NCBI GenBank assembly: GCA_030295235.1
Contig: AP026136.1
Span: 558,001 to 622,000 of the forward strand
Direction: 5' to 3'
DNA length: 64,000 nucleotides
Source of the DNA: Fistulifera solaris
Lineage: Eukaryota > Bacillariophyta > Bacillariophyceae > Naviculales > Stauroneidaceae
The notes under the pieces were generated by a model that saw only the letters and a list, made by a program, of their open reading frames with translations, was not told the origin of the DNA and made no database searches. This document shows positions 1 through 64,000 of this stretch, in pieces; the first letter of the stretch is position 1; each line of letters opens with the position of its first letter. The position numbers were made by a program, and so were the translations under genes.

Positions 1-861
1 GCGCGCCGTGATTTGCTGCAAAACTTGGGAAAGGTAGAAAAAGCAATTCACGATTACATGGAGAAAAACTCGAGCTCAGATGATGTCGGTAGAACACCGA
101 CCTTGCGCCAGCTTATGCGCCACGAGATTTGTCGGAATATGCACCCTAATCTTCCGCGTCTCACCGACCGATCCGGAGCCAACGGGCTTTTATGGACCAT
201 TCGACAAGTTAGATACCAGACTTTGATTTTCTCTAATCTACGACAGACTCCTTTTCTATTTCCGGACTCCAAAGCCGCAAATCAAGCAGCTTATCATGCC
301 ACCTACGACAAGTACCACGGCTTTTTCACACGCCAAGTCTTTCAAGCCACCTTCGATGTGGCTCCACATGCAGACATTGTCATGGAGCATATGAATGTAA
401 GCGCTCCAGAAGATCTTTTCTGTGTGGAAAGTGCTACCCAAGCAGAATCGATGGAAGCCGAATCTATCAATGAGAATGGCAACGAACCCGACGATACATG
501 GATCCATCTAGATCTCGAACTGACAGAGCGCCAACCCAACACGGACGATGATTTAGAGCCACATCGTATTGTGGACGTGCCGAAAAGGGTGAAGCCTCAG
601 CACCCTTTGGAGTGCTTCGGACATCATTTACAAGTTGAGTGGAATCGAATGATCAGCCAATGTGCAGGAATGACGGAGCAACCTATCCCGAATGACTCAC
701 TTCATGCGTCGGTAATTGTCGATGCACCACTGCGACGAGAAGCTTCATTCAAGCTGGCGGATGTGCAATTTTGTTCATTTATCGACTTCATGCAGCCCCT
801 CCTCCATGATTTAGAGAACATGATGGAGGAATTGAATATGAACGACCCGAGTCGAGTCTAA
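1..861 (+). CDS. Glycolipid transfer protein (GLTP) domain protein, 5' end outside window
   Basis: The frame is open from base 1 with no ATG until codon 20, so the 5' part lies outside the window; about 286 codons are visible. The first half looks like a GLTP fold: an amphipathic helix with a TLRQLM segment, a Leu/Trp-rich helix (GLLWTIRQVRYQ) where the family has its sphingoid-contacting helix, and an AY...YDKYHGFF segment matching the conserved AY..L..YH.W helix whose His contacts the lipid amide. GLTP-family proteins move glycosphingolipids or ceramide-1-phosphate between membranes in the cytosol. The C-terminal 150 residues are acidic, low in conservation and not recognised. The gene converges on TIM50, with 106 bp between the stops. 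Family assignment is fairly secure; the lipid substrate is not predictable. Confidence 0.68.
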   Translation, partial: ARRDLLQNLGKVEKAIHDYMEKNSSSDDVGRTPTLRQLMRHEICRNMHPNLPRLTDRSGANGLLWTIRQVRYQTLIFSNLRQTPFLFPDSKAANQAAYHATYDKYHGFFTRQVFQATFDVAPHADIVMEHMNVSAPEDLFCVESATQAESMEAESINENGNEPDDTWIHLDLELTERQPNTDDDLEPHRIVDVPKRVKPQHPLECFGHHLQVEWNRMISQCAGMTEQPIPNDSLHASVIVDAPLRREASFKLADVQFCSFIDFMQPLLHDLENMMEELNMNDPSRV

Positions 862-967
862 ATGGTACATCATACCATAAACATGATCCCTAGACATACA
901 CAAGAATAAAAAAAGTGTATAAAGAATAAGTCTATTGCGTATTTTTGCGCAGAGCATTTCACACAGC

Positions 968-2299
968 CTAAGCTTCTTGACTTTTTCGTTTTTGACGGTC
1001 CATCATCACTTGCTGCCATTTTTCCATTTTCCGCATTTGATGTTCTTCTTTTTCTCTGGCACGACGTTGCATCCATCCCACCAACCCGTTGGATTCGACT
1101 TCGTCCGGTGCCTTTCCGGCAATATCCTTGGCCGTCAATTGCACGGGACGCGTGGTCGTGATGGTACTGCTGACAGCGTCGGCCGGCAATTCCGGTGCCG
1201 GCAACGCATTCCGGGGTACCAGACCTCCCAGCCCGCGACTGGATTGTTGCAGACGATCGTAGCGAATCAAGTTGATGCGTCGTTCGATCTCATCGGCAAT
1301 CTGATCGGAATCCATTCCGTGATATTGTCGCAGGAGCGTAGGAATGTCACCGTAATTTTCCCGCGCAATTTCAATCAAAGGGTGTAATGCGTTCTAACGC
1401 ATTGTCGGTTCGATCGGAGGGATCCGTGTAGGGTTTGATGGGAATGACATTGTAGGGATGGAATTGGACTTCTTCGGGATCATCATCCAGGACAACAATG
1501 CGATTGACGTTCCGATTCAATCGATCCAAGTCTTTGATGTAAACACCATTTTTGTAGACCGTAGCATCTCGATAGAGCCGATGCATGATACAGCCTTCTT
1601 TATCTAACGATGTAACGACCGGATCGGCCATGCCGTCGATACTGGGCGAAAAGAGGACAATCTCGTAATACATGGCCATTGTTCTTAAAAACTGATCGAC
1701 TCCGGGTCGTTTTGCATGACGATACCCGTATTTACGATCCCACGTAGAACTGACCAAGGTATTGTCGAGATCAATCACCAGTGTGTGCGGGACGGGAATA
1801 TCGTGTGGCACATTCGGCATCTGAAGAGCGAGTGTGAGGTATCCATTTGCTAAAGAAAACAAAGCTGCCGTTAGCAGCCTTTCCGGCTGGCATATTCAAT
1901 CACGAAAGACTTACTTGTGACCAGTCGGGCAATAACTTGTCGTATTGTGGGACCGCCATTTCTTCAAATTTGTTACGGATCCAACCGGCCAACCCTATCG
2001 CTTCGGCCAACCGCGCCGGAGGACTGTCTTCGTCTTGGACGGCCCACGTGATGATGGCGGTCGGCACAAATAAACCAACGTACCACAACCAACGCGATCC
2101 CGCCACGCGATTGTGCCATTTCGTCGTCTCCCCTTTGTGTAGTGGATTGTTGCTGTTGTTGTTGTTGTTGCTGCAACAATAGACGTCCGCGTTCGCGACG
2201 CGCGGCGCGGAGTGCGGCTCGTTCGGTGGCCGTAATGTTGGTAGGACGCGTAATGGCGGTCGAGAAATACACGCGGCTCACTCGGGTAAAAGATAACAT
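968..2299 (-). CDS. TIM50: TIM50-like mitochondrial import translocase subunit (one intron, two apparent frameshifts)
   Basis: The coding strand runs from ATG 2299 to a stop at 968, with an intron at 1821-1914 (GTAAGT...CTTCAG) joining DWSQ to MPNVPHDIPVPH; about 412 residues. In order: a basic mitochondrial presequence, a nine-residue polyQ tract, one membrane segment (WLWYVGLFVPTAIITWAV), and the FCP1/NIF domain containing DLDNTLV, KRPGVDQFL, MADPV, YKNGVYIKDLDRLNRNVN and VVLDDDP. This is the Tim50 order. Tim50 is the intermembrane-space receptor of the TIM23 complex that takes over presequence proteins from TOM. The phosphatase motif is DLDN rather than DxDxT/V, as expected for a receptor. 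Two single-base shifts interrupt it, near 2130-2133 (CCCC on the + strand) and 1377-1379 (AAA); the protein reads through with one base removed at each. Probable assembly errors. Confidence 0.87.
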
Positions 2300-3066
2300 T
2301 GCTTTATGTGTGCACTGAACGAAGTATGAGATGAGTGATGAAAGGAATTTAGAAGCACACCTTTCTTATAATATTCGAATGAATGAGAGGCATAACAGGA
2401 TGCGATTTGGTGTTTGTCGTTCTGCGTTTTGTTGCGGACGGTGGACGGGCGAACGCTGATTTCGGGTAGGGATTAGGATATTGGTTTCAGTCCGTAAATC
2501 ATTAGCGGATGCATTCACTCCTACATTATTAGATATTATGTGCTTTTCACTCATCCCAATATGAAATTATGTATCAAAAAATCAATGAGAGGCTGCCAAG
2601 CTAGCCAAACAAACCGAGGTTGAATTGATTCATGACTGAAATGCAGTCGTGACGAAAGGTCGCCAAGACTGGGGGCTATAGTAAAACGGATGACAACGAT
2701 TTGCAAAGGATAAGGGACACAAGGAATCGAGACAGTCGTTGCACATGCTTGGCTTGTAAAGATAAATAACATTATAATGCATTAATAATACTCTACCAAA
2801 CAAGCAGAACAAGCGTGTTAGGTAGCAACTTTATAAACACTAAGCAAAACATAATTCGTGACAGCAATTTTATGGGGTTCTTTAACCACCGTTACGACAC
2901 AGTGTCTTTCGATCCGGTTCGGGTGAAATCGTTTTGCTCTGTCTGTCACACGTACGGGCGACCATGACGGAAAGGCAATGCATTACAATTACAAGCAGGA
3001 GGATAATTCTTGTGCTTGTGCTTTTTTTTTAGCATTGTATTATTCTTTCTTTATTTATTTAGAACC
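2300..3066. other. Intergenic region between divergent TIM50 and PSMA4
   Basis: This 767-bp stretch separates two divergent genes and must hold both promoters. Short open frames here have no recognisable domain and no ASAFAP-type leader. I see no RNA gene or long repeat. Confidence 0.6.
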
Positions 3067-3938
3067 ATGGCACGACGTTACGATTCATCGACGACTACAT
3101 TCTCACCGGAAGGTCGTCTTCATCAGGTAAAACAGACTCCTCGCGTGCGCGAAAGGGTTGCCTTTGCAACAACAAACAAGACGCTCACACTCTTGTACAA
3201 CAGGTCGAATACGCCATTGAAACCATCAACAATTCCGGCGCCTGCGTTGGATTACTCGCCAAAGATGGGATTGTCATGGCCAGTGAACGTCGTTTGACGT
3301 CTGGATTGTTGGCACCGGCCAAACGTTCCGACAAGACGTTTTGTTTGGCCCAACACGCCGCGTGCAATGTCGCGGGGTTGACGGCGGATGCCAACTTACT
3401 CATGGACGAAGCCCGGTATCAAGCCGGATATTATCAATACACGTATCAAGAACCGATCCCGATTGAACAACTGGTCGAAATTGTCTGCAATTACAAGCAG
3501 TATTACACGCAACGGGGTGGTTTGCGTCCGTTCGGCGTCGCCTTTTTGTTTGGTGGATACGATGAATTTCACGGCTTTCAATTGTATCAAACGGATCCCA
3601 GTGGTAATTACAGTGGATGGAAAGCCACCGTCATTGGTGCGAACAATCAAGCGGGCAAGTCCTTGTTGAAGAGTGAATACGGAAAAGCTGGAGAAGAAAT
3701 GAAGACGGATGACGAGGAAGAGCGTCTACCCACGGTCCAAGAAGCCTTGCAACTCGCGGTCAAAGTACTCAACAAGACAATGGATGGGACTGGTGCTGCG
3801 GCTGTGGAGAAGATGGAATTGTTTACCATGACCTTGGATGCGGAACAGAATGTCGTACATCATATTTTGACCAAGGCGGAGACCCAAGCCGTCATTGATT
3901 CGGTCGAACAAGAGACCGCGGCTGCGGGTGATGCTTAA
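3067..3938 (+). CDS. PSMA4: 20S proteasome subunit alpha type-4 (alpha3), one intron
   Basis: Exon 1 (3067-3126) encodes the alpha-subunit signature RRYDSSTTTFSPEGRLHQ; a 77-nt intron (3127-3203, GTAAAA...CAACAG) precedes VEYAIETINNSGACVGLL. The spliced protein has 264 residues, the usual PSMA4 length. PSMA4-specific stretches are YQEPIPIEQLV, GGLRPFGVAFL, FQLYQTDPSGNYSGWKA and AIKVLNKTMD-like AVKVLNKTMD. It forms part of the outer alpha ring of the 20S core, which gates substrate entry in cytosol and nucleus. An acidic insertion (MKTDDEEERLPT) sits before the C-terminal helices. The gene converges on the SWEET gene, 99 bp apart. Start and splice sites are secure from homology. Confidence 0.96.
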
Positions 3939-4037
3939 ACTAGATGGTGCATTTATTTGTTTTGAGCTTTTCGATTGTGCTTTTCCATGTATTTCGATAG
4001 TTGTGTGTACTGTGTAGCATGAAACTTTTTGTTTTAT

Positions 4038-4984
4038 TTATTCATCGTCCCGAACATCCGCATCATTCATACGACTATCTTCATCATCACCGACAGCAAC
4101 AGAGGAACGACGTCCTATCAAAATGGGTTCGTGGGGGTCCTCAACGGATCCTCGTGATATCCCGACTTCACCACCCGAGGGATACAGCACACACAAGATA
4201 CCTTGAATCAAACCCAGCGTCAATCCCAACCCATTAGGGACATAAATCATCGGATCGTTGCGCACAAATCCACCGTACAGAATCCAGAAACTGGTATTGA
4301 CATAATTCATATACAAAGTCGGTCGATGGATAGAATCCGATCGTTTCGTTAACAAAACTGTCTGGAGACTTTGCAACGGAGCACTATAAAAGACGACCAA
4401 ATTCAAATTGACCAGCAAACCTATCACCGTCTCGGGTGCCGCCAACTTCCAACCACCCATCCATTGCATCACAACAATCGTACCAGACCATACAATAATA
4501 ACGCGCAAAAATTTCGTTCAATGGGTACCACAATCATTTCGTTCTCACTTTCGCTGGCTTGGACGATTGTGTCATCGCTCACATGGTTCGTCGTCGCAGC
4601 ACGATGTCGCATACGTTCCGCATATTGCAATTTTGCGGCTCCCATATTGAGCCATAAACTCAAGATTAAACCGGGAACATTGGCGGCCAGGACAAAGGGA
4701 TCGTTCGTATAATGCGCGTAAACGACCCAACCCAAACAATTCCCCGTCATGAACGGCCATGGAAAAGGATTCAAGGTTTTGAGTGATCCTGATTGTAGTG
4801 CCGTCCGCAAATCGCGGATGGGGGCTATAATACGTTTAGAACAACATTGATGAGGTTCGATTTCCAACAGAGAACATATACTCAGTGATCGATAAAACGC
4901 ACCCGCAAACATCAGCGTTGCCATCAAGACGCCCATGCAGGGCGAGAAATATTGAAGAAAATAGTAAGCGAAGGAATGCGACAT
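4038..4984 (-). CDS. SWEET (MtN3/saliva) family sugar transporter, one apparent frameshift
   Basis: About 315 residues with two MtN3 triple-helix bundles. The first contains NPFPWPFMTGNCLGWVVYA followed by VPGLILSLWLN; the second contains FYSAPLQSLQTVLLTKRSD, YMNYVNTSFWILYGG and PNGLGLTLGLIQGILCVLY, the conserved Pro/Asn and PNxxG features of SWEETs. SWEETs are uniporters letting sugars move down their gradient across plasma or internal membranes. The reading frame breaks at an A5 run on the + strand (4507-4511): one extra base would join ...PIERNF to LRVIIVWSG. The cytosolic C-tail is acidic. The compartment cannot be told from sequence; there is no plastid leader. Confidence 0.86.
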
Positions 4985-5194
4985 TATGGGATAAATAGAG
5001 TGATGGAAGACAATTGAAAAATGAAAATGAAGAAAAAGAAAAAGGATGAGTGCTGGTAATGAACGCTTTCTGCACAGTCATGTGTTGGTGACTTTTTTTC
5101 GAAACGTTTCTTTTCACGTTTTGAAATTGTCGCAGTGTTTATCTCACTATTTTTGTCGGACTGGTTCGTTCTACAGTACCAGTATTCTCACTTT

Positions 5195-6472
5195 TCAGCT
5201 CCCGCACGCTCCCGACGACCAATCCGATTGTCCTTTCCAAATCATGTAATCTTCGACACAAGCATCAGGAACGCGTAAATCACGGCAGCACGGTTGGCAC
5301 AACAACCGATGGCCCAAAGATTCTTCACAGCTGGTCGAAGTAACGAGGGTGGCCGTTCGAACACGACAGGCCTCGCAATCCACCGCTAAAGCGAATGATG
5401 GACTCCAAATATCGTGAAGAAGCGGGTAAGGTAAAGGCTGTTTGGGACCGATCTTGCGATCCACTAAATATATGGAGCATTCGACGTCACCGTGACAAAC
5501 ATGAACGTAGCGTACTCCCAACCGCAATTCCAAATCTTGCAAAGCAACCGCTTGCATGGGCCTCGCGAAGATTGGGACATCCGTCAAACCCAAAAATGTT
5601 CGACGGGCGACCGACTCTGGTTCGGAGAAGAGCCACGCTAAAATAGGGGAAATATAATCGACCCGTCCCACGCCATAAAATGTTCCTTCCATAAAGAAAA
5701 ATCCCGAATCGACCGCTTCTGGTCGTGAACGATTCCATAGACGATCGTCCGCTAACTCTATAATAGCTCGATGTACATCAAATAGTGTTTGCGTGCCTAG
5801 AAATTCCATCACCATACGGTGAGGTTCCACCGCACCAAATCGTCCCGGAAGTCTTCTCCAACATTCCAGACATACCGTGGAAACTTGCTGTTGAGAGTCC
5901 GAAGGAGGTAGACCATGACGATCCTTTCTTCGCAGTCGAGCTAAAGCGTGTCCATCAATTCGCGAGTAGTCTCGAAATCCTTGACGGATTTCTTGCAGAA
6001 CGTGTTGTGTTCGGGAAAGCGCATGATCCCGTCGTACCATTTCGGAAGCACGAGGAACCGCCGCAAACAATTCCCACAACGCACGTTCATACGACAAATG
6101 AACGGATGGATCCACCAACGATACGACCCGATCTCCCTCCGGATGGTCGTCGGAATACGGATTCTGTGGTTGCGTGGTAGTGTAATCGAAATGATCCGGC
6201 AAGCGAACGTGATTCTCGTACCAAGTCGGATTCGTTTCACGAGATACTTTGCGTTCTTCTAGTTTTTCCCATTTCTGCAAGGCTTCCGCCACGACTTGTT
6301 CGGCGATGACCTGCAACGGCGGTATCACGATGTTCGAACAATCAAATGGATCATCATCGGTCGTGTCGTTTGTGTTTGCTCTTTCGGCTTGTGTCGTTTG
6401 ATAACTGGCTTTTCGCTGCAACAAAAGTTGCCACTCTTGTTCGAAATGTTTTGAAGATAACTTTTCGTTCAT
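5195..6472 (-). CDS. SNAPC3: snRNA-activating protein complex subunit 3 (SNAPc50-like)
   Basis: An uninterrupted 425-residue frame. The C-terminal half has the SNAPC3 family order: EFLGTQTLFDVHRAI, SGFFFMEGTFY, MQAVALQDLELRLGVRYVHVCHGDVEC, YPLLHDIW, then a zinc-binding CxxC...CxxC pair (CEACR and CQPCC). SNAPc binds the proximal sequence element of snRNA genes and recruits RNA polymerase II or III; subunit 3 carries part of the DNA contact. The N-terminal 180 residues are charged and unconserved. Upstream of SWEET on the same strand, 210 bp away; nothing suggests co-regulation. Confidence 0.87.
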   Translation of the reverse strand: MNEKLSSKHFEQEWQLLLQRKASYQTTQAERANTNDTTDDDPFDCSNIVIPPLQVIAEQVVAEALQKWEKLEERKVSRETNPTWYENHVRLPDHFDYTTTQPQNPYSDDHPEGDRVVSLVDPSVHLSYERALWELFAAVPRASEMVRRDHALSRTQHVLQEIRQGFRDYSRIDGHALARLRRKDRHGLPPSDSQQQVSTVCLECWRRLPGRFGAVEPHRMVMEFLGTQTLFDVHRAIIELADDRLWNRSRPEAVDSGFFFMEGTFYGVGRVDYISPILAWLFSEPESVARRTFLGLTDVPIFARPMQAVALQDLELRLGVRYVHVCHGDVECSIYLVDRKIGPKQPLPYPLLHDIWSPSFALAVDCEACRVRTATLVTSTSCEESLGHRLLCQPCCRDLRVPDACVEDYMIWKGQSDWSSGACGS

Positions 6473-7236
6473 GATTGTATCATTTTTATGTTTCTTTCAA
6501 TGCTTAGGATACCACTCCGTAAGAGTCGACTTGAAATGACGCTGCTCCAACACAATCCCGTTTGACATGTACTGACATTTGCGCGTCAGCTAAAGACCAT
6601 GAATCAGGTGATGATACAAGTGAGTTGCAAGTAATAAAAGAGAAAAGATGCTAACACTTTAAAGATCACATAAAGGAAAGGGAAAAGTTGAAGGATCGAA
6701 TGGAAACAAACAATAAAACAAATAATGAATTGCAGGACTGTCCTTCGTCCTTCGTGGCGAACGGTGTGCAGTGCAGGCGCTCCAAATTCCAAAGCCCGAC
6801 TCAATTCACCGTTGTTGGAACGGTTTCGCTCGAGCGTCACTAAAACCAGAGAGCCAATGATGATTCCTCCTAAATCCAAATCACCGCCACAACTAGCAAC
6901 GGTTATGAAATAATGGTTTGATAGAATATAGTATGTCGGGTTTCGTTTTTTTTGCTCCGGTTTATGTAAGATTGAAAACAGAGGAAATGTACTCCGACCA
7001 GCCGTACGCGCACATGATACACATCAAGCCACACCGTTTCCTGCACACTCAACTTTAGGGTACTATTTGAATGCGAAGCTCGGAATGGGGAATGTGAACG
7101 GGACTGATACCATAGGAGACGGAGGACGTTGACCACGATGAGGCTCTCTTATTTTTCCCTCGGAGAGATCGTTTTCTCAGTTATTCATTCATAATATCGT
7201 CGGGAAAAGACTCTACAAATCGTATTGAATAGCAAC
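6473..7236. other. Intergenic region between SNAPC3 and the EF-hand gene
   Basis: This 764-bp stretch lies between divergent genes. A minus-strand frame (6604-6879) reads smoothly for some 60 codons (GGDLDLGGIIIGSLVLV...) but lacks an upstream ATG, and I could not build a convincing spliced gene, so it is left uncalled. Confidence 0.5.
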
Positions 7237-8270
7237 ATGTCAACAGAAGAAGAAACAACCGCAAAGAGTGTTTCCATAGCGGAGGATGCTACCGAAAAGA
7301 CCGCTGTGGCCAAGAAACCGCTCGAAATGCGACGATTGTCTACGATTTCGCGACGTTATGACCGTGACGGCAAAGGATATTTGGACGAAACCGAGCAAGC
7401 TTTGCGTCGCATGGATACACAAAATCAAGGTTTCTTGGGAATGGATAAAATCTACGGAATTGTGGAGGAACTGCACGCACAAGAACAGCGCAATTCCGCG
7501 CTCATTGAGGACCTGCGGACCGAGGCGAAGGCGAATTCGAGTTTGCGAAAAGGAATCTTTTTGTTGTGTATTTTCACCATCTTTTGACCATATCGAACAT
7601 TGGAACCAGTTTGGCGGCGGCCAGGTTAGCGAAAGACACGCAGGTTTCTTACTACAATGATTTGCAAAGCTCGGAGAGTGGAGTGCGATTGGGAACGACA
7701 CCGAAAGACGTCATGGTTCAAATGAACCCGGTTTCCGAGGAGCTCCGCATGCGCCGTAGTCGACATTTACAAGCCGCGTCGGACTTGATGTGCCCCAACG
7801 TTACCGCAGCGAATGCTGCCATCCATAATTCTACCATTCTTTGCGAGCTCAGCGGAACGATGGGTTCAGCGGAAGCGGCGAGACTTTACGAACTCTTCTG
7901 CCCTGGCTACGAGACCAGTGGGTACTGTACAGGAAATGGCGTCAGTAAGATAAATCTGAATTGTCATGGTCACTTGTCCACCCTCTTTGGTGGGTCACAG
8001 CTTCCTCCTACTCCTCCCGTTTCGTTTGATGGTATGACCGCCTACCCAACCAGCGGAATGGGATACGTTGGAGAGGCAGCTGTATTCTTGTTCGGGCGCT
8101 TGCTTCCTTGCATTCAAGAGTTTTCCGTTGGCCTTTACTGCCCGGATGAACCGGTGGTCATGGACAGCGGTGAACTCAACGATGACTGCATGATGTTCCT
8201 GTCTTGGGAACCGGGAACATGTCTTGGGCGAGTGGAACTCTGTGGACAACCTACAGAGAGCTCCGTTTAA
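7237..8270 (+). CDS. EF-hand membrane protein, diatom type, one apparent frameshift
   Basis: About 344 residues from ATG 7237. Residues 40-85 hold two degenerate EF-hand-like loops (DRDGKGYLDETE and DTQNQGFLGMDKIY), followed by a short coiled-coil (LHAQEQRNSALIEDLRTEA), one membrane span (GIFLLCIFTILLTISNIGTSLAAA) and a Cys-containing luminal or extracellular C-terminal domain of about 190 residues with N-glycosylation-type sites (NVT, NST). The arrangement suggests a single-pass protein with a cytosolic Ca-responsive head. The frame is lost at a T4 run (7582-7585); one added T restores CIFTILLTISN. Function unknown; I recognise the layout but no named family. Confidence 0.7.
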
Positions 8271-8512
8271 AAGGGTTAAGGATACAGCTAAGCCAATGTG
8301 CATCTCATTGCCGAGAATCCGCGTAAAGAGCGGTATCTAAAAGTGATCACTTGACTAACTTTACTTTGGAATCAACTATATATGAATTAAATTAAAGCAC
8401 AAGCCCCTAGTATAAAATATTGAGGTACTAGGCTGGACTAGCTAGAAGGTAATAAAAAATGAAGCATGTAGCAATGGTCGAAATTGATTTTTAACCTTAT
8501 TTTTTGATTTGA

Positions 8513-8520
8513 TGACGTCA
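8513..8520. promoter_or_regulatory. TGACGTCA palindrome (CRE/bZIP-type site)
   Basis: A perfect TGACGTCA lies 137 bp before the proposed ATG at 8657. In diatoms TGACGT/ACGTCA elements (CCREs) are known to mediate CO2/cAMP control through bZIP factors. A second copy lies at 11836-11843, 434 bp before the armadillo gene. Use of either site is inferred only. Confidence 0.35.
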
Positions 8521-8656
8521 CAATTCTTTGCCATCCACTTTCCCTTCAACAAATTTCGGAGTAAGTTTTGCCACCAACAATTTTAACATCTTCATTAATG
8601 CCATACTTTGTAATCACAACGCAGCCACACTACACCGCCTTGGTAATACATGGAAC

Positions 8657-9628
8657 ATGCTGCAACCGCTCGATTCCGAAAAAGCGAGAAAGGAAACAGA
8701 GGCATCTCACGAGGATGATGCGCTTCGTCGTAAGCGTCGGGCGGACGAATTCCGTAGAACCTTTTCCGCATGGAAATTTGTGGACCCGAAACAACCTTGG
8801 ATATTGGTGGAAAATGGCTCTTTTTTAGGATATTTTGACTGGCTGCCAGAGCACTTTCGGATGGGACCTTGGTCAATTTCTGCGTTAGCTCTCTTATTCA
8901 CGATCGCTTACCTCATACTTTTAGCCGGAGTCTATTTTACAACCCCGCACAGTCAGCCTTGGTTTCAGAATAGCGATATTTATCACGGATCCGTTGTCGA
9001 CATGTACCCAGATGCCTGGTCATCTCCGTGGTATTATCACTCGTTCGGCTTGCTTTGGATGATTTTCATAATTTATGTGATTTACACCGGCCCGACCGGT
9101 CCTCGTGCTTGGTGCACGTACACCGTGCAGTCTTGGACGCTGTTAACGTTTCGACACGGACTATGTGTGCTGGCACCTTGGTCGTCGACAGCAGCCAGTT
9201 TGGCGGAGTGGATCCGCTTTCCGGCGGCTTGCTCCGCTACCGTCACCTTCTTTGTCTGGAACTTTGCCGTCTTCCCTTCCGTATACGTTTTCTTCCTCAA
9301 AGACCCCGAGCACAAGAGAAACTTCTTTAAGTTTTGCACAAGCTTCCGGATGCTCAATATTCATTTTGCCAATATAGTCCTCGCTGCAGTCAATTGTGGA
9401 CCATGGGCATCCCCTCGACGTCGACTGGAATGGATGGATCTTTATGTATCGATGGTATCAATTCTAATCTACATGGGGCTTTACTTGCTGATATTTGATC
9501 GTCTGGGTATTCACATGTATCCTTTGTTTTCGCCAAGGACCACCATGGTTCTTCCGGCTTGGACTTCTCTTCTGGGTGTGTACCTAGTCACCTTTTACGC
9601 GTGGAGATGGATAGTGGATATTGTATAG
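8657..9628 (+). CDS. Polytopic membrane protein, weakly FAR-17a/AIG1-like
   Basis: ATG 8657 (MLQPLDSEKARKE) gives 323 residues; the frame is open further upstream but without sequence character. A charged 70-residue N-terminus precedes about six hydrophobic spans: WSISALALLFTIAYLILLAGV, SFGLLWMIFIIYVIYTG, a WTLLTFRHGLCVLAPW segment, SATVTFFVWNFAVFPSVYVFF, MVSILIYMGLYLLIF and the C-terminal SLLGVYLVTFYAWRW. A conserved-looking block, DRLGIHMYPLFSPR, sits between the last spans; the combination of tryptophans, an early His and a late DRxGxHxYPxFSPR recalls AIG1/FAR-17a hydrolase-like membrane proteins. That link is a guess; enzymatic role unproven. Confidence 0.6.
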   Translation: MLQPLDSEKARKETEASHEDDALRRKRRADEFRRTFSAWKFVDPKQPWILVENGSFLGYFDWLPEHFRMGPWSISALALLFTIAYLILLAGVYFTTPHSQPWFQNSDIYHGSVVDMYPDAWSSPWYYHSFGLLWMIFIIYVIYTGPTGPRAWCTYTVQSWTLLTFRHGLCVLAPWSSTAASLAEWIRFPAACSATVTFFVWNFAVFPSVYVFFLKDPEHKRNFFKFCTSFRMLNIHFANIVLAAVNCGPWASPRRRLEWMDLYVSMVSILIYMGLYLLIFDRLGIHMYPLFSPRTTMVLPAWTSLLGVYLVTFYAWRWIVDIV

Positions 9629-10087
9629 TTATCAGAGGTTATACTGCGGTCAGTCAGCCATTACATTTTCGTAGACGACGATCTTGCTCAATTGTGATTG
9701 AATGAAAAGAATGAAGTTATACGCCATAGTCTTTTTACAGATCGGATCGTTTAGGATTGGGAGATCTTGAGTCACGGAACGGGATCCACCGAAAGATCGA
9801 AAGCGTCAATCTGCCTCGAATCTGATTGGCTGAAAAACGGCGAATCACGGTGAAGTAGACATCATTTGAATGTTCCACGTTCCATTCCTGGGAAATTTTC
9901 CGTGTCCACTACAGCTTAATCTATAGTCAGGAGTTTGACTATACACAAGATAAAGAATCCCCAGATGCCGGTGGCAAATCTTCGTGTCTTTCGCTCTTCG
10001 GTTTTCTCACAACAAGTCGCCCGATTATTCGTAAAGCCACACATTTGTAGTGAGAATATTACTAATCTACGTTGCAGTTCCACGACA
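9629..10087. other. Intergenic region upstream of the HSF gene
   Basis: This 459-bp stretch precedes the HSF gene. The HSF frame is open upstream to an in-frame ATG at 9965, so part of it could be coding if that start is used. I see nothing else in it. Confidence 0.4.
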
Positions 10088-11366
10088 ATGGTCACAAACG
10101 ATAGCCTCTCCTCCAAACGCTCCAGTTCGTCGCTAGATGGAGAATGTTCATCCGATTCGATGGATGAGCGAGAGGACGAGAAAACGATTCCATTTTTGAG
10201 GTAAGCTAGCAAATTTGCCTCATCCGCGCGATGTGGATGCTATAAGGCCACCTTTGGCCAGCCGCGTGATTCGTCTTCCACCCATTTGTGTGAAGAATGA
10301 TTTTGTTGAAACAGAAAGATGAATTGGGGTCTTTTTGCCCTCAAGACACTCGAAGACGACGTGATGGATCTGTCCCATCACTCACATCCGCAGACCGAGA
10401 AAGAGAAAGCATTCCGAGACTCATAACCTGATGTTGATGTTTTGGTCACTGTTTAGGTGGTACTACATCACGAGTACCGCATTTTCAAATTCTTTCGCCC
10501 CGCCGAAACGCTTTCGTGTCCTCATCACATCGTCATGGCTTCTTACCATTTCGAACCCTTTTTCTATTGCAGACGCCTCCGTGATATGCTAATTGAAAAC
10601 AAGGATTCTATTACGTTTCTCCCTGGTCGTAAGTAGTGGACTTTTATTTTATCAGGTCCGTGTACATCAACTCATGGTGAATTGTCATTTATTATCATCA
10701 CAGAACGGAATCAAGGAGGAAAGAATGTGCTTGGAAAAATTATTGTTCAAGATCGGGTGACAGTTGAAGCTAAAGTTCTTCCGAAGTACTTCAACCACTC
10801 TTCGTTTGCTTCGCTTCGTCGTCAGCTGAATTACTTTAGCTTTGTTCGTCTAGGGAAAGGACGGCAACGGCAGTCTTCATACGTTAACGAAAGTGTGTAT
10901 GTGCTGGATGATATCTTGCTGCTGAAGCGTCGGCCAACAGGGAGCAAACGGTGTACCTTCTAATGACCTCATTTTCCCTGTACTACAAACGCCGGTCCCT
11001 TCTAGCGTTGAAACTGATATTATTACCTCGAATGTATTTGACGAGGTGGTGAATTCGAAGCGAACCACGAAACGGCGTCGCCTTGTGTCGAAAGGGACAC
11101 CTTCACTCAAAACAAAACGCTTCATTGTGCCAGCAGGTAATTGTGTCAGCGAAGACGAACACTCGGAACCGAAACATCTCCTGGATCTTACTGCCCCCGT
11201 AGAAAGCACCGACAATGATGTTCTTGCAGGGTGCAGCGCCCTTTGCGATTGTCTTCTCAAACTTGGATGTAGAAGCTTCTTGGATTTGCTGGCTTTTGCG
11301 ATTGTCTTCTCAAACTTGGATGTAGAAGCTTCTTGGATTTGCTGGCTTCTGTACATATTCATATAA
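10088..11366 (+). CDS. Heat shock factor (HSF) family DNA-binding protein, three introns
   Basis: A spliced model: exons 10088-10200, 10573-10628, 10704-10950 and 11006-11366, about 258 residues. Joins give PFLRRLRDMLIENKDSITFLPG, then QRNQGGKNVLG and the recognition-helix region VLPKYFNHSSFASLRRQLNYF followed by SFVRLGKGRQ, the signature of the HSF winged-helix domain in its enlarged diatom form. A Lys/Arg-rich nuclear-signal-like stretch (KRTTKRRRLVSKG) follows. The first intron is long (372 nt) and could hide another exon. The last intron (55 nt, GTGTAC...TTCTAG) is short; a one-base frameshift near 10940-10950 is the alternative. The C-terminus runs through a 53-bp tandem duplication and may be altered by it. 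HSFs are the most expanded transcription-factor family in diatoms. An ATG at 9965 is an alternative start. Confidence 0.72.
11242..11347 (+). repeat. 53-bp exact tandem duplication
   Basis: Bases 11242-11294 are repeated without change at 11295-11347; a TTTGCGATTGTC start and GCTGGCT end mark each copy. The unit is not a multiple of three, so the second copy is read in another frame of the HSF C-terminus. Confidence 0.97.
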
Positions 11367-12276
11367 CTAGTTTATTTTATTATAGCAAAATGTATAGGTG
11401 TCCTGTTATGGCTTGTTCAAAATGTAGGCTGTTTGGATGGCTGAGACGATTGAATTACGATTGCCATCGATTTAGTCTCGTCACAAGAGAGTAAGCGCTG
11501 CTTAGCTCATTGTAACGACATTTATATTTATGGGACTGCCGTCAATCACGTCACAGGTTCACGGAGGTACAATCACGTAAGATTTCCCGCCCTAGTTTTT
11601 CCTGATCCGTGCGTCTCCTAACGTCAAGTTGGGGGATCATCGCTGCCTACGAGTCCTTACTGCGATGCTTCGGTGACTTGCTTCCCGCTCATAGGATTCT
11701 GTGCATTAGGTCGGTGATCCACTTTTTTATACCCGAAAAACGGAGTAAATGAATCAGATGGGACGGGCATCAGAAGGAACCTGATGACCTCCAAACCTTT
11801 GTCCAAACCGTTATATTGAATCCAGTCAAGCTTCTTGACGTCATCCTCACCGACAATTCATTTTCTATCCAACGGATTGTAGTTTGTTTGAGTCACGGGT
11901 GAAACACCTGAAACTGGAACCGTTCCAAAAAGTCCGCAAGTCCAAACCGTCCAAAATAAAAACCAATGAACTATTTTGGCGGACCCCGAAAAGGATTTGG
12001 TTGTATGTATAGCATTTGTTTGTGCCCTTATGACTCGTTAGGCGTTGGGGTACACAAAAGCGGTACCTGATACACTTTTGTCCTGAATAAAAAGTTCGCA
12101 ACCATTCAAGTATGAGTACTATCATTTAGGGACTCGAAAATGTCAACCAGGGGCGCGCTTGTAAGACTTGAAATAAATTCAACGCCAGGGGGAATTTTTG
12201 CGCAGTGGCGCGGTCCAAAACCAAACGCTTCATCACGTTGTCGCATTTATTTCCTTCCAAAAAAAAAAAAACGACC
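11367..12276. other. Intergenic region between HSF and armadillo genes
   Basis: A 910-bp stretch with no supportable gene. It holds a TGACGTCA palindrome at 11836-11843 and an A13-like run just before the downstream ATG at 12277. The longest open frame (minus strand 11865-12125) has no recognisable character. Confidence 0.5.
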
Positions 12277-15200
12277 ATGGCACCGCGAGAGGCGACGGGA
12301 CACTTCCCTGATCAATATATTGCTTTTGATTATGAAACAGCCTTACCAGTAGGTCTCCCGCCGCAACATGATATTGCTCCGCTGGACGGTGACGGAGTCG
12401 AGAATGACCTTGATCTGGTGCAGCAGTCGTTCAATCACGTAGACTCTGGTACTCAATCTGCGACGGACCCGCATCGTCCCAGTTCAGGGTCTCCCATTGA
12501 TCCTCTTTCCATTGATCCTACTATGGATCAATCCACTCAAACGGCGGATCATAACATGAATTTGGAATCCTATTTCGCGAACAGCGGACGACCTTTTCGT
12601 CCCTGTCCGTTGGGTCTTCCATGGCAACTTCCAATCCTTCCTCATCACCCTTGAGTACAGGCTCGAGTATTCTACACACGACGACTGCACCAAATTCTCC
12701 TCTTTCGAGTGACGCAAGTGCTGTAAGGAGAAGAACGCAACAACAACGCTCGGTCTTTGACTCTCTCGGATCGAACGAAATGGAGGAAGATGACCCCGTC
12801 CCTTCGTTAGAACAAACGTTTGATTCGAGTACAAGCTTTTCCGCGCTTGGAAGTAGTTACATTCGACAGGTTTCGGTGACAGAACATTCCGAGACGGATC
12901 AACAACCCATATCCCCCGCTTCGTCGGAAGATTCACAAGAATCGATGCGGATGCTCTATCGGAATACGGCTTTTGATGATGTCGAGCCACCGCAATCACC
13001 CACCGGAAATCAATCTCAGGATGAATCCAACATTCCGTCATCGCCCAACTCGATTATGCTCACATTTGGTCCCAACACTACCGTGGCGGATCTCAAATAC
13101 TTTGCCGAAAGAGGCTGTATTGTGGCGCTGTTGCAAGCTTTAAACACCCCCGGCTCATTACACTGGGAACCCGCATGCTAGCCGATTATGCCAAAATGTC
13201 ACATCGAAGAGTGGCGGTGGCGTCGAATCGACGAATTTTAGAGTTCATTCAACGGACGATGCTGCAGGAATGCGATCAGCCCGATTGGTTAGGGCGAGAA
13301 TACGCGGTGGAAACAGTGAGAAGTCTGACAGCAACGGAAGAAAGTGATCGTTTTCTCATGAATACGCCGGGTTTGCTGAACACACTGGCACTTGTGGCGC
13401 GTGGCGGACCCTTTGTCACCGAAATGCCCGAAGACGGTGTTCCACGTTCCATTCCGTTGGCCTCGGAGAAAGCGCAGCTTCATGCTTGTATCGCCATTAT
13501 GAATCTAAGTTGTGGAAAGGCGAACAAGATTGAGATTGCGAAAGTTCCGGCGGTTCTGGAAGCGATGCGTGATGTTATGATGAGTCCATCGGAGGAAGCC
13601 CGGCTCAAAGCCACCACTTGCGTGAAGAATCTAAGTAATGCCGACGCCAATGATAATGCATTGCTAGGGACTCCGGGGTTACTGGAAGCTCTCGCACATG
13701 TTGCTGTAACAACATGTTCGCCGTTTGCAGGAGCTACGCCATGCACAACGAACGCATGTCTGGCTTTAATGAACTTGTCCATTTCCAAGACCAACAAGCA
13801 TCGTGTATTTCGCACGCCAGGTGTTATGGATGCTCTTATGACGGTGCTAGAGCGTACTACTGCTCAGGGGTCTTCGACGGAGGCTCGTATCAAAGCTTGC
13901 TCTGCTCTATCAAACTTGGCCATTGGTTACGACAACAAGATTCCCATGTTTAGTTACCCAGGATTTGTTGATTCGATTCTAAATGTCATTCAAACCGACA
14001 CAGGAGAAGCGCGAACGAAAGCTTGCTCTATTTTGTGGAGCTTTGCTGCCGAAATGAAGAACCAAGTGCCGGTCGTTCAACGAGGTGACATTCTTCCGGT
14101 GCTAGTGAAAGTTGCCGAAGAAGACGTGACAACAGAGGCGCGGTTCAAATGCGTTGCGGCGTTGACGTTACTTGCCGAATCACTCCAAAACGCAATTCCT
14201 CTGTTGGAGGCGGGTTCCCTTGCGCCTCTTATGGACATTTTGTACGACGCAGGCCCCGATCCTACCCAGTGGAAAGGTCAAACAGCATCGTGGTGCGTCG
14301 GTTTTCTTATGAATATTGCCCAGAGCGACGACGCTGTTCTAGCTTTACGAGAGGCTGGCGTAGTCGAGTTGTTGGCACCCTTACTGACATTGGATCACTA
14401 TCAAAGCCTCAAAGCGGCAATGGCTGTCACATTTTGCTGTCGCTTTGACGAAGGGGACGAGTGTTATGACCTTCTCCGAAAGACAGAGAATGTGATTCCG
14501 AAGATCGTGAGTCTGCTGCACAATACTTTATCTGGACGCGGAGGCAATGGGTACAAATATGGGGTGTTCACGCTCAGATCGTCTGTAGGCTGTATCGCCG
14601 CTCTTGCTTCAGGTCCCGAATTTATGAAGGAGCGAATAGCTACCAGCCCAGTTTTTGAAAGTCTCCTTCGTGTTGTGACCGACTTTTGCGTAGATGGCGG
14701 CTCACCAGGTGCCATTGTTGGAGGCGGTCGAGATGATGGCATAAGTGCAACACTTGCTATCCGTGCTCTCCAATCATTGACTGCGCATCTCATTCCTATT
14801 ACAGGCAGTAGCTCACTCCCCTTCGACCAGTCCATGGAAGATCGACTAATTGTTGCTTTTGAATCATTTGAACAGACGGTGCATCCCGACATTGCACCCA
14901 AGACTATACAACTTGCCACCGACGCAAAGTGTCGTATCCTGGGTGGGCGCAGATCAGCGCGTCGACTAGCACATTGTACATTTATGCAAGATACCGACGA
15001 TATCGACATGGCAGATGTTGCATCCATGGCAAGCCATTGCTGTGGTCTTGACACCATTCCTGGTTTCGGAGAGCATTTGCTGCAAGCATTGGCTTTGCCC
15101 TCTTTGAACAAGGACCCGATTAAGACGATCGCGCGTACCCCCAGTATTCTTGAAAGCGAATCGTCTGATTCGAAATCGGCTGTTCGTACATTTCTGTTGA

Positions 15201-15439
15201 CGGACACCAAATCAGGTCGTCGATTTGTCGTCCCTACTGATCCCAGTGGAGGCAGAAGCTTCAACGACACGAGGGTATGGTGTTATCGTCGAGGTCGATT
15301 CTGCACACCCGACGAGCAACCCGATTCTAGCTACATTTGGACCGAAGACTTGCAGCATGCTTACGAAGCCGCCCTTGCGGGGGAACAAGACTTGAACAAT
15401 CGATCAAGTAGTGGCTCCTTTAGTGGTCCAATCGCCTAG
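12277..15439 (+). CDS. Armadillo-repeat protein, two apparent frameshifts
   Basis: About 1,054 residues once two shifts are bridged. Residues 1-270 are Ser/Pro/Thr/Gln-rich and probably disordered. From about 280 to 690 are tandem helical repeats typical of ARM proteins, e.g. KAQLHACIAIMNLSCGKANK, ARLKATTCVKNLSNADANDN, ARIKACSALSNLAIGYDNK and ARTKACSILWSFAAEMKNQ, each ending with the conserved NL/N pattern. The C-terminal 250 residues include a basic stretch (GRRSARRLAHC) and another disordered tail. ARM solenoids bind extended peptides; the partner is unknown. Frame breaks occur near GGG 12612-12614 and CCC 13170-13172; one added base at each gives LGSSMATSN and WEPRMLADYAKM. Start at ATG 12277 because the reading upstream is A-rich untranslated-like sequence. 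Confidence 0.78.
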
Positions 15440-15606
15440 ATGATTTGACTATTGCAATTATTAATCACTTAGCAAAAGCTTATTAGGCAATGCATAAATT
15501 GTTTTGCCTGCCAGTTCGTATCAGTTTTGCAAAATTGATGCATTCTAAATCAGGTTTGGGGCGCAGGTTGGATTCAGACTTTTGCTCTATTCTCTAAATC
15601 AATGCA

Positions 15607-17372
15607 TTAAACTAGCATCGAGACGTTGTAGTTGTGGAGGCGCGCTTTGTCCGTTTCGACTTCTTGGCTTTTTTTATAGTTGAGCTTCTCCATCAGAACC
15701 TTAACGACCGATTTCGGAACCCCGCACTTAAGAGCCTCAGTAAGGACACTGTTTCCCTTCCAGGCTACGTTTATAGTTTTCGGTGCCGCCTTTAAAAGAG
15801 CCTTCACTACACCAGCGTTGGCGTTGGGGCCCATGCTCAATGCTTGATGAAGCACTATCATACCATTTTTGCTAATCGTCAAGCCCTCCGGATACGCATG
15901 GCACAATATTTTCACGACTTCAACCGATACATCGGGATTTTGCACAGCATTGATAAGTGGGGTCAGTCCTTCGTTGTCAGCGATGGAACACGCTCCTTTC
16001 TTTGAGGAAAGAAACTCTATGAGATCAGCCAATTCAGAAATATGCTCACTTCTACATGCAAGATGCAATGCTGAAGAACCATCATTGGTCTTTAATCCAA
16101 ACGAATCGTCCACAAATGATGACCCCATCAATATTTTCGTCAACTCAGATGGCACCCCGAAAAGAGCGCATACATGAAGCGGTGTCAAACCTTCCCTATT
16201 TTGAATTAACATGGGACTCGAGACACTTTCATCTCCGTGGCCCAGCTGTTGTTTTTCACCCATTAGAAATTCGATTACTTGTATCATGTTTTGATCATCA
16301 TTCGCATTTTGCCGCCGTGTAATGTTAACTAACTGTAAATGAAGCGACGTATCTCCATTTTTATCTTGCTGCATAATGCTGTCGGGGTATACTTGGATTA
16401 ACTCTTCGACAAAAGATGCAGCTATAAAGGAAGCGCCAGCAGTATAGTGCAAAGGTAGCATGCCTCGATTGTCAGCGTCTTTCGCACATGCAGGAGCTAG
16501 TCGAAGAAGTTGACTTAGTACGCCTCCATGTACCTGATTCGCGATAGCGATGTGCAACAAATTGAGACCTTTCACATTCTTGCACGACAATAAGGCTTCG
16601 GTTCCTACTTTCGTGAAAACACCCTCGGATAGTTTTTCGATAGCAGCTACTTCCTTGCATTCCTCCGCCTGCGTCATTGAAAAGGCATCGCTAGCGATCA
16701 AAAGATGCAAGCAAGTGTCACCGTAGGAGTTTGGCTTGCACAGGATGCCAATGTCTCGCATCAACGTATCTTCCACAATTGAAAAGTCCACACAGTCGCC
16801 ATTCAGGTTTGCACACAGTAGATGAAAGGGTGTATTGCCATCTTTGTCCTCAAGCGAGAGACAAGTTGTTCGGTCGACTTCGGGCAGCATACTGACCATC
16901 ATGTGAAAGAGCCCAGGAGGTGCTTTCCAGGCTGCTATGTGCAAGATCGATTCTCCCTCGCTGTCATTTCTTCTCGTCAAAACGCGGCAAATATCTTGCG
17001 AGCTTCCGTGTTTTTGTAATCGACGAAGCTGTCTTTTCACTTCAAGCCATCGACTCTCGTTCAAAAGTGGTAACAAGTCGATTTCAGATACAAAAACTTG
17101 ACTTTCTTGCTTGTGCCCAGGGATGAAGTTGAACTCCCTCCGTACGGATCAGAACTCAATGAAGATTCTTGCAACGAAATATGCTCCATCGATTGATGAA
17201 ACGAATTGATATCCGCGTCGCTGCTGACTCGAAAAGCGACATCGAAATCGCAGTCCGGAAACATGTCGCTCGCTGTGCTACTGACTTCCGGAGGTTCCTG
17301 GATCGAGACTTTCGGCGCTTTCTTCGGTGCGCGCTTCCATCTTTTCCGAAATACTCTGAAAATGAATGACAT
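15607..17372 (-). CDS. Ankyrin-repeat protein, one apparent frameshift
   Basis: About 588 residues from ATG 17372. A basic N-terminus (FRVFRKRWKRAPKKAPK) and a Ser-rich linker precede at least eight ankyrin units, seen as GESILHIAAWKAP, DGNTPFHLLCAN, YGDTCLHLLIAS, GLNLLHIAIANQ, GMLPLHYTAGAS, NGDTSLHLQLVN, GLTPLHVCALFG, GSSALHLACRSE, GLTPLINAVQNP and GMIVLHQALSMG. No catalytic or membrane domain is visible, so this is probably a cytosolic or nuclear scaffold. The frame breaks at TTT 17103-17105 on the + strand; one added base yields TSKKSQVFVSEIDLLPLL. Diatoms have many such stand-alone ankyrin proteins. Tail-to-tail with the armadillo gene. Confidence 0.82.
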
Positions 17373-18703
17373 TGATTTGAAGCGCTATCTTGCGTTGAGT
17401 TCTAAAGGTTAATGAGTCCCTCAAGCAATTGAATCATTTATTGCTTGTCTAAGCACAGAAGCACGCGATCGAGAAATCGTCGTGGCGAGTATGACGAGTT
17501 CTTGTTGCAAACTTGCTGCAAAAAATTCATCTGAAATTTTTCATCCCGTCGATTGCATTGTGTACAATAGCATGTCGCACCCAACATCGCAACGGATGCC
17601 GAAATGCCGAGCATCAGAAAACGCAATCCACGAAACAACGAACACGAACCACACATACTGTACAAGGCATTGGCATCGAATGCATTTGATTTCTTTGACA
17701 AAAAAATCGCCGGTTGCTGCCATTTCGATAATAACCTCTTAAGCGATATACTGAAGTCGATTTCGGCTTCGATCGTGCTAATGAAGAAGATGGAATGGAT
17801 TGGTTTATTTCTATCTTCGCACGGATGACCACAGAGCTTTGACATTCTGATCCAGACTACCTTTTACCAAACGCATGATGGTCAACCGATTAAAGAGAAC
17901 TACGGCTATTATCGATTAGCGAAAAAATAATATCCGAGCACGGTTCCGTATCCCTCCAAAAATATACGCTCTCATTTTCCATCCCAAATTCGAGAAATTC
18001 TTACTTGAACGACTACACGCAATATCATAGGACTTGCATCCAAGAGGTCAAAGAGGCTCGAAGTTTTTTGATGTACACGGCTCCCCCCACAATAACGTGC
18101 TATATCAAGCGCGTCAACAAAACCGAATGTAAATAAAGCTGCCCATCTCTGAAAGAGGGCGTTATCTATCTCTCGCCGTTGATCATTGTTTGTCTTGGGA
18201 AGCAAGTGCTCTGCAGTTTCACTCTTTCTTTTGAGGTTCGTTAATGTGCCCTCTCAATCGAACGGATTATCAAGGAAGCCTAAACAAGAATAAAGTGATT
18301 TGTACCGACGATGGGTGATAACAAAACTATTCATTCATCGCCATTTTTGTCAGTTTTGGTCATAGGTCCAGCTACTTCTGTCACGCTCATCATCTTGGTT
18401 CCTAGTCTAGTCGTGCTGTCTTGCTTCTTCCGACACTTGGTCACAGTCCATAGTCGCGTCATGTCCCGCCGTTCTGGTCACAGTTCAACGCATGAGCAGT
18501 TTTAGAAGCGTGATAAAAGCTAAAAGCTACAATAGATGACGATCGATGATGCCATAATAATCCGTCTTGTGGCAAAAACTTTTCCTACCTGTCCTGTACA
18601 CTTTTTCTTTCGTGTCCTTCGTATGGTTACTGATGACTGCCGATGACAGATGACAGAGCAAAGACTTCACAGTTGCAATCTTAAGATTCTACGGAGTAGT
18701 AAG

Positions 18704-18713
18704 TACCAGGTAC
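18704..18713. promoter_or_regulatory. TACCAGGTAC motif
   Basis: One copy of a palindrome-like word (TACCAGGTA or its complement TACCTGGTA) found also at 27283, 30743, 30755, 38229, 41548 and 41711. All copies I found lie outside coding regions. Its role is unknown. Confidence 0.3.
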
Positions 18714-18847
18714 ACGATGTATCTCACTGCGCTCTGCGCTGTGAAAAGGTATTTTGAAGTTTGAACCATGCTCCGTGCCCTGTTCGAAGTGTGATTGTAC
18801 CTCGTATTGGTGACTGGCGACAATCTTCGCCTGAGGGGTTGAGATTT

Positions 18848-18875
18848 GTAGTTCGTAGTTCGTAGTTCGTAGTTC
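18848..18875 (+). repeat. Microsatellite (GTAGTTC)4
   Basis: Four perfect copies of a 7-bp unit, followed by degenerate reiterations of CCAGACTC/CCAGAGTC. Simple slippage repeat. Confidence 0.95.
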
Positions 18876-19665
18876 GTCGTCTCCAGACTCCAGACTCGAG
18901 GGTCCAGAGTCCAGAGGTCCTGATCCTGAGGTCTTGAAGTGCGACACGCGAGGTAGTCATGCGTCATTGAATCGTTGTCCCTGATTTTAGATGGGCCAGG
19001 AAATAAAGCCTCAACAAATCGGTGCCAAACTCTTTCTTGCATCTTTAATCTTTACTCTACACGTAGGTTTGACATTTACGTTTTGCGTTTTGCGTTCTTG
19101 GTTTCGAGTCGTCTGCGTCATTCCGAAACAGCAATTACTGTATTAACATCATCACAGCGTCAAACGAACTCAAGAACACTGAACACTGACCATATCCACA
19201 GTATAAGGCAGAGTCCTAATTATCGTTGGACCTGTATCCTGTATCATCGATCATCGTGATGTCTTAGCTATGTCCCATGTGCGGATGTGCGGTATGGTAT
19301 GGGTATCCGATATCGGGTATCGGATGAGGGATGAGTGTTACAACGAATGTCGTATCTCGTATCTCGTACCGTTTTCTGGAATTTGTGGCAATTTCAGTTT
19401 TCAGTAGCATTCTGTTGTGCCAACTTTTAATTATCTTTTCGAAAAGGAGTATTTTGTACATCGTGGTTGCTGTTTTATCACGACTACGCGACTACGGTGT
19501 CCCGCGTCGAAGGGGGCCGTAGAATCGGACATTTTAAAAAAATCTTCCTCCATCGCGCCTACGGCAGTTTGGATCGCTGTGTGTTTGGCCAAAGTCAGAG
19601 ACAGTATGCCAACCTGGGCTTTTTTGCCTTGCCAAGTCCAACCGTCATAAATCACAGCCATCAAC

Positions 19666-20734
19666 ATGATCTATCACACACTACAAGAAAATGATATCCT
19701 CTTTGGCCGAGGCAATGGCGTTGCCTTCTTCCCTGGTAACATCAACTTTCGTTCCATCGCCTGGACGTTTCGCGACGAATACTCGAAAGTTATTAAAGCA
19801 GAAAGGAAAGTATTGGCGTACAAGGTCATGAACGTTCTCACTAATCTTGAGCCGCCGAGTCGGTTTTTGGAGCCAACGGAGCTTGGTTATCGCGAAGTTT
19901 CCAAAGCGCGGGTTCTCGAGAAGATTTGCCAGACTCTACGTGAGAAGAAGTTTCAACCACCGAAACCAGAAGACTCAAAACGAGTGGTGAAAAGTTTTCA
20001 TAACCTTACAAGTCTCAAGAAGAGTAAGCAATCGAGTTGCGTCAAGACGATAGTACCCACGAAGGCCAAATCAGGCAAGGAAGACGGAAAGCTCGTGTCG
20101 GCGAAAAGAATGTGTTCACTATCGAGCGCGGAGGAAAAAATAAACATTCGCTTAATTCACCGGGAGTCTCGCGCTCTACCAAGCCAAAGGTGGTGAGTCC
20201 CGACAGCAAGGTCGCAAAGTATTTACCAAAGACCGACAATAGTGACGCTCTTACTTGCCCTATCTTTACCGGGGAAGATGACAAACATCGCAACTCTTCC
20301 GACTGGCACCTCAAGCCGAGAGTTCTCTTCACCGAAGTGGACCACGAAGGCGACGATGATGACGACAATGATGATCAGCTTGATGTGTTCGGTCGCGCCA
20401 TAAGCTTTCTTCCAAAGCTTGAGCTCGCTCACTCTGAGAAGAACGGGGGGCTTTAAGTCAGACATTGGAGGATGAGTTGTTCGACCCGCTTTTTGCGGAC
20501 GAGTTTTACCCCAACTTCGATCCGCTTGCCATAGGAGACGAACACAACGAATCGATGTCATTCGAGGTTCCTCCGTCTCTCGTCTCCTTCTTTTCTGACT
20601 TTTCGAAGAAAGCACCGACTTGTTCGACGAGTCCTACCACCGTTCTTTATGCACACGACGGGCGTCATTTGATTTCGGACCAAGAAGACGATGAGAGAAT
20701 CACGGGGTGGGTTGAAGGCGGAGCCTTTTTCTAA
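19666..20734 (+). CDS. DUF6824-domain protein, two apparent frameshifts
   Basis: About 356 residues. Residues 8-95 match the DUF6824 domain common in diatoms: NDILFGRGNGVAFFPGN, FR...YSKVIKAERKVLAYKV, FLEPTELGYREVSKARVLEKI and CQTLREKK. A Lys-rich linker, an acidic Asp-run (HEGDDDDDNDDQ) and an acidic tail (LEDELFDPLFADEFYPNFDP) follow, resembling a transcriptional activation region. The domain has been proposed to be regulatory or DNA-associated but is not well characterised. Frame breaks at A6 20135-20140 and G6 20445-20450; one added base at each restores EEKNKHSLNSPG and NGGALSQTLEDEL. Confidence 0.74.
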
Positions 20735-21300
20735 AATTTGAAGGTCTTCAACAGAAGTTGCATCAGATGTGAAAGTTTTGAAAGGAACTTCAATTTTGCA
20801 TACAATTTAGTTTCGCTATAGTTAATCAAAATAGAAAAACATACTGCATACTGCATCAACAGTTTTTGCATGCTGAGCATCGCGCCATCCGTGACTAAAA
20901 AGGAACCGCGTAAGCGCACCTAACCTCTCCCTCTCTACCAGTACCGCGAGAATTCGTGACTTATGCTCATACTTTTGTTACTTCTTGAATACCAACGGAA
21001 ATCAATTTTTTCATAATTTCCGTTGATTTAATTACTTAGGGATACTCCTTTAAGCGATGCATTAATTTCCGGTGACTTATTGTTTGACGGTTAAAACTAC
21101 GGTGGGGTATCATTTGATTTGTACTGTGATTCAATGCGGCGCTCGCTCTTCGCTTTTTTCCGCTCGTCCCGGCGACGGCTTCTGTCCTGGCTTGCTGAAT
21201 TTTGTTTCGGCCATGAAACAAGGACTTTAGATTATTTACATCCAAGAATTGAATTGACTGCCTTTTCTCGTCGCAACTTTTACATCAATATATATACATC
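20735..21300. other. Intergenic region
   Basis: This 566-bp stretch separates two genes on the same strand. It is AT-rich with no ORF of interest. Confidence 0.5.
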
Positions 21301-21759
21301 ATGTGTAACGATTTAGGAGAAGGTTCACGGTGCTGCGCATTCTATTCATTTACGGGCTTTCTATTCACTGTAAGTTCATCGGTGGTCTGAAGACAAGCAA
21401 TATGCATAGATTGATGCGCTGGGAGGGATAACTCGCGCGAAAACAACTGATGAATGCAATCCACTTGTCGAATGTGTTCCATTTCATTTCTCTAACCCCT
21501 TCTTGTTTTTTGATATTTGCAGTTATGGGTCGGAGTAATGGTACACAGTCAACCGTTTTTCATTGCCGGAATTGAAGATGCCGAGGAAGCCCGAGCGAAC
21601 GCTTTCGGTGCCATGGGAATGTTTCTGGTGACTTTTTTTGCTTCCATTGCGGGTATTTGGTATGATTCGAAAAACAAAGAATCGGTAGCGGCGGCTGGGG
21701 AATCTGGATATTATTTGAGTCACGGTGATATACCAACAAGCTACGGAACATCGGCCTAA
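21301..21759 (+). CDS. V-type ATPase subunit f / RNase-K-like two-span membrane protein, copy 1
   Basis: Exons 21301-21369 and 21523-21759 join across a 153-nt intron (GTAAGT...TTGCAG) to give 101 residues. The order fits yeast V-ATPase subunit f and animal RNASEK: a CC pair and short leader, first span (FYSFTGFLFTLWVGVMV), an HS...IAGIEDAEEA loop comparable with the VHS...IED loop of RNASEK, second span (AMGMFLVTFFASIAGIW) and a short charged tail. In yeast and mammals this subunit sits in the Vo sector. A paralogue with the same exon boundary is at 25671. The assignment rests on motif order in a small protein, so a structural comparison would be decisive. Confidence 0.68.
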
Positions 21760-22422
21760 AACAAATTATTTTGTATGAATGTGACTTAACGTTTCGTCGA
21801 ACACCTCAGTCAACCATGTTTCCTTCCACCGACAACTCGTGGCTGTACGAAATACAACCGAAGATGCGATAAATGTGTCTTATAAAAACAAAAGCTCTAT
21901 TGTCATTACGTTACTCTGAAACCTGTTTTGACTTGATCACATGAAGTCTTTAAGTTGTATACGATAGCTATGATTACAACGTAATGGAGCGAATGGTGGA
22001 CGATTAGCTTGTGGAAAATGTGACGTGTGGACTCGTTTGGAAAACGTTACTCATGGCCGTGATGAATAGTTTCGTAGAACATGGCAATCTGATTGATAAG
22101 AAAATATGCTTCAATATGATAAAGATGAACAAAGAACTTCATATTCCAGCTAGAGACTCGACAAAAGTGAATAGTGACTACTTTGTATTCGTTCGCCCAC
22201 AAAGGTTAACTCGTGACTCGTTTACCATGACTGGTCGTATGTACATCGTCGGAAAGCGCTGTATGTACGTCAACCGATCAACGATTCGCGTCGAACCGGC
22301 AAGAAAAGATCGTCCGCAGCGTTGTATTGTATTGCTGTTGCATGGCAATGAAAGCAACAATTGTTTCGAAGTCGTTACATTATTAGTTCGTCGTAATAGT
22401 AAACGTTTTCAACTATTTCACC
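21760..22422. other. Intergenic region upstream of PSMA6
   Basis: This 663-bp stretch holds a plus-strand open frame beginning at 22011 with GTG that runs into the PSMA6 exons in another frame. It has no domain and is treated as chance. Confidence 0.5.
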
Positions 22423-23233
22423 ATGAGCCGCGATTCGTAAGTTGCCGACTGACACAGCTGCTTCATCTCGTCCTTGACTTTTTGTCCTCAATATTTTCAT
22501 TAATTACAGCAATTATGATCACCACATTGCCATCTTTTCTCCACAGGGTCGCTTGTACCAAATGGAATACTGCTACAAAGCCGCTCAATCCGGTTTAACG
22601 GTAGTCGCGGTCCGCGGCAGTGATTCTACCGCGGTTGTCACACAAAAGAAAGTCCCCGATCGACTCATGGAACCGGAATCTGTCACCCATCTTTTCCAAA
22701 TAACTGACAAAATAGGATGTTGCGTGACCGGTACCAGTGCCGACGGAAAATCGTACGTCAAACGTGCGCGCTACGAAGCGGGAAAATGGGCGTTTGATCA
22801 CGGCTACTCGTGTCCGGTCTCCGTCTTGGCCAAGCGCATGGCGGATTTGGCGCAACTGGATACGCAATATGCGGGAATGCGTCCTTTGGCGGTCATTGCC
22901 GTTTTCATTGGTGTCGATGATGAAACGGGTCCGACAATTTACAAAGTCGATTGTGCCGGACACTATCTTCCGTACTTTGCCACCGCGGCGGGTCCGAAGG
23001 AGCAAGAAGCTATGAATTTTCTGGAAAAACGAGTCGACGAAATGAAAACAATGGACAGTGACAGTGTGGTTCGAACAGCAATCACTTGTTTGGGGCATGT
23101 TTTAGGAAGTGACTTTCGTGGGAGTGAAATTGAAGTAGCTCAGGTTGTCACGAAAAAGGGAAAGGTTCACATGCTGAATGAGGATGAAATTGAGGCTCAT
23201 TTGAATGCGATCGCCGATGACGCAGATGCCTAA
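22423..23233 (+). CDS. PSMA6: 20S proteasome subunit alpha type-6 (alpha1), one intron
   Basis: A 14-nt first exon (ATG AGC CGC GAT TC) is followed by an intron at 22437-22509 (GTAAGT...TTACAG); the join gives MSRDSNYDHHIAIFSPQGRL then YQMEYCYKAAQSGLTVVAVRG. The protein has 245 residues. PSMA6 markers are VTQKKVPDRL, VTHLFQIT, IGCCVTGTSADG, RARYEAGKW, AGMRPLAVIAVFIG, FLEKRVDE and the C-terminal LNEDEIEAHL. It is the alpha1 position of the proteasome outer ring. The tiny first exon is easy for gene finders to miss but is required for the alpha signature. Second of three alpha-type genes in the window. Confidence 0.96.
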
Positions 23234-23414
23234 TTTACTGATATTAGTAATAAATTTAACTTTCTGTATCTAGCTTCGCCATTGTCTCATTTAGATGTGT
23301 TGAAAATAAAAATGGCTTTCATAACGAATTTCATCCATAGGTATCCTTCAGAAGACGAACCAGCAATACGGAAATACTACAATAACTCTAATGCTAAAGC
23401 TCGTTAATCAAGAT

Positions 23415-25104
23415 TTAAAGTGACTCAATAGAGGGCAATCCAGTTCTCTTTCGGAGACGCTCCGCTACCAAGAAAGCCAATTCCAAGGCTTGCTTGCCAT
23501 TGAGGCGGGGATCGCAGTACGTGTTGTAGCGGTCGCTCAATGACTGCTCGGTTACACCACTCACACCACCCGTGCACTCGGTGACATCTTCACCGGTCAT
23601 TTCCAAATGAACACCTCCGGGGTGGCTGCCCATCTCATCGTGAACATCAAAGAACGCACGAAGCTCGGCTCGAATGGCTTCGAAACTTCGGGTCTTGATA
23701 CCCTCTTCCGTTTTGTAAGTGTTTCCGTGTACAGGGTCCGAGATCCACAAAACGGACTTTCCTTCACGCTGAACGGCGCGGATCAGTCCAGGAAGATTCT
23801 TACGCAATTTGTCAGCACCCATTCGCACGATGATGGTCAAACGCCCCGGAATATTTTGCGGGTTCATTGTTTCAATAATACGGATGAGCTCCTCAGGACT
23901 GCATTTGTCGCTGATCTTCACACCGAGAGGATTGCCAATACCGCGTACAAACTCCAAGTGCGCACCGTCGAGTTCACGCGTACGCTCTCCGACCCAAAGC
24001 ATGTGTCCCGAGCAATCGTACCAACGTCCTGTCGTCGAATCTTGTCGTGTCAAAGCCTGTTCATACGGCAACAATAAGCATTCGTGCGCGGTGTAGAAAT
24101 CGGTTTTGGTGAAAATAGGCGAACTGGTGTCAACACCGATAGCTTTCATGAAACGCAGAGATTCGTCGACCTTCGTGGCGAACTGACGGTAACTAGAATC
24201 GGAACCGAGATGAGGGTTAACATTCACTACTCCGGTAAATAGTCACTATGAGACAACTTACCGACTGCCTTCTTCTGTTTCTTCCACAAAATCCAGATTC
24301 CACGCATGCAAGCGACTCATGTCGGCATAACCACCCGTCGAAAAGGCCCGCAGAATGTTGAGCGTCTGTGCCGACTGATGGTAAGCAGCAATCATGTTGG
24401 CCGGGTTGTGACGACGCGCTTCGGGATGAAATTCTTCCGTATTAATAATATCACCACGGTACGAGGGCAATGCCACTCCATCCCGTACTTCATCGGGTTC
24501 ACTGCGCGGTTTGGCGAACTGCCCCGCCATCCGACCCACTTTGATAATGGGCATGGCCGCACCGAACGTCAAGACCAAGGACATTTGTAACATGACTCGG
24601 AACGTATCGCGAACATGATCTACGTTAAATTCATTGAAGGCTTCCGCACAATCCCCACCCATGAGAAGAAAACCTTGACCACTGCACGCGCGGGCCAAGG
24701 ATTCGTGCAGCGAGCGGACCTCACCGGCAAAAACCAAGGGTGAACATTTTTTAGCGTATTCACGGCTCGATCGAGTTCCTCGGGGTCCTCATAATTGGGA
24801 CCTTGTGAGACTTTTTTGTTTTTCCAAGATTCCGGCGACCAATCGGCGGTGGGAGCGCCGGGCTTGGAAGGAGGCGACGTTGCCACCATGGACAATCCGG
24901 AAGCAGGTCTATGAAAATTAAAAAGAAAGTCATTTATTTAAATCATTGAGAAAATCACATAAAAGTTCAGCGTCAAACGCAATGAGATGTGTGACAAATG
25001 AAAATAAGGTATAGAATGCTTTTCCGATTGGCGTACCTGGTGGTCGACGGATACATAAAGGCATGAGCCGAAGAGAGAGCGATCAATCCCAAGGATAGTT
25101 TCAT
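23415..25104 (-). CDS. Plastid class II DAHP synthase, two introns, one apparent frameshift
   Basis: First enzyme of the shikimate pathway: condenses phosphoenolpyruvate and erythrose-4-phosphate. Exons are 25037-25104, 24262-24908 and 23415-24192; about 497 residues. Exon 1 encodes a signal peptide with an ASAFAP-type end (LIALSSAHA, then FMYPSTT), so plastid import is predicted. Class II features follow: [94 protein letters not shown] and [15 protein letters not shown]. The intron joins (TTR|PASG and EEGS|RYRQF) fit the family. The frame breaks at T6 24747-24752 (A6 on the coding strand); one added A gives [13 protein letters not shown]. Probable assembly indel. Confidence 0.93.
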
Positions 25105-25670
25105 CCTAATTTTATTCTAGAATAGGAAATGAATGGAACTATTCGACTGAAAAAGGATCGAATCCTTTTAGTTATACATCCAGTTGGGGTGTTTTGGTTG
25201 TGCAGCTGTGATGAATTTTGCCGACGGCAACAAGCTGTCGCACATCGGGAGAAGGCGAAGAAGATTTTGCATGGTTCTCCGGCACTGGATCGTCTCATGT
25301 ACTTTAAAGTGGATACATCATAGGAAGTACAGCACGACTGGCGGGTAGACGGCTGGACGATGGCAACGTCGGACTGAATCATAAATGCTACGTCATCCAT
25401 CCATCTGGGATTGAAGTTGTGGTCGCGCAGAAGCTCATTTAATTCTCGGGTCTCGATATTTGAATTCCAAATTCCTTCCAACATCGAACCGTTACGTTTG
25501 GGAGGACGATGTCCGTGAGAGTTCGAGAAACACCGTCACAATCATGTTGCCCCGCATTGCGACCGTTTTGTTATTGCAGTATTCTATACTTGTATATCGT
25601 ACAAACCATCACGCACTATTCTTTTTTGTATCACTAGACTCATTTAGTCTTTGAAGCCGACGAAGCATTC
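25105..25670. other. Intergenic region between DAHP synthase and the second V-ATPase f gene
   Basis: This 566-bp stretch lies between divergent genes. A minus-strand open frame covers 25101-25484 but runs across the DAHP synthase start in another frame and has no recognisable domain. No RNA gene seen. Confidence 0.5.
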
Positions 25671-26263
25671 ATGTGTTCCGACTTGACATCAGCATCACAG
25701 GCGTGTGCACTGTTTTCCGCCACCGGTATATTATTCATGGTAAGACTGAACGACATTGATCAGCGACCGTTTCGGTATGTTGATTTCCCAAGAGTCCGCG
25801 CATACGTAAATTTTCTAGAGTCCTTGGATGCTCTCCGTCTAGCATAAAGTCCTTTTCATGGGGGTCTCTTGAAGTAGGCGACGTGTCCTTTGCCACGACT
25901 CGAGACGACAGTTTTATGGTGTACCGTCTGTTCTTTGCCTTCGTCTCCCAATGTGTTCTTCTCATATTATTATCATTTGTGCTCTCTTGAACGCAGTCAT
26001 GGATCGGGATTCTTCTCATGAAACAACCACTCTACATTTTGGGTGTCGAAGACTTGGAACAGGCCAAAAGCAGTGCGTTTGGGGCCGCGGGGACTTTCTT
26101 TTTTACCTTTGTGGTTAGTATTGTTTATTTGATTCGAGATTCGAAACACGAGGTGAATTTCTCGTCGGTAACAACAAGACGAATGGGAAGTGGGTATGGT
26201 CAAGTTCCGCTGTCGGAAATGGACTTGGATGAGCCTGATGAGTTTGTGGGGACTTTTTCATAG
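25671..26263 (+). CDS. V-type ATPase subunit f / RNase-K-like protein, copy 2
   Basis: Exons 25671-25739 and 25997-26263 (intron 257 nt, GTAAGA...ACGCAG), 111 residues. It aligns along its length with the gene at 21301: MCSDLTSASQACALFSATGI against MCNDLGEGSRCCAFYSFTGF, and KQPLYILGVEDLEQAKSSAF against SQPFFIAGIEDAEEARANAF. Both first exons are exactly 69 nt and end at phase 0, so the genes share a duplicated structure. Two membrane spans are predicted. The C-tail is longer and more acidic (SEMDLDEPDEFVGTFS) than in copy 1. The CC pair of copy 1 is AC here. Same family caveat as copy 1. Confidence 0.68.
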
Positions 26264-26470
26264 AACTAAGGAACGAGAGAACCAGCGGGTACAACGGGGC
26301 CTTTACCGTCGTTCATTGATTGTACAATAGCAAATATGAATAGAACCATTTCACCGATGATAAAAAACATGCACTGATGATGACATCAGCTCGAGCGTGA
26401 TTTTACATCGAGACGACTTATAGAGGGCTTGCACCTTACGGTTTTACATAGCAACTTAGCATCGAACACG

Positions 26471-27151
26471 TTACAAATCTGCTACATACGAATTTGCTTC
26501 CGATGTTTCTGTATAAAGTCCCCATTGTTGATCCCATGTCGAACCCCCCGTAGAAATCTCTAGCACGAATTGAGTCAGAAGAGCCAACATGGCCAATCTC
26601 CCGTTCTCTAACTCAATTCGAAGCTTCCATTCATTTATCCCTTTATCCCTTCGCCCAAAGTAACCAGTCCCATAATCTCCAGGCATATCTTTGGGGTCTT
26701 TTTGTGTGAAAATGAATATTTCCAGAACACCGCACGTCACTATTACTTTCAGAAATTCGGATAAACTTAAGGCTTGTATTCGGGACAGCATGTCTCCATA
26801 ATAGAAAGATCGATCATTGTTCGTTTGATCAATGTTCCAAGCAAGCGGGCCGAGCGCCAGAGGCAAGAGTATCCGTTCCGTCATGGCCAGCATGGCTATT
26901 CTACCGTGTTTGAGCTCGGCTTCACGCAATCGCGGAAAGTTTGTATCCGATGCAATACCGAGAGGATCAAAATAGACGAATTTGTCTTTCTTGTAACTCT
27001 CAACGCCATTGACCAAAATGGTGAGAGTAGGACTGCAGCCCAGTTCTTCCGATAATGATGGAGGCCGAAAGGCGTGTGCGACAAACGAGTTGCAATGCAT
27101 CCACAAAAAAGATAGAATGACTGGTATAAATGGGACTGCTTTATTGATCAT
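26471..27151 (-). CDS. Fucoxanthin-chlorophyll a/c protein-like (LHC superfamily) antenna protein
   Basis: An intact 226-residue frame. An N-terminal signal peptide ends in an ASAFAP-type site (FVAHA, then FRPPS), predicting delivery to the plastid. The mature part starts with FDPLGIASD and carries the two LHC chlorophyll-binding helices, REAELKHGRIAMLAM and RIELENGRLAMLALL, each with the E...GR pair that ties helix 1 to helix 3 and ligates chlorophyll. The middle helix (EFLKVIVTCGVLEIFIF) is present. It differs from major FCPs in its linkers (DNFGRRDKG-like FGRRDKGINEW) and is best called an atypical FCP/LHC; it binds pigment in thylakoids for harvesting or photoprotection. Confidence 0.9.
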   Translation of the reverse strand: MINKAVPFIPVILSFLWMHCNSFVAHAFRPPSLSEELGCSPTLTILVNGVESYKKDKFVYFDPLGIASDTNFPRLREAELKHGRIAMLAMTERILLPLALGPLAWNIDQTNNDRSFYYGDMLSRIQALSLSEFLKVIVTCGVLEIFIFTQKDPKDMPGDYGTGYFGRRDKGINEWKLRIELENGRLAMLALLTQFVLEISTGGSTWDQQWGLYTETSEANSYVADL

Positions 27152-27688
27152 CTTGGAAAGGAGATATTGTTGCTCAATGAAGTATTAACAGAATCCGCTA
27201 CCACTATCATTCGCAGCGGACGGAAATGTCTAGTGTCTTGTGTCATTGTCATCAAGAATCTTTCGTTTTTTTTTCGATCATTTACCTGGTATTATTTCTT
27301 CCAACTTTCATTTATTATTTCTTGCAACTTTCAGTAATCATTACCGGTAAGACACTTGAAATTTTAGGCTTACGTCATCAGTTGGAAAGTCATTGTGTCA
27401 TTGTACGAATGGTATTTTTTATCGAATAACACTTCCACATTCGAGCTCTATTGTAGAGGGGTCATTCAAGTTCTGTTCTTAATTCTTAAAACTCGAGGTA
27501 GGATTTCTTCGAGAAGATCAAGGATCCAAGCACACTTTACGAGATAATCAAGTGCCGATTTGAGTTATTTCGAGGGGGAGAACGGAGAACGAGACGACGG
27601 AAGACTTTTTGATCTTCGGCATCCGAGACATTCTCGATAAGGTCTTCAACAACAATCATTCCTGTTCGAGCCGATAGCTTTCGTTTGT
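27152..27688. other. Intergenic region between FCP-like and IMPase-like genes
   Basis: This 537-bp stretch separates divergent genes and contains a TACCTGGTA motif copy at 27283-27291 and T-rich tracts. No gene seen. Confidence 0.5.
27283..27291. promoter_or_regulatory. TACCTGGTA motif
   Basis: One copy of the recurrent intergenic word; it lies between the divergent FCP-like and IMPase-like genes. Confidence 0.3.
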
Positions 27689-28965
27689 ATGCCCAGAGGC
27701 CAACACATTATTCTTCTATCTGTATTGATTGTTGTTGGAGCAAGTGTTTACATAATGAGCGCACCCAGAACTTACCCGCAGCCTCCCGTTACAAACTTTA
27801 CACAATTTGATGAAGATTACGAGGATTCGAGTGATTATGACAGTGAAGAAGACGACTACTCTGACGACTATGAGTCGGGAGAAGAAGAACGACAAGTAGC
27901 GGTAGCACCTCCGCCGCCGGCTCCTGTCGTCGCACAAGCAGCTCCGTTACCTCAGCCAGTTCCTGTCCTCCAAGAAACAGCCCCTCCTCCCATCACGGTC
28001 ACCAACAACCACGCGACAGGTAATCACTCTGAGAATTATGACATGACCGAGTATTCCAACTACGATGCGCCTCATATTGTTCCAGTCTCGCCCAAGAATG
28101 TAAAAGGGAACATAACACCGTTGAGACTGTTCAAGTGGAGGCACCCGCCATTGCTTCCCAAACAGAAGACGCTGAACCCAAACACAGTGTTCCTTCCTCC
28201 TTGATGAGCACACCGTATGCTCGTGGGCTGCAAGTAGCTGTTTCACTGGCACTGCATGCTGGCAAGAACCTCAAGGCCGGCGGTGAAGATGAGCGCCATA
28301 TCGTGGAGGGCCTCTCGAAAGCCTTTCCTCAACATCGCGTGATCGGGAAAGAAGCGGTTGGCAAATCGATGGTGCCCATGTTAACGCAAGTGTATCCGAC
28401 CTGGTTTGTCGATGCGACGAACGGTGCTGGCTCTCTTCGTAGCCCCATGGCCTGCGTGACCGTCGGCATGTGCCTGAAAGGCCAGCCAGTCATCGGTATT
28501 GTCTTCAATCCATTCACCGAGGAGCTTTTCGTTGCGGCCGATGGATTCGGCGCCTTCCTCAACGGGGAAAAGATCCGCGTCAGCCAATCGGCTTTAGGTT
28601 TGGCCGCTGCGGTGGTCGGGTACGAGTTTGGAAAGGGCAAAGAAAAGTACAAAATGCTCAATGCCGTCGGCCGCATCATGGAACACGGCTGTGCGGCCAC
28701 TCGCTCACTGGGTTCCGTACCCATGAATCTGTGCTACGTGGCGAGTGGTCGCATGCACGGAACCTACGCCGGGATCGTTCCCAGTGAAGGATGGAAACCT
28801 TGGGACTTTTGCGCCGGACTGGTCATTGCCAAGGAAGCCGGGTGTCACGTCAGTGCCATTCGTAACTATGGAAACAAGGAAGAGTACGATATGTACTGCG
28901 GCTCCATTATTTGTGCCGTAAATGCATCGCTGGTCTCAGAGATTCGGCATTGTGTTTCTCAGTGA
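27689..28965 (+). CDS. Inositol-monophosphatase-fold protein with degenerate active site, one apparent frameshift
   Basis: About 425 residues. An N-terminal membrane anchor (IILLSVLIVVGASVYIM) is followed by about 110 residues of acidic and then Pro-rich low-complexity sequence, and an IMPase fold from about 170. The Mg-binding motifs are damaged: GEE is GKE (VIGKEAVG), DPIDGTTNF is DATNGAGSL, and the region with the upstream substrate loop is shortened. The third motif is kept (KPWDFCAG). By comparison with the gene at 30906 the fold is intact but the two-metal site cannot be normal, so this looks like a pseudoenzyme. The frame breaks within AAAAGGG 28102-28108; one added base gives KGEHNTVETVQVEAP. 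Sequence conservation of the fold argues against simple decay. Confidence 0.78.
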
Positions 28966-29795
28966 TGAGACCACACAACAAGGGAAATATATCTGTTTAT
29001 TGCTTTTTATTAACTAAATAGCCGTCTGCTATACATTATGGACGTTTTTATCTGATTCTGGTTGTCACTATGGATAATTGGAAAGCGTTAGCGTTAGTTG
29101 CCCTCCCACCGAGTACCAGGTGAAATGTTGTTATCCTCATGGTTTGTGTATTTTCGATATTCGTGACTGTGGAGTCGTGTGACTGCAATGACTACGTGCG
29201 GGACACAGACAAAATGGAACACGCCCAATTGTGCGGAGAAGGGAACATTCATTATCGACACTAAATAATCCGAAAAGTTCCACTTTTCGCTTTGACATTG
29301 GGGGGGAGTCTGAGGGGGGGCCATTTCTCGCCAAAAATTAGGACTTAAGGACTTACCCTCTGGCGCAATGTATGCTAATGACCTCGCTACAGGCATCCCA
29401 GCTTCTGGTTATGCCACAGTCAAAATTTCAAAATAAAAAAATAGCACAGTATACTACCGACGAGAAAATGAATTGATAAAAATGTCTATACAAAGGAGGT
29501 ATAGAGTTTTTAACAGTACAAATTATGTTTCCGTTAATTCCCATGTGTTTTATTATCTTCTCCTGGAGCACGTATTTGATATACAGAGTCGCTCGATGTG
29601 GTCGCCAATTTTTTATTCTTGTATTCTTTGTAGGGCCACATTGTAGGACCGTTGCACTTAATCTCGCCGCCTATTACGTTGCGACGCACGACACACGTCA
29701 ACAAAGGACGAAATCCCGACACGAGTTGTCACCGCCATTGCGGCACACTGTAAGGCTAAAACAATAAGTATTCAAATTGACGTCGTGAATATTGA
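28966..29795. other. Intergenic region with G-tracts
   Basis: This 830-bp stretch lies before the DUF6570 relic. Two G7-type runs occur near 29,299-29,320 (CATTG7AG then GAG7CC), the only notable feature. Confidence 0.5.
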
Positions 29796-30402
29796 ATGCC
29801 TATCATGGTATCTCAGAGAAGACTAAATGATATCAAAGAGGAGTGCAAAGTACGAACCTCATTACGGTTGCACACAGAGAGCGACGGATATTTGCAAAGC
29901 GCAATGATAAAAGCGTGTTGCGTGTGCGACGTTCTTCTCCACGAAGCCAACTCCGACGTAATTTCTAAGGATTCTTTTTTATCAAGGGAATGGCAAAAGA
30001 AGACCAATATTCCTGGTGCTTCGAAGACATTTTTTCACCGAAGAGTATTCGGTTCCTCCGCAACGAGTGTTTAAGCTCTCTTCAAAGGACAGAAAGGCTA
30101 TTGCAAAGCTTACTATATCGCCAAGAAGCGTAGTCACAAAACCCAAAGGAGTTGTCACCCTCTCTATCTGCAAGCGATGCAAGAATGCCAAGGACCGACC
30201 AAAGTGTTCCATTGTTGACCTTCCGATTGGCCATACTCCCTCAGTAATGGAGTATCTAAATGACGTCGAGCTTGCTTTACTCAGTATAGGACGTGTCTCA
30301 GGAAACATCTTTCAAATCTTTGCTGGATCTCATCAATCAATTAAACTATTCAATCATTTTTGTGACGTGCGCTGTATTTCTCTGGAAAAACATGTTCGCT
30401 AA
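29796..30402 (+). pseudogene. DUF6570-like fragment (Helitron/PIF1-helicase-associated relic)
   Basis: Two overlapping frames join if a T6 run near 30,029-30,034 is read one base shorter, giving about 200 residues. Visible are a CCVCDVLL knuckle, a second CKRCKNAKDRPKC knuckle, and LNDVELALLSIGRVSGNIFQIF followed by an HFCDV end. This order (CxxC, then CxxC, then an L..VE..LI.R.... block) is typical of the DUF6570-type region upstream of PIF1-like helicases in Helitrons and related elements. No Rep or helicase domain follows, so the element is truncated. It lies between two related IMPase genes. Family match is by pattern only. Confidence 0.45.
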
Positions 30403-30905
30403 CAATACTTGATCGAGATTTTTAAACAGGTCTAAATCAACGACAAAATCATTGGCTGCCATGACCACGCAATATCTATCGATGAATACACAGTTGACTT
30501 TGATATTCGATTGCGTGCAAGTGCAAGTGGTTGTGCTGCCTGCTGCCTGCCTAATGTAGCTGATGTGCCGCAACACACCAGGTTCCGTTATTTTTCCTCA
30601 CATTCACATGGTTACCATACTATTTCTCTAGTTATTGTCAGGCGCTACCGGTATGACAGTTTGCTGGATTTCTTACGTTACACTCATCACTCCTCTAGTA
30701 AGTAGCCTACAAAGTACTGGTAAGACTATCTCCGTCTGCTGCTACCAGGTACTGTACCTGGTAGTGCGTTGTACTTGTACTTCTTGCTCCGTACCGTGCA
30801 GCGTAACTTTTCCGCCTCCCAGGCGTGAGCCACAATAATGTATAACCATACGGGGTATTCACTTTGTAAAACGAGAGGTTTGATATCATCGCAAATCAAA
30901 GAAAA
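30403..30905. other. Intergenic region upstream of IMPase
   Basis: A 503-bp stretch rich in GTAC/GTACTT words and holding the double TACCWGGTA palindrome at 30743-30763. No gene seen. Confidence 0.5.
30743..30763. repeat. Perfect 10-bp inverted repeat of TACCAGGTAC with 1-nt spacer
   Basis: TACCAGGTAC is followed by a single T and then its exact reverse complement GTACCTGGTA. The site lies 143 bp before the IMPase ATG. Half of it recurs at five other intergenic places, so it may be a dimeric regulatory site. Confidence 0.6.
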
Positions 30906-31957
30906 ATGAAGAATAACAGAGAAACAAGCGCGTGGTTGATTCCGATAGTCGGCGTCGGTGTTGGGCTGTGCATTGTCGACAGGATGATACGAAGGAAGAT
31001 GCAACAGAATCAAAAATACGAGATTCCTGCCGAGATTCGCCAGTCACCTTTCGCTCGAGAAGCTCAGGTGGCTGTGACTTTGGCATTAAAAGCGGGGAGG
31101 AACATGTTTTCTTACTGTGATGAGAAAGGAACCGAGGCGGAACTCCATCACAATCTCGGCATTTCCGAAAAGGGCCAACCCGAAGACTTTTGCACAATTA
31201 TTGATGTGGAAAATGAACGGCTCGTCATGCAGGGTCTTCTCGAAGCCTTCCCAACGCACAAACTCATTGGAGAAGAAACGACAGGGACGGGAGAAATTCC
31301 CCCGCTATCCAAAAGAACATCCGACCTGGATCATCGACCCGATTGATGGTACCACCAATTTTGTCTCGGGACTACCGTTGACATGTGTCAGTATTGGCTT
31401 GTGTGTTGAAGGAAAGCCCGTATTAGGTGTGGTGTATGCACCCATGACCGATGAATTGTATATAGCTGTATCAGGGCATGGTGCTTACCGAAATGGAGTT
31501 CGATTGCGAAAGCAACAAATAGTGAAACGAATGGTCGATGCTGTCGTTGGATTTGAGTTTGGATACGCGCGAGGGAAGGAAAAAAGTAATAAGATGCTGG
31601 CGGCACTTGGACGGATCATGGAAAACGGTTGCCGGACCACGCGATCGTTGGGGTCGGGTGTTCTCGATCTTGTATACGTTGCAACTGGAAGACTGGTACG
31701 TTTACGATTGACGCAACGCAGTCTTTTTACGTTTTCTCACATCCATTACGTTACAGGACGTTATTTATTCAGGTATAACGACAGAAGGCTGGAAGCCATG
31801 GGACTATTGTGCAGGAGTAGTTATTGCTAGAGAAACGGGCTGCGTCGTGGAAGCGATTGATCAAACTAAAGGGGCTGACTTTGATTTGTATTCGAAAAGT
31901 ATTATCTGTGCAGGCAGCGAAGCACTTCTCCAGGAAACACGAGTACTCATAAGCTAA
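30906..31957 (+). CDS. Inositol monophosphatase family protein, one intron, one apparent frameshift
   Basis: About 329 residues. An N-terminal membrane anchor (AWLIPIVGVGVGLCIV) and basic stretch precede the catalytic domain. All catalytic motifs are canonical: DFCTIIDVENE, LIGEETTG, IIDPIDGTTNFVSG and EGWKPWDYCAG. The enzyme would hydrolyse myo-inositol phosphates (or a similar sugar phosphate) with two or three Mg ions. An intron at 31696-31756 (GTACGT...TTACAG, 61 nt) joins GRL to DVIYSG. The frame is lost near A4 31311-31314; removing one base gives PPLSKEHPTWIIDP, which aligns gap-free with the paralogue at 27689. The membrane anchor is unusual for soluble IMPases. Confidence 0.88.
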
Positions 31958-32027
31958 ATAGTACACATAGAAAAACACATTTTTATTTCTAGTCGATTTG
32001 AATGCAAAACAACCTGGTTGTTGGAGC

Positions 32028-35000
32028 TTATGAGAGAAAATTAGCTCGCGCGCGCTTTTTGGGGCTCGTTAATTTGTGGCTTTTGAAACCGGGCGTTGAT
32101 TTATTGTTGCTCGTTCCGCGCATGGCCTGTTCCTCTGCGAAGAACGCATCCTCCGATGCAGTGACAGATTGATAAGCAATGGATGAATGGGCAGAAAAGA
32201 CGTTCCACTTAACATTGTGATAACAGGTGATGGCTGCGCTCCATAACGTTAACACGACCAAAATCATGGTGCTGATGATAGTGGATATTCGAAGAAGAAT
32301 ATAGAGCGTCGCCATGTGCGGGCTCTGAGGTCCAAACATGTTAATTTGATCATCAATAGTTGTGCTGATTGTCCAGGCAAGCACCAGACTGTCGTCATAG
32401 GGACGAAAGTTTTCGTTAAGGAGTGAGGTGAAGACGGTGCCAATGTTCGAGTCGGTAAGCGTTCGCTTGATTTCCTCCGTGAATCGCACCATGAAATCGT
32501 CATCGCGAAGAATCTGCTTGATTTGCAAAGCAAGCTTTGCAGCTGCGAATATGGCGTCATGGTCGCAGTTGACATTTGCGGAATTTTTTTCTTTGTAGTT
32601 GAGAGGTTGCGATAAATATTCCAGGTCAGATTGCGATTGCGTTGCTTCTGCGAAGACGGCTATCTCGGCAACAATGCGAAATCCGGCTACTTCTACTTCT
32701 TTCTGTTTGGCTTTGCGTTCCAGATCATTATCGTCGTCGTACCAAGGAAGAGCTGTAAGAACGTTTACATCGCCTTCTTCAAATAGAATCGATCCACTTT
32801 TATTCTTCATGACAGCTACTAGGGCCTTTGAAAACATTTCCTGAGATTCTTCAGTCCATGTTGATAGCGGAGCTCCTCGAATACCAACAACAGTGTGAAC
32901 AACGTAAGGCACGCGACAAGAGTCGAATTCGGCACACGCATGGATGTGACAATTCCTCAGCTCGCGATGAACTTCATGACAGGTACCATCAGAAAAAGCA
33001 ACGGCTTTGATCCGAACTTGCTTACAATTTACATCACAGGCACCCCATGATCTGTCTTCGCAACGATATTGTGACTGCCTATCTTCGGGTAAAGGTTTGA
33101 CTTCCATGGCTTGAGCCAGTTCAGCGCAGGTAAGCTGACATGGTCGTTCCTCTTCACAGATCCCTTCTCCCAGGCACCTTACTACAGTGTGGTCGCGGGG
33201 GTCACTATGACTTAGAGCAGCCGCTGCTCGATTACATGTCACTGAGTCTTGATTTCCTGCAGCGAAACCGGAATGTTCCACAACAGACGTCCACCGCTCA
33301 GTTCCAAGCAAAGCGATACTGGTCAAATTGTTCTCACACAAATCCTTGTCGACGGACTCTAAACAAGGTCGAGTAAGAACAGGGTCACTAACAACGCAGT
33401 CACCCGAATGATCAACCTCACGGGAAGCCTCGGGGACATACTTTTTGTCGTAGGTGCAGGATGATTCCGCAAAACCAACCCTACCGTTTTCCCAATCGAA
33501 GACAACATTGTGACCTTGCATTGCGTTCGATCCTAGTACAGATCCGGCACTCTCCGTAAAGTACAGCCTGCTCATGTATCTTCCGGTGATCGGAGAGAAA
33601 TCCATGTAGCTCGTCGCCGGAATAGCTAAAAGTAAATCATTTGGTGACGACGGGTCCAAACTTCCCGTGTATCCCGGTATGCCGTCATAATTTTCGATCG
33701 AAGGATCCTTTGCTTCAGAGAATGCCTGGCATTGTATCAGAATCGTTGGAAGCATATTGAGCTGCTCTTTGGTAAGACTTATCGGCATATTCGAATATGA
33801 GCTCCCCGTGATTTTTATCCAGGCCTTGTTAAATTCTTTGGCTACTTGTTGATTGAGATACGTGTCGGTAGTACCCGAATCCACAATCACTCCTTTCCCA
33901 CTGTTAAAAGCCGCTACATCCATCGTCACTTTTAAAATTTTATGCGAGCCACTGGATAGCGTCGAAGATCCTCCTCCTGAGCGAATGTATATGTTCTTCA
34001 CATACACGGTGAACCATCCGAACTTGACAATATTTTGCGCGTAAATAATAGGGCCGCTGTCCAGAGACGTGGAAACGCCACCGAGAGTCATAGATCCAGC
34101 GTGGACGCCTCGTTTACTCGTTCCCAATTCACGACGATAGCACAACGCAAACATGTTGTGTTCCAGTTTGCCCTTATCAAACATTTGTTTCGGCAGAGTC
34201 GCCGGATGCGCCGACATGCCAATAATACCATCGGCCAATTGCGTTACGAACAATCCTGACATGGTTGTTTGACAACCAAACATAAAATCAATGGCGTACC
34301 GTTCGTGTCGTGGATCCGCCGCGTCCAGAGCATCGGAACCACTGCAAAACACTCGATCTCGCACTTGAATGGCTTCCCAAGTACTACCTTCCGTGTACGC
34401 CTGCTCAAACAGACAGACATCTTTTTGACAAATAATTCCATCCCGACATTCATCGCATTGCAATCGATGAAAGGTTTTGCTTTTTCGGGGATCAAAATAG
34501 GGATCGGTGTGAAAGGAATCACCACAATTTTTACAACCTACACAAGGAAAGGCCATGTAATGAGAGCCGGTATCGACGATCAGTGTTTTGCGTTGCGGAT
34601 GAGGGGATCCTATCCAAAGATTCGCATAATGTGTACCGTATCCTTGACTCAATGGGACCGCTTGATAATGCTGAAAGGAAGGGGCACGCTTCGGCAGTAG
34701 CCATCGATGGTGCGATGCATTCGTCCAGTCTCCGTCGAGTTGCAGGTCAATGCCGTTTTGTTGACGATACTGTAATTCATAACGACTGAGATGCCGGTGT
34801 CGATGAAAGTGTTGTATGTCGTAATCCTCCGCGTATTGAGGATCGTCGGGATCCGGGATGGTTGCGTACACAGCGGGTCTTTGCCCCCAATGCTCGGGAA
34901 TTGGGAACGTTTCATTCTTGTCCAGCAAATACCGCCGTTGATACAACAACGCTCCGGTAGGTTGTAAATCAAACGTAATCGACATTTGCTTCGAAAGATA

Positions 35001-35108
35001 AGCAGCTGCGAACGATGCGCGCATCAAAAGTTGGCAAAAACGAATGCTGAGAAGGACAGCGATGGGGGTCCATCGCCGGCGGCCGCTCATGATTTTGGAG
35101 AGTGTCAT
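32028..35108 (-). CDS. Membrane-anchored pepsin-family aspartyl protease with TSP1-like module
   Basis: An intact 1,026-residue frame. A signal peptide (PIAVLLSIRFCQLLMRASFAAA) precedes a prosegment-like region and an A1-family catalytic domain from about residue 155: LIVDTGSHYMAFPC holds the first Asp and VIVDSGTTDTYL the second, so both catalytic residues are present. A Cys-rich insert (CVGCKNCG, CDECRDGIIC) is similar to plant and protist nepenthesin-type forms. After the protease come Cys-rich segments, including a thrombospondin-1-like repeat (CEDRSWGACDVNC...), then an uncharacterised folded region of about 180 residues, one membrane span near the C-terminus (TMILVVLTLWSAAITCY) and a short basic tail. 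It is predicted to face the secretory lumen or the outside. Confidence 0.9.
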   Translation of the reverse strand: MTLSKIMSGRRRWTPIAVLLSIRFCQLLMRASFAAAYLSKQMSITFDLQPTGALLYQRRYLLDKNETFPIPEHWGQRPAVYATIPDPDDPQYAEDYDIQHFHRHRHLSRYELQYRQQNGIDLQLDGDWTNASHHRWLLPKRAPSFQHYQAVPLSQGYGTHYANLWIGSPHPQRKTLIVDTGSHYMAFPCVGCKNCGDSFHTDPYFDPRKSKTFHRLQCDECRDGIICQKDVCLFEQAYTEGSTWEAIQVRDRVFCSGSDALDAADPRHERYAIDFMFGCQTTMSGLFVTQLADGIIGMSAHPATLPKQMFDKGKLEHNMFALCYRRELGTSKRGVHAGSMTLGGVSTSLDSGPIIYAQNIVKFGWFTVYVKNIYIRSGGGSSTLSSGSHKILKVTMDVAAFNSGKGVIVDSGTTDTYLNQQVAKEFNKAWIKITGSSYSNMPISLTKEQLNMLPTILIQCQAFSEAKDPSIENYDGIPGYTGSLDPSSPNDLLLAIPATSYMDFSPITGRYMSRLYFTESAGSVLGSNAMQGHNVVFDWENGRVGFAESSCTYDKKYVPEASREVDHSGDCVVSDPVLTRPCLESVDKDLCENNLTSIALLGTERWTSVVEHSGFAAGNQDSVTCNRAAAALSHSDPRDHTVVRCLGEGICEEERPCQLTCAELAQAMEVKPLPEDRQSQYRCEDRSWGACDVNCKQVRIKAVAFSDGTCHEVHRELRNCHIHACAEFDSCRVPYVVHTVVGIRGAPLSTWTEESQEMFSKALVAVMKNKSGSILFEEGDVNVLTALPWYDDDNDLERKAKQKEVEVAGFRIVAEIAVFAEATQSQSDLEYLSQPLNYKEKNSANVNCDHDAIFAAAKLALQIKQILRDDDFMVRFTEEIKRTLTDSNIGTVFTSLLNENFRPYDDSLVLAWTISTTIDDQINMFGPQSPHMATLYILLRISTIISTMILVVLTLWSAAITCYHNVKWNVFSAHSSIAYQSVTASEDAFFAEEQAMRGTSNNKSTPGFKSHKLTSPKKRARANFLS

Positions 35109-36029
35109 GGTTCGTCGTTGCGCATCTGCAGGGTTTTCTCCTTTTTCCCCTCAAAGACTTCTCATTCATAAATGCGCCACTCAAATGGGAGAGGCGGCTT
35201 GTTTAAGACAAACAAGAGCTGGTATTATTAATAACGGCGTGTTTTGATAGCTCGTATTTGCCTCGATCATCATTATTGTATTTTCTCATTTTTCACGTCA
35301 TTACCAACATCAAAAAAATACTACGGAGTATAAATTAAAGTGTATAGCGATCTTTACAACGACTGAATTTTTCAATAACGAGTTAAAACGATTCTCCATG
35401 CGGTCTTTGAAACAATATCATTAGATTCATCTAGCACATGAAAGATAACATTCTTCACTTTGATCTTTCAGATACTTTTTAAGTTTCCGCTTTTCAACCT
35501 GACACTACCGAGCTCCCACTTCCAGGCGCAAACTTCGAAACGCTATTTTAAAGCGTGGGTACGTGACCTGTCATGTAGCAGGATCTTGCATCGATGGAGG
35601 GAGAAACCCCGCTTGGATTAAAATATGCTTTTAAATTCAGTCTACATTATTTTTAACTGGTTGTTCATGTCGGAATCTTGCAAAGCATCGCCTTTCGAAT
35701 TGACTATAACACCAAAGTGTAGACCACCTTTTGACACGACTGTATTCCAGTCATGAATCGTGAGGCGATCGAAATACAAGAATTATTCTTTTTCTCATCA
35801 CACAAAGTAGATCACAACCTCACTTTACTTCGTATACAATAGTTAAACATTCAAAAATCATCCACGTGCTTATATGACTGAAGCATGGGAAAGGAATCGA
35901 AATCGCTTGATGGAGCCGTGCCGAACAATGCCCATTGCGTCAGCAGTCGAGCGAAATGAAACACCGTCGCGATGCAATCTATATTACGTAGTACTTCATG
36001 CTTTTTACCCGTAGCACGATCGATCGAGG
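35109..36029. other. Intergenic region
   Basis: A 921-bp AT-rich stretch upstream of the aspartyl protease (minus strand). No gene, RNA or repeat recognised. Confidence 0.5.
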
Positions 36030-37081
36030 ATGTCGTCGTCATTTGAAACAACGTCTGGAAAGGCATTTTCCGGAGGCCGATCCACGCCAGTGTATAAGGT
36101 CTCTGGAACCGTTCGCAAGGAAAACGGAACTTCGGCTCGTCGACAATTCGTCGTAAAATGGGTGCGACTGCCCGACGACCGACCCGAAAAGACGATCCTT
36201 TGACGAGAATCGTATGCCGTCGAACGACGATTCTATGAGAATGTCGTCATTCAAGAGCGTTTGCAGAATGCCGCGTTGACGATCCCCAAAGGACTGACCA
36301 GTGATCGTCTCGATGGATCCTCGTTTTGTATATTAATAAATGATCTGACGACAAAGTATCCTCTGCATCCCGATCGTATGTCATTGCAACAAGCAGCCAG
36401 TGCATGGCAATGAAATGCCACTTTCCATGCCTGCTTCTGTGGTGATTCATGTCCTCACCTATTGTGGGATCGGGGTGCCTTCTGGACTCGAACCTGTACC
36501 GTACAAGGAATCGCTTCGGCGACACCAATTCGTGGAATCGAAATATCCACGATGTGTGACGTCTCGTACCATGACTTGTCGGACATTGGTTGCACGCAGC
36601 TGGCCCATCGATTGCTCATTTTCTCACCCAGTATGCTCAAAATCGAAACTATCGAACCGTAATACATGGTGATTACAAAGGCCGCCAATGCGACCGCCAT
36701 TGATTTTCAATACACGGGTGGAGGGGTTGGTGCGGAAGATGTGGCATACTTGCTGTATCCCGATGCATTTGGAGACTGGTTTGCTCACGAAAAAAATGCT
36801 CTACAAACCTATCATGAAACATTGGTGACGCAGCTGGTACTCCAATGCAAGGGCGGTCCTTCACGTTGCCATTCGAGACATTCTTCAAATTCTATAAACT
36901 CGCCCGTTTAGATATGACGCGGCATTGGCTGTGTCAAGGATGGATTGCCAGTACGAAAGGAGAGGCCAAGCTGGTCTGTGCACTGGAGAAAGCACTGGAT
37001 GAAATGGATGGGGGATCCATGTTGTTGAAAGGAGACAATGAATACCAAGCAGCTCTCCATCGATTTGTTTTTGGTCCGTGA
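36030..37081 (+). pseudogene. Decayed CHK/aminoglycoside-phosphotransferase-like kinase
   Basis: Remains of a small-molecule kinase can be read on the + strand. In one frame: KWVRLPDD, YAVERRFYENVV, CILINDLTTKYPLHPDR, FHACF and WDRGAFWTR, but with in-frame TGA codons at 36201-36203 and 36411-36413. Frame then shifts to the HGDYK of the catalytic loop (36665 on), again to DFQYTGGGVGAEDVAYLL (metal-binding DFQ), and once more to FKFYKLARLDMTRHW, ending at 37081. Between HGDYK and DFQ roughly ten residues usual for the family are missing. Two stops plus three shifts exceed what homopolymer errors give elsewhere here, so I call a pseudogene. The original substrate is unknown. Confidence 0.66.
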
Positions 37082-37239
37082 AGAATTTGGAAAACAATTA
37101 GGAAACAGGAAAATGGTGGGTTGGTTTCGAGCATCAACGGTTTCCGAGAGCTTGATTATTCTATATCCAGCACACTTCAGGGAACTGAGCTGAGGAAGGC
37201 TGATGGATGCCTTAGCTTGAGCGGTCCTGTTAAGTACGG

Positions 37240-37328
37240 TACCGGGAGCGGCGTTAAAATTCTGCCTCGTCGTAGACGCTACGTAGAGTCTTGTACTGGG
37301 AGGCAGAATTTTAACGTCCTTCCCGGTG
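37240..37328. repeat. Inverted repeat able to form an 89-nt hairpin
   Basis: Two 29-nt arms (37240-37268 and 37300-37328) match at 25 of 29 positions in reverse complement, with 17 consecutive perfect pairs next to a 31-nt loop. It lies in the gap between the kinase relic and the next gene. It may be a MITE end pair, a small-RNA precursor or a termination structure. Confidence 0.8.
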
Positions 37329-37396
37329 TGAATGTGTTTCCCCAGTGATTTGAAAATTCCGACGAATGAATAGACCAAAAAATAAATAATGATGCG

Positions 37397-38191
37397 ATGA
37401 CGACGACGACGACGACGAGATGCAAGAACGACTCCATTATGGTACTGGTATTGAAACTGGTGGCATTGCTGCTCCAGATCCAAACAATGATTATATATTT
37501 TTCACTCATATTAATTATTGCGGATGTGATGATTCCCACTGATGCCTTCATTTTTGTATCACGCAAAGATATTCACACAATTCGTCGGGTCACGGAAGAT
37601 CCGAGTGGTTTATTCCGTTCTGGTCCCTACATACCATCGGGTCTTACTGCCGAAGAGTATCAGCAATTGAAAGAAAAGGAGGCAGAGAAATTGCGCAAAA
37701 TGGACTTCGGGGCTTGGGGACCCCGATTCAAACGATCGGATTGTCCCGACGGTGATTGGCTGTTGCAACCGAAGCTGTGGAAGATGGGTTTTACGGTCAA
37801 CGATTCGTCCGATCCATCCATCACGACACCGAATCCGTTAACCGAGAAAATCAAAAGGTTACAAAAAGTCTGGAGGAGAAATCTACTGCCGTTCACTTTA
37901 TTAGTCGTTGGCCTACATGCTCTTTTTTCGGCCATCCGTGTGATACGATCGGCATCTACAATCCGCGCATCGGCTTTGATTCTCTTGACTTGGCGGCCCC
38001 TCCAATCTACTTGTATAGTCGGAGTATCGGGCATTCTTTCGCCGATGGTGGGACGATGGCTCGAATGGTACAGTCGCCGCCGTTTATGGACGATACGACG
38101 CACGGCGGTCGTAACGGGGTCACTTTCGTTGCTGGCGTTTACGATCGGGTCGGCGGTTGTCGTATGTATACGCGTGTTATCTTTCAGCTAA
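37397..38191 (+). CDS. Uncharacterised membrane protein with probable plastid leader
   Basis: A 264-residue intact frame. ATG 37397 opens a (ACG)n Thr run; an in-frame ATG at codon 15 may be the real start. A long hydrophobic leader ends in an ASAFAP-like site (MIPTDA, then FIFVSR), so import into the plastid or its envelope is likely. The next part is soluble (TAEEYQQLKEKEAEKLRKMD...GAWGPRFKRSDCPDGDWLLQPKLW), followed by three hydrophobic spans (LLPFTLLVVGLHALF, TCIVGVSGILSPMV, VVTGSLSLLAFTIGSAVVVCI). I do not recognise the family. Confidence 0.7.
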   Translation: MTTTTTTRCKNDSIMVLVLKLVALLLQIQTMIIYFSLILIIADVMIPTDAFIFVSRKDIHTIRRVTEDPSGLFRSGPYIPSGLTAEEYQQLKEKEAEKLRKMDFGAWGPRFKRSDCPDGDWLLQPKLWKMGFTVNDSSDPSITTPNPLTEKIKRLQKVWRRNLLPFTLLVVGLHALFSAIRVIRSASTIRASALILLTWRPLQSTCIVGVSGILSPMVGRWLEWYSRRRLWTIRRTAVVTGSLSLLAFTIGSAVVVCIRVLSFS

Positions 38192-38228
38192 TGGTGTCTA
38201 AGGAGTTATAACATTTATTTTAGCGATT

Positions 38229-38237
38229 TACCAGGTA
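38229..38237. promoter_or_regulatory. TACCAGGTA motif
   Basis: One copy of the recurrent intergenic word, between the converging ends of two genes rather than in a promoter. This weakens a purely promoter role. Confidence 0.25.
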
Positions 38238-38258
38238 TGACCGCGTCATTCCTGTCGT

Positions 38259-39410
38259 TTAGAACAGCGGTAAGAAGTTGACGGCAGCCGAACCAGCCAC
38301 AACGCCAAATAGTGCCAAACCAAACGGATACAACTTCTGGTTGTTGTTTATAGAAACAATGTCAGAGAAGGAACCAACAGTTTCCTTGGCAAACGCCAAA
38401 ATGGCATCTGCCGTTTGATCGGGCTGTTCCAAGTGAGGTACGTGTCCACATTCTTCAATCCACTGCAATCGAGCATCCGGTAGTGACTCCAAAAACTTGG
38501 GAGCAAACTCGGCACCATCCAGAATACCATCTTGTCGTCCCCACAGCACCAGTGTCGGCGCTTGAATCTTGGGAATTTTCGAAGAAGGAGAAAACCCACC
38601 CGATTGCATGAACGAAACCAAAGCATCCGACCAGCCTTCTTGTAAACAGTGTACACGCCCCACGGTGACAGCTTCGTCGGTCGCGTACGTGACTTTATCG
38701 TAATAGGACATTTGATTCGCCGAGCTTCGTAGTGGGATACTTTTTAAAACTCCCACACCCAACTTGGCAATGGGTTTGGGCATGGCCGCCATGGGTCCGA
38801 TGCCGTCCACGAAACCTTGCGCATCAATGAGAACAAGTCCCCGACAAGATTCATTGATGGAAGCCACTTCTATGGCCGCCGCACCACCCAAACTTGCTCC
38901 TGCAAGAATATAGTCTTTTCCTACTACCGTTTTCAGAAACGACTGCAGTGCTTCTATTTTGGCTTGCGCCGAAAAGTTGGTTCCATCCAATTGTGTGAAT
39001 CCCCACCCCAATAAGTCCACCGCGTACGTATCGATGCCTCGTTCGGCCAATCGAGATCCCAAACGGCGGAATTCTAAACAAGATGAATCGAATCCATGTA
39101 TCATGACGACGGGGGGCAAGACGGAACGCTGGGGACTGGGCCAGAACGCGTAGGATATCCCCACTTGACCCGTCGGATGAATGTCGGTCGAAACGGGCAC
39201 GGGTGTGCGTACCATACGACGCGCAGTATCCAAACAAGCTGGTTCCTGAATTCTTGTCATGTCAGGATTCACTGGGACCGTAGTTGGTGGAGCGATGGTG
39301 GCCGACAAGAAAAGTGACGACGATTTATAGGAAAATGTGTCTATTGTCGGAACAAATGCGTCCGTGAACACAGCCGAAGCGCTGAGAAGTGCAACGAGGG
39401 AATTCTTCAT
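38259..39410 (-). CDS. Plastid-targeted alpha/beta hydrolase
   Basis: An intact 383-residue frame. The leader (SLVALLSASAVFTDA, then FVPT) fits an ASAFAP-type plastid signal. The fold is clear: oxyanion HGFDSS, nucleophile elbow GASLGG, acid in LWGRQDGIL and His in CGHVPHLEQP, so the Ser-Asp-His triad is complete. A C-terminal hydrophobic helix (PFGLALFGVVAGSAAVNFL) may anchor it to a plastid membrane. Related plant and algal plastid hydrolases act on pheophytin or lipids, but substrate cannot be told here. Convergent with the 37397 gene, 67 bp apart. Confidence 0.88.
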   Translation of the reverse strand: MKNSLVALLSASAVFTDAFVPTIDTFSYKSSSLFLSATIAPPTTVPVNPDMTRIQEPACLDTARRMVRTPVPVSTDIHPTGQVGISYAFWPSPQRSVLPPVVMIHGFDSSCLEFRRLGSRLAERGIDTYAVDLLGWGFTQLDGTNFSAQAKIEALQSFLKTVVGKDYILAGASLGGAAAIEVASINESCRGLVLIDAQGFVDGIGPMAAMPKPIAKLGVGVLKSIPLRSSANQMSYYDKVTYATDEAVTVGRVHCLQEGWSDALVSFMQSGGFSPSSKIPKIQAPTLVLWGRQDGILDGAEFAPKFLESLPDARLQWIEECGHVPHLEQPDQTADAILAFAKETVGSFSDIVSINNNQKLYPFGLALFGVVAGSAAVNFLPLF

Positions 39411-39804
39411 GGTTGATTATTTAGAAGATTCGAGGCAAGCAACAATTTCAGAACAAAGGATAGTCTTTGAAGCCTTTCTTATTTGTTGCGTTCTATGTTA
39501 GCCGTTTTTGTTTTTCGTCATCGTCATTCCTTTTTTTTTCTTTCCTCGTGCCGATTCTCATTGTTAGTCGGACCATCATTCACAGTGTACATGACACAGC
39601 TATACTATCAGAAACCCCATCCCAAACCACTCAAACCCAACCAGTCACGAACGAAAGCGAGTGACGAATGACGTAGAGCCATCGCTTCCGATTAAAAAAA
39701 GCAAACGATCGCGAGATTCGGTCTCCAAGTTCAACTTCTGCGTCGTGTACCTTTGTCATCGTTTTTGTTGTTATTTAAAAATTCAACCAACCAAGCAGCT
39801 CCAA

Positions 39805-40521
39805 ATGAAATTCTACACTATCACTCTTTTGGTTTCCGGCGTGACCGCCTTTTCCCCGGCACCTTTCGGAAAACGATGCACGGCCCTACACGCCGAAATC
39901 CGACCTCCGACCGAAAAGGCCGAAACACTTCGTTTTGGTTGGGATGGAACTACCGCTCTCGGGGGTGCGGTAGAAGTCGCCAAACCGGCGCGTATGCTGG
40001 ATGAAATTCGAGCGTCTGGAGAAATGATTCCGGACGAATGTGAAGTCTTCAATGCGAACGTCGAAATGAATGCGGACGATCTCAAATTCGAAGACGTGAT
40101 TGCGATGATCGATACTTACTATGAAAGTCAGATTTTGGAGTTCAAGAATGGTGATATGGTCAACAAGCCCGGTGAAAATGAGGGATCCGCCAAAGTTCTT
40201 TCGTATGCGGCCTTGAGTGGGTTGGACAAGGAAACGACATTGAAATTGTGGGGTCAGTATTACCGAGAGGTGTTGGCTGATCCCAAAGGAGATTCGCACC
40301 AGAATATTCGTAACTTTATGAAGTATGGATGGGAAGGTGTCCCCTTTGAAAATGGAATTGCGTTGACTCGTAAGCAAGTCGGTGAAGGTGAATGGGACTG
40401 GGTGAGTGAATGTCTGATGTTCTCGCTGAAGACGTGATGTTTGTGTATCAATACTTGTTGAAACTCATTCTAACTGCTTGTTCCTTTTCTGACACAGGAT
40501 GCCGAATCGTGGATTCCTTAG
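39805..40521 (+). CDS. Plastid-targeted HopJ-domain protein, one intron
   Basis: ATG 39805 is chosen because it begins a signal peptide with a perfect ASAFAP-like end (LLVSGVTA, then FSPAPFGKR); the frame is open upstream but without sequence character. A 96-nt intron (40402-40497, GTGAGT...CACAG) joins GEWDW to DAESWIP and the stop; total 206 residues. The mature protein is a HopJ domain (FEDVIAMIDTYYE, EFKNGD, NEGSAKVLSYAALSGLDKE, QNIRNFMKYGWEGVPF), a family named after a bacterial secreted protein but common in housekeeping settings in bacteria and algae. Role unknown; the leader places it in the stroma. Confidence 0.88.
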
Positions 40522-40655
40522 AGATTATTTATTCCTAGGAAAATCGTCTATCTTTTGGTGCAATATATTCTGCGTCTACAGCCAGATGTTTGGTCTTTTG
40601 CACGGCGACGAAAGTATTATTTACAGCGCAATCTATCTTTTACGTGTATCGTTGT

Positions 40656-41320
40656 CTATTGAATCAATGTAATCGAGTCTGGACCAGGTTTTACTTTACC
40701 AGCCTTGTACAGGTTTGCAACAGCTCGTTTGAATGAACTTTTACTCACTCCAGGAAATTCTCGGGCAACCACTTCCGGCGGTGATTTGTCTCCAACCTCC
40801 AAAACTCCTCCGTTGGAGCGTTGCAAGCGTTCTAAGATTTGCTGTGACACCTCATCCGCCTTGGCTTGCCCTCCATATGCTCTCAGCGAAATATCAATTC
40901 GTCCATTGTCACGAACACGTTCGACGTATGCCGGTAAAATCTCTCCTCGTACGACATCCACATTTTGTCGACCTTGTCGGAAGAATGCAATTTCTTTTGC
41001 AAAATCAATCCTCGTCCCAGCGCTGGTTGATCTTCCGATATAAGATCGTCTTGACCATGTCCGCGGCCGATCACTTCGACACTCGCACCCAAAGGCCCAA
41101 AACTAATGATTTCAACTTGAATTTTTTCTCCTGATTGAAACGATGGAGTAATTTTTGTTGTGTCGTTACTGAAATATAATCGACGAGTAGGAAGAACTGG
41201 CCATCGTTGGATGGTAGTAGTTGGAGCATATGGGGGCCTCGTCAGTGACTTTCGTGCAGTAAATGCTAGACAACGGGAACCAGCGAAAGCAAGAGCGATG
41301 GAAGTTGCCATATTCTTCAT
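40656..41320 (-). CDS. CvfB-like S1-type RNA-binding protein, plastid leader, one apparent frameshift
   Basis: About 221 residues. The leader ends in an ASAFAP-like site (SRCLA, then FTARK). The body matches bacterial CvfB/YitL: an S1-like segment (GEKIQVEIISFGPLGASVEV), RGEILPAYVERVRDNGRIDISL, then a winged-helix end (ERLQRSNGGVLEVGDKSPPEVV, GVSKSSFKRAVANLYKAGKV). In bacteria CvfB binds RNA and affects virulence-gene expression; a plastid form may act on plastid RNA. The frame breaks at CCC 41016-41018 on the + strand; one added base gives PALGTRIDFAKEIAFFRQG. Probable assembly indel. Confidence 0.84.
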
Positions 41321-41547
41321 TGCGTAGAAACTATTTGCTTAAACAATCCTACGAACAGGAACTATTCGTTCGTTGTCAACGAAAAAATAGAATATCCTTC
41401 GTATCCACACAAGATGGAGGGGCTTTAAACAAGTAAGGTTACTACGTACGACGGACAGTACGCTCTTCACTCTTTACATTCTTAATTGAAATGACCTCTC
41501 TCGCTTAAGAATAGAATATCCTTCAGTACCTTTGCGTCGGATGTTAC

Positions 41548-41557
41548 TACCAGGTAC
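41548..41557. promoter_or_regulatory. TACCAGGTAC motif
   Basis: One copy of the recurrent intergenic word; a second, inverted copy lies at 41711-41719 within the same divergent promoter region. Confidence 0.3.
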
Positions 41558-41710
41558 ATGTACTGTACTTGTATTGGTACTTGTATGTTTTTGACGGTCC
41601 TGTAATTCTGTTCTCATCTGTCCGTCTGTACCAGTACGCTCGTCCGTGCGCTGTCAGTTTACCTATTGGGGCTGTTGCGCTGCGTGCTGCGCATCTGCCA
41701 TTAACCTTGA

Positions 41711-41719
41711 TACCTGGTA
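41711..41719. promoter_or_regulatory. TACCTGGTA motif
   Basis: Inverted partner of the copy at 41548, 227 bp before the CCR4 ATG. Confidence 0.3.
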
Positions 41720-41937
41720 GTGTCGTCTGGATTAATTTCTTGACGATAATAATTATCGACTCATCCTGCTTTTCCTGCCAGTTTTCTATCCTGAAACTCT
41801 ATTCAATATCAAATTTTAGACGGCAGCTGATTCAGTCGGAGTGGAGAACAAGTGTCGTATGCTGTGCGTTCTTTGGGGGTCTTTTTCATCCTTTTCGGTT
41901 TTGAGCGCTCGAGCCGCCCTCTTTATTCAGAAGAACC

Positions 41938-43830
41938 ATGAATAATAGGGATTACAAGTACACGTGGCATCTCTCACTCCGAACGGATCGACCGGTGGAG
42001 GGATGTGTTATGAAACCACACGCGTACATGTACGGAAAGAAGTTAGATGAGCGCGATATGGACAAGCCGCTAGCTCCGCATTCGAAAAAGATGCGAGAAC
42101 CACCACCGCAGCATGAGTTTTCGTTCCGATGGTTCAGAGGACCGCTTCATGAAGCGTGTGCGTATGAAGGATGCCCAAGGAGAACATCGTTTTTACCGCA
42201 CGACTGGTCAAAACATGCTTTAGGCGGTACGGACTGCACCTTGCAATGCGTGTCAACGCAGAGCTCATTGTACAAGGCTATCTTTTGTAATTCAGATTGT
42301 TTTGTGAATGCCTGGAAAACGCAGTATACGGTCCCTAAAGAAGCTGTTAGTAGTAGAAACAATACACCCATGAGATCGCGCTCTACTTCCGCCGGAAGTA
42401 TGGACGAAGACTACATGAATTTTGATGATGCCGAGAGCACGAGATCGAGTGGATCGAAAAGTCCTACGTACCACGCACAAAACGAAATCAACAATAACCA
42501 CGGAACACCTAGAGGTTTTCTAGGTGGTTATACCGGATCGAGCCACAATCCTTACAACAACAATCCCGCCGGTGAGTTCTTGAGCGGGGATGATTGGATC
42601 GAAATTTCGCGAGACCAGCTGTACGTTCCAGGTCCGGATGATGTCGGAAGAAAGCTTAAACTTGAAGCAGCAGCTTATTCACTTGATACGGGAGAGCTAT
42701 TGATGTCGCGAGTGGTAAAAACCGACGTGGTTTTAGCGCGGGCGCCGGATCCGGCGAAACGAAATTTGGTGACGGCTAAGGCCATGAGCGGAGGAGGGCC
42801 TCGATTCCGCGTAGTATCATACAATGTATTGGCAGAAATCTACGCAACTCAGCAGCAGTATCCATACTGCGACTTCTGGGCTCTATCTTGGGACTATCGC
42901 TTCCAGAATATTTTGCGAGAGATCCTGGACGCTGCGCCGGAAGTTATATGTCTTCAAGAAATCCAAGCAGACCATTACGAAAATCATGTTTATGCGGCGA
43001 TGAGTGATGCCGGGTTTGAGGGCGTTTTCAAACAAAAGACTAGACAGTCCATGGGCTTGGCTGGTAAGGTTGATGGCTGTGCCTTGTTTTGGCGCAGAAA
43101 TAAGTTCCATTTGGTGGAATCTTACAGCATTGAATTCAATGAAGTTGCACAACGACAAGCTACACAAGTCTTGGGTCTCAACCCACGCAGCGAGGAAGGG
43201 GCTGCATTTATAAACCGTTTATCGAAAGATAATATCGCTCAGCTAGTCGTGTTGGAATTCATTCAGAATACCTCACGGCCCAGCAGAGAGATCAATCAGA
43301 TCTGCATTGCCAACACGCACTTATACAGCAATAAAGATTTCCCAGATGTAAAGCTTTGGCAGATTTGGCAGCTTCTGCAAGAACTTGAGTCATTTATCAT
43401 GAGTAGAGGGTCGAATCTCCCCCTCGTTATCTGTGGCGATTTCAACTCTACTCCCGATACAGCTGTGTATGATCTACTTTCCCGTCAGTCTGTGCATCCT
43501 GGTCACCCTGATTTGAATATGGCCAACAGTGAGGACATCCCTAATGTTCTCCCAGATGCTATGAATATTAATCACTCGTTTCAGCTTGGTAGCGCGTACC
43601 AGACCATTCTGGGTGATGAGCCATGGGTGACGAACTACACGGTCAATTTTAAAGGCACTCTTGATTATATCTGGTACTCCGCTCAAAACTTGCGGCCACT
43701 TTCGGCTGCTCCAGTACCAGACGAAGAGAGGTTGACATTGCATGGAGAGGCATTGCCGTCCACTGAGTTCAGCTCAGACCATATCATGCTGATCTCGGAC
43801 ATGCAAATTATAGGTGGCGGTACAAGGTAA
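41938..43830 (+). CDS. CCR4: CCR4-type deadenylase (CNOT6-like)
   Basis: An intact 630-residue frame. The N-terminal quarter has a Cys-rich MYND-like stretch (CTLQC, FCNSDCFVNAW) as in plant CCR4a/b, followed by a small domain (YVPGPDDVGRKLKLEA) also found in plant forms. The C-terminal half is an exonuclease-endonuclease-phosphatase domain: VVSYNVLAEIYA, ICLQEIQADHYE, DGCALFWRR, ANTHLYSNKDFPDVKLWQ, VICGDFNSTPD, GTLDYIWYS and SSDHIML carry the Mg ligands and the catalytic Asp/His. It removes mRNA poly(A) tails as part of CCR4-NOT. There is no leucine-rich repeat region (present in yeast/animal forms), again plant-like. The start at 41938 gives a short N-tail; no better ATG seen. Confidence 0.94.
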   Translation: MNNRDYKYTWHLSLRTDRPVEGCVMKPHAYMYGKKLDERDMDKPLAPHSKKMREPPPQHEFSFRWFRGPLHEACAYEGCPRRTSFLPHDWSKHALGGTDCTLQCVSTQSSLYKAIFCNSDCFVNAWKTQYTVPKEAVSSRNNTPMRSRSTSAGSMDEDYMNFDDAESTRSSGSKSPTYHAQNEINNNHGTPRGFLGGYTGSSHNPYNNNPAGEFLSGDDWIEISRDQLYVPGPDDVGRKLKLEAAAYSLDTGELLMSRVVKTDVVLARAPDPAKRNLVTAKAMSGGGPRFRVVSYNVLAEIYATQQQYPYCDFWALSWDYRFQNILREILDAAPEVICLQEIQADHYENHVYAAMSDAGFEGVFKQKTRQSMGLAGKVDGCALFWRRNKFHLVESYSIEFNEVAQRQATQVLGLNPRSEEGAAFINRLSKDNIAQLVVLEFIQNTSRPSREINQICIANTHLYSNKDFPDVKLWQIWQLLQELESFIMSRGSNLPLVICGDFNSTPDTAVYDLLSRQSVHPGHPDLNMANSEDIPNVLPDAMNINHSFQLGSAYQTILGDEPWVTNYTVNFKGTLDYIWYSAQNLRPLSAAPVPDEERLTLHGEALPSTEFSSDHIMLISDMQIIGGGTR

Positions 43831-43857
43831 AAATAACAGAAAAGGCGTTTTCTGAAT

Positions 43858-45539
43858 TCACATCTGTCGTCCCAACAGGCTGCTGTAGTCGTATCCCCCT
43901 TCCGTCTCTAGTGTTTCCACCACTTTCAGGAAATCTTTCAGCAGGAGCATGTGCTCAGGGCCATTTCCTTTGTATACTAGCTTTGTTCTCCCGCTTGGAC
44001 TTCTTTCAGAATTGGCAGTTATGACTGGATTTCCATTTAGTAGCACTCGAACAACGTAGGCGCTGTCATAATCTGCAGGATCCATCTCTTCATGATCACT
44101 TATCCGAACGAGCTCGAAAATAAGGTGGCTACCATATTTTGGCCAAAATCTCCATTGCGACTTCTCGTCATCGGCAAGAAAATCAGCTCCAATGCCATAC
44201 AACAGTCCAAGAATGGTAATATCATGACAACTGTAGACAACAAAGGATGCTTTTGCCTTCCCCGTAAGTCCGGCGTCGCCGCAATTTGATCGGCAATTTC
44301 TCTCAGTGGCGGTGCTGCGATAACGGCCAGCAGCTTTTTGTTCTTATACCATTGTCTAAATCTCCATGCTAAATGCGTGAGTGTCTGATGCGCCATGGCT
44401 GCCAGTGTCTGCTCGACTTGATCGTCGTGTTCAAACTCGGTGAATTTGGAGAGTCGAACGCCATGTGCTGCTCTACAAATGAAATGATCCGCTGCTTCTA
44501 TCCAGTTGATACCACTGGGCGACAGCGTGCTGAAGTCTTTGACATTGCGGCGGGCTAGGCCCGGGATGTAATTGGCCAAACGCGCTGCCAATGGAGCTGC
44601 ACTGGAATCTCGCTTGAAGAATTCTTCGCATTTCATCACCTCTGCCACCAAATCCGCAATAATGTCTGGGTTACGATCGAACGCATTCAATGGATCGTTG
44701 CTAACATCGCGGACCTGTATTTTGACTAACGGCGTTTCGCTGTTTGATTTCCATGAGTGATTTGGCACGCGTCTTTCCTTGGTGACTTTACTATCGAATT
44801 CTCGCAACTTTTCCCCAATCTTCAGTAGGCCCGTCCCTAATAACCCATCCAAGAAGCTTTGGACTGATAGTATAGTCCTCAAATAGTTGGTAGAATAGGC
44901 GGAGACATCCCAAACGGACAAGAAGTCCGTTGCGACCCCTCTTCTCCATTCTTTCATATCCGGAAAATGGTGACCATGCTTGTTGTATCGATCGAATATC
45001 TTTCTCCCATTCTCATTCAACTGTTCTAAACCACTCTGCGTCAGAAATCCGAAAGGATTCCTGGATGTGTCAATAAATTTTCCCTGATTGAAACCAGGAT
45101 GAATATCGATCGGAAAGCATTTGGAAAACGCTTCGAACGCGGCCGCCGAATCCGGAGAACACGGCATGCGCGTCATCCAAAAAGCGGCTTCGTCGTTCAC
45201 TTTGTGTTCCGGAGACAAACAACGGCCCGGAACACGGTCTCCATGACGCGTGAAGATCCATACTCCTTCTACCACACCGTCTGTGTGCAAATAATCCTTG
45301 TCGGGATAGCCGTACGAAGAAAGATACCGAAAGCGAGCTGGACGCATACGCATTCTACAATGATGAAATCGGCTTCGTGGTATCATTTGTGTGTAATCAA
45401 AGATAAAGTATTGTCGAATATATATTCCGAAACTGGCCTTTTTCGATGTTTGGTAGGAAATAGTCGACGAAAGAACAGGAAGAATGTGTAGAGGGGGCAA
45501 CAAGAAAGAATCTCGTCTGCTGTCGAAAGATGCAACCAT
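43858..45539 (-). CDS. Histidine acid phosphatase, one apparent frameshift
   Basis: About 560 residues. The N-terminal signature WIFTRHGDRVPGR supplies the phosphohistidine, and YSCHDITILGLLYGIGADFL near the C-terminus supplies the HD acid pair, so the clade-2 acid phosphatase core is complete. Members hydrolyse phosphomonoesters, inositol phosphates included. The frame is lost between 44202 and 44272; one base added near CC 44270-44271 reads PGLTGKAKASFVVYSCHD. The first 60 residues are poorly conserved and the start could be 45539 or the later Met before IPRSRFHH; no clear secretion signal in either case. Convergent with CCR4, 27 bp apart. Confidence 0.85.
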
Positions 45540-45682
45540 AATGAAAAAACATGTTTTATAGAATTAATTCTGTGTCGCACCAACACTATCAGTTGCTAAG
45601 GGTTGCTGCTTTGCTAATGCTGCTCTTGGCTTAAAGTGCACGAGAACCTTCGAAAAAATCTATTATCAAATTTATTTACCAT

Positions 45683-46979
45683 TCAAACAATTCTAGTCTC
45701 CACGGCGATCTGATTGGACGTTGGAGAGGAAGAATTGCCACCTCCCGACTCTCGACTGGGTGCATTCGGAGAAGTCTCCATTTCTATAGCATCATTTTGC
45801 TGCTGTTCTTCGCGACGTTCCACAGCATAATACACGGATTTGGGTTTGAAATAAATGGCCGTCAACCATCCAAAAAGGTACGGAATTATCGAAAAGATCA
45901 AAATTGGGAACCAGCGACGATTGGAGTGGATTTTCACCGTCACAGCTTGCGTGCTGGTCGGATTCCTATTCTTGTCGGCCTGTATCAGTAAGCAGCTTCC
46001 CTTGTCGGGTCGATGGACAATACATGGTTGACTTTCACTGAGCTTGTTGCATTGAGGGTCGTATTTTTTTAGATCGTAGGTGGTCATCACGACGTCATAC
46101 TGCGTCGACAAATCGGAAGGATTGGTAGCTGATGGGTTATCGTAAACGAGTGTGTAAACGTCGCTTTGTTTGACTGTGTACGATACAGTGGCGTTTTCAC
46201 CTTCCGTGATAGAGGCCTCCTCGACACTGTCAATACCAAAAGGGTCATCTTCCGGTCCAGGACTTTGCAGTCGTCTCAGAGCATTCTTGCCTTCTAGTAT
46301 ATACAGTGTGGTAGATCCCTGTTTTTGTGTAGCATTCATGGAAATCGAAGACCCCGTGTTGAGGTAAAAGTAATCGTACTGATATTCTTCGGGACTCAAA
46401 TGAAAGACGCGGGATTCTCTCACCACCAGCGGAGGCCCAGTAAGAGGTGGACAAGATGCCAACGAATACACCACCGCATTCAATGGAAGTCGAGACGTGC
46501 TGCGCGTAGCCTTGACCGTAATTTGACGACTCAAAATGGGTGTTTCGATTCGCCGCGTTTCGCCAGCGTTCAACGTCCACGTTGTATTGATTCCCGACAA
46601 AGCCAGCAATATGATCATCACGATAATTGACACACAGAGTCCGATGCATCTAAAATTCGCGGTTCTTCTCTGCTTGCTTGCTGGAATATCATGACCCACA
46701 TTCGATGAGATATTTAACGAAAAGATGCGATCAAATCCTTCATCGTCGTCATCGTCAAAATTGTGTTGGCTCACGCGGCGCCCCCGCAACAAAAAAATTG
46801 TCATCGGCAAAATCCCGCGTGAAAGATGGATGATTTGATGACGATTCGCCGCTGTAATTAGATTCTTCACTGCGGGTTCGTCGGTGACGGCCGGGGACAG
46901 GCGACGAGTGCTCCGCCGCGATCTCATCACTGCTGTGGCTCTGGTTGTAAATTGGTCGGCGTTGATGTTTCCTCGACAT
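45683..46979 (-). CDS. Uncharacterised two-span membrane protein, one apparent frameshift
   Basis: About 431 residues if the N-terminal hydrophilic frame from ATG 46979 (SRKHQRRPIYNQSHSSDEI) is joined across CCCCC 46781-46785 with one base removed (VAGRRVSQHNFDDDDDEG). The alternative start at 46930 in the other frame has an odd composition and I think it is chance. One span near residue 105 (CIGLCVSIIVMIILLALSGI), a luminal domain of about 200 residues with N-glycosylation-type sites (NATQ, NATV) and a few cysteines, a second span (FPILIFSIIPYLFGWLTAIYF) and an acidic tail with SPNAPSRES. The fold is not recognised. Confidence 0.66.
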
Positions 46980-47503
46980 GCTCTTCAGTGATGAAGTCGC
47001 AATACTAACCCAATAATGTTATGGTGAGCATAGATAATGTTTTGAAAGAATAATAAGCCGTACGAAAATAGAAAGCAAGCATTGATTTGTGCTTGGAAGA
47101 CGGCCGTTGCAAAATATCGCTCGTTTGGCAAAGCTTTTCAAAACGTGATACTGTCTCACTGCTAAGATAGTACGGCGCACTTCATACCATCATTCTCTGG
47201 TTTCACTCAAGGATCCTAGCTAACTTATTCGTCGGCTCTAGTCTACAGATCACAGATCTCATCATAACATAAATCACTCTGCTTTATCCTTTTCACGTGA
47301 TCAATATCCCTAGTGGTTCGTTGCCATTCAGGCATTCAGGTGATGCGAAACAAGCGACTCAGCTTCTGCGTCAGCTGGCTGGTTTCATCATCATCATCTC
47401 GAAGAAAATCCAAATTGGGTTCGGTCTCGAGCATAGAGCACATAAGCTACAAATCAAAACCTGTTCTAAAACCACACTATTGTTACTTTAAAGTGGCGTC
47501 TAT
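46980..47503. other. Intergenic region
   Basis: A 524-bp stretch between two minus-strand genes. No feature recognised. Confidence 0.5.
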
Positions 47504-48309
47504 TCATTCGTCTGTCGATACTGGGTTGATTTTTAAGCTCCCCCTTCGAATAAAAATATCTCGTACTCCTTCCAATCGTGGCCCAGTATGTCGTGCAATG
47601 CGCAGGTCCCCGTCTAAATACGTTGTATCAATGGCATGGTCGGCGGGATCGAACATTTCTTTCGGCATGGCGCGGTGTAACAATCCCACCAGGGCGGGTA
47701 CGTCCTTGGGTATCTTGGTTCCTTTCGCTGGCTTTAAGATGTGTTCGTCGAGATTCAGTATCATCCTAGCTCCTTGATTTATTTTGTAGCTACAATCCAC
47801 CGTAAATGTCCCCGAGCATTCGAAATGTCCATCCCCCTGTTCGGCCAAATCCCAAGTAGCCTCATTGATCAGTTTCCCTTCCAACTTATGGCACTCGATT
47901 CGCTGGAAAAGTTCTCGCAGTCGAAACTTTGCAGGATTCGGTGTACCGGAAAGGTTCGTGCTAAAAGGAGTTGCCATTCTCCCTGCAAAACAAGATTTAA
48001 AAAGTCCAAGGTCTGCGCCGGTTGATAATTCGCTTCCAAATTGTTGACCAGTGCTTCGACAGTACGGAACTCTTCTTCTTTTCCGGTCATGCGAGGAAGT
48101 AAATCAAGTAATTTTTCTTTGGATTGGGCGACGGACAATGTCAACCCGTCTACCGCATTCTTTTTTTCGACCGTCACTCCGAAACCTGGGCCGATGGTGG
48201 CCGCATTTTGTGGTGACAGGCTACTTTGGGAGGATCGGCCCAGCTGTACAAAGGCATTCGACGCATTGCTCCATAGCAGAGCACCAACAGTGAATTGAGC
48301 GATTTTCAT
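47504..48309 (-). CDS. Plastid lipid-associated protein (PAP/fibrillin), one apparent frameshift
   Basis: About 268 residues. The leader ends in an ASAFAP-like site (WSNASNA, then FVQLGR). The mature part has PAP/fibrillin features: LLDLLPRMTGKEEEFRTVEALVNNLE, the LxGEWQLLFST core and the C-terminal DTTYLDGDLRIAR...IFIRR. Fibrillins are lipocalin-like proteins of plastoglobules and thylakoids that bind lipids such as plastoquinone. The frame breaks at A4 47963-47966 on the + strand; one added base gives EWQLLFSTNLSGTPNPAKF. Poly-T follows just 5' of the ATG. Confidence 0.88.
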
Positions 48310-49465
48310 TGTTTTTTTTTTTTGTTTTTTTTTGCTCCCTTGTTGTGTTAATCCACATCTTTGTTGAACCGATCAGTGTATTTACTCCGTATTTTTTTTT
48401 CCAAGAATACGTCGTGGCTTTTGGTCGTCGTTCGAAAGGTACCAGTAACGTTTGATGGTTGTGGATTCACACTCTGTGTCGTATAGTACCGGTACTCTCC
48501 GGTTGCACGATATGACGCGATAGCAACACGTAAGCGAAGCGGATCGGTTGACTGTCTGACCACGGAAGACTTGGTAATGATGATGACAGGGTTAGGTAAG
48601 GGAAGTAAAAATAGCTCTCTACTGGTAGCTCAGCGCAGCAGAATGTCGCCTATCTTCTTTTGTCATTGAGACATTGAGATGCATTTCCTGAAATGTGGAT
48701 CATCGAACCAGTGTCAAGAAGGGAGTTACTTCGAAAAGCTGATGGACAAGGGTATCGCCTGTTTTCTGGATCACTGTACTTTTAATTCGAACAAATCAAC
48801 AGTCTTCCGCAGCATTGATTTTCTTCCTCGCATGCGCAGGACGGGGCGGGAAATTGTGTTCTTTCGCGTAGGCCCCCGTAGAGAAATGTACCAAGCAGAG
48901 GTGCGTTCCTGTGTCTCCCAGAGGAGTCAAGGAAACGCACGGTTCGTAGTTCGTTCCCGTGGTCAAATAATGTCGAATTCTGTGCTAACGCGGAGTTGTG
49001 CGGGAGCGTCGGAGTGCGCATTTATTTCGAAGGACAATTTCGTTAAGGGATTCAATGGATCAAGGACTCCATTTTGTGCGTCCGACGCGGAGTGGAGTAG
49101 ATTTTTCTTTGAAAACCCATTCCACTCTACAAATAGGTGTACTTGGAAGTTTAAAATGACTACAAACACGTTTAGTCTCATCAGACACTATTGGCTGTTG
49201 TGATTGCAACGGCGTACAATTTTGTAACAACGATTTCCTCCCTTCTAAAAATCGACATGACGTGGTTTCATTTTGACGATCTGGACGACCTTTTCCGCCA
49301 CTCAACTGGTTGTGGTTATAGTGCAGAACTACTTCCTCGTATGTTCGGTACACTTTCATTCTATTGTGGCGTGATCAGCCCCGCGCCCCTCGCAATTGAC
49401 GACATCACGGATCATGCATGGCAACGAGCACCGATTCCTTTCCATTCCTTTGACTGCAAGGGGGG
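48310..49465. other. Intergenic region between fibrillin and the first DGAT2 gene
   Basis: A 1,156-bp divergent promoter region with poly-T tracts next to the fibrillin start. A plus-strand frame (48679-49203) is Cys/Phe-rich with no domain and is probably chance. No tRNA could be folded although a GGTAGCTCAG word occurs near 48,632. Confidence 0.5.
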
Positions 49466-50698
49466 ATGAGGGATGGATCAAGATTTCGAACGATTGTGAC
49501 ACACAGAATGCAGCTCTCCGTCACAAACATGTGGAATATTCAACGCAATTTATCCGAATCATCTCTCATTGAGAAGATGGTCTTCATAAGACACCGTAGT
49601 CGAAAGCATTCTTCTTGTTCAATTTCTTCTTCGTCGTCGTCTGGATCGAGTGCGCCAGGGATCGAGCACAGTGATTCAGAATCGGAGGATGGGTCTTTTC
49701 GAGACCAACTGCTTACACCAACCGACCACTTTAGTAGACCCTCCTGCAAACCATACGTTGGGTTTCTATCTCAGTTAATGATCGCAACTCTCGTCATTGG
49801 CGGAAATGCACTGCTTCTTTTCGGAACGCTTTTTCGTCCCCAGATCATCGGTCTCTATGTTGTCCTGCCGTATTACATTTGCATTACTCTGATCAGCTCA
49901 CCTCAGAGGGACTTTGGATGGGCATGGAAGCGTTTCTCGCAGAATTTTTTCGTACTCGCTGTTCTTCGGAAGTTCCTGGGGATACATCTGGTAATCAATG
50001 AGTCCCTTGCAGAAGCTCAAGCAAAAGAAAAGGCGCAGTTCGTGTTTGCCGTTTTTCCGCACGGTGCCAACGCCGACTATAGTGGTGTCATCAATGGAAT
50101 GCTTTATGATTCGCTTCCTAATATTGCAGCACGAACAAGGACGCTCGTGGCAACTATTCTGTTTCGCATCCCCATGGTGCGAGAAATCTCACTTTGGATG
50201 GGATGTGTCGATGCCCGTCGGGACGTAGCCGATCGGCTTTTAGAAAAGAACTACTCTCTTGTGGTTTTACCGGGAGGACAGGTGGAGCAAATCAGGACCA
50301 CTCATGGTCGTGAGAGAATCTTTCTGAAGCGTCGCAAAGGCTTCATAAGGCTAGCCCTGAAGCATGGAGTCCCGGTGGTCCCTGTATATGCGTTCGGCGT
50401 GTCGGACTACTACCACACATCTCATTTTGCCATGGGCTTCCGTCGTTGGTTGCTCAAGAAAATGGGAATATCAATTCCTATTGCCCGAGGCCTCTATGGA
50501 ACGTTAATTAGCCCACTTCCTGTCCCTACCACCGTTGTATTTGGTGAACCCATTCACTTTAGCATAATGAAACCGGGTGCTCCGACACACGAAGAAATCG
50601 AAATGGCGCATGCTGTCTATTGTGAAGGTCTAGTGGATCTGTTCGAGACGCACAAAACTGCTTTGGGCTACGGTGATCGGCTTTTGGAGATTGAGTGA
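49466..50698 (+). CDS. DGAT2: DGAT2-family acyltransferase, copy 1
   Basis: An intact 410-residue frame. A Ser-rich N-terminus (SSCSISSSSSSGSSAPG) precedes two membrane spans (LMIATLVIGGNALLLFGTL, IIGLYVVLPYYICITLI). The acyltransferase core has FAVFPHGANADY (HPHG of the family with the first His replaced by Phe), RIPMVREISLWMGCVDARR, LPGGQVEQ (GGxxE block) and RRKGFIRLALKHGVPVVPVYAFG. DGAT2 enzymes in the ER make triacylglycerol from diacylglycerol and acyl-CoA. The region C-terminal to the core is complete. It is followed by a paralogue on the same strand (51153), 454 bp away. Acceptor (mono- or diacylglycerol, wax alcohol) not certain. Confidence 0.87.
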   Translation: MRDGSRFRTIVTHRMQLSVTNMWNIQRNLSESSLIEKMVFIRHRSRKHSSCSISSSSSSGSSAPGIEHSDSESEDGSFRDQLLTPTDHFSRPSCKPYVGFLSQLMIATLVIGGNALLLFGTLFRPQIIGLYVVLPYYICITLISSPQRDFGWAWKRFSQNFFVLAVLRKFLGIHLVINESLAEAQAKEKAQFVFAVFPHGANADYSGVINGMLYDSLPNIAARTRTLVATILFRIPMVREISLWMGCVDARRDVADRLLEKNYSLVVLPGGQVEQIRTTHGRERIFLKRRKGFIRLALKHGVPVVPVYAFGVSDYYHTSHFAMGFRRWLLKKMGISIPIARGLYGTLISPLPVPTTVVFGEPIHFSIMKPGAPTHEEIEMAHAVYCEGLVDLFETHKTALGYGDRLLEIE

Positions 50699-51152
50699 GT
50701 AGATAGAAGCTTCCTTGTCAACACATGAGACCTTTCTCTTCCATTTCGACAGCCTTGATGACATCTGTCTGTTTGAGCTCTCTCGTGGGACAATTGCCTG
50801 TGCACCGAACGACGGGTTGGAAGATCCGACCCTCATCAGGAAAGAATGCAAAATTTGAGTGTTTTCATTCCCTGTTCACGTTAACTATGACAACAAACCC
50901 ACATCGTCTCAGTGGAACTCGCTATACATCGTACTGCATTTCCTCTATAAATTTATGGCTATATCTTTTTAAAATTGTTGGTTACTCAATCCTGGCACAC
51001 TGTTGAGTTTCGGCAACCTTAGGTCCACAAAAATCTTACCGGTACTCGTCGTCCTATTTCTTTTTTTTAGACGGAGATACAAATGCCTTTTTCATTTCAT
51101 TTTTCAACTTTTCTTCGTATTTAGCGCTTACACATGCTTGTCATCTGATCTA

Positions 51153-52157
51153 ATGAAACAATCATCATCAAGGCAGATTATCCCAGCGAGGCCCGACGAA
51201 GGCTGCAGCGAGCTTCTTGGTTTTTTGGCAGTGAGTCTTGTCACTGTGCCTGTCATTGGTTTCAATGTTTTGCTCCTGCTGGGATTTTATTTGTACCCCA
51301 AGCACGTGGGCCTTTTCGTCATTCTCCCATACTACACGTATATCTTGGCTTTGAGTCGGCCAGAACGAAAATACTCGGCGCGATGGGAATGGTTTTCGCG
51401 GAACTTTCCGCTTTTGCAAACCTTTCGACGATACCTTCGCATGAAAGTGATTGTTAATGACAAATTGAAGGATGCGCAAAGTAAAGAACACGCTCAATTC
51501 TTGTTTGCTGTTTTTCCTCATGGGTGTAATTCGGACTATCGCATAGCCCTGGACGGTATGCTGTTTGATGCTGTACCAAATGTGGCTAGGAACGTTACGT
51601 CGTTGGCGGCCACTGTGCTCTTTCGAATACCGCTGGTCCGCGAGCTGGCACTTTGGACAAATTGTGTCGACGCCAGTCGAAGTGTAGCGGATAATCTCCT
51701 GCACAAGGGAAAGTCGATCCTTGTTTTGCCGGGCGGACAAGCCGAACAAATTCATACTGTCTATGGACGAGAGATTGTATACTTGAAGAAGCGAAAAGGA
51801 TTTATCAAACTCGCCATGACACATGGTGTCCCTGTCGTACCGGGGTATGTTTTTGGGGCATCTGATTACTTTTACACGTCGTCGTTTGCTCTTAACTTTC
51901 GTTTGTGGCTGGTCAAAACCCTGGGAATTTCCATTCCACTGGCGTTTGGTCAATACTTTACGCCTCTGTGCCCAAGACCGGTCGCTACTACTATTGTATT
52001 TGGTGATCCCATTCGCTTTACAACAAAGATCGATAGACAACCAATTGTAGAAGAGGTCGACCAAGCTCACGCACAATTCTGTTTGGCATTGACTTGTCTT
52101 TTCGATCATCACAAAAAGGAATTTGGTTACGGTGACCGCGTGTTGGAAATCTGCTAG
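51153..52157 (+). CDS. DGAT2: DGAT2-family acyltransferase, copy 2
   Basis: ATG 51153 (MKQSSSRQIIPARPDEG) is the first in frame and gives 334 residues. The same parts as in copy 1 are seen in order: two spans (LGFLAVSLVTVPVIGFNVLL, HVGLFVILPYYTYILAL), FAVFPHGCNSDY, RIPLVRELALWTNCVDASR, LPGGQAEQIHTVYGRE, KKRKGFIKLAMTHGVPVVP and FGDPIRF. The shared FPHG and the shared end (GYGDRxLEI) show a tandem duplication; the Ser-rich N-tail of copy 1 is absent here. Antisense open frame 51168-52112 is a shadow. Confidence 0.87.
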   Translation: MKQSSSRQIIPARPDEGCSELLGFLAVSLVTVPVIGFNVLLLLGFYLYPKHVGLFVILPYYTYILALSRPERKYSARWEWFSRNFPLLQTFRRYLRMKVIVNDKLKDAQSKEHAQFLFAVFPHGCNSDYRIALDGMLFDAVPNVARNVTSLAATVLFRIPLVRELALWTNCVDASRSVADNLLHKGKSILVLPGGQAEQIHTVYGREIVYLKKRKGFIKLAMTHGVPVVPGYVFGASDYFYTSSFALNFRLWLVKTLGISIPLAFGQYFTPLCPRPVATTIVFGDPIRFTTKIDRQPIVEEVDQAHAQFCLALTCLFDHHKKEFGYGDRVLEIC

Positions 52158-52848
52158 CCAAATTTGACATACAATAACGAGGTATACATACTAGCAGATG
52201 CAAATTCACTGCCACGACCAGTGAATATGTTAGCTAAATATTGTTTAGCATGGCAAACTTCGATACGAAAAATCATTTGAATTCATCGTGCTCATGCTCC
52301 ATCTCTATACCGGTACGTAGCAATGCCGCACAACTATGCGAACTGATTCAGTCGGGTTAAGGGGTTGCATATTTCAAAACTCAATCATCTACGTCAGAAC
52401 ACAACTCTGCAACTTCAGTCATATACAGTGAACTCTTGCATGGGGTCAATTTTGTTTATTTCCGTCCACATGATGATTTATATGAAATGCAGTTGTTTCT
52501 TTAAACACACTTCGACAGAATTCAAGCAACATTTCGAAGGGACGTGTTTTTTTTAAAACCTTCCTGATCTTATGTATCATCAAAGGGTGCAGACTATAGA
52601 ACAATATCATTTTCGTGACTCCGTTATTTTCAGTCATTAGTCGTCGTGAACTTGCTACGAAGTATACGCTGTACTGTATACCAGAGAACAAAATTCCGCC
52701 CGTTTCATTTTTGATGCAACGAATGTAGCGGAACAAGCCTGTGATATTGATTGCCCTTTCGATCTTTGGCTACGTTCGGCCAACGGACTCCTTCGTTATA
52801 CAAGTCCGGAAGCCGATTCCTTGTGAGATTCTGAAGAGTGAAAGAAAG
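52158..52848. other. Intergenic region
   Basis: A 691-bp stretch between two plus-strand genes. No feature beyond T-rich tracts; the COMT frame is open to 52741 without an ATG. Confidence 0.5.
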
Positions 52849-53923
52849 ATGGGAGACGATGCTGACCCGTTTGACGTCTTTGATGAAAGTGACGGCGAAA
52901 GAGAGGAAACGACAAAAGAAGCGCAAATTCTTCGCGATCCGGAAAATGGAGTGCTGATGTTTCACGGAGGCACAGAAAAAGCTCTGCTAGTTTTTGTGAA
53001 GAATAATCTGTCGAGAGAACAGCTGGCTTTGCCTCCTTCCGATAAACTTGTTCTGCTGATTGATCTGATTGATCGGTTTTGTTACGAGAGACATTGGGTA
53101 AGATCGAAACTTGCTTTGAAGTTGTGTTGACTGGTATGTTGTTGTGAACTCAACTCTTCCGACGAACTACAACAAGATGATGAACATTGGACCCGAAAAA
53201 GGAAAAACGCTTGAACAGTTTCTCGGGGAATGTTTAGAAGCAAATCGCGCAAAGACAAGCGATCCATTTACATTTGTCGAGCTCGGAACGTACTGTGGTT
53301 ATTCGTGTTTACGTTTCTTGCATCGTATTTTACAAATGCGGGAAGTAGGTCAGTTTCATATCTTTACTGTCGATATAGAAATCGAAAGGATCCAAATTGC
53401 GAAGGAATTCGTAGAAATGGCTGGATTGCAAGACTGTGTTACGTTCCTTCAAGTGTCGAGTGCTCGTCTATCACGAGACACTCAGCCACTATCCGGTCTG
53501 CTATTGAATGCTATGCGAGAACGGCTTAAGTCACAAACGGAAGCCGTACCGCAGATTGATTTCCTATTTATCGACCATGAGAAGACCGAATATTTGTCGG
53601 ATTTCAAAGAACTACACTTAAATTATTTTATTCAGAAGGGAACCTTTGTGGCAGCGGATAATGTTCTATTTCACGGAATCGATGACTACAGGTCCTACAT
53701 AAGAAACCTGGTCAAGGAAGGCGTTGTGACTTCACGGCTGGTGGAAGGTTCGCTTGAGTATGTGAATGAACTTACCCTTGAACAGGAGCGTCATTTGTCG
53801 AAAGTCCGCGATGGTATAGGTAAGCATGCGGAAGTCTACAGGAGATGTTTCGATGTTCTCCTTTTTCCACTCACGACATTGATAGAGTTGACAGTTTTTC
53901 ACAAATCTCCAAGCCTAGACTGA
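52849..53923 (+). CDS. Catechol-O-methyltransferase-like SAM-dependent methyltransferase, one intron
   Basis: Exons 52849-53097 and 53177-53923 (intron 79 nt, GTAAGA...AACAAG), 331 residues. The acidic N-terminus (MGDDADPFDVFDESDGEREE) is frequent in diatom relatives. The join gives ERHWMMNIGPEKGKTLEQF, then the SAM-binding FVELGTYCGYSCLRF, the acidic FTVDIEIERIQIAKEF and the metal-binding DFLFIDHEKTEYL and FVAADNVLFHG. COMT-type enzymes methylate catechol hydroxyls with Mg; the natural substrate in algae is unknown. The splice site is confirmed by the family's HWMMNIGPEKG. Confidence 0.88.
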
Positions 53924-54258
53924 TAAATTTCTGTCTTTCTGATCGGTCCCTACTAACTATCAAAATGAATTATCTGATACATGCATTTTGCCATCTAACA
54001 AAATGCTTTTGCTAATTGTTCTTCGTTTTTGATCTCTATGGTGAGTTCGAGAAAATAATGCTTCGTGACTGATATGCAGTCGTTGTTAAATCCCAAGTCC
54101 TAACAGGAGGTGGCGATGATTAAGTTTAGCTCTGTGTTTAGCCGAAGGGCCTAGTTTAATACCCAAAGCTCGTGCGTATTTATCACAATGTTTTCGCAAT
54201 AGCATACGCGTTCCTTTTAACTGAATCTCATTTTGAAGATTTCTTATGGAACAAGCAT

Positions 54259-55146
54259 TCATCGATTCTCTAGATATGAAGCAATTATTTTCAAGGACTC
54301 AGTGCTGCTGACTTCCGTGAAACATGTCACATCACTCTTCGCTCGTTTGCGATGGTCTGGTCTCAAAACCCAAACATCCAGGCATATCTTGCTCTTATTT
54401 TGTCCCTGTAGCATGTATCCTACTAACTTCTGGATAATTTCGGGAAGAGTTCGTTTCCTTATTTTTTCATAACGGTCAATCAAATATAACAGAAGGCGAT
54501 CTTGATCTCTCCCCGCGCAGCAGAAATAACAGTCTTCTAAGCCACCACCAGGGTCCGTTCGAAACAAACGCGACGGGCCTACGGTCTCGCCGTGCGATGG
54601 ATCTCTTCCCAAAACAATGGCCGTACATCCCAATGGCCTAGCTCCTCCAGATCGTGTTAATGTGTGCTGAATAGCAGCAGATTGCTGAGCCGCTTCCTCC
54701 ACAGTCATGGGCTCACCATACGATAGCTTATGCTGTCGAGCCGAAGATCGCAAATACGCGGCCAGAGTCCTGGCGTCCCCAGATAAACCCGCCGTGAAGA
54801 GCCATAGGTGATCATCGATGCGGTGGACTTTTGCTGAGCGTGTGGCTCTCTCCTTGGGCTGAGCCACTAACACAATAATGCTTCCGTTATCGGCTAGAAA
54901 GGCCATTATATTCTCCCCGCGCTTGGTTGCCTCAATGCTGTATTCTACCTGAAGTAAACGACCGGAAGGATCGAATGTAGTAATTGATCTGTCGTAGCGT
55001 TGTTGACTGTTTGCATTTTTGGATACTTCGATTCGCCGGCGCGAGTGGGCGGCTTGAGCATTCTGTACTATCAAAATGAAGAAGAAACAAAAAAGCTTCC
55101 AGCAAAGATATCTTTCGATTGATCTTCTCATTCTATTACGATACAT
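54259..55146 (-). CDS. Divergent proteasome alpha-type subunit with N-terminal signal peptide
   Basis: From ATG 55146, 295 residues; in-frame ATGs at 55131 and 55254 are alternatives, and the true start is uncertain. The canonical alpha signature, RYDRSITTFDPSGRLLQVEY, is complete and the Ntn-hydrolase fold continues (ENIMAFLADNGS, RIDDHLWLFTAGLSGDAR, GGARPLGCTAIVLGRD, RLFRTDPGG), but later parts differ from the seven standard subunits. Before the signature is a basic n-region and a hydrophobic core (LFCFFFILIVQNAQA, then AHS), a good signal peptide without Phe at +1. In diatoms this pattern directs proteins to the ER, outside, or the periplastid space rather than to the stroma. No intron with acceptable borders could remove the hydrophobic segment. 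The other two alpha genes of the window lack any leader. Confidence 0.8.
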   Translation of the reverse strand: MYRNRMRRSIERYLCWKLFCFFFILIVQNAQAAHSRRRIEVSKNANSQQRYDRSITTFDPSGRLLQVEYSIEATKRGENIMAFLADNGSIIVLVAQPKERATRSAKVHRIDDHLWLFTAGLSGDARTLAAYLRSSARQHKLSYGEPMTVEEAAQQSAAIQHTLTRSGGARPLGCTAIVLGRDPSHGETVGPSRLFRTDPGGGLEDCYFCCAGRDQDRLLLYLIDRYEKIRKRTLPEIIQKLVGYMLQGQNKSKICLDVWVLRPDHRKRAKSDVTCFTEVSSTESLKIIASYLENR

Positions 55147-55629
55147 GATCGACTTCTTTGACTTGTTTGTGAAGGATGCAGAATGCAGCAGTTTGTTGTG
55201 GTTTGTCGCCTGGTCGTGATAAAATGCGATTGTGTGCCGGCGTGCCTCATCCATTTAGGGTTAACGCTAAGTACTACGTAGGATAACGCATCACTCGACG
55301 CTACGCACGCAGGGCGAACGCGCTCTCTGTCTGCCAACCGGTCAGGCGGAAAGCTAGTACACAGTATGCACTATAAAGTAGACACCTCGTCGCAGTCGCA
55401 GAGTGACGTTTTCATTTCGGCCATTTTTGCCATTCGAACGAACCGACGACGAAAAAGCGTCACCCTGCACCCTGCCCATTTCAACGACTGCTGGTTGTTG
55501 TCAATCGACTTTCTACTTCAACTTGCAATGTATGCAAGTCGGGGTTCCGAAGTAACTGAGGCGATAGAGCACAAGACAACAACACACATCCGTTAAGCTG
55601 TAATTGTTCAATAGAGTTTGTCGACTACC

Positions 55630-56298
55630 ATGAAAAAGTGTTTTCTGCTTCAGCTTTTCGCTATCGAAATTCTTCAATTGACCCCTGCCTGTATAGGCTT
55701 CTTGGTCCCAGCAGCACAGGGCCTTACATTTCGAAGAAAATATGATTTATTCGCAGCCGAACACGAAGTTATTGATCCATTAATTAAAAACCAGTCGCTG
55801 TACGAAAAGTTAGAAAGTGTCGAAATAACGCCCTCGCCCGATCTTCCCGAGTCCCCACCTCTCTCCTACGACAAATTCCTCACGATGCAGGACAAGAGGG
55901 TCGTAGTAACAATTCGATACTCACAAGGTGCCGGCCTACGACCCTATTTTCTCACTGTGGCCAAGAAAATCAAGTCGTCGCACCCAGATGTTGTTCTGGA
56001 GCGTCTCATATTACCCGGTGTTTTAGATGCCGATGAGGAGGCCACCTTCGAAGTGCTGGTAGATGGTCGTGTCGTCGTTGGAAAAGGAAGATCTTCCAAG
56101 CAAAAGGTCGGTCTGGTAGATATGACCCATGCGCGTAGTGTGTTTGTTTCCATGAAAGAGCTCGATGTGGCAATCTCACGATCTCGACGCAAACGACGAC
56201 CATCGACAGCTTACGGAGGTGAGAAGTCTCCCAGTGGAGTTGCTCGTAAGGAAATGTTAAGGAGGCTTAAAGAAGGGATGCAAGGGAAGGGTGAATAG
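55630..56298 (+). CDS. Plastid-type SelT/SelW/Rdx-like protein lacking the CxxC/U motif
   Basis: ATG 55630 gives 222 residues. The leader ends in LTPACIG then FLVPAAQG, an ASAFAP-like site with Phe at +1. Residues 95-165 follow the Rdx/SelW pattern: a first strand and turn (VVVTIRYSQGAGLRPYF), helix (LTVAKKIKSSHPDVVLE), then EATFEVLVDGRVVVGKGRSS. In redox-active relatives the turn is C-x-x-C or C-x-x-U; here it is S-Q-G-A-G, so no thiol chemistry is possible there. The C-terminus is basic and Arg-rich (SRSRRKRRPSTAYGG, KEMLRRLKEGMQGKGE). Fold assignment is moderate; function unknown. Confidence 0.66.
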   Translation: MKKCFLLQLFAIEILQLTPACIGFLVPAAQGLTFRRKYDLFAAEHEVIDPLIKNQSLYEKLESVEITPSPDLPESPPLSYDKFLTMQDKRVVVTIRYSQGAGLRPYFLTVAKKIKSSHPDVVLERLILPGVLDADEEATFEVLVDGRVVVGKGRSSKQKVGLVDMTHARSVFVSMKELDVAISRSRRKRRPSTAYGGEKSPSGVARKEMLRRLKEGMQGKGE

Positions 56299-57073
56299 AA
56301 GCAGAAAAGTTACGTTTGCTTGATGAATGGCTTGTTGATCTCGATAAACGTTCCCTCATGAAGTGTCAAAAGCAGCCTAAATGCGTCACTAGGAAATATG
56401 GAAAATAACGCTATGAAATCAGATTAAATGATGCTTGAAGAAGTATTTTTGAGGCCGTTGGTATTCGAGAGAACGGTGTAAAAGTGATCAATGTCTGAGG
56501 GACCCTTTAGCATAGATACCCACTGCTTATTCCTTTTCGCCTGTGCTTCCTTTTGATCACATCGGTAGACAAAAATGATAGGACTATTCGCACAAGAATC
56601 ACGCACCTCTAGAGTCTAGAGGTCTAGCTATTGCTTTCTAGACGCGTCAACCTAAAGATGGATTATTAGGGTTCAAGGTTAAAACATGGTTTCCGAAAGT
56701 CCGAAAGGCCTTCATGGTGAACTTACACAACGTGACTCAAATAGCAGAAAACAAAAGATCGTTTCCGAAATTCGAGAAGGCTTCATCCATTGATAGGTCG
56801 GGATTTTGTGTACAAAATCCTCATAGTGCAAACCACAGATGCTGCCTGCTGTTTGGATTTTCAAGAAGTAAATTCGCTTGGTTTCTGTTCAAAAACAACT
56901 GCACCTTCCGTTTTTCCATCGCCACGACGCTTTTTAGTTGCCTCAACAAACAGCATTTGCTTTTATGATTGCTTGCATTTCACTGAAAACATAGCTTTGA
57001 TTCCACTCATAGTAAAGTTGCAACACAGCCGGTACCTACAGGCTTAGCGGAAAACGAGCTCTTGGTATCAGAA
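56299..57073. other. Intergenic region with a 17-nt palindrome
   Basis: A 775-bp stretch. CCTCTAGA-G-TCTAGAGG at 56606-56622 is a perfect palindrome around one base. No gene recognised. Confidence 0.5.
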
Positions 57074-58378
57074 ATGTCGAAAGAACGCTTATCTCAATGG
57101 AGGGAGCCGGAAGACGCACGCTCTCAAGACTCGGAGCGGAGTGACCACTTCGATCGAGGATATTCTCGTAATGCTGCGCAGCTGATGAACCCAGAAACCA
57201 ATTATTCTGCATCCATGTCATCTGCTATGTCATGTGTCTCAGAAACACAGCGAAGCGATCTAGCAACTGTCTGTTCCAACAGCATTGCCGAAGACATCGA
57301 ACTGGAGAGTGTACTTTCGCAGGAAGATCAACATACGGCTCTGGTCGCTCAGCACTCTCCAGTGGGTTCTCGACGGGTTACACGAGCGCGGCTGGTAGAA
57401 TTCACAGCTACTGCAGCAATTATGAGTCACCAGTTTTTACCGAATGCAGCCTTGGCGTCAGGGGAAGGAACCTCGTCGTTTCATAATAATATGGGGCCTC
57501 CACTGAGTCGCTCGCTATTACAACAAAAAGTAGACGGCTCGCATATGCGAATCAGCTCGACGAATTCCGTGAAATCCACGAGTTCCGTCAAGTCATTCGG
57601 ATCACATACCGGTAGTGAAGTCATGTCAAAATTGCGTTTGGATGATTGCAGTGGATCGCTAGAAGACGAAATGATAAGTTCCAAGGCAGTCCTGACCAGC
57701 TCGAGACCCAGTTCTGTGAAATCCTTTGGTTCGGCGGGGACCGATGATTGCAGTGGTTCTCTTGATGTTGAAACACATTCAATCGAGACAAAATCCGTGC
57801 ACAGTCAAGAAGATACATTCAACGCTGATCCGGACGCTGGCAAAGAGAGTGAACCAGACGAGCACAAAATGAGCGGTGTTGTTGCGGAAGATGTATCAAC
57901 GAATGAAGGTCGAATGAGTCCTGGAGGCACCCTATACAAGGGCAAAGGTTCGTTTCGATATAAAGGACGTTTCATGCATCTTCCTTTGATGAGATTTCAT
58001 CACGGAGGTGTACATTTGGATATGGATCAAGAGGATGGGAACGCTCGGCAGATAATTTGGATGTGTGATAATGAGCCAGGTAGGCGTAGTGCAAGAAGCA
58101 GTCCACTTTGTGAAGAATCACTTGCCATGCACGATCCAAGACGTGATGCGGAACTTATTGCCCGTTATCACGGGATCCATGATCGAGTGAGAAACAACAT
58201 GAACGCACACGGAGGTTCCTACATGACCCGGGCCCGCAGTCGTAGCAGAAGTCGAAGTCGAAGTCCAACAAAAAATGAGCAAAGACCTTACGAATCGGAC
58301 AGGGCAACTTTGCAACCGATTTTGTCAGGTCCGTCCGATTCTCGCAGCGACGGAATGTCTCGTGCAAAGTTAAATTAA
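57074..58378 (+). CDS. Ser-rich disordered protein with internal duplication and RS tail
   Basis: ATG 57074 gives 434 residues, intact. Composition is Ser/Asp/Glu-rich with no globular domain until about residue 300 (LYKGKGSFRYKGRFMHLPLM...IIWMCDNEPG). An internal duplication is visible: SSVKSFGS...DDCSGSLEDE and SSVKSFGS...DDCSGSLDVE. The C-terminus has an RSRSRSRSRSP run like SR-type splicing proteins but no RRM. It may be a phosphorylated nuclear or cytosolic protein. Not recognised. Confidence 0.66.
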   Translation: MSKERLSQWREPEDARSQDSERSDHFDRGYSRNAAQLMNPETNYSASMSSAMSCVSETQRSDLATVCSNSIAEDIELESVLSQEDQHTALVAQHSPVGSRRVTRARLVEFTATAAIMSHQFLPNAALASGEGTSSFHNNMGPPLSRSLLQQKVDGSHMRISSTNSVKSTSSVKSFGSHTGSEVMSKLRLDDCSGSLEDEMISSKAVLTSSRPSSVKSFGSAGTDDCSGSLDVETHSIETKSVHSQEDTFNADPDAGKESEPDEHKMSGVVAEDVSTNEGRMSPGGTLYKGKGSFRYKGRFMHLPLMRFHHGGVHLDMDQEDGNARQIIWMCDNEPGRRSARSSPLCEESLAMHDPRRDAELIARYHGIHDRVRNNMNAHGGSYMTRARSRSRSRSRSPTKNEQRPYESDRATLQPILSGPSDSRSDGMSRAKLN

Positions 58379-58478
58379 GAGATAAGGCGTTGTGTTCATT
58401 TTTGACACGAATGCATGTGATAACAGCTCATTAGTTTTAACTGTTAACTTTACTTGTTAAACTATCTTTGTAATGCAC

Positions 58479-60140
58479 TCAGTAGAGGCGCTTCTGGTAA
58501 CTATGGAGACTATGAACTCCTCCTTCGGATTGGGCAGCGGGGGATCGAATTTCAAATCTCAATTTATCGGCATACAACTTCTCTTGAGCCTCCGCGACGC
58601 TGGCGCATCCTGCATCTTGTAGGCCATGGCGGAGACCCTGCATTAGGTAAGGAATGTAACGACGAAGAGTACCCTTGTCTTGAACCGCCCCACTAACGCC
58701 CTGAGCAACTTTAATGGCGGTCGTTGTATTCTCCCAAACATATCGTTTTTCAGAACCTTTCTCCATGGCTTCGAGACTACCCATACCACGGTATCGCTTC
58801 AAGCGAACACCGTCTTGGTAAAAATACTCGCCAGGAGACTCGTCTGTCCCAGCCAACATACCACCCATCATCACACATCCCGCTCCCAGACAAAGCGCTT
58901 TTGCAATGTGACCTGTCGACTTGATACCACCGTCAGCAACGATCGGAATTCCGTGGCGCTTGGCAAACTTTGCCACGTGGTAAACAGCACTCGCTTGAGC
59001 ACGCCCGACAGCACAAACTTCTTGCGTAGTACAGATACTTCCAATGCCCATTCCGACACGGAGACCATCTACTCCAGCTTCAATCAAGTGTAAAGCCTGT
59101 GAAGGTGTGACAACATTACCACCAATCACGTCGACTTTCGGGAATTCGGCTTTCAAATAGCGGATAATATCAAGCTGATACACCGAGTCCCCTTGACTCG
59201 AGTCGACCACAATGACATCGACGCCAGCATCCACCAGCGCCTTGGCGCGATCGCGGTCTTCGGGTCGCGTTCCAATGGAGGCACCGACTAAGAGCTGTTT
59301 GTTCACGTTGTCTTTGGAGGCCAAAGGGTAGTCGATGTTTTTCTGAAGATCCGTGCGCGCAATCAAAGCCACGAGTTCATCCTTCTCATTGACAACGGGC
59401 AGCTTTCCTTTCTTGGACTTTTTCAAAATATCATTCGCTTCGATGAGAGAAACACCTTCTTTGGCGGAAACCAACTTATCACGGGGCGTCATAAAGTCGC
59501 TGACAGGAACGTTGGGGTCTTCGATGAACGACGTGTCTCGATTCGAAATGATGCCCAACAACTTTCCTCCAAGTCTTCCACATTCCGTAACGGGGAAAGA
59601 TGAAAATCCCAGCTTATCCTTCGTTCGCCAGACTTCTTCCAGCGTCATATCGGGTGATAGACAAACGGGGTCGGTGATGAAACCATTTTTAAACTTTTTC
59701 ACTTTGAGCACTTCTGCTGCTTGATCTTCAATACTCATGTTCGAATGAATAATCCCGATCCCTCCCTGCAACGCCATCATGATTGCCATCTTATGCTCTG
59801 TGACAGTGTCCATCGGACTGGAAACAAAGGGGGCTTGGAGACGAATATTCTTGGTCAACTGAGACGAAATGTCAATCTCGTTGAGGCCGAAACCAATATG
59901 ACCAGGCATCAAAATCAAGTCATCATACGTGTAAGCAATACAGGATGTATTGCGAACAAATATCTGAGAAGGAGTGAAGCTGAAGGGAAAACGATTTGTG
60001 AGATTGATAAAGATGGAGGACGACCAGGCTATTCTTTTTTTTTTTCGTAGAACAAAATCGTACCCTTCAGCACCCGAGTTGAGAGTCTCCTCATCGATCT
60101 CGGAAAGCTTTTGTCGTTTGCTTCCGTTTTCTCCGCTCAT
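58479..60140 (-). CDS. IMPDH: IMP dehydrogenase, one intron
   Basis: Oxidises IMP to XMP with NAD, the committed step of GTP synthesis. ATG 60140; an 84-nt intron (59980-60063, GTACGA...CTTCAG) removes a Lys-rich insert and joins GAEG to FTPSQIF, which restores the family's DGxTxxQLF element; 525 residues. Present: [31 protein letters not shown], two CBS motifs ([11 protein letters not shown]...; [11 protein letters not shown]...), [15 protein letters not shown], the catalytic [11 protein letters not shown] loop (Cys nucleophile), [26 protein letters not shown] and the flap [10 protein letters not shown]. Without splicing the ORF also stays open, so the intron is easily missed. Convergent with the Ser-rich gene. 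Confidence 0.95.
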
Positions 60141-60577
60141 ATTTCCTGTTATTTCTAGAAAGCCTTGACTGTTTTACAAATAAAAAAATGGTGTGGATTG
60201 GAGTATTGGATGCGTCGTGGGCGGAACAATGAATTTGTTGTGACAAAAAAAAAAGCTTGGTGGGAAGAGGCCGCTTCGAAACGGAAAAAGGAAAAAGTGT
60301 GCGCCGAGATGCCTGCACATTTTGGTTGGATGTCAGACGTCGGTGGTAATCGTACGGAAGACGGACACAAGTGACTGATGTTTATCACGGGACTCGGACA
60401 CTCGGACAGACGCAGCTTACATTCCAACGACTTCCGACAAAAATCAACGGTCAAATAATGTCAAATCGATCCAAAAAAATACACAACTTGATGTTTCTTG
60501 TGCCAAGCAGATCCATATCATTGGCGTGTCAGTTGTTTCCTTCCTTTAGTGTAACTATCAGCTCCTTGAACGAAATT

Positions 60578-62229
60578 ATGTTAGCTTTGATTCTCGCTCC
60601 GGTTAAGGAGTTTTTGCCGGATTGGCCCGAATGGTAATGAGCAAAATGAAGAGAGTTTCGCACGCCAAATGTTGCTTCTCTGACTTCTCCCATGATATTC
60701 TTTCCCTTAGGTCACTGGATATTTTAATCACAATGGCTTTCTTGTTATTAGTGTGTGGAGGTCTTACCCAGGCGTTCGCAGCGGAGGAAAATGATGACAA
60801 TGATTCGTCTCGGTCGGCCAATCATCAATCGAAACACGACGATGCTGCGAAACTCTGTCAGTTTTACCAGTTTCGAAGAAAGTATATTTCCGTGTATTTG
60901 GTCATTATGCTCGCCGATTGGATGCAAGGGACGCACATGTAAGCAACTTACAGTATTTCTCAATTTTCCTGGACACCCGAGAATTTCTGACACGTTTCAT
61001 CATCATTTCTCAGGTACACGTTGTATCTTTCCTATGGAGTCAATATTTCGGCCCTCTTTTTGACGGGCTTTCTTTCCGGAGCAATCTTTGCACCATTCCT
61101 CGGGTCCTTGGTGGATAAGTTTGGCCGTAAGCGCAGTTGCATTGTTTATTGTCTTTTGGAAATCGTCATCAACGTGCTGGAACATTACGACAGTTTCACT
61201 ATTCTCATTGTCGGACGTATTTTGGGCGGTATTTCCACAAACTTGTTGTTTTCTGCCTTTGAAAGTTGGATGACCACGGAGCATCGGAGAAAGGGATTTC
61301 CCGAGGAATGGCTTTCCAAGACGTATTCGGTTTGTTCCATTGGCAATGGTACTATGGCGGTGTTCGCGGGAATCGTCGCACAAGTTTTGGAAGACTACCT
61401 TGGTCAGATTGGACCTTTCCAAGGTGCAGTGGGTTTGACATCTCTCGCATTACTCCTTGTTCTCGGGTGGGAAGAGAATTACGGAGAGGAACATGCTGGG
61501 GATCATACCTCATCCTCCGTTTCGCATCAGTTTTACGAGGGGTGGAAAACAACCTTCTCCGATTCGAGGATCATGCGTATCGGATTGACGCAAGCTCTTA
61601 GTGAAGGAGCCATGTACACGTGGGTGTTTACGGTGAGGGTGGCTGCTTTTGTCTTGAATGTTTTAGATCACATGGCACTCACTTTTTGCATCAACCCTTG
61701 TCAGTGGGTCCCTTCACTGCTTTCCCTGAACCCTCCAGGAGGAGTCCCGACAGGGTGTGTATTCTCCTCTCTCATGATAGCGGTTACCATTGGAGGAATC
61801 TTGTATCAGCCGATCCAAAATTTTGTCAAAAACAGATTGTCGCCGCTCAAGTCTGTGTCCGCTGAGATGTTTGCATCGCTGATATACCTGCTAGCGGCAG
61901 CTGCCACGGCGATTCCGGTAATGTGCCTGGGAAGCGAAGGTAAACCGAGTACACTTGCGTCGGCTCATCCAACAATGTGCTTAAACATTATCATGGCGAG
62001 TTTCTTAGTCTTTGAACTTTGTGTGGGTATGTTTATGCCGGTCGCGGGTACCTTGCGGTCCAAGTACGTCCCTGACGCGCTACAGGGTGGAATTTTGAAC
62101 ATCTTCCGATTACCTCTTAATGCAATTGTGGTGTCGGGAACCTACGCTACAGATTATCTGGAAGCGGCATTGGTATATAAGCTTATAAGCGCATGCTTAC
62201 TTTTAAGTGCTTTTTGCAGGCGACAATGA
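60578..62229 (+). CDS. MFSD5-like molybdate-anion transporter (MFS), three introns
   Basis: Exons 60578-60633, 60711-60938, 61014-61632 and 61705-62229; 475 residues. Joins give PDWPEWSLDILITMAFLLL, QGTHMYTLYLSYGVN and EGAMYTWVFTWVPSLLSL. MFSD5 markers are FRRKYISVYLVIMLADWMQG, FLGSLVDKFGRKRSC, FESWMTTEHRRKGF and the GRILGG and STNLLFSAF segments. The third intron is 72 nt with no stop, so it translates as a spurious 24-residue insert when unspliced; the MFSD5 family supports its removal. MFSD5 imports molybdate in green algae and human cells. Reading one base more in T5 62211-62215 would extend the C-terminus by about 22 basic residues; possible but unproven. Confidence 0.87.
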
Positions 62230-62375
62230 TGATTCCTACAAAGGATGAGTCCTCAGCAAAAAGAAAACTCAATAAACTATTGACGAAGTTAAAACGTTCA
62301 TAGCATATCGGTTACAAACAATTACAGTTATTATTGACATTGCTCTTCATCTTCTGCTGTTAGCCTGAATTGATT

Positions 62376-64000
62376 TCATTCGCGAAAGTCTGCAGGATGC
62401 CGTTTCTCTTCATCTTGATCTTCTTCTGTTAGCTCGCATGACTGGTCGTCACAAGATTCTGGACGGTGCACTTCCGCTTCCTCTTGATTTTCTTCCACTA
62501 TCTCGCTTGACTGTTCGCCACAAGAGTCTGGCTGGTGCACTTCGTCTTCTATAGCAGAACGTGCAAAAAAGCCGACGATGCAGAAATGATGAACGAAACA
62601 TGAACAGAAAAGGAGTAAGAACCACCCAAGTCACGACTTGAACCGGCCAAACCAGAACTCGAATAATCGTTCGTAAACTGTCAAGTAGGTACCGCCGCAA
62701 GAGAATGGCACACAGGCCACCAACAAGGACTCCGAGCAACTTCAAAAAGTTTAACGAAGTTCTCTCTGGATTAAGACATGAAGACTTCAAAAGAATCCTA
62801 GCACCTTGAACCAATCGCTGATCAGAATGCTTTTCGACAATATCCAGTAGCAATGATAGTCCAGGGCAGATTTCAGTCAAGTGAATGGCAATCCTCTCGA
62901 CGAGAAAACCCACTGCCAAGCGCACCTTGGTTGATAGCGCTTTCCATTCCCTGTCGATTTTGTTGAAAAGCGGAATGGCGACCTCGTTGTAAGTAGCCCT
63001 TCCACCGTCGAGTAGTTGATCAACATTGTGCTTCATATGTTCATCATAAAGTTGTGACATAAGAATGGTGACCTGACTGAAGGTCTCCCTACCAAAATCG
63101 AGTAACTCTTTAACATTGCGTTTCAAATGTGCGTCATAGAATTGGTAAAGTTGTTCAACTAGGAGGGCCGCCGTGTCTTGCATACGACGTACCAAGTCCA
63201 AAACGAAGGGAATCGCTGATCTCACGAATTCGTCGGCAGTACCAAGAAGTAACTTAATATTCTTTGTAGCTTCCTTAACAGCAAACTCCGTATCTTCTTT
63301 AATATGCGTTACATTCACATAACGTCGTTGCTCATAGACTTCGCGCCAGTATGCAGCGTCCTGTTTTTAGAGAAAAATATAATTGTCAGCCAGAATCAGC
63401 AAAATTTTCATCTCCGCCCTCCTAGAGCACTCACTATTTTCGCTTGCGATAATTCCTGCTGAATCTCAAGTAGTTCCTCGTCTAGCATGTCTGCTTCTTT
63501 GATCAATTCAGCGTTATGACTGCGTAATTCGGTCATAATTTTGTTCATTTGAACTTTATCGGTGAGTAATACTTTCATTTCTTCCGTTGCGGTAGCAAAG
63601 GCTTCCTCGACCTTTTGTCGTTCCTGTGCTGCGTTTCGAAGATCTAGCGTCAAATTTTTGGCAAGGGCAACGCACTCAGATTCCTGTTCATCCAGCCTTC
63701 GCTGACAAGTCTCCTTCATTTCGATCGTCTTGTTGTTTAATTTCTCATCTGAATATTCATGGCAAATTTGAAGTGCTTCCTCAGTTTGTAGTAGGAGAGC
63801 TCTGCTTTTGTCCTCAAGATCCTGAAACTTTCTTTTCCACTCCACGGTTCTTTGCTCAATGGCAGATTGAAGATATTGTTCATTATACACTTGACTTTCA
63901 TGACCAAAAAACGACCAGATTTTCTGAGATATAGAATACTCCCCAACGGCTTTGATCTCGTATCCACCGCTTTTGTTCAGCATTGATGTACATGACTGTG
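62376..64000 (-). CDS. Coiled-coil, two-span membrane protein with acidic repeated tail (5' end open)
   Basis: Exons 63435-63983 and 62376-63360; intron 63361-63434 (GTGAGT...AACAG, 74 nt) joins QAKI to DAAYWREVYEQ. The frame upstream of the first ATG (63983) stays open to the window end, so the gene may start outside. Residues 25-180 form a long coiled coil; then amphipathic helical repeats (LYQFYDAHLKRNVKELLDFGR and LYDEHMKHNVDQLLDGGR) and two hydrophobic spans (LGVLVGGLCAILL, VWPVQVVTWVVLTPFLFMF). The frame breaks at A6 62565-62570; one base removed continues into an acidic tail with an internal repeat (EVHQPDSCGEQS, EVHRPESCDDQS) that ends at 62376. I do not recognise the family. Confidence 0.72.

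Follow-up and report, generated by a model that had tools for sequence, protein, structure and literature searches.

A gene for a proteasome subunit preceded by a leader raises the question of which particle the subunit belongs to and where that particle works. The gene lies in a window of 64,000 nucleotides, that is, the whole stretch of DNA analysed here, from Fistulifera solaris, a diatom described as allodiploid. The question touches on a puzzle of secondary plastids, the remnant cytoplasm of which keeps a protease, yet spares ubiquitin-tagged imports. This remnant, the cytoplasm of an engulfed red alga, is the periplastid compartment (PPC), and an uncoupling of import by the symbiont ERAD-like import machinery (SELMA) from 20S degradation has reportedly been predicted, to go by the title of Stork 2012. 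The answer proposed is that the gene very probably encodes an alpha4-like subunit of a second 20S proteasome working in the PPC. The near-complete parts list obtained, with active-site and pocket status, makes the puzzle testable and shows that the subunit is one of several, not an isolated oddity.

The gene occupies a minus-strand open reading frame at 54259-55254, which contains three early in-frame ATGs and encodes 331 amino acids from the first of them. Proteasome loci of this genome fall on paired contigs, in this case C12 (the window) and C11. In the C11 homoeologue an in-frame stop stands directly before RNRMKRS, the frame being open only from RNRMKRSLERL... onwards, and the third ATG (window position 55131) is therefore the sole start shared by both copies. 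As judged from this comparison, translation most likely begins there and yields 290 amino acids, the first 41 codons of the frame being probably noncoding. The two copies are 91.4% identical over these 290 amino acids, with a dS of 0.34 and a dN/dS of 0.13, a ratio which speaks for a working gene. Furthermore, the gene reads through as a single open frame in the two copies alike, so that there is no need to postulate splicing that would take the leader out. The first-pass annotation had thus located the frame exactly and seen no plausible intron of that kind, on both of which it was right, although the extent that it gave probably includes the 41 noncoding codons. It had also recognised an alpha-type proteasome subunit, in agreement with the profile matches, which pass the curated cut-offs with E values of 3.5e-25 for PF00227 and 1.5e-11 for PF10584; the basic n-region, the hydrophobic core and the AQA-AHS end that it described ahead of the alpha signature RYDRSITTFDPSGRLLQVEY are all present, and so are the ordinary PSMA4 and PSMA6 genes of the same window, which are found as PF00227 matches (Table 1) and for which these class names are presumed from sequence motifs.

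Table 1. Coordinates of the features discussed (window positions unless a contig, C, is named)
Feature	Position	Strand	Basis or remark
Leader-bearing proteasome alpha-type gene	54259..55131	-	Probable coding part, starting at the third ATG; 290 aa and a stop
Upstream ORF extension, 41 codons, two further in-frame ATGs	55132..55254	-	Closed in the C11 homoeologue
Predicted signal peptide, residues 1-27, MRRSIERYLCWKLFCFFFILIVQNAQA	55051..55131	-	Leader rules and family conservation
AHSRRR motif, residues 28-33, putative start of mature or periplastid-targeting segment	55033..55050	-	Family conservation
Alpha-type N-terminal signature PF10584 (YDRSITTFDPSGRLLQVEYSIEA)	54928..54996 (C12:612928-612996)	-	Profile match
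Lys101, equivalent of archaeal K66, activator-pocket lysine	54829..54831	-	14 residues before conserved G80, as in 1pma
Proteasome fold PF00227	54376..54924 (C12:612376-612924)	-	Profile match; AlphaFold mean pLDDT 88.6
Ordinary cytosolic alpha3 (PSMA4, presumed class), PF00227	3228..3788 (C12:561228-561788)	+	Comparison
Ordinary cytosolic alpha1 (PSMA6, presumed class), PF00227	22589..23143 (C12:580589-581143)	+	Comparison
Leader alphas	Present gene (alpha4-like), C5:1149461 (alpha2-like), C15:696579, C17:1067986, C24:340631, C7:232854		
Leader betas	beta1 C1:2029902, beta2 C4:61060, beta3 C25:838521, beta4 C3:29230, beta5 C38/C39 near 405k, beta6 C4:1147734		
Two extra Cdc48 paralogues	C8:546358-548400 and C23:506355-508330		

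No F. solaris protein was 100% identical to the predicted product among the matches listed, the best reaching 92%, whereas its alpha2- and beta2-type leader partners are 100% identical over their length to F. solaris FisN_4Hh448 and FisN_5Lh029; for this reason the gene may be absent from the public annotation of the species. As regards its surroundings, 498 bases separate its start codon from that of a divergent neighbour on the plus strand (55630-56298), the protein of which has a leader followed by CIGFLVP, looks plastid-targeted with a Phe near +1, gave no Pfam match at E 0.01 and has a body that we take to recall a SelT/Rdx-like fold. The plus-strand gene at 51153-52157 encodes a protein resembling, by eye, a DGAT2-type acyltransferase, of interest in an oil-rich diatom.

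The signal peptide, called by leader rules together with conservation, has the hydrophobic core LFCFFFILIVQ and a predicted cleavage site between AQA and AHS. A search of 5.8 billion proteins provided a family of 121 sequences (the best 120 of 130 relatives plus the F. solaris protein), 105 of which retain 12 or more residues ahead of the cleavage point. Among these 105 N-termini, position -1 is Ala, Gly or Ser in all, 103 contain a hydrophobic core, and position +1 is Ala in 104 and Thr in one, Phe occurring in none, so that by rule and conservation alike a signal peptide is followed by a residue other than Phe. The exact motif AHSRRR follows the predicted cleavage in 68 of the 105, and the most frequent residues at +1 to +6 reach frequencies of 0.99, 0.93, 0.90, 0.95, 0.86 and 0.96 (mean 0.93, 110 non-gap rows). 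By comparison, in the leader-bearing alpha2-like family (best 120 of 181 relatives), which served as control and was counted by residue number with the cleavage site not fixed, the top frequencies at residues 25-29 are 0.21-0.46, rising only at 30-32 beside the fold. As the motif is not common to this second leader family, AHSRRR probably does something more than targeting. Residues 26-48 have a pLDDT below 50 in the AlphaFold model, and no description of the AHSRRR tail was found in the open-licence literature searched, though it may be published elsewhere.

Scoring of the leaders against cytosolic subunits, an imperfect control, gave 1.62-3.05 in the ten leader sequences with N-termini and 0.17-1.87 in the cytosolic subunits, the latter comprising 8 of 14 (alpha2, alpha4, alpha7, beta1, beta2, beta3, beta6 and beta7) scored from a chosen ATG, the other six being exon pieces devoid of an N-terminus. 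The two ranges overlap at the alpha2-like subunit of C5, whose leader is the weakest (1.62) and could be cut before Trp27, which by the +1 rule would point to the stroma.

With respect to the class of the subunit, the profile matches together with the fold hits make it a proteasome protein of the alpha type. AlphaFold gives it an alpha fold, and with Foldseek proteasome entries fill the best 50 rows throughout, including the alpha4 chains 1g0u_C (Pre6) and 6qm7_D. Within its own genome, where the cytosolic subunits bear class names presumed from sequence motifs, the best phmmer match is alpha4 (80.4 bits, 38.6% over 158 amino acids), followed by alpha7 (60.4 bits); the best 60 PDB sequences include Pre6 and PSMA7 chains, behind one spinach and several archaeal alphas. 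In describing the rest of the protein as divergent from the seven standard subunits, the first-pass annotation was correct but overstated the case, alpha4 being best by sequence and among the best PDB sequence and fold matches. A tree of 39 rows (15 of the 121 family members, 12 of 120 alpha2-like sequences, 7 cytosolic alphas, the 4 other leader alphas and 1 archaeal sequence, sampled without red algae) united the 15 rows in one clade (98/95) and the alpha2-like leader family in another, placed the four other leader alphas on long branches (3.51-6.32), and left the deep forks unsettled, including the place of the clade relative to cytosolic alpha4. Since the tree thus does not recover this family as the sister of cytosolic alpha4, it is by pairwise scores and fold hits that the subunit is assigned to alpha4. 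A leaderless cytosolic alpha4 is present at C1:2535895 and C2:2369169, of which the leader-bearing gene is a paralogue.

The subunit is not alone in carrying a leader. A PF00227 profile search of the whole genome (51.7 Mb, 61 contigs) found 66 matches at E 0.001, a number that rose to 77 at E 10; they comprise cytosolic alpha1-alpha7 and beta1-beta7 and an HslV-like gene, all presumptively assigned by eye and sequence motifs, together with a second, leader-bearing set. This set has at least 12 genes, 6 of alpha type and 6 of beta type, beside the cytosolic ones; each has its leader in frame in at least one homoeologue, and all loci recur on the paired contig. The beta classes are those of the best score against the cytosolic set of the same genome, while among the alphas that of C5 comes nearest to alpha2, with alpha4 only slightly behind, and those of C15, C17 and C24 are of ambiguous class in the PDB comparison. 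Relaxing the limit to E 10 added the leader alpha of C7/C8, as well as a partial, broken duplicate of leader beta6 at C4:1105119-1105367 that still shows AFVAADFDPYQLN. A seventh leader alpha and a leader beta7 were not found with PF00227 to E 10, nor did a beta7 query give any new locus, so that at the sensitivity used the complement amounts to 6 alphas and 6 betas against the 7 + 7 of a full set. The eleven further leader-bearing genes support one of the two readings that the first-pass annotation had offered, a dedicated proteasome-like particle reached by the secretory route, and speak against the other, a lone alpha-fold protein with a new job; the leader-bearing beta subunits for which it had suggested searching the genome do exist, six having been found.

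Some of these frames are interrupted. In beta5, leader and mature part share one frame in C38 (405510) but are shifted by single-base differences in C39 (404554), and the C23 copy of the C24 leader alpha is broken above the fold, its leader being out of frame. Single-base length differences of this type, breaking proteasome frames in one homoeologue only (C38/C39, C23/C24, C3/C4), suggest residual indel errors in the assembly. Leader beta1 changes frame near NQHF in both homoeologues (C1:2029902-2030449, C2:1908548-1909095) with no plausible intron of usual size; possible reasons are misassembly of the two copies, a very short intron or frameshifting.

The residues of the leader betas indicate what such a particle could do. 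Residue 45 in beta1, beta2 and beta5 selects for acidic, basic and hydrophobic peptides, respectively. The leader-bearing beta1, beta2 and beta5 keep T1, D17, R19 and K33, and at residue 45 they have R, G and M, just as their cytosolic counterparts in this genome do. In the leader beta2 family (best 120 of 1314 relatives), T1, D17, R19, K33 and G45 are kept in 120 of 120, the GSG (S129) pattern in 119 and the D166-S169 pattern in 106, and 76 of the 120 rows pass the hydrophobicity cut before T1. To judge from these residues, the catalytic leader betas look competent. Moreover, the dN/dS between homoeologues was 0.10-0.32 in 11 of the 12 leader genes, against 0.01-0.13 in 8 of the 14 cytosolic genes, with leader beta5 and cytosolic beta2 unpaired, five cytosolic genes left out and several comparisons made on partial frames; these values imply that the leader set evolves faster but under constraint.

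From the leader, the family, the partner genes and the active-site and pocket residues, all of them read in the DNA itself, we infer a course of events. The subunit would be made in the host cytosol, enter the ER by its signal peptide and be cleaved before Ala28, and its basic AHSRRR segment, with no Phe at +1, would let it cross the periplastid membrane and stay out of the stroma. Once in the PPC, it would form a ring with the other leader alphas, stacked on leader betas with three intact active-site types, and the resulting particle would be proteolytic and work without a dedicated 19S cap. The pocket to which this subunit contributes its lysine would be the likeliest docking site for the HbYX tail of an activator such as a PPC Cdc48.

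Other destinations and roles have to be weighed against this course. A core in the ER lumen, or secreted, would be compatible with the same N-terminus, since ER, secreted and PPC proteins are not told apart simply by a signal peptide and a subsequent basic segment lacking Phe at +1. Basic residues placed immediately behind the cleavage site do, however, fit a PPC targeting segment, and the heterokont 20S subunits with signal peptides are described, in the available passages of PMC5070193 and PMC5756292, as PPC proteins, two of which have been localised, so that such a location is unlikely. The plastid stroma is to be given next to no credence: plastid presequences likewise consist of a signal peptide and a basic segment, but the family (best 120 of 130 relatives plus the F. 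solaris protein) shows Ala at +1 in 104 of 105 N-termini and Phe in none. Diatom stromal proteins need Phe, or another aromatic residue or Leu, at this position.

A solitary alpha-fold protein, or a ring made of alphas alone, that has taken on a new and non-proteolytic job would account for the high divergence of the four other leader alphas, evident from their branch lengths, and for the failure to find one leader alpha and beta7 in the searches described; nevertheless, the presence of six leader betas, three with T1, D17 and K33 and one of these invariant at these positions across its family sample, makes this very unlikely. It would be still harder to sustain, and is held to be extremely improbable, that the gene is a variant of cytosolic alpha4 whose leader goes untranslated owing to a later start, or an annotation artefact, given that both homoeologues and about a hundred relatives retain the leader and AHSRRR and that cytosolic alpha4 has a gene of its own, lacking this leader, at C1:2535895. 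The PPC proteasome thus remains the preferred reading.

How a capless core in the PPC might be fed is suggested by its activator pockets. According to the portion of PMC10349142 available, activators with an HbYX tail direct their C-terminal carboxylate to K66, the K66A change prevents activation by PAN, and P17 and G19 are also involved. In the numbering of 1pma, residue 66 is K in the alpha4-like leader subunit, R in that of C5, S in C15, P in C17 and in C24, and V in C7, while among the cytosolic alphas K is found in alpha2-alpha6 (that of alpha6 by eye), alpha1 having H and alpha7 R. The lysine is kept in 91% of the 121 family rows (best 120 of 130 relatives plus the F. solaris protein), and residue 66 is R in 120 of 120 alpha2-like leader rows (best 120 of 181). 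A different lysine, that of the 'EKR/DKK' stretch after strand 2 (K in 9 of 106 non-gap rows of the 121), had been considered as K66 and was rejected, the 1pma count placing K66 14 residues before G80; a loss of the pocket lysine in this subunit was likewise discarded, its equivalent being kept. In the alpha2-like family (best 120 of 181), the canonical Tyr26 is replaced by Arg in 93% of the 120 rows, and P-Q stands after strand 2 (P in 120 of 120, Q in 97%), strongly conserved features that set the family apart from all seven cytosolic alphas in this genome. The key pocket lysine thus seems to be gone from most leader alphas, and of the pockets the one served by the lysine of the alpha4-like subunit is apparently the best preserved. 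No description of this pattern, with K66 only in that subunit among the leader alphas, was found in the open-licence literature searched, though it may be published all the same.

A partner for this pocket can be proposed. Besides cytosolic Cdc48 (C17/C18), the genome encodes two close paralogues, 64% and 60% identical to it over the D1 region, one ending in ...EEDFYS, which fits HbYX, and the other in ...IGDDD. PF16450 gave 10 matches in 5 locus pairs, with no second Rpt set, and UMP1 has one locus pair. Plastid-bearing heterokonts usually have two symbiont Cdc48 (sCdc48) variants, one with HbYX and one without in most species that have both, and it has been suggested that Cdc48 handing substrates to a capless core might matter (PMC5070193, in the passages available). 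The FYS and DDD paralogues, candidate symbiont forms, fit this published pair, and the K66 retained on the alpha4-like subunit would suit the FYS tail of the candidate PPC Cdc48. More tentatively, because among the six leader alphas residue 66 is K only in this subunit and because its near-invariant AHSRRR N-terminus would lie near the pore, the gate and the best HbYX dock could both reside on it, serving the FYS-tailed PPC Cdc48 instead of a 19S cap; we regard such a one-dock core as possible but rather doubtful. If true, it would be a natural asymmetric, Cdc48-fed 20S proteasome. With betas that look competent and a docking surface that seems mostly lost, the alpha4-like subunit being the apparent exception, the pocket asymmetry is the part deserving experiment.

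The cytosolic and nuclear 20S alpha4 (human PSMA7, yeast Pre6) has in common with the leader-bearing subunit the fold, the YDR signature, the equivalents of G19, Y26, L81 and K66 and the best sequence score. In contrast to it, the leader-bearing subunit adds a signal peptide and an 18-residue segment (28-45) starting with AHSRRR before YDR, its family has an altered, mostly shorter loop from strand 2 to K66, and the P17 equivalent is retained in just 47% of that family (best 120 of 130 relatives plus the F. solaris protein).

As to the particle, a 20S-only proteasome imported by signal peptides is already reported for the PPC of plastid-bearing heterokonts in the accessible parts of PMC5070193, which cites Moog 2011, Stork 2012 and Lau 2016 for it, and of PMC5756292, where diatom periplastid proteasomes are given as 20S with the 19S cap lost. 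Since a capless PPC 20S proteasome is already published, the present gene is a further case of a known system, and what the present analysis adds is the F. solaris parts list, the AHSRRR tail and the pocket pattern. The heterokont system agrees with the F. solaris set in its host-encoded 20S subunits with signal peptides, paralogous to the cytosolic ones, and in having no 19S cap described; it differs in being known from other species, and the tail and the pocket pattern are not met in those portions of the two accounts. The cryptophyte periplastid or nucleomorph proteasome is similarly an additional proteasome housed in a compartment of this type but, in the same portion of PMC5756292, a 26S particle, degradation genes being found in the nucleomorphs of several cryptophytes. 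Finally, SELMA shares with the PPC 20S core the compartment and the Cdc48 motor, of which two extra paralogues occur here, the difference being that SELMA imports proteins whereas the 20S core degrades them.
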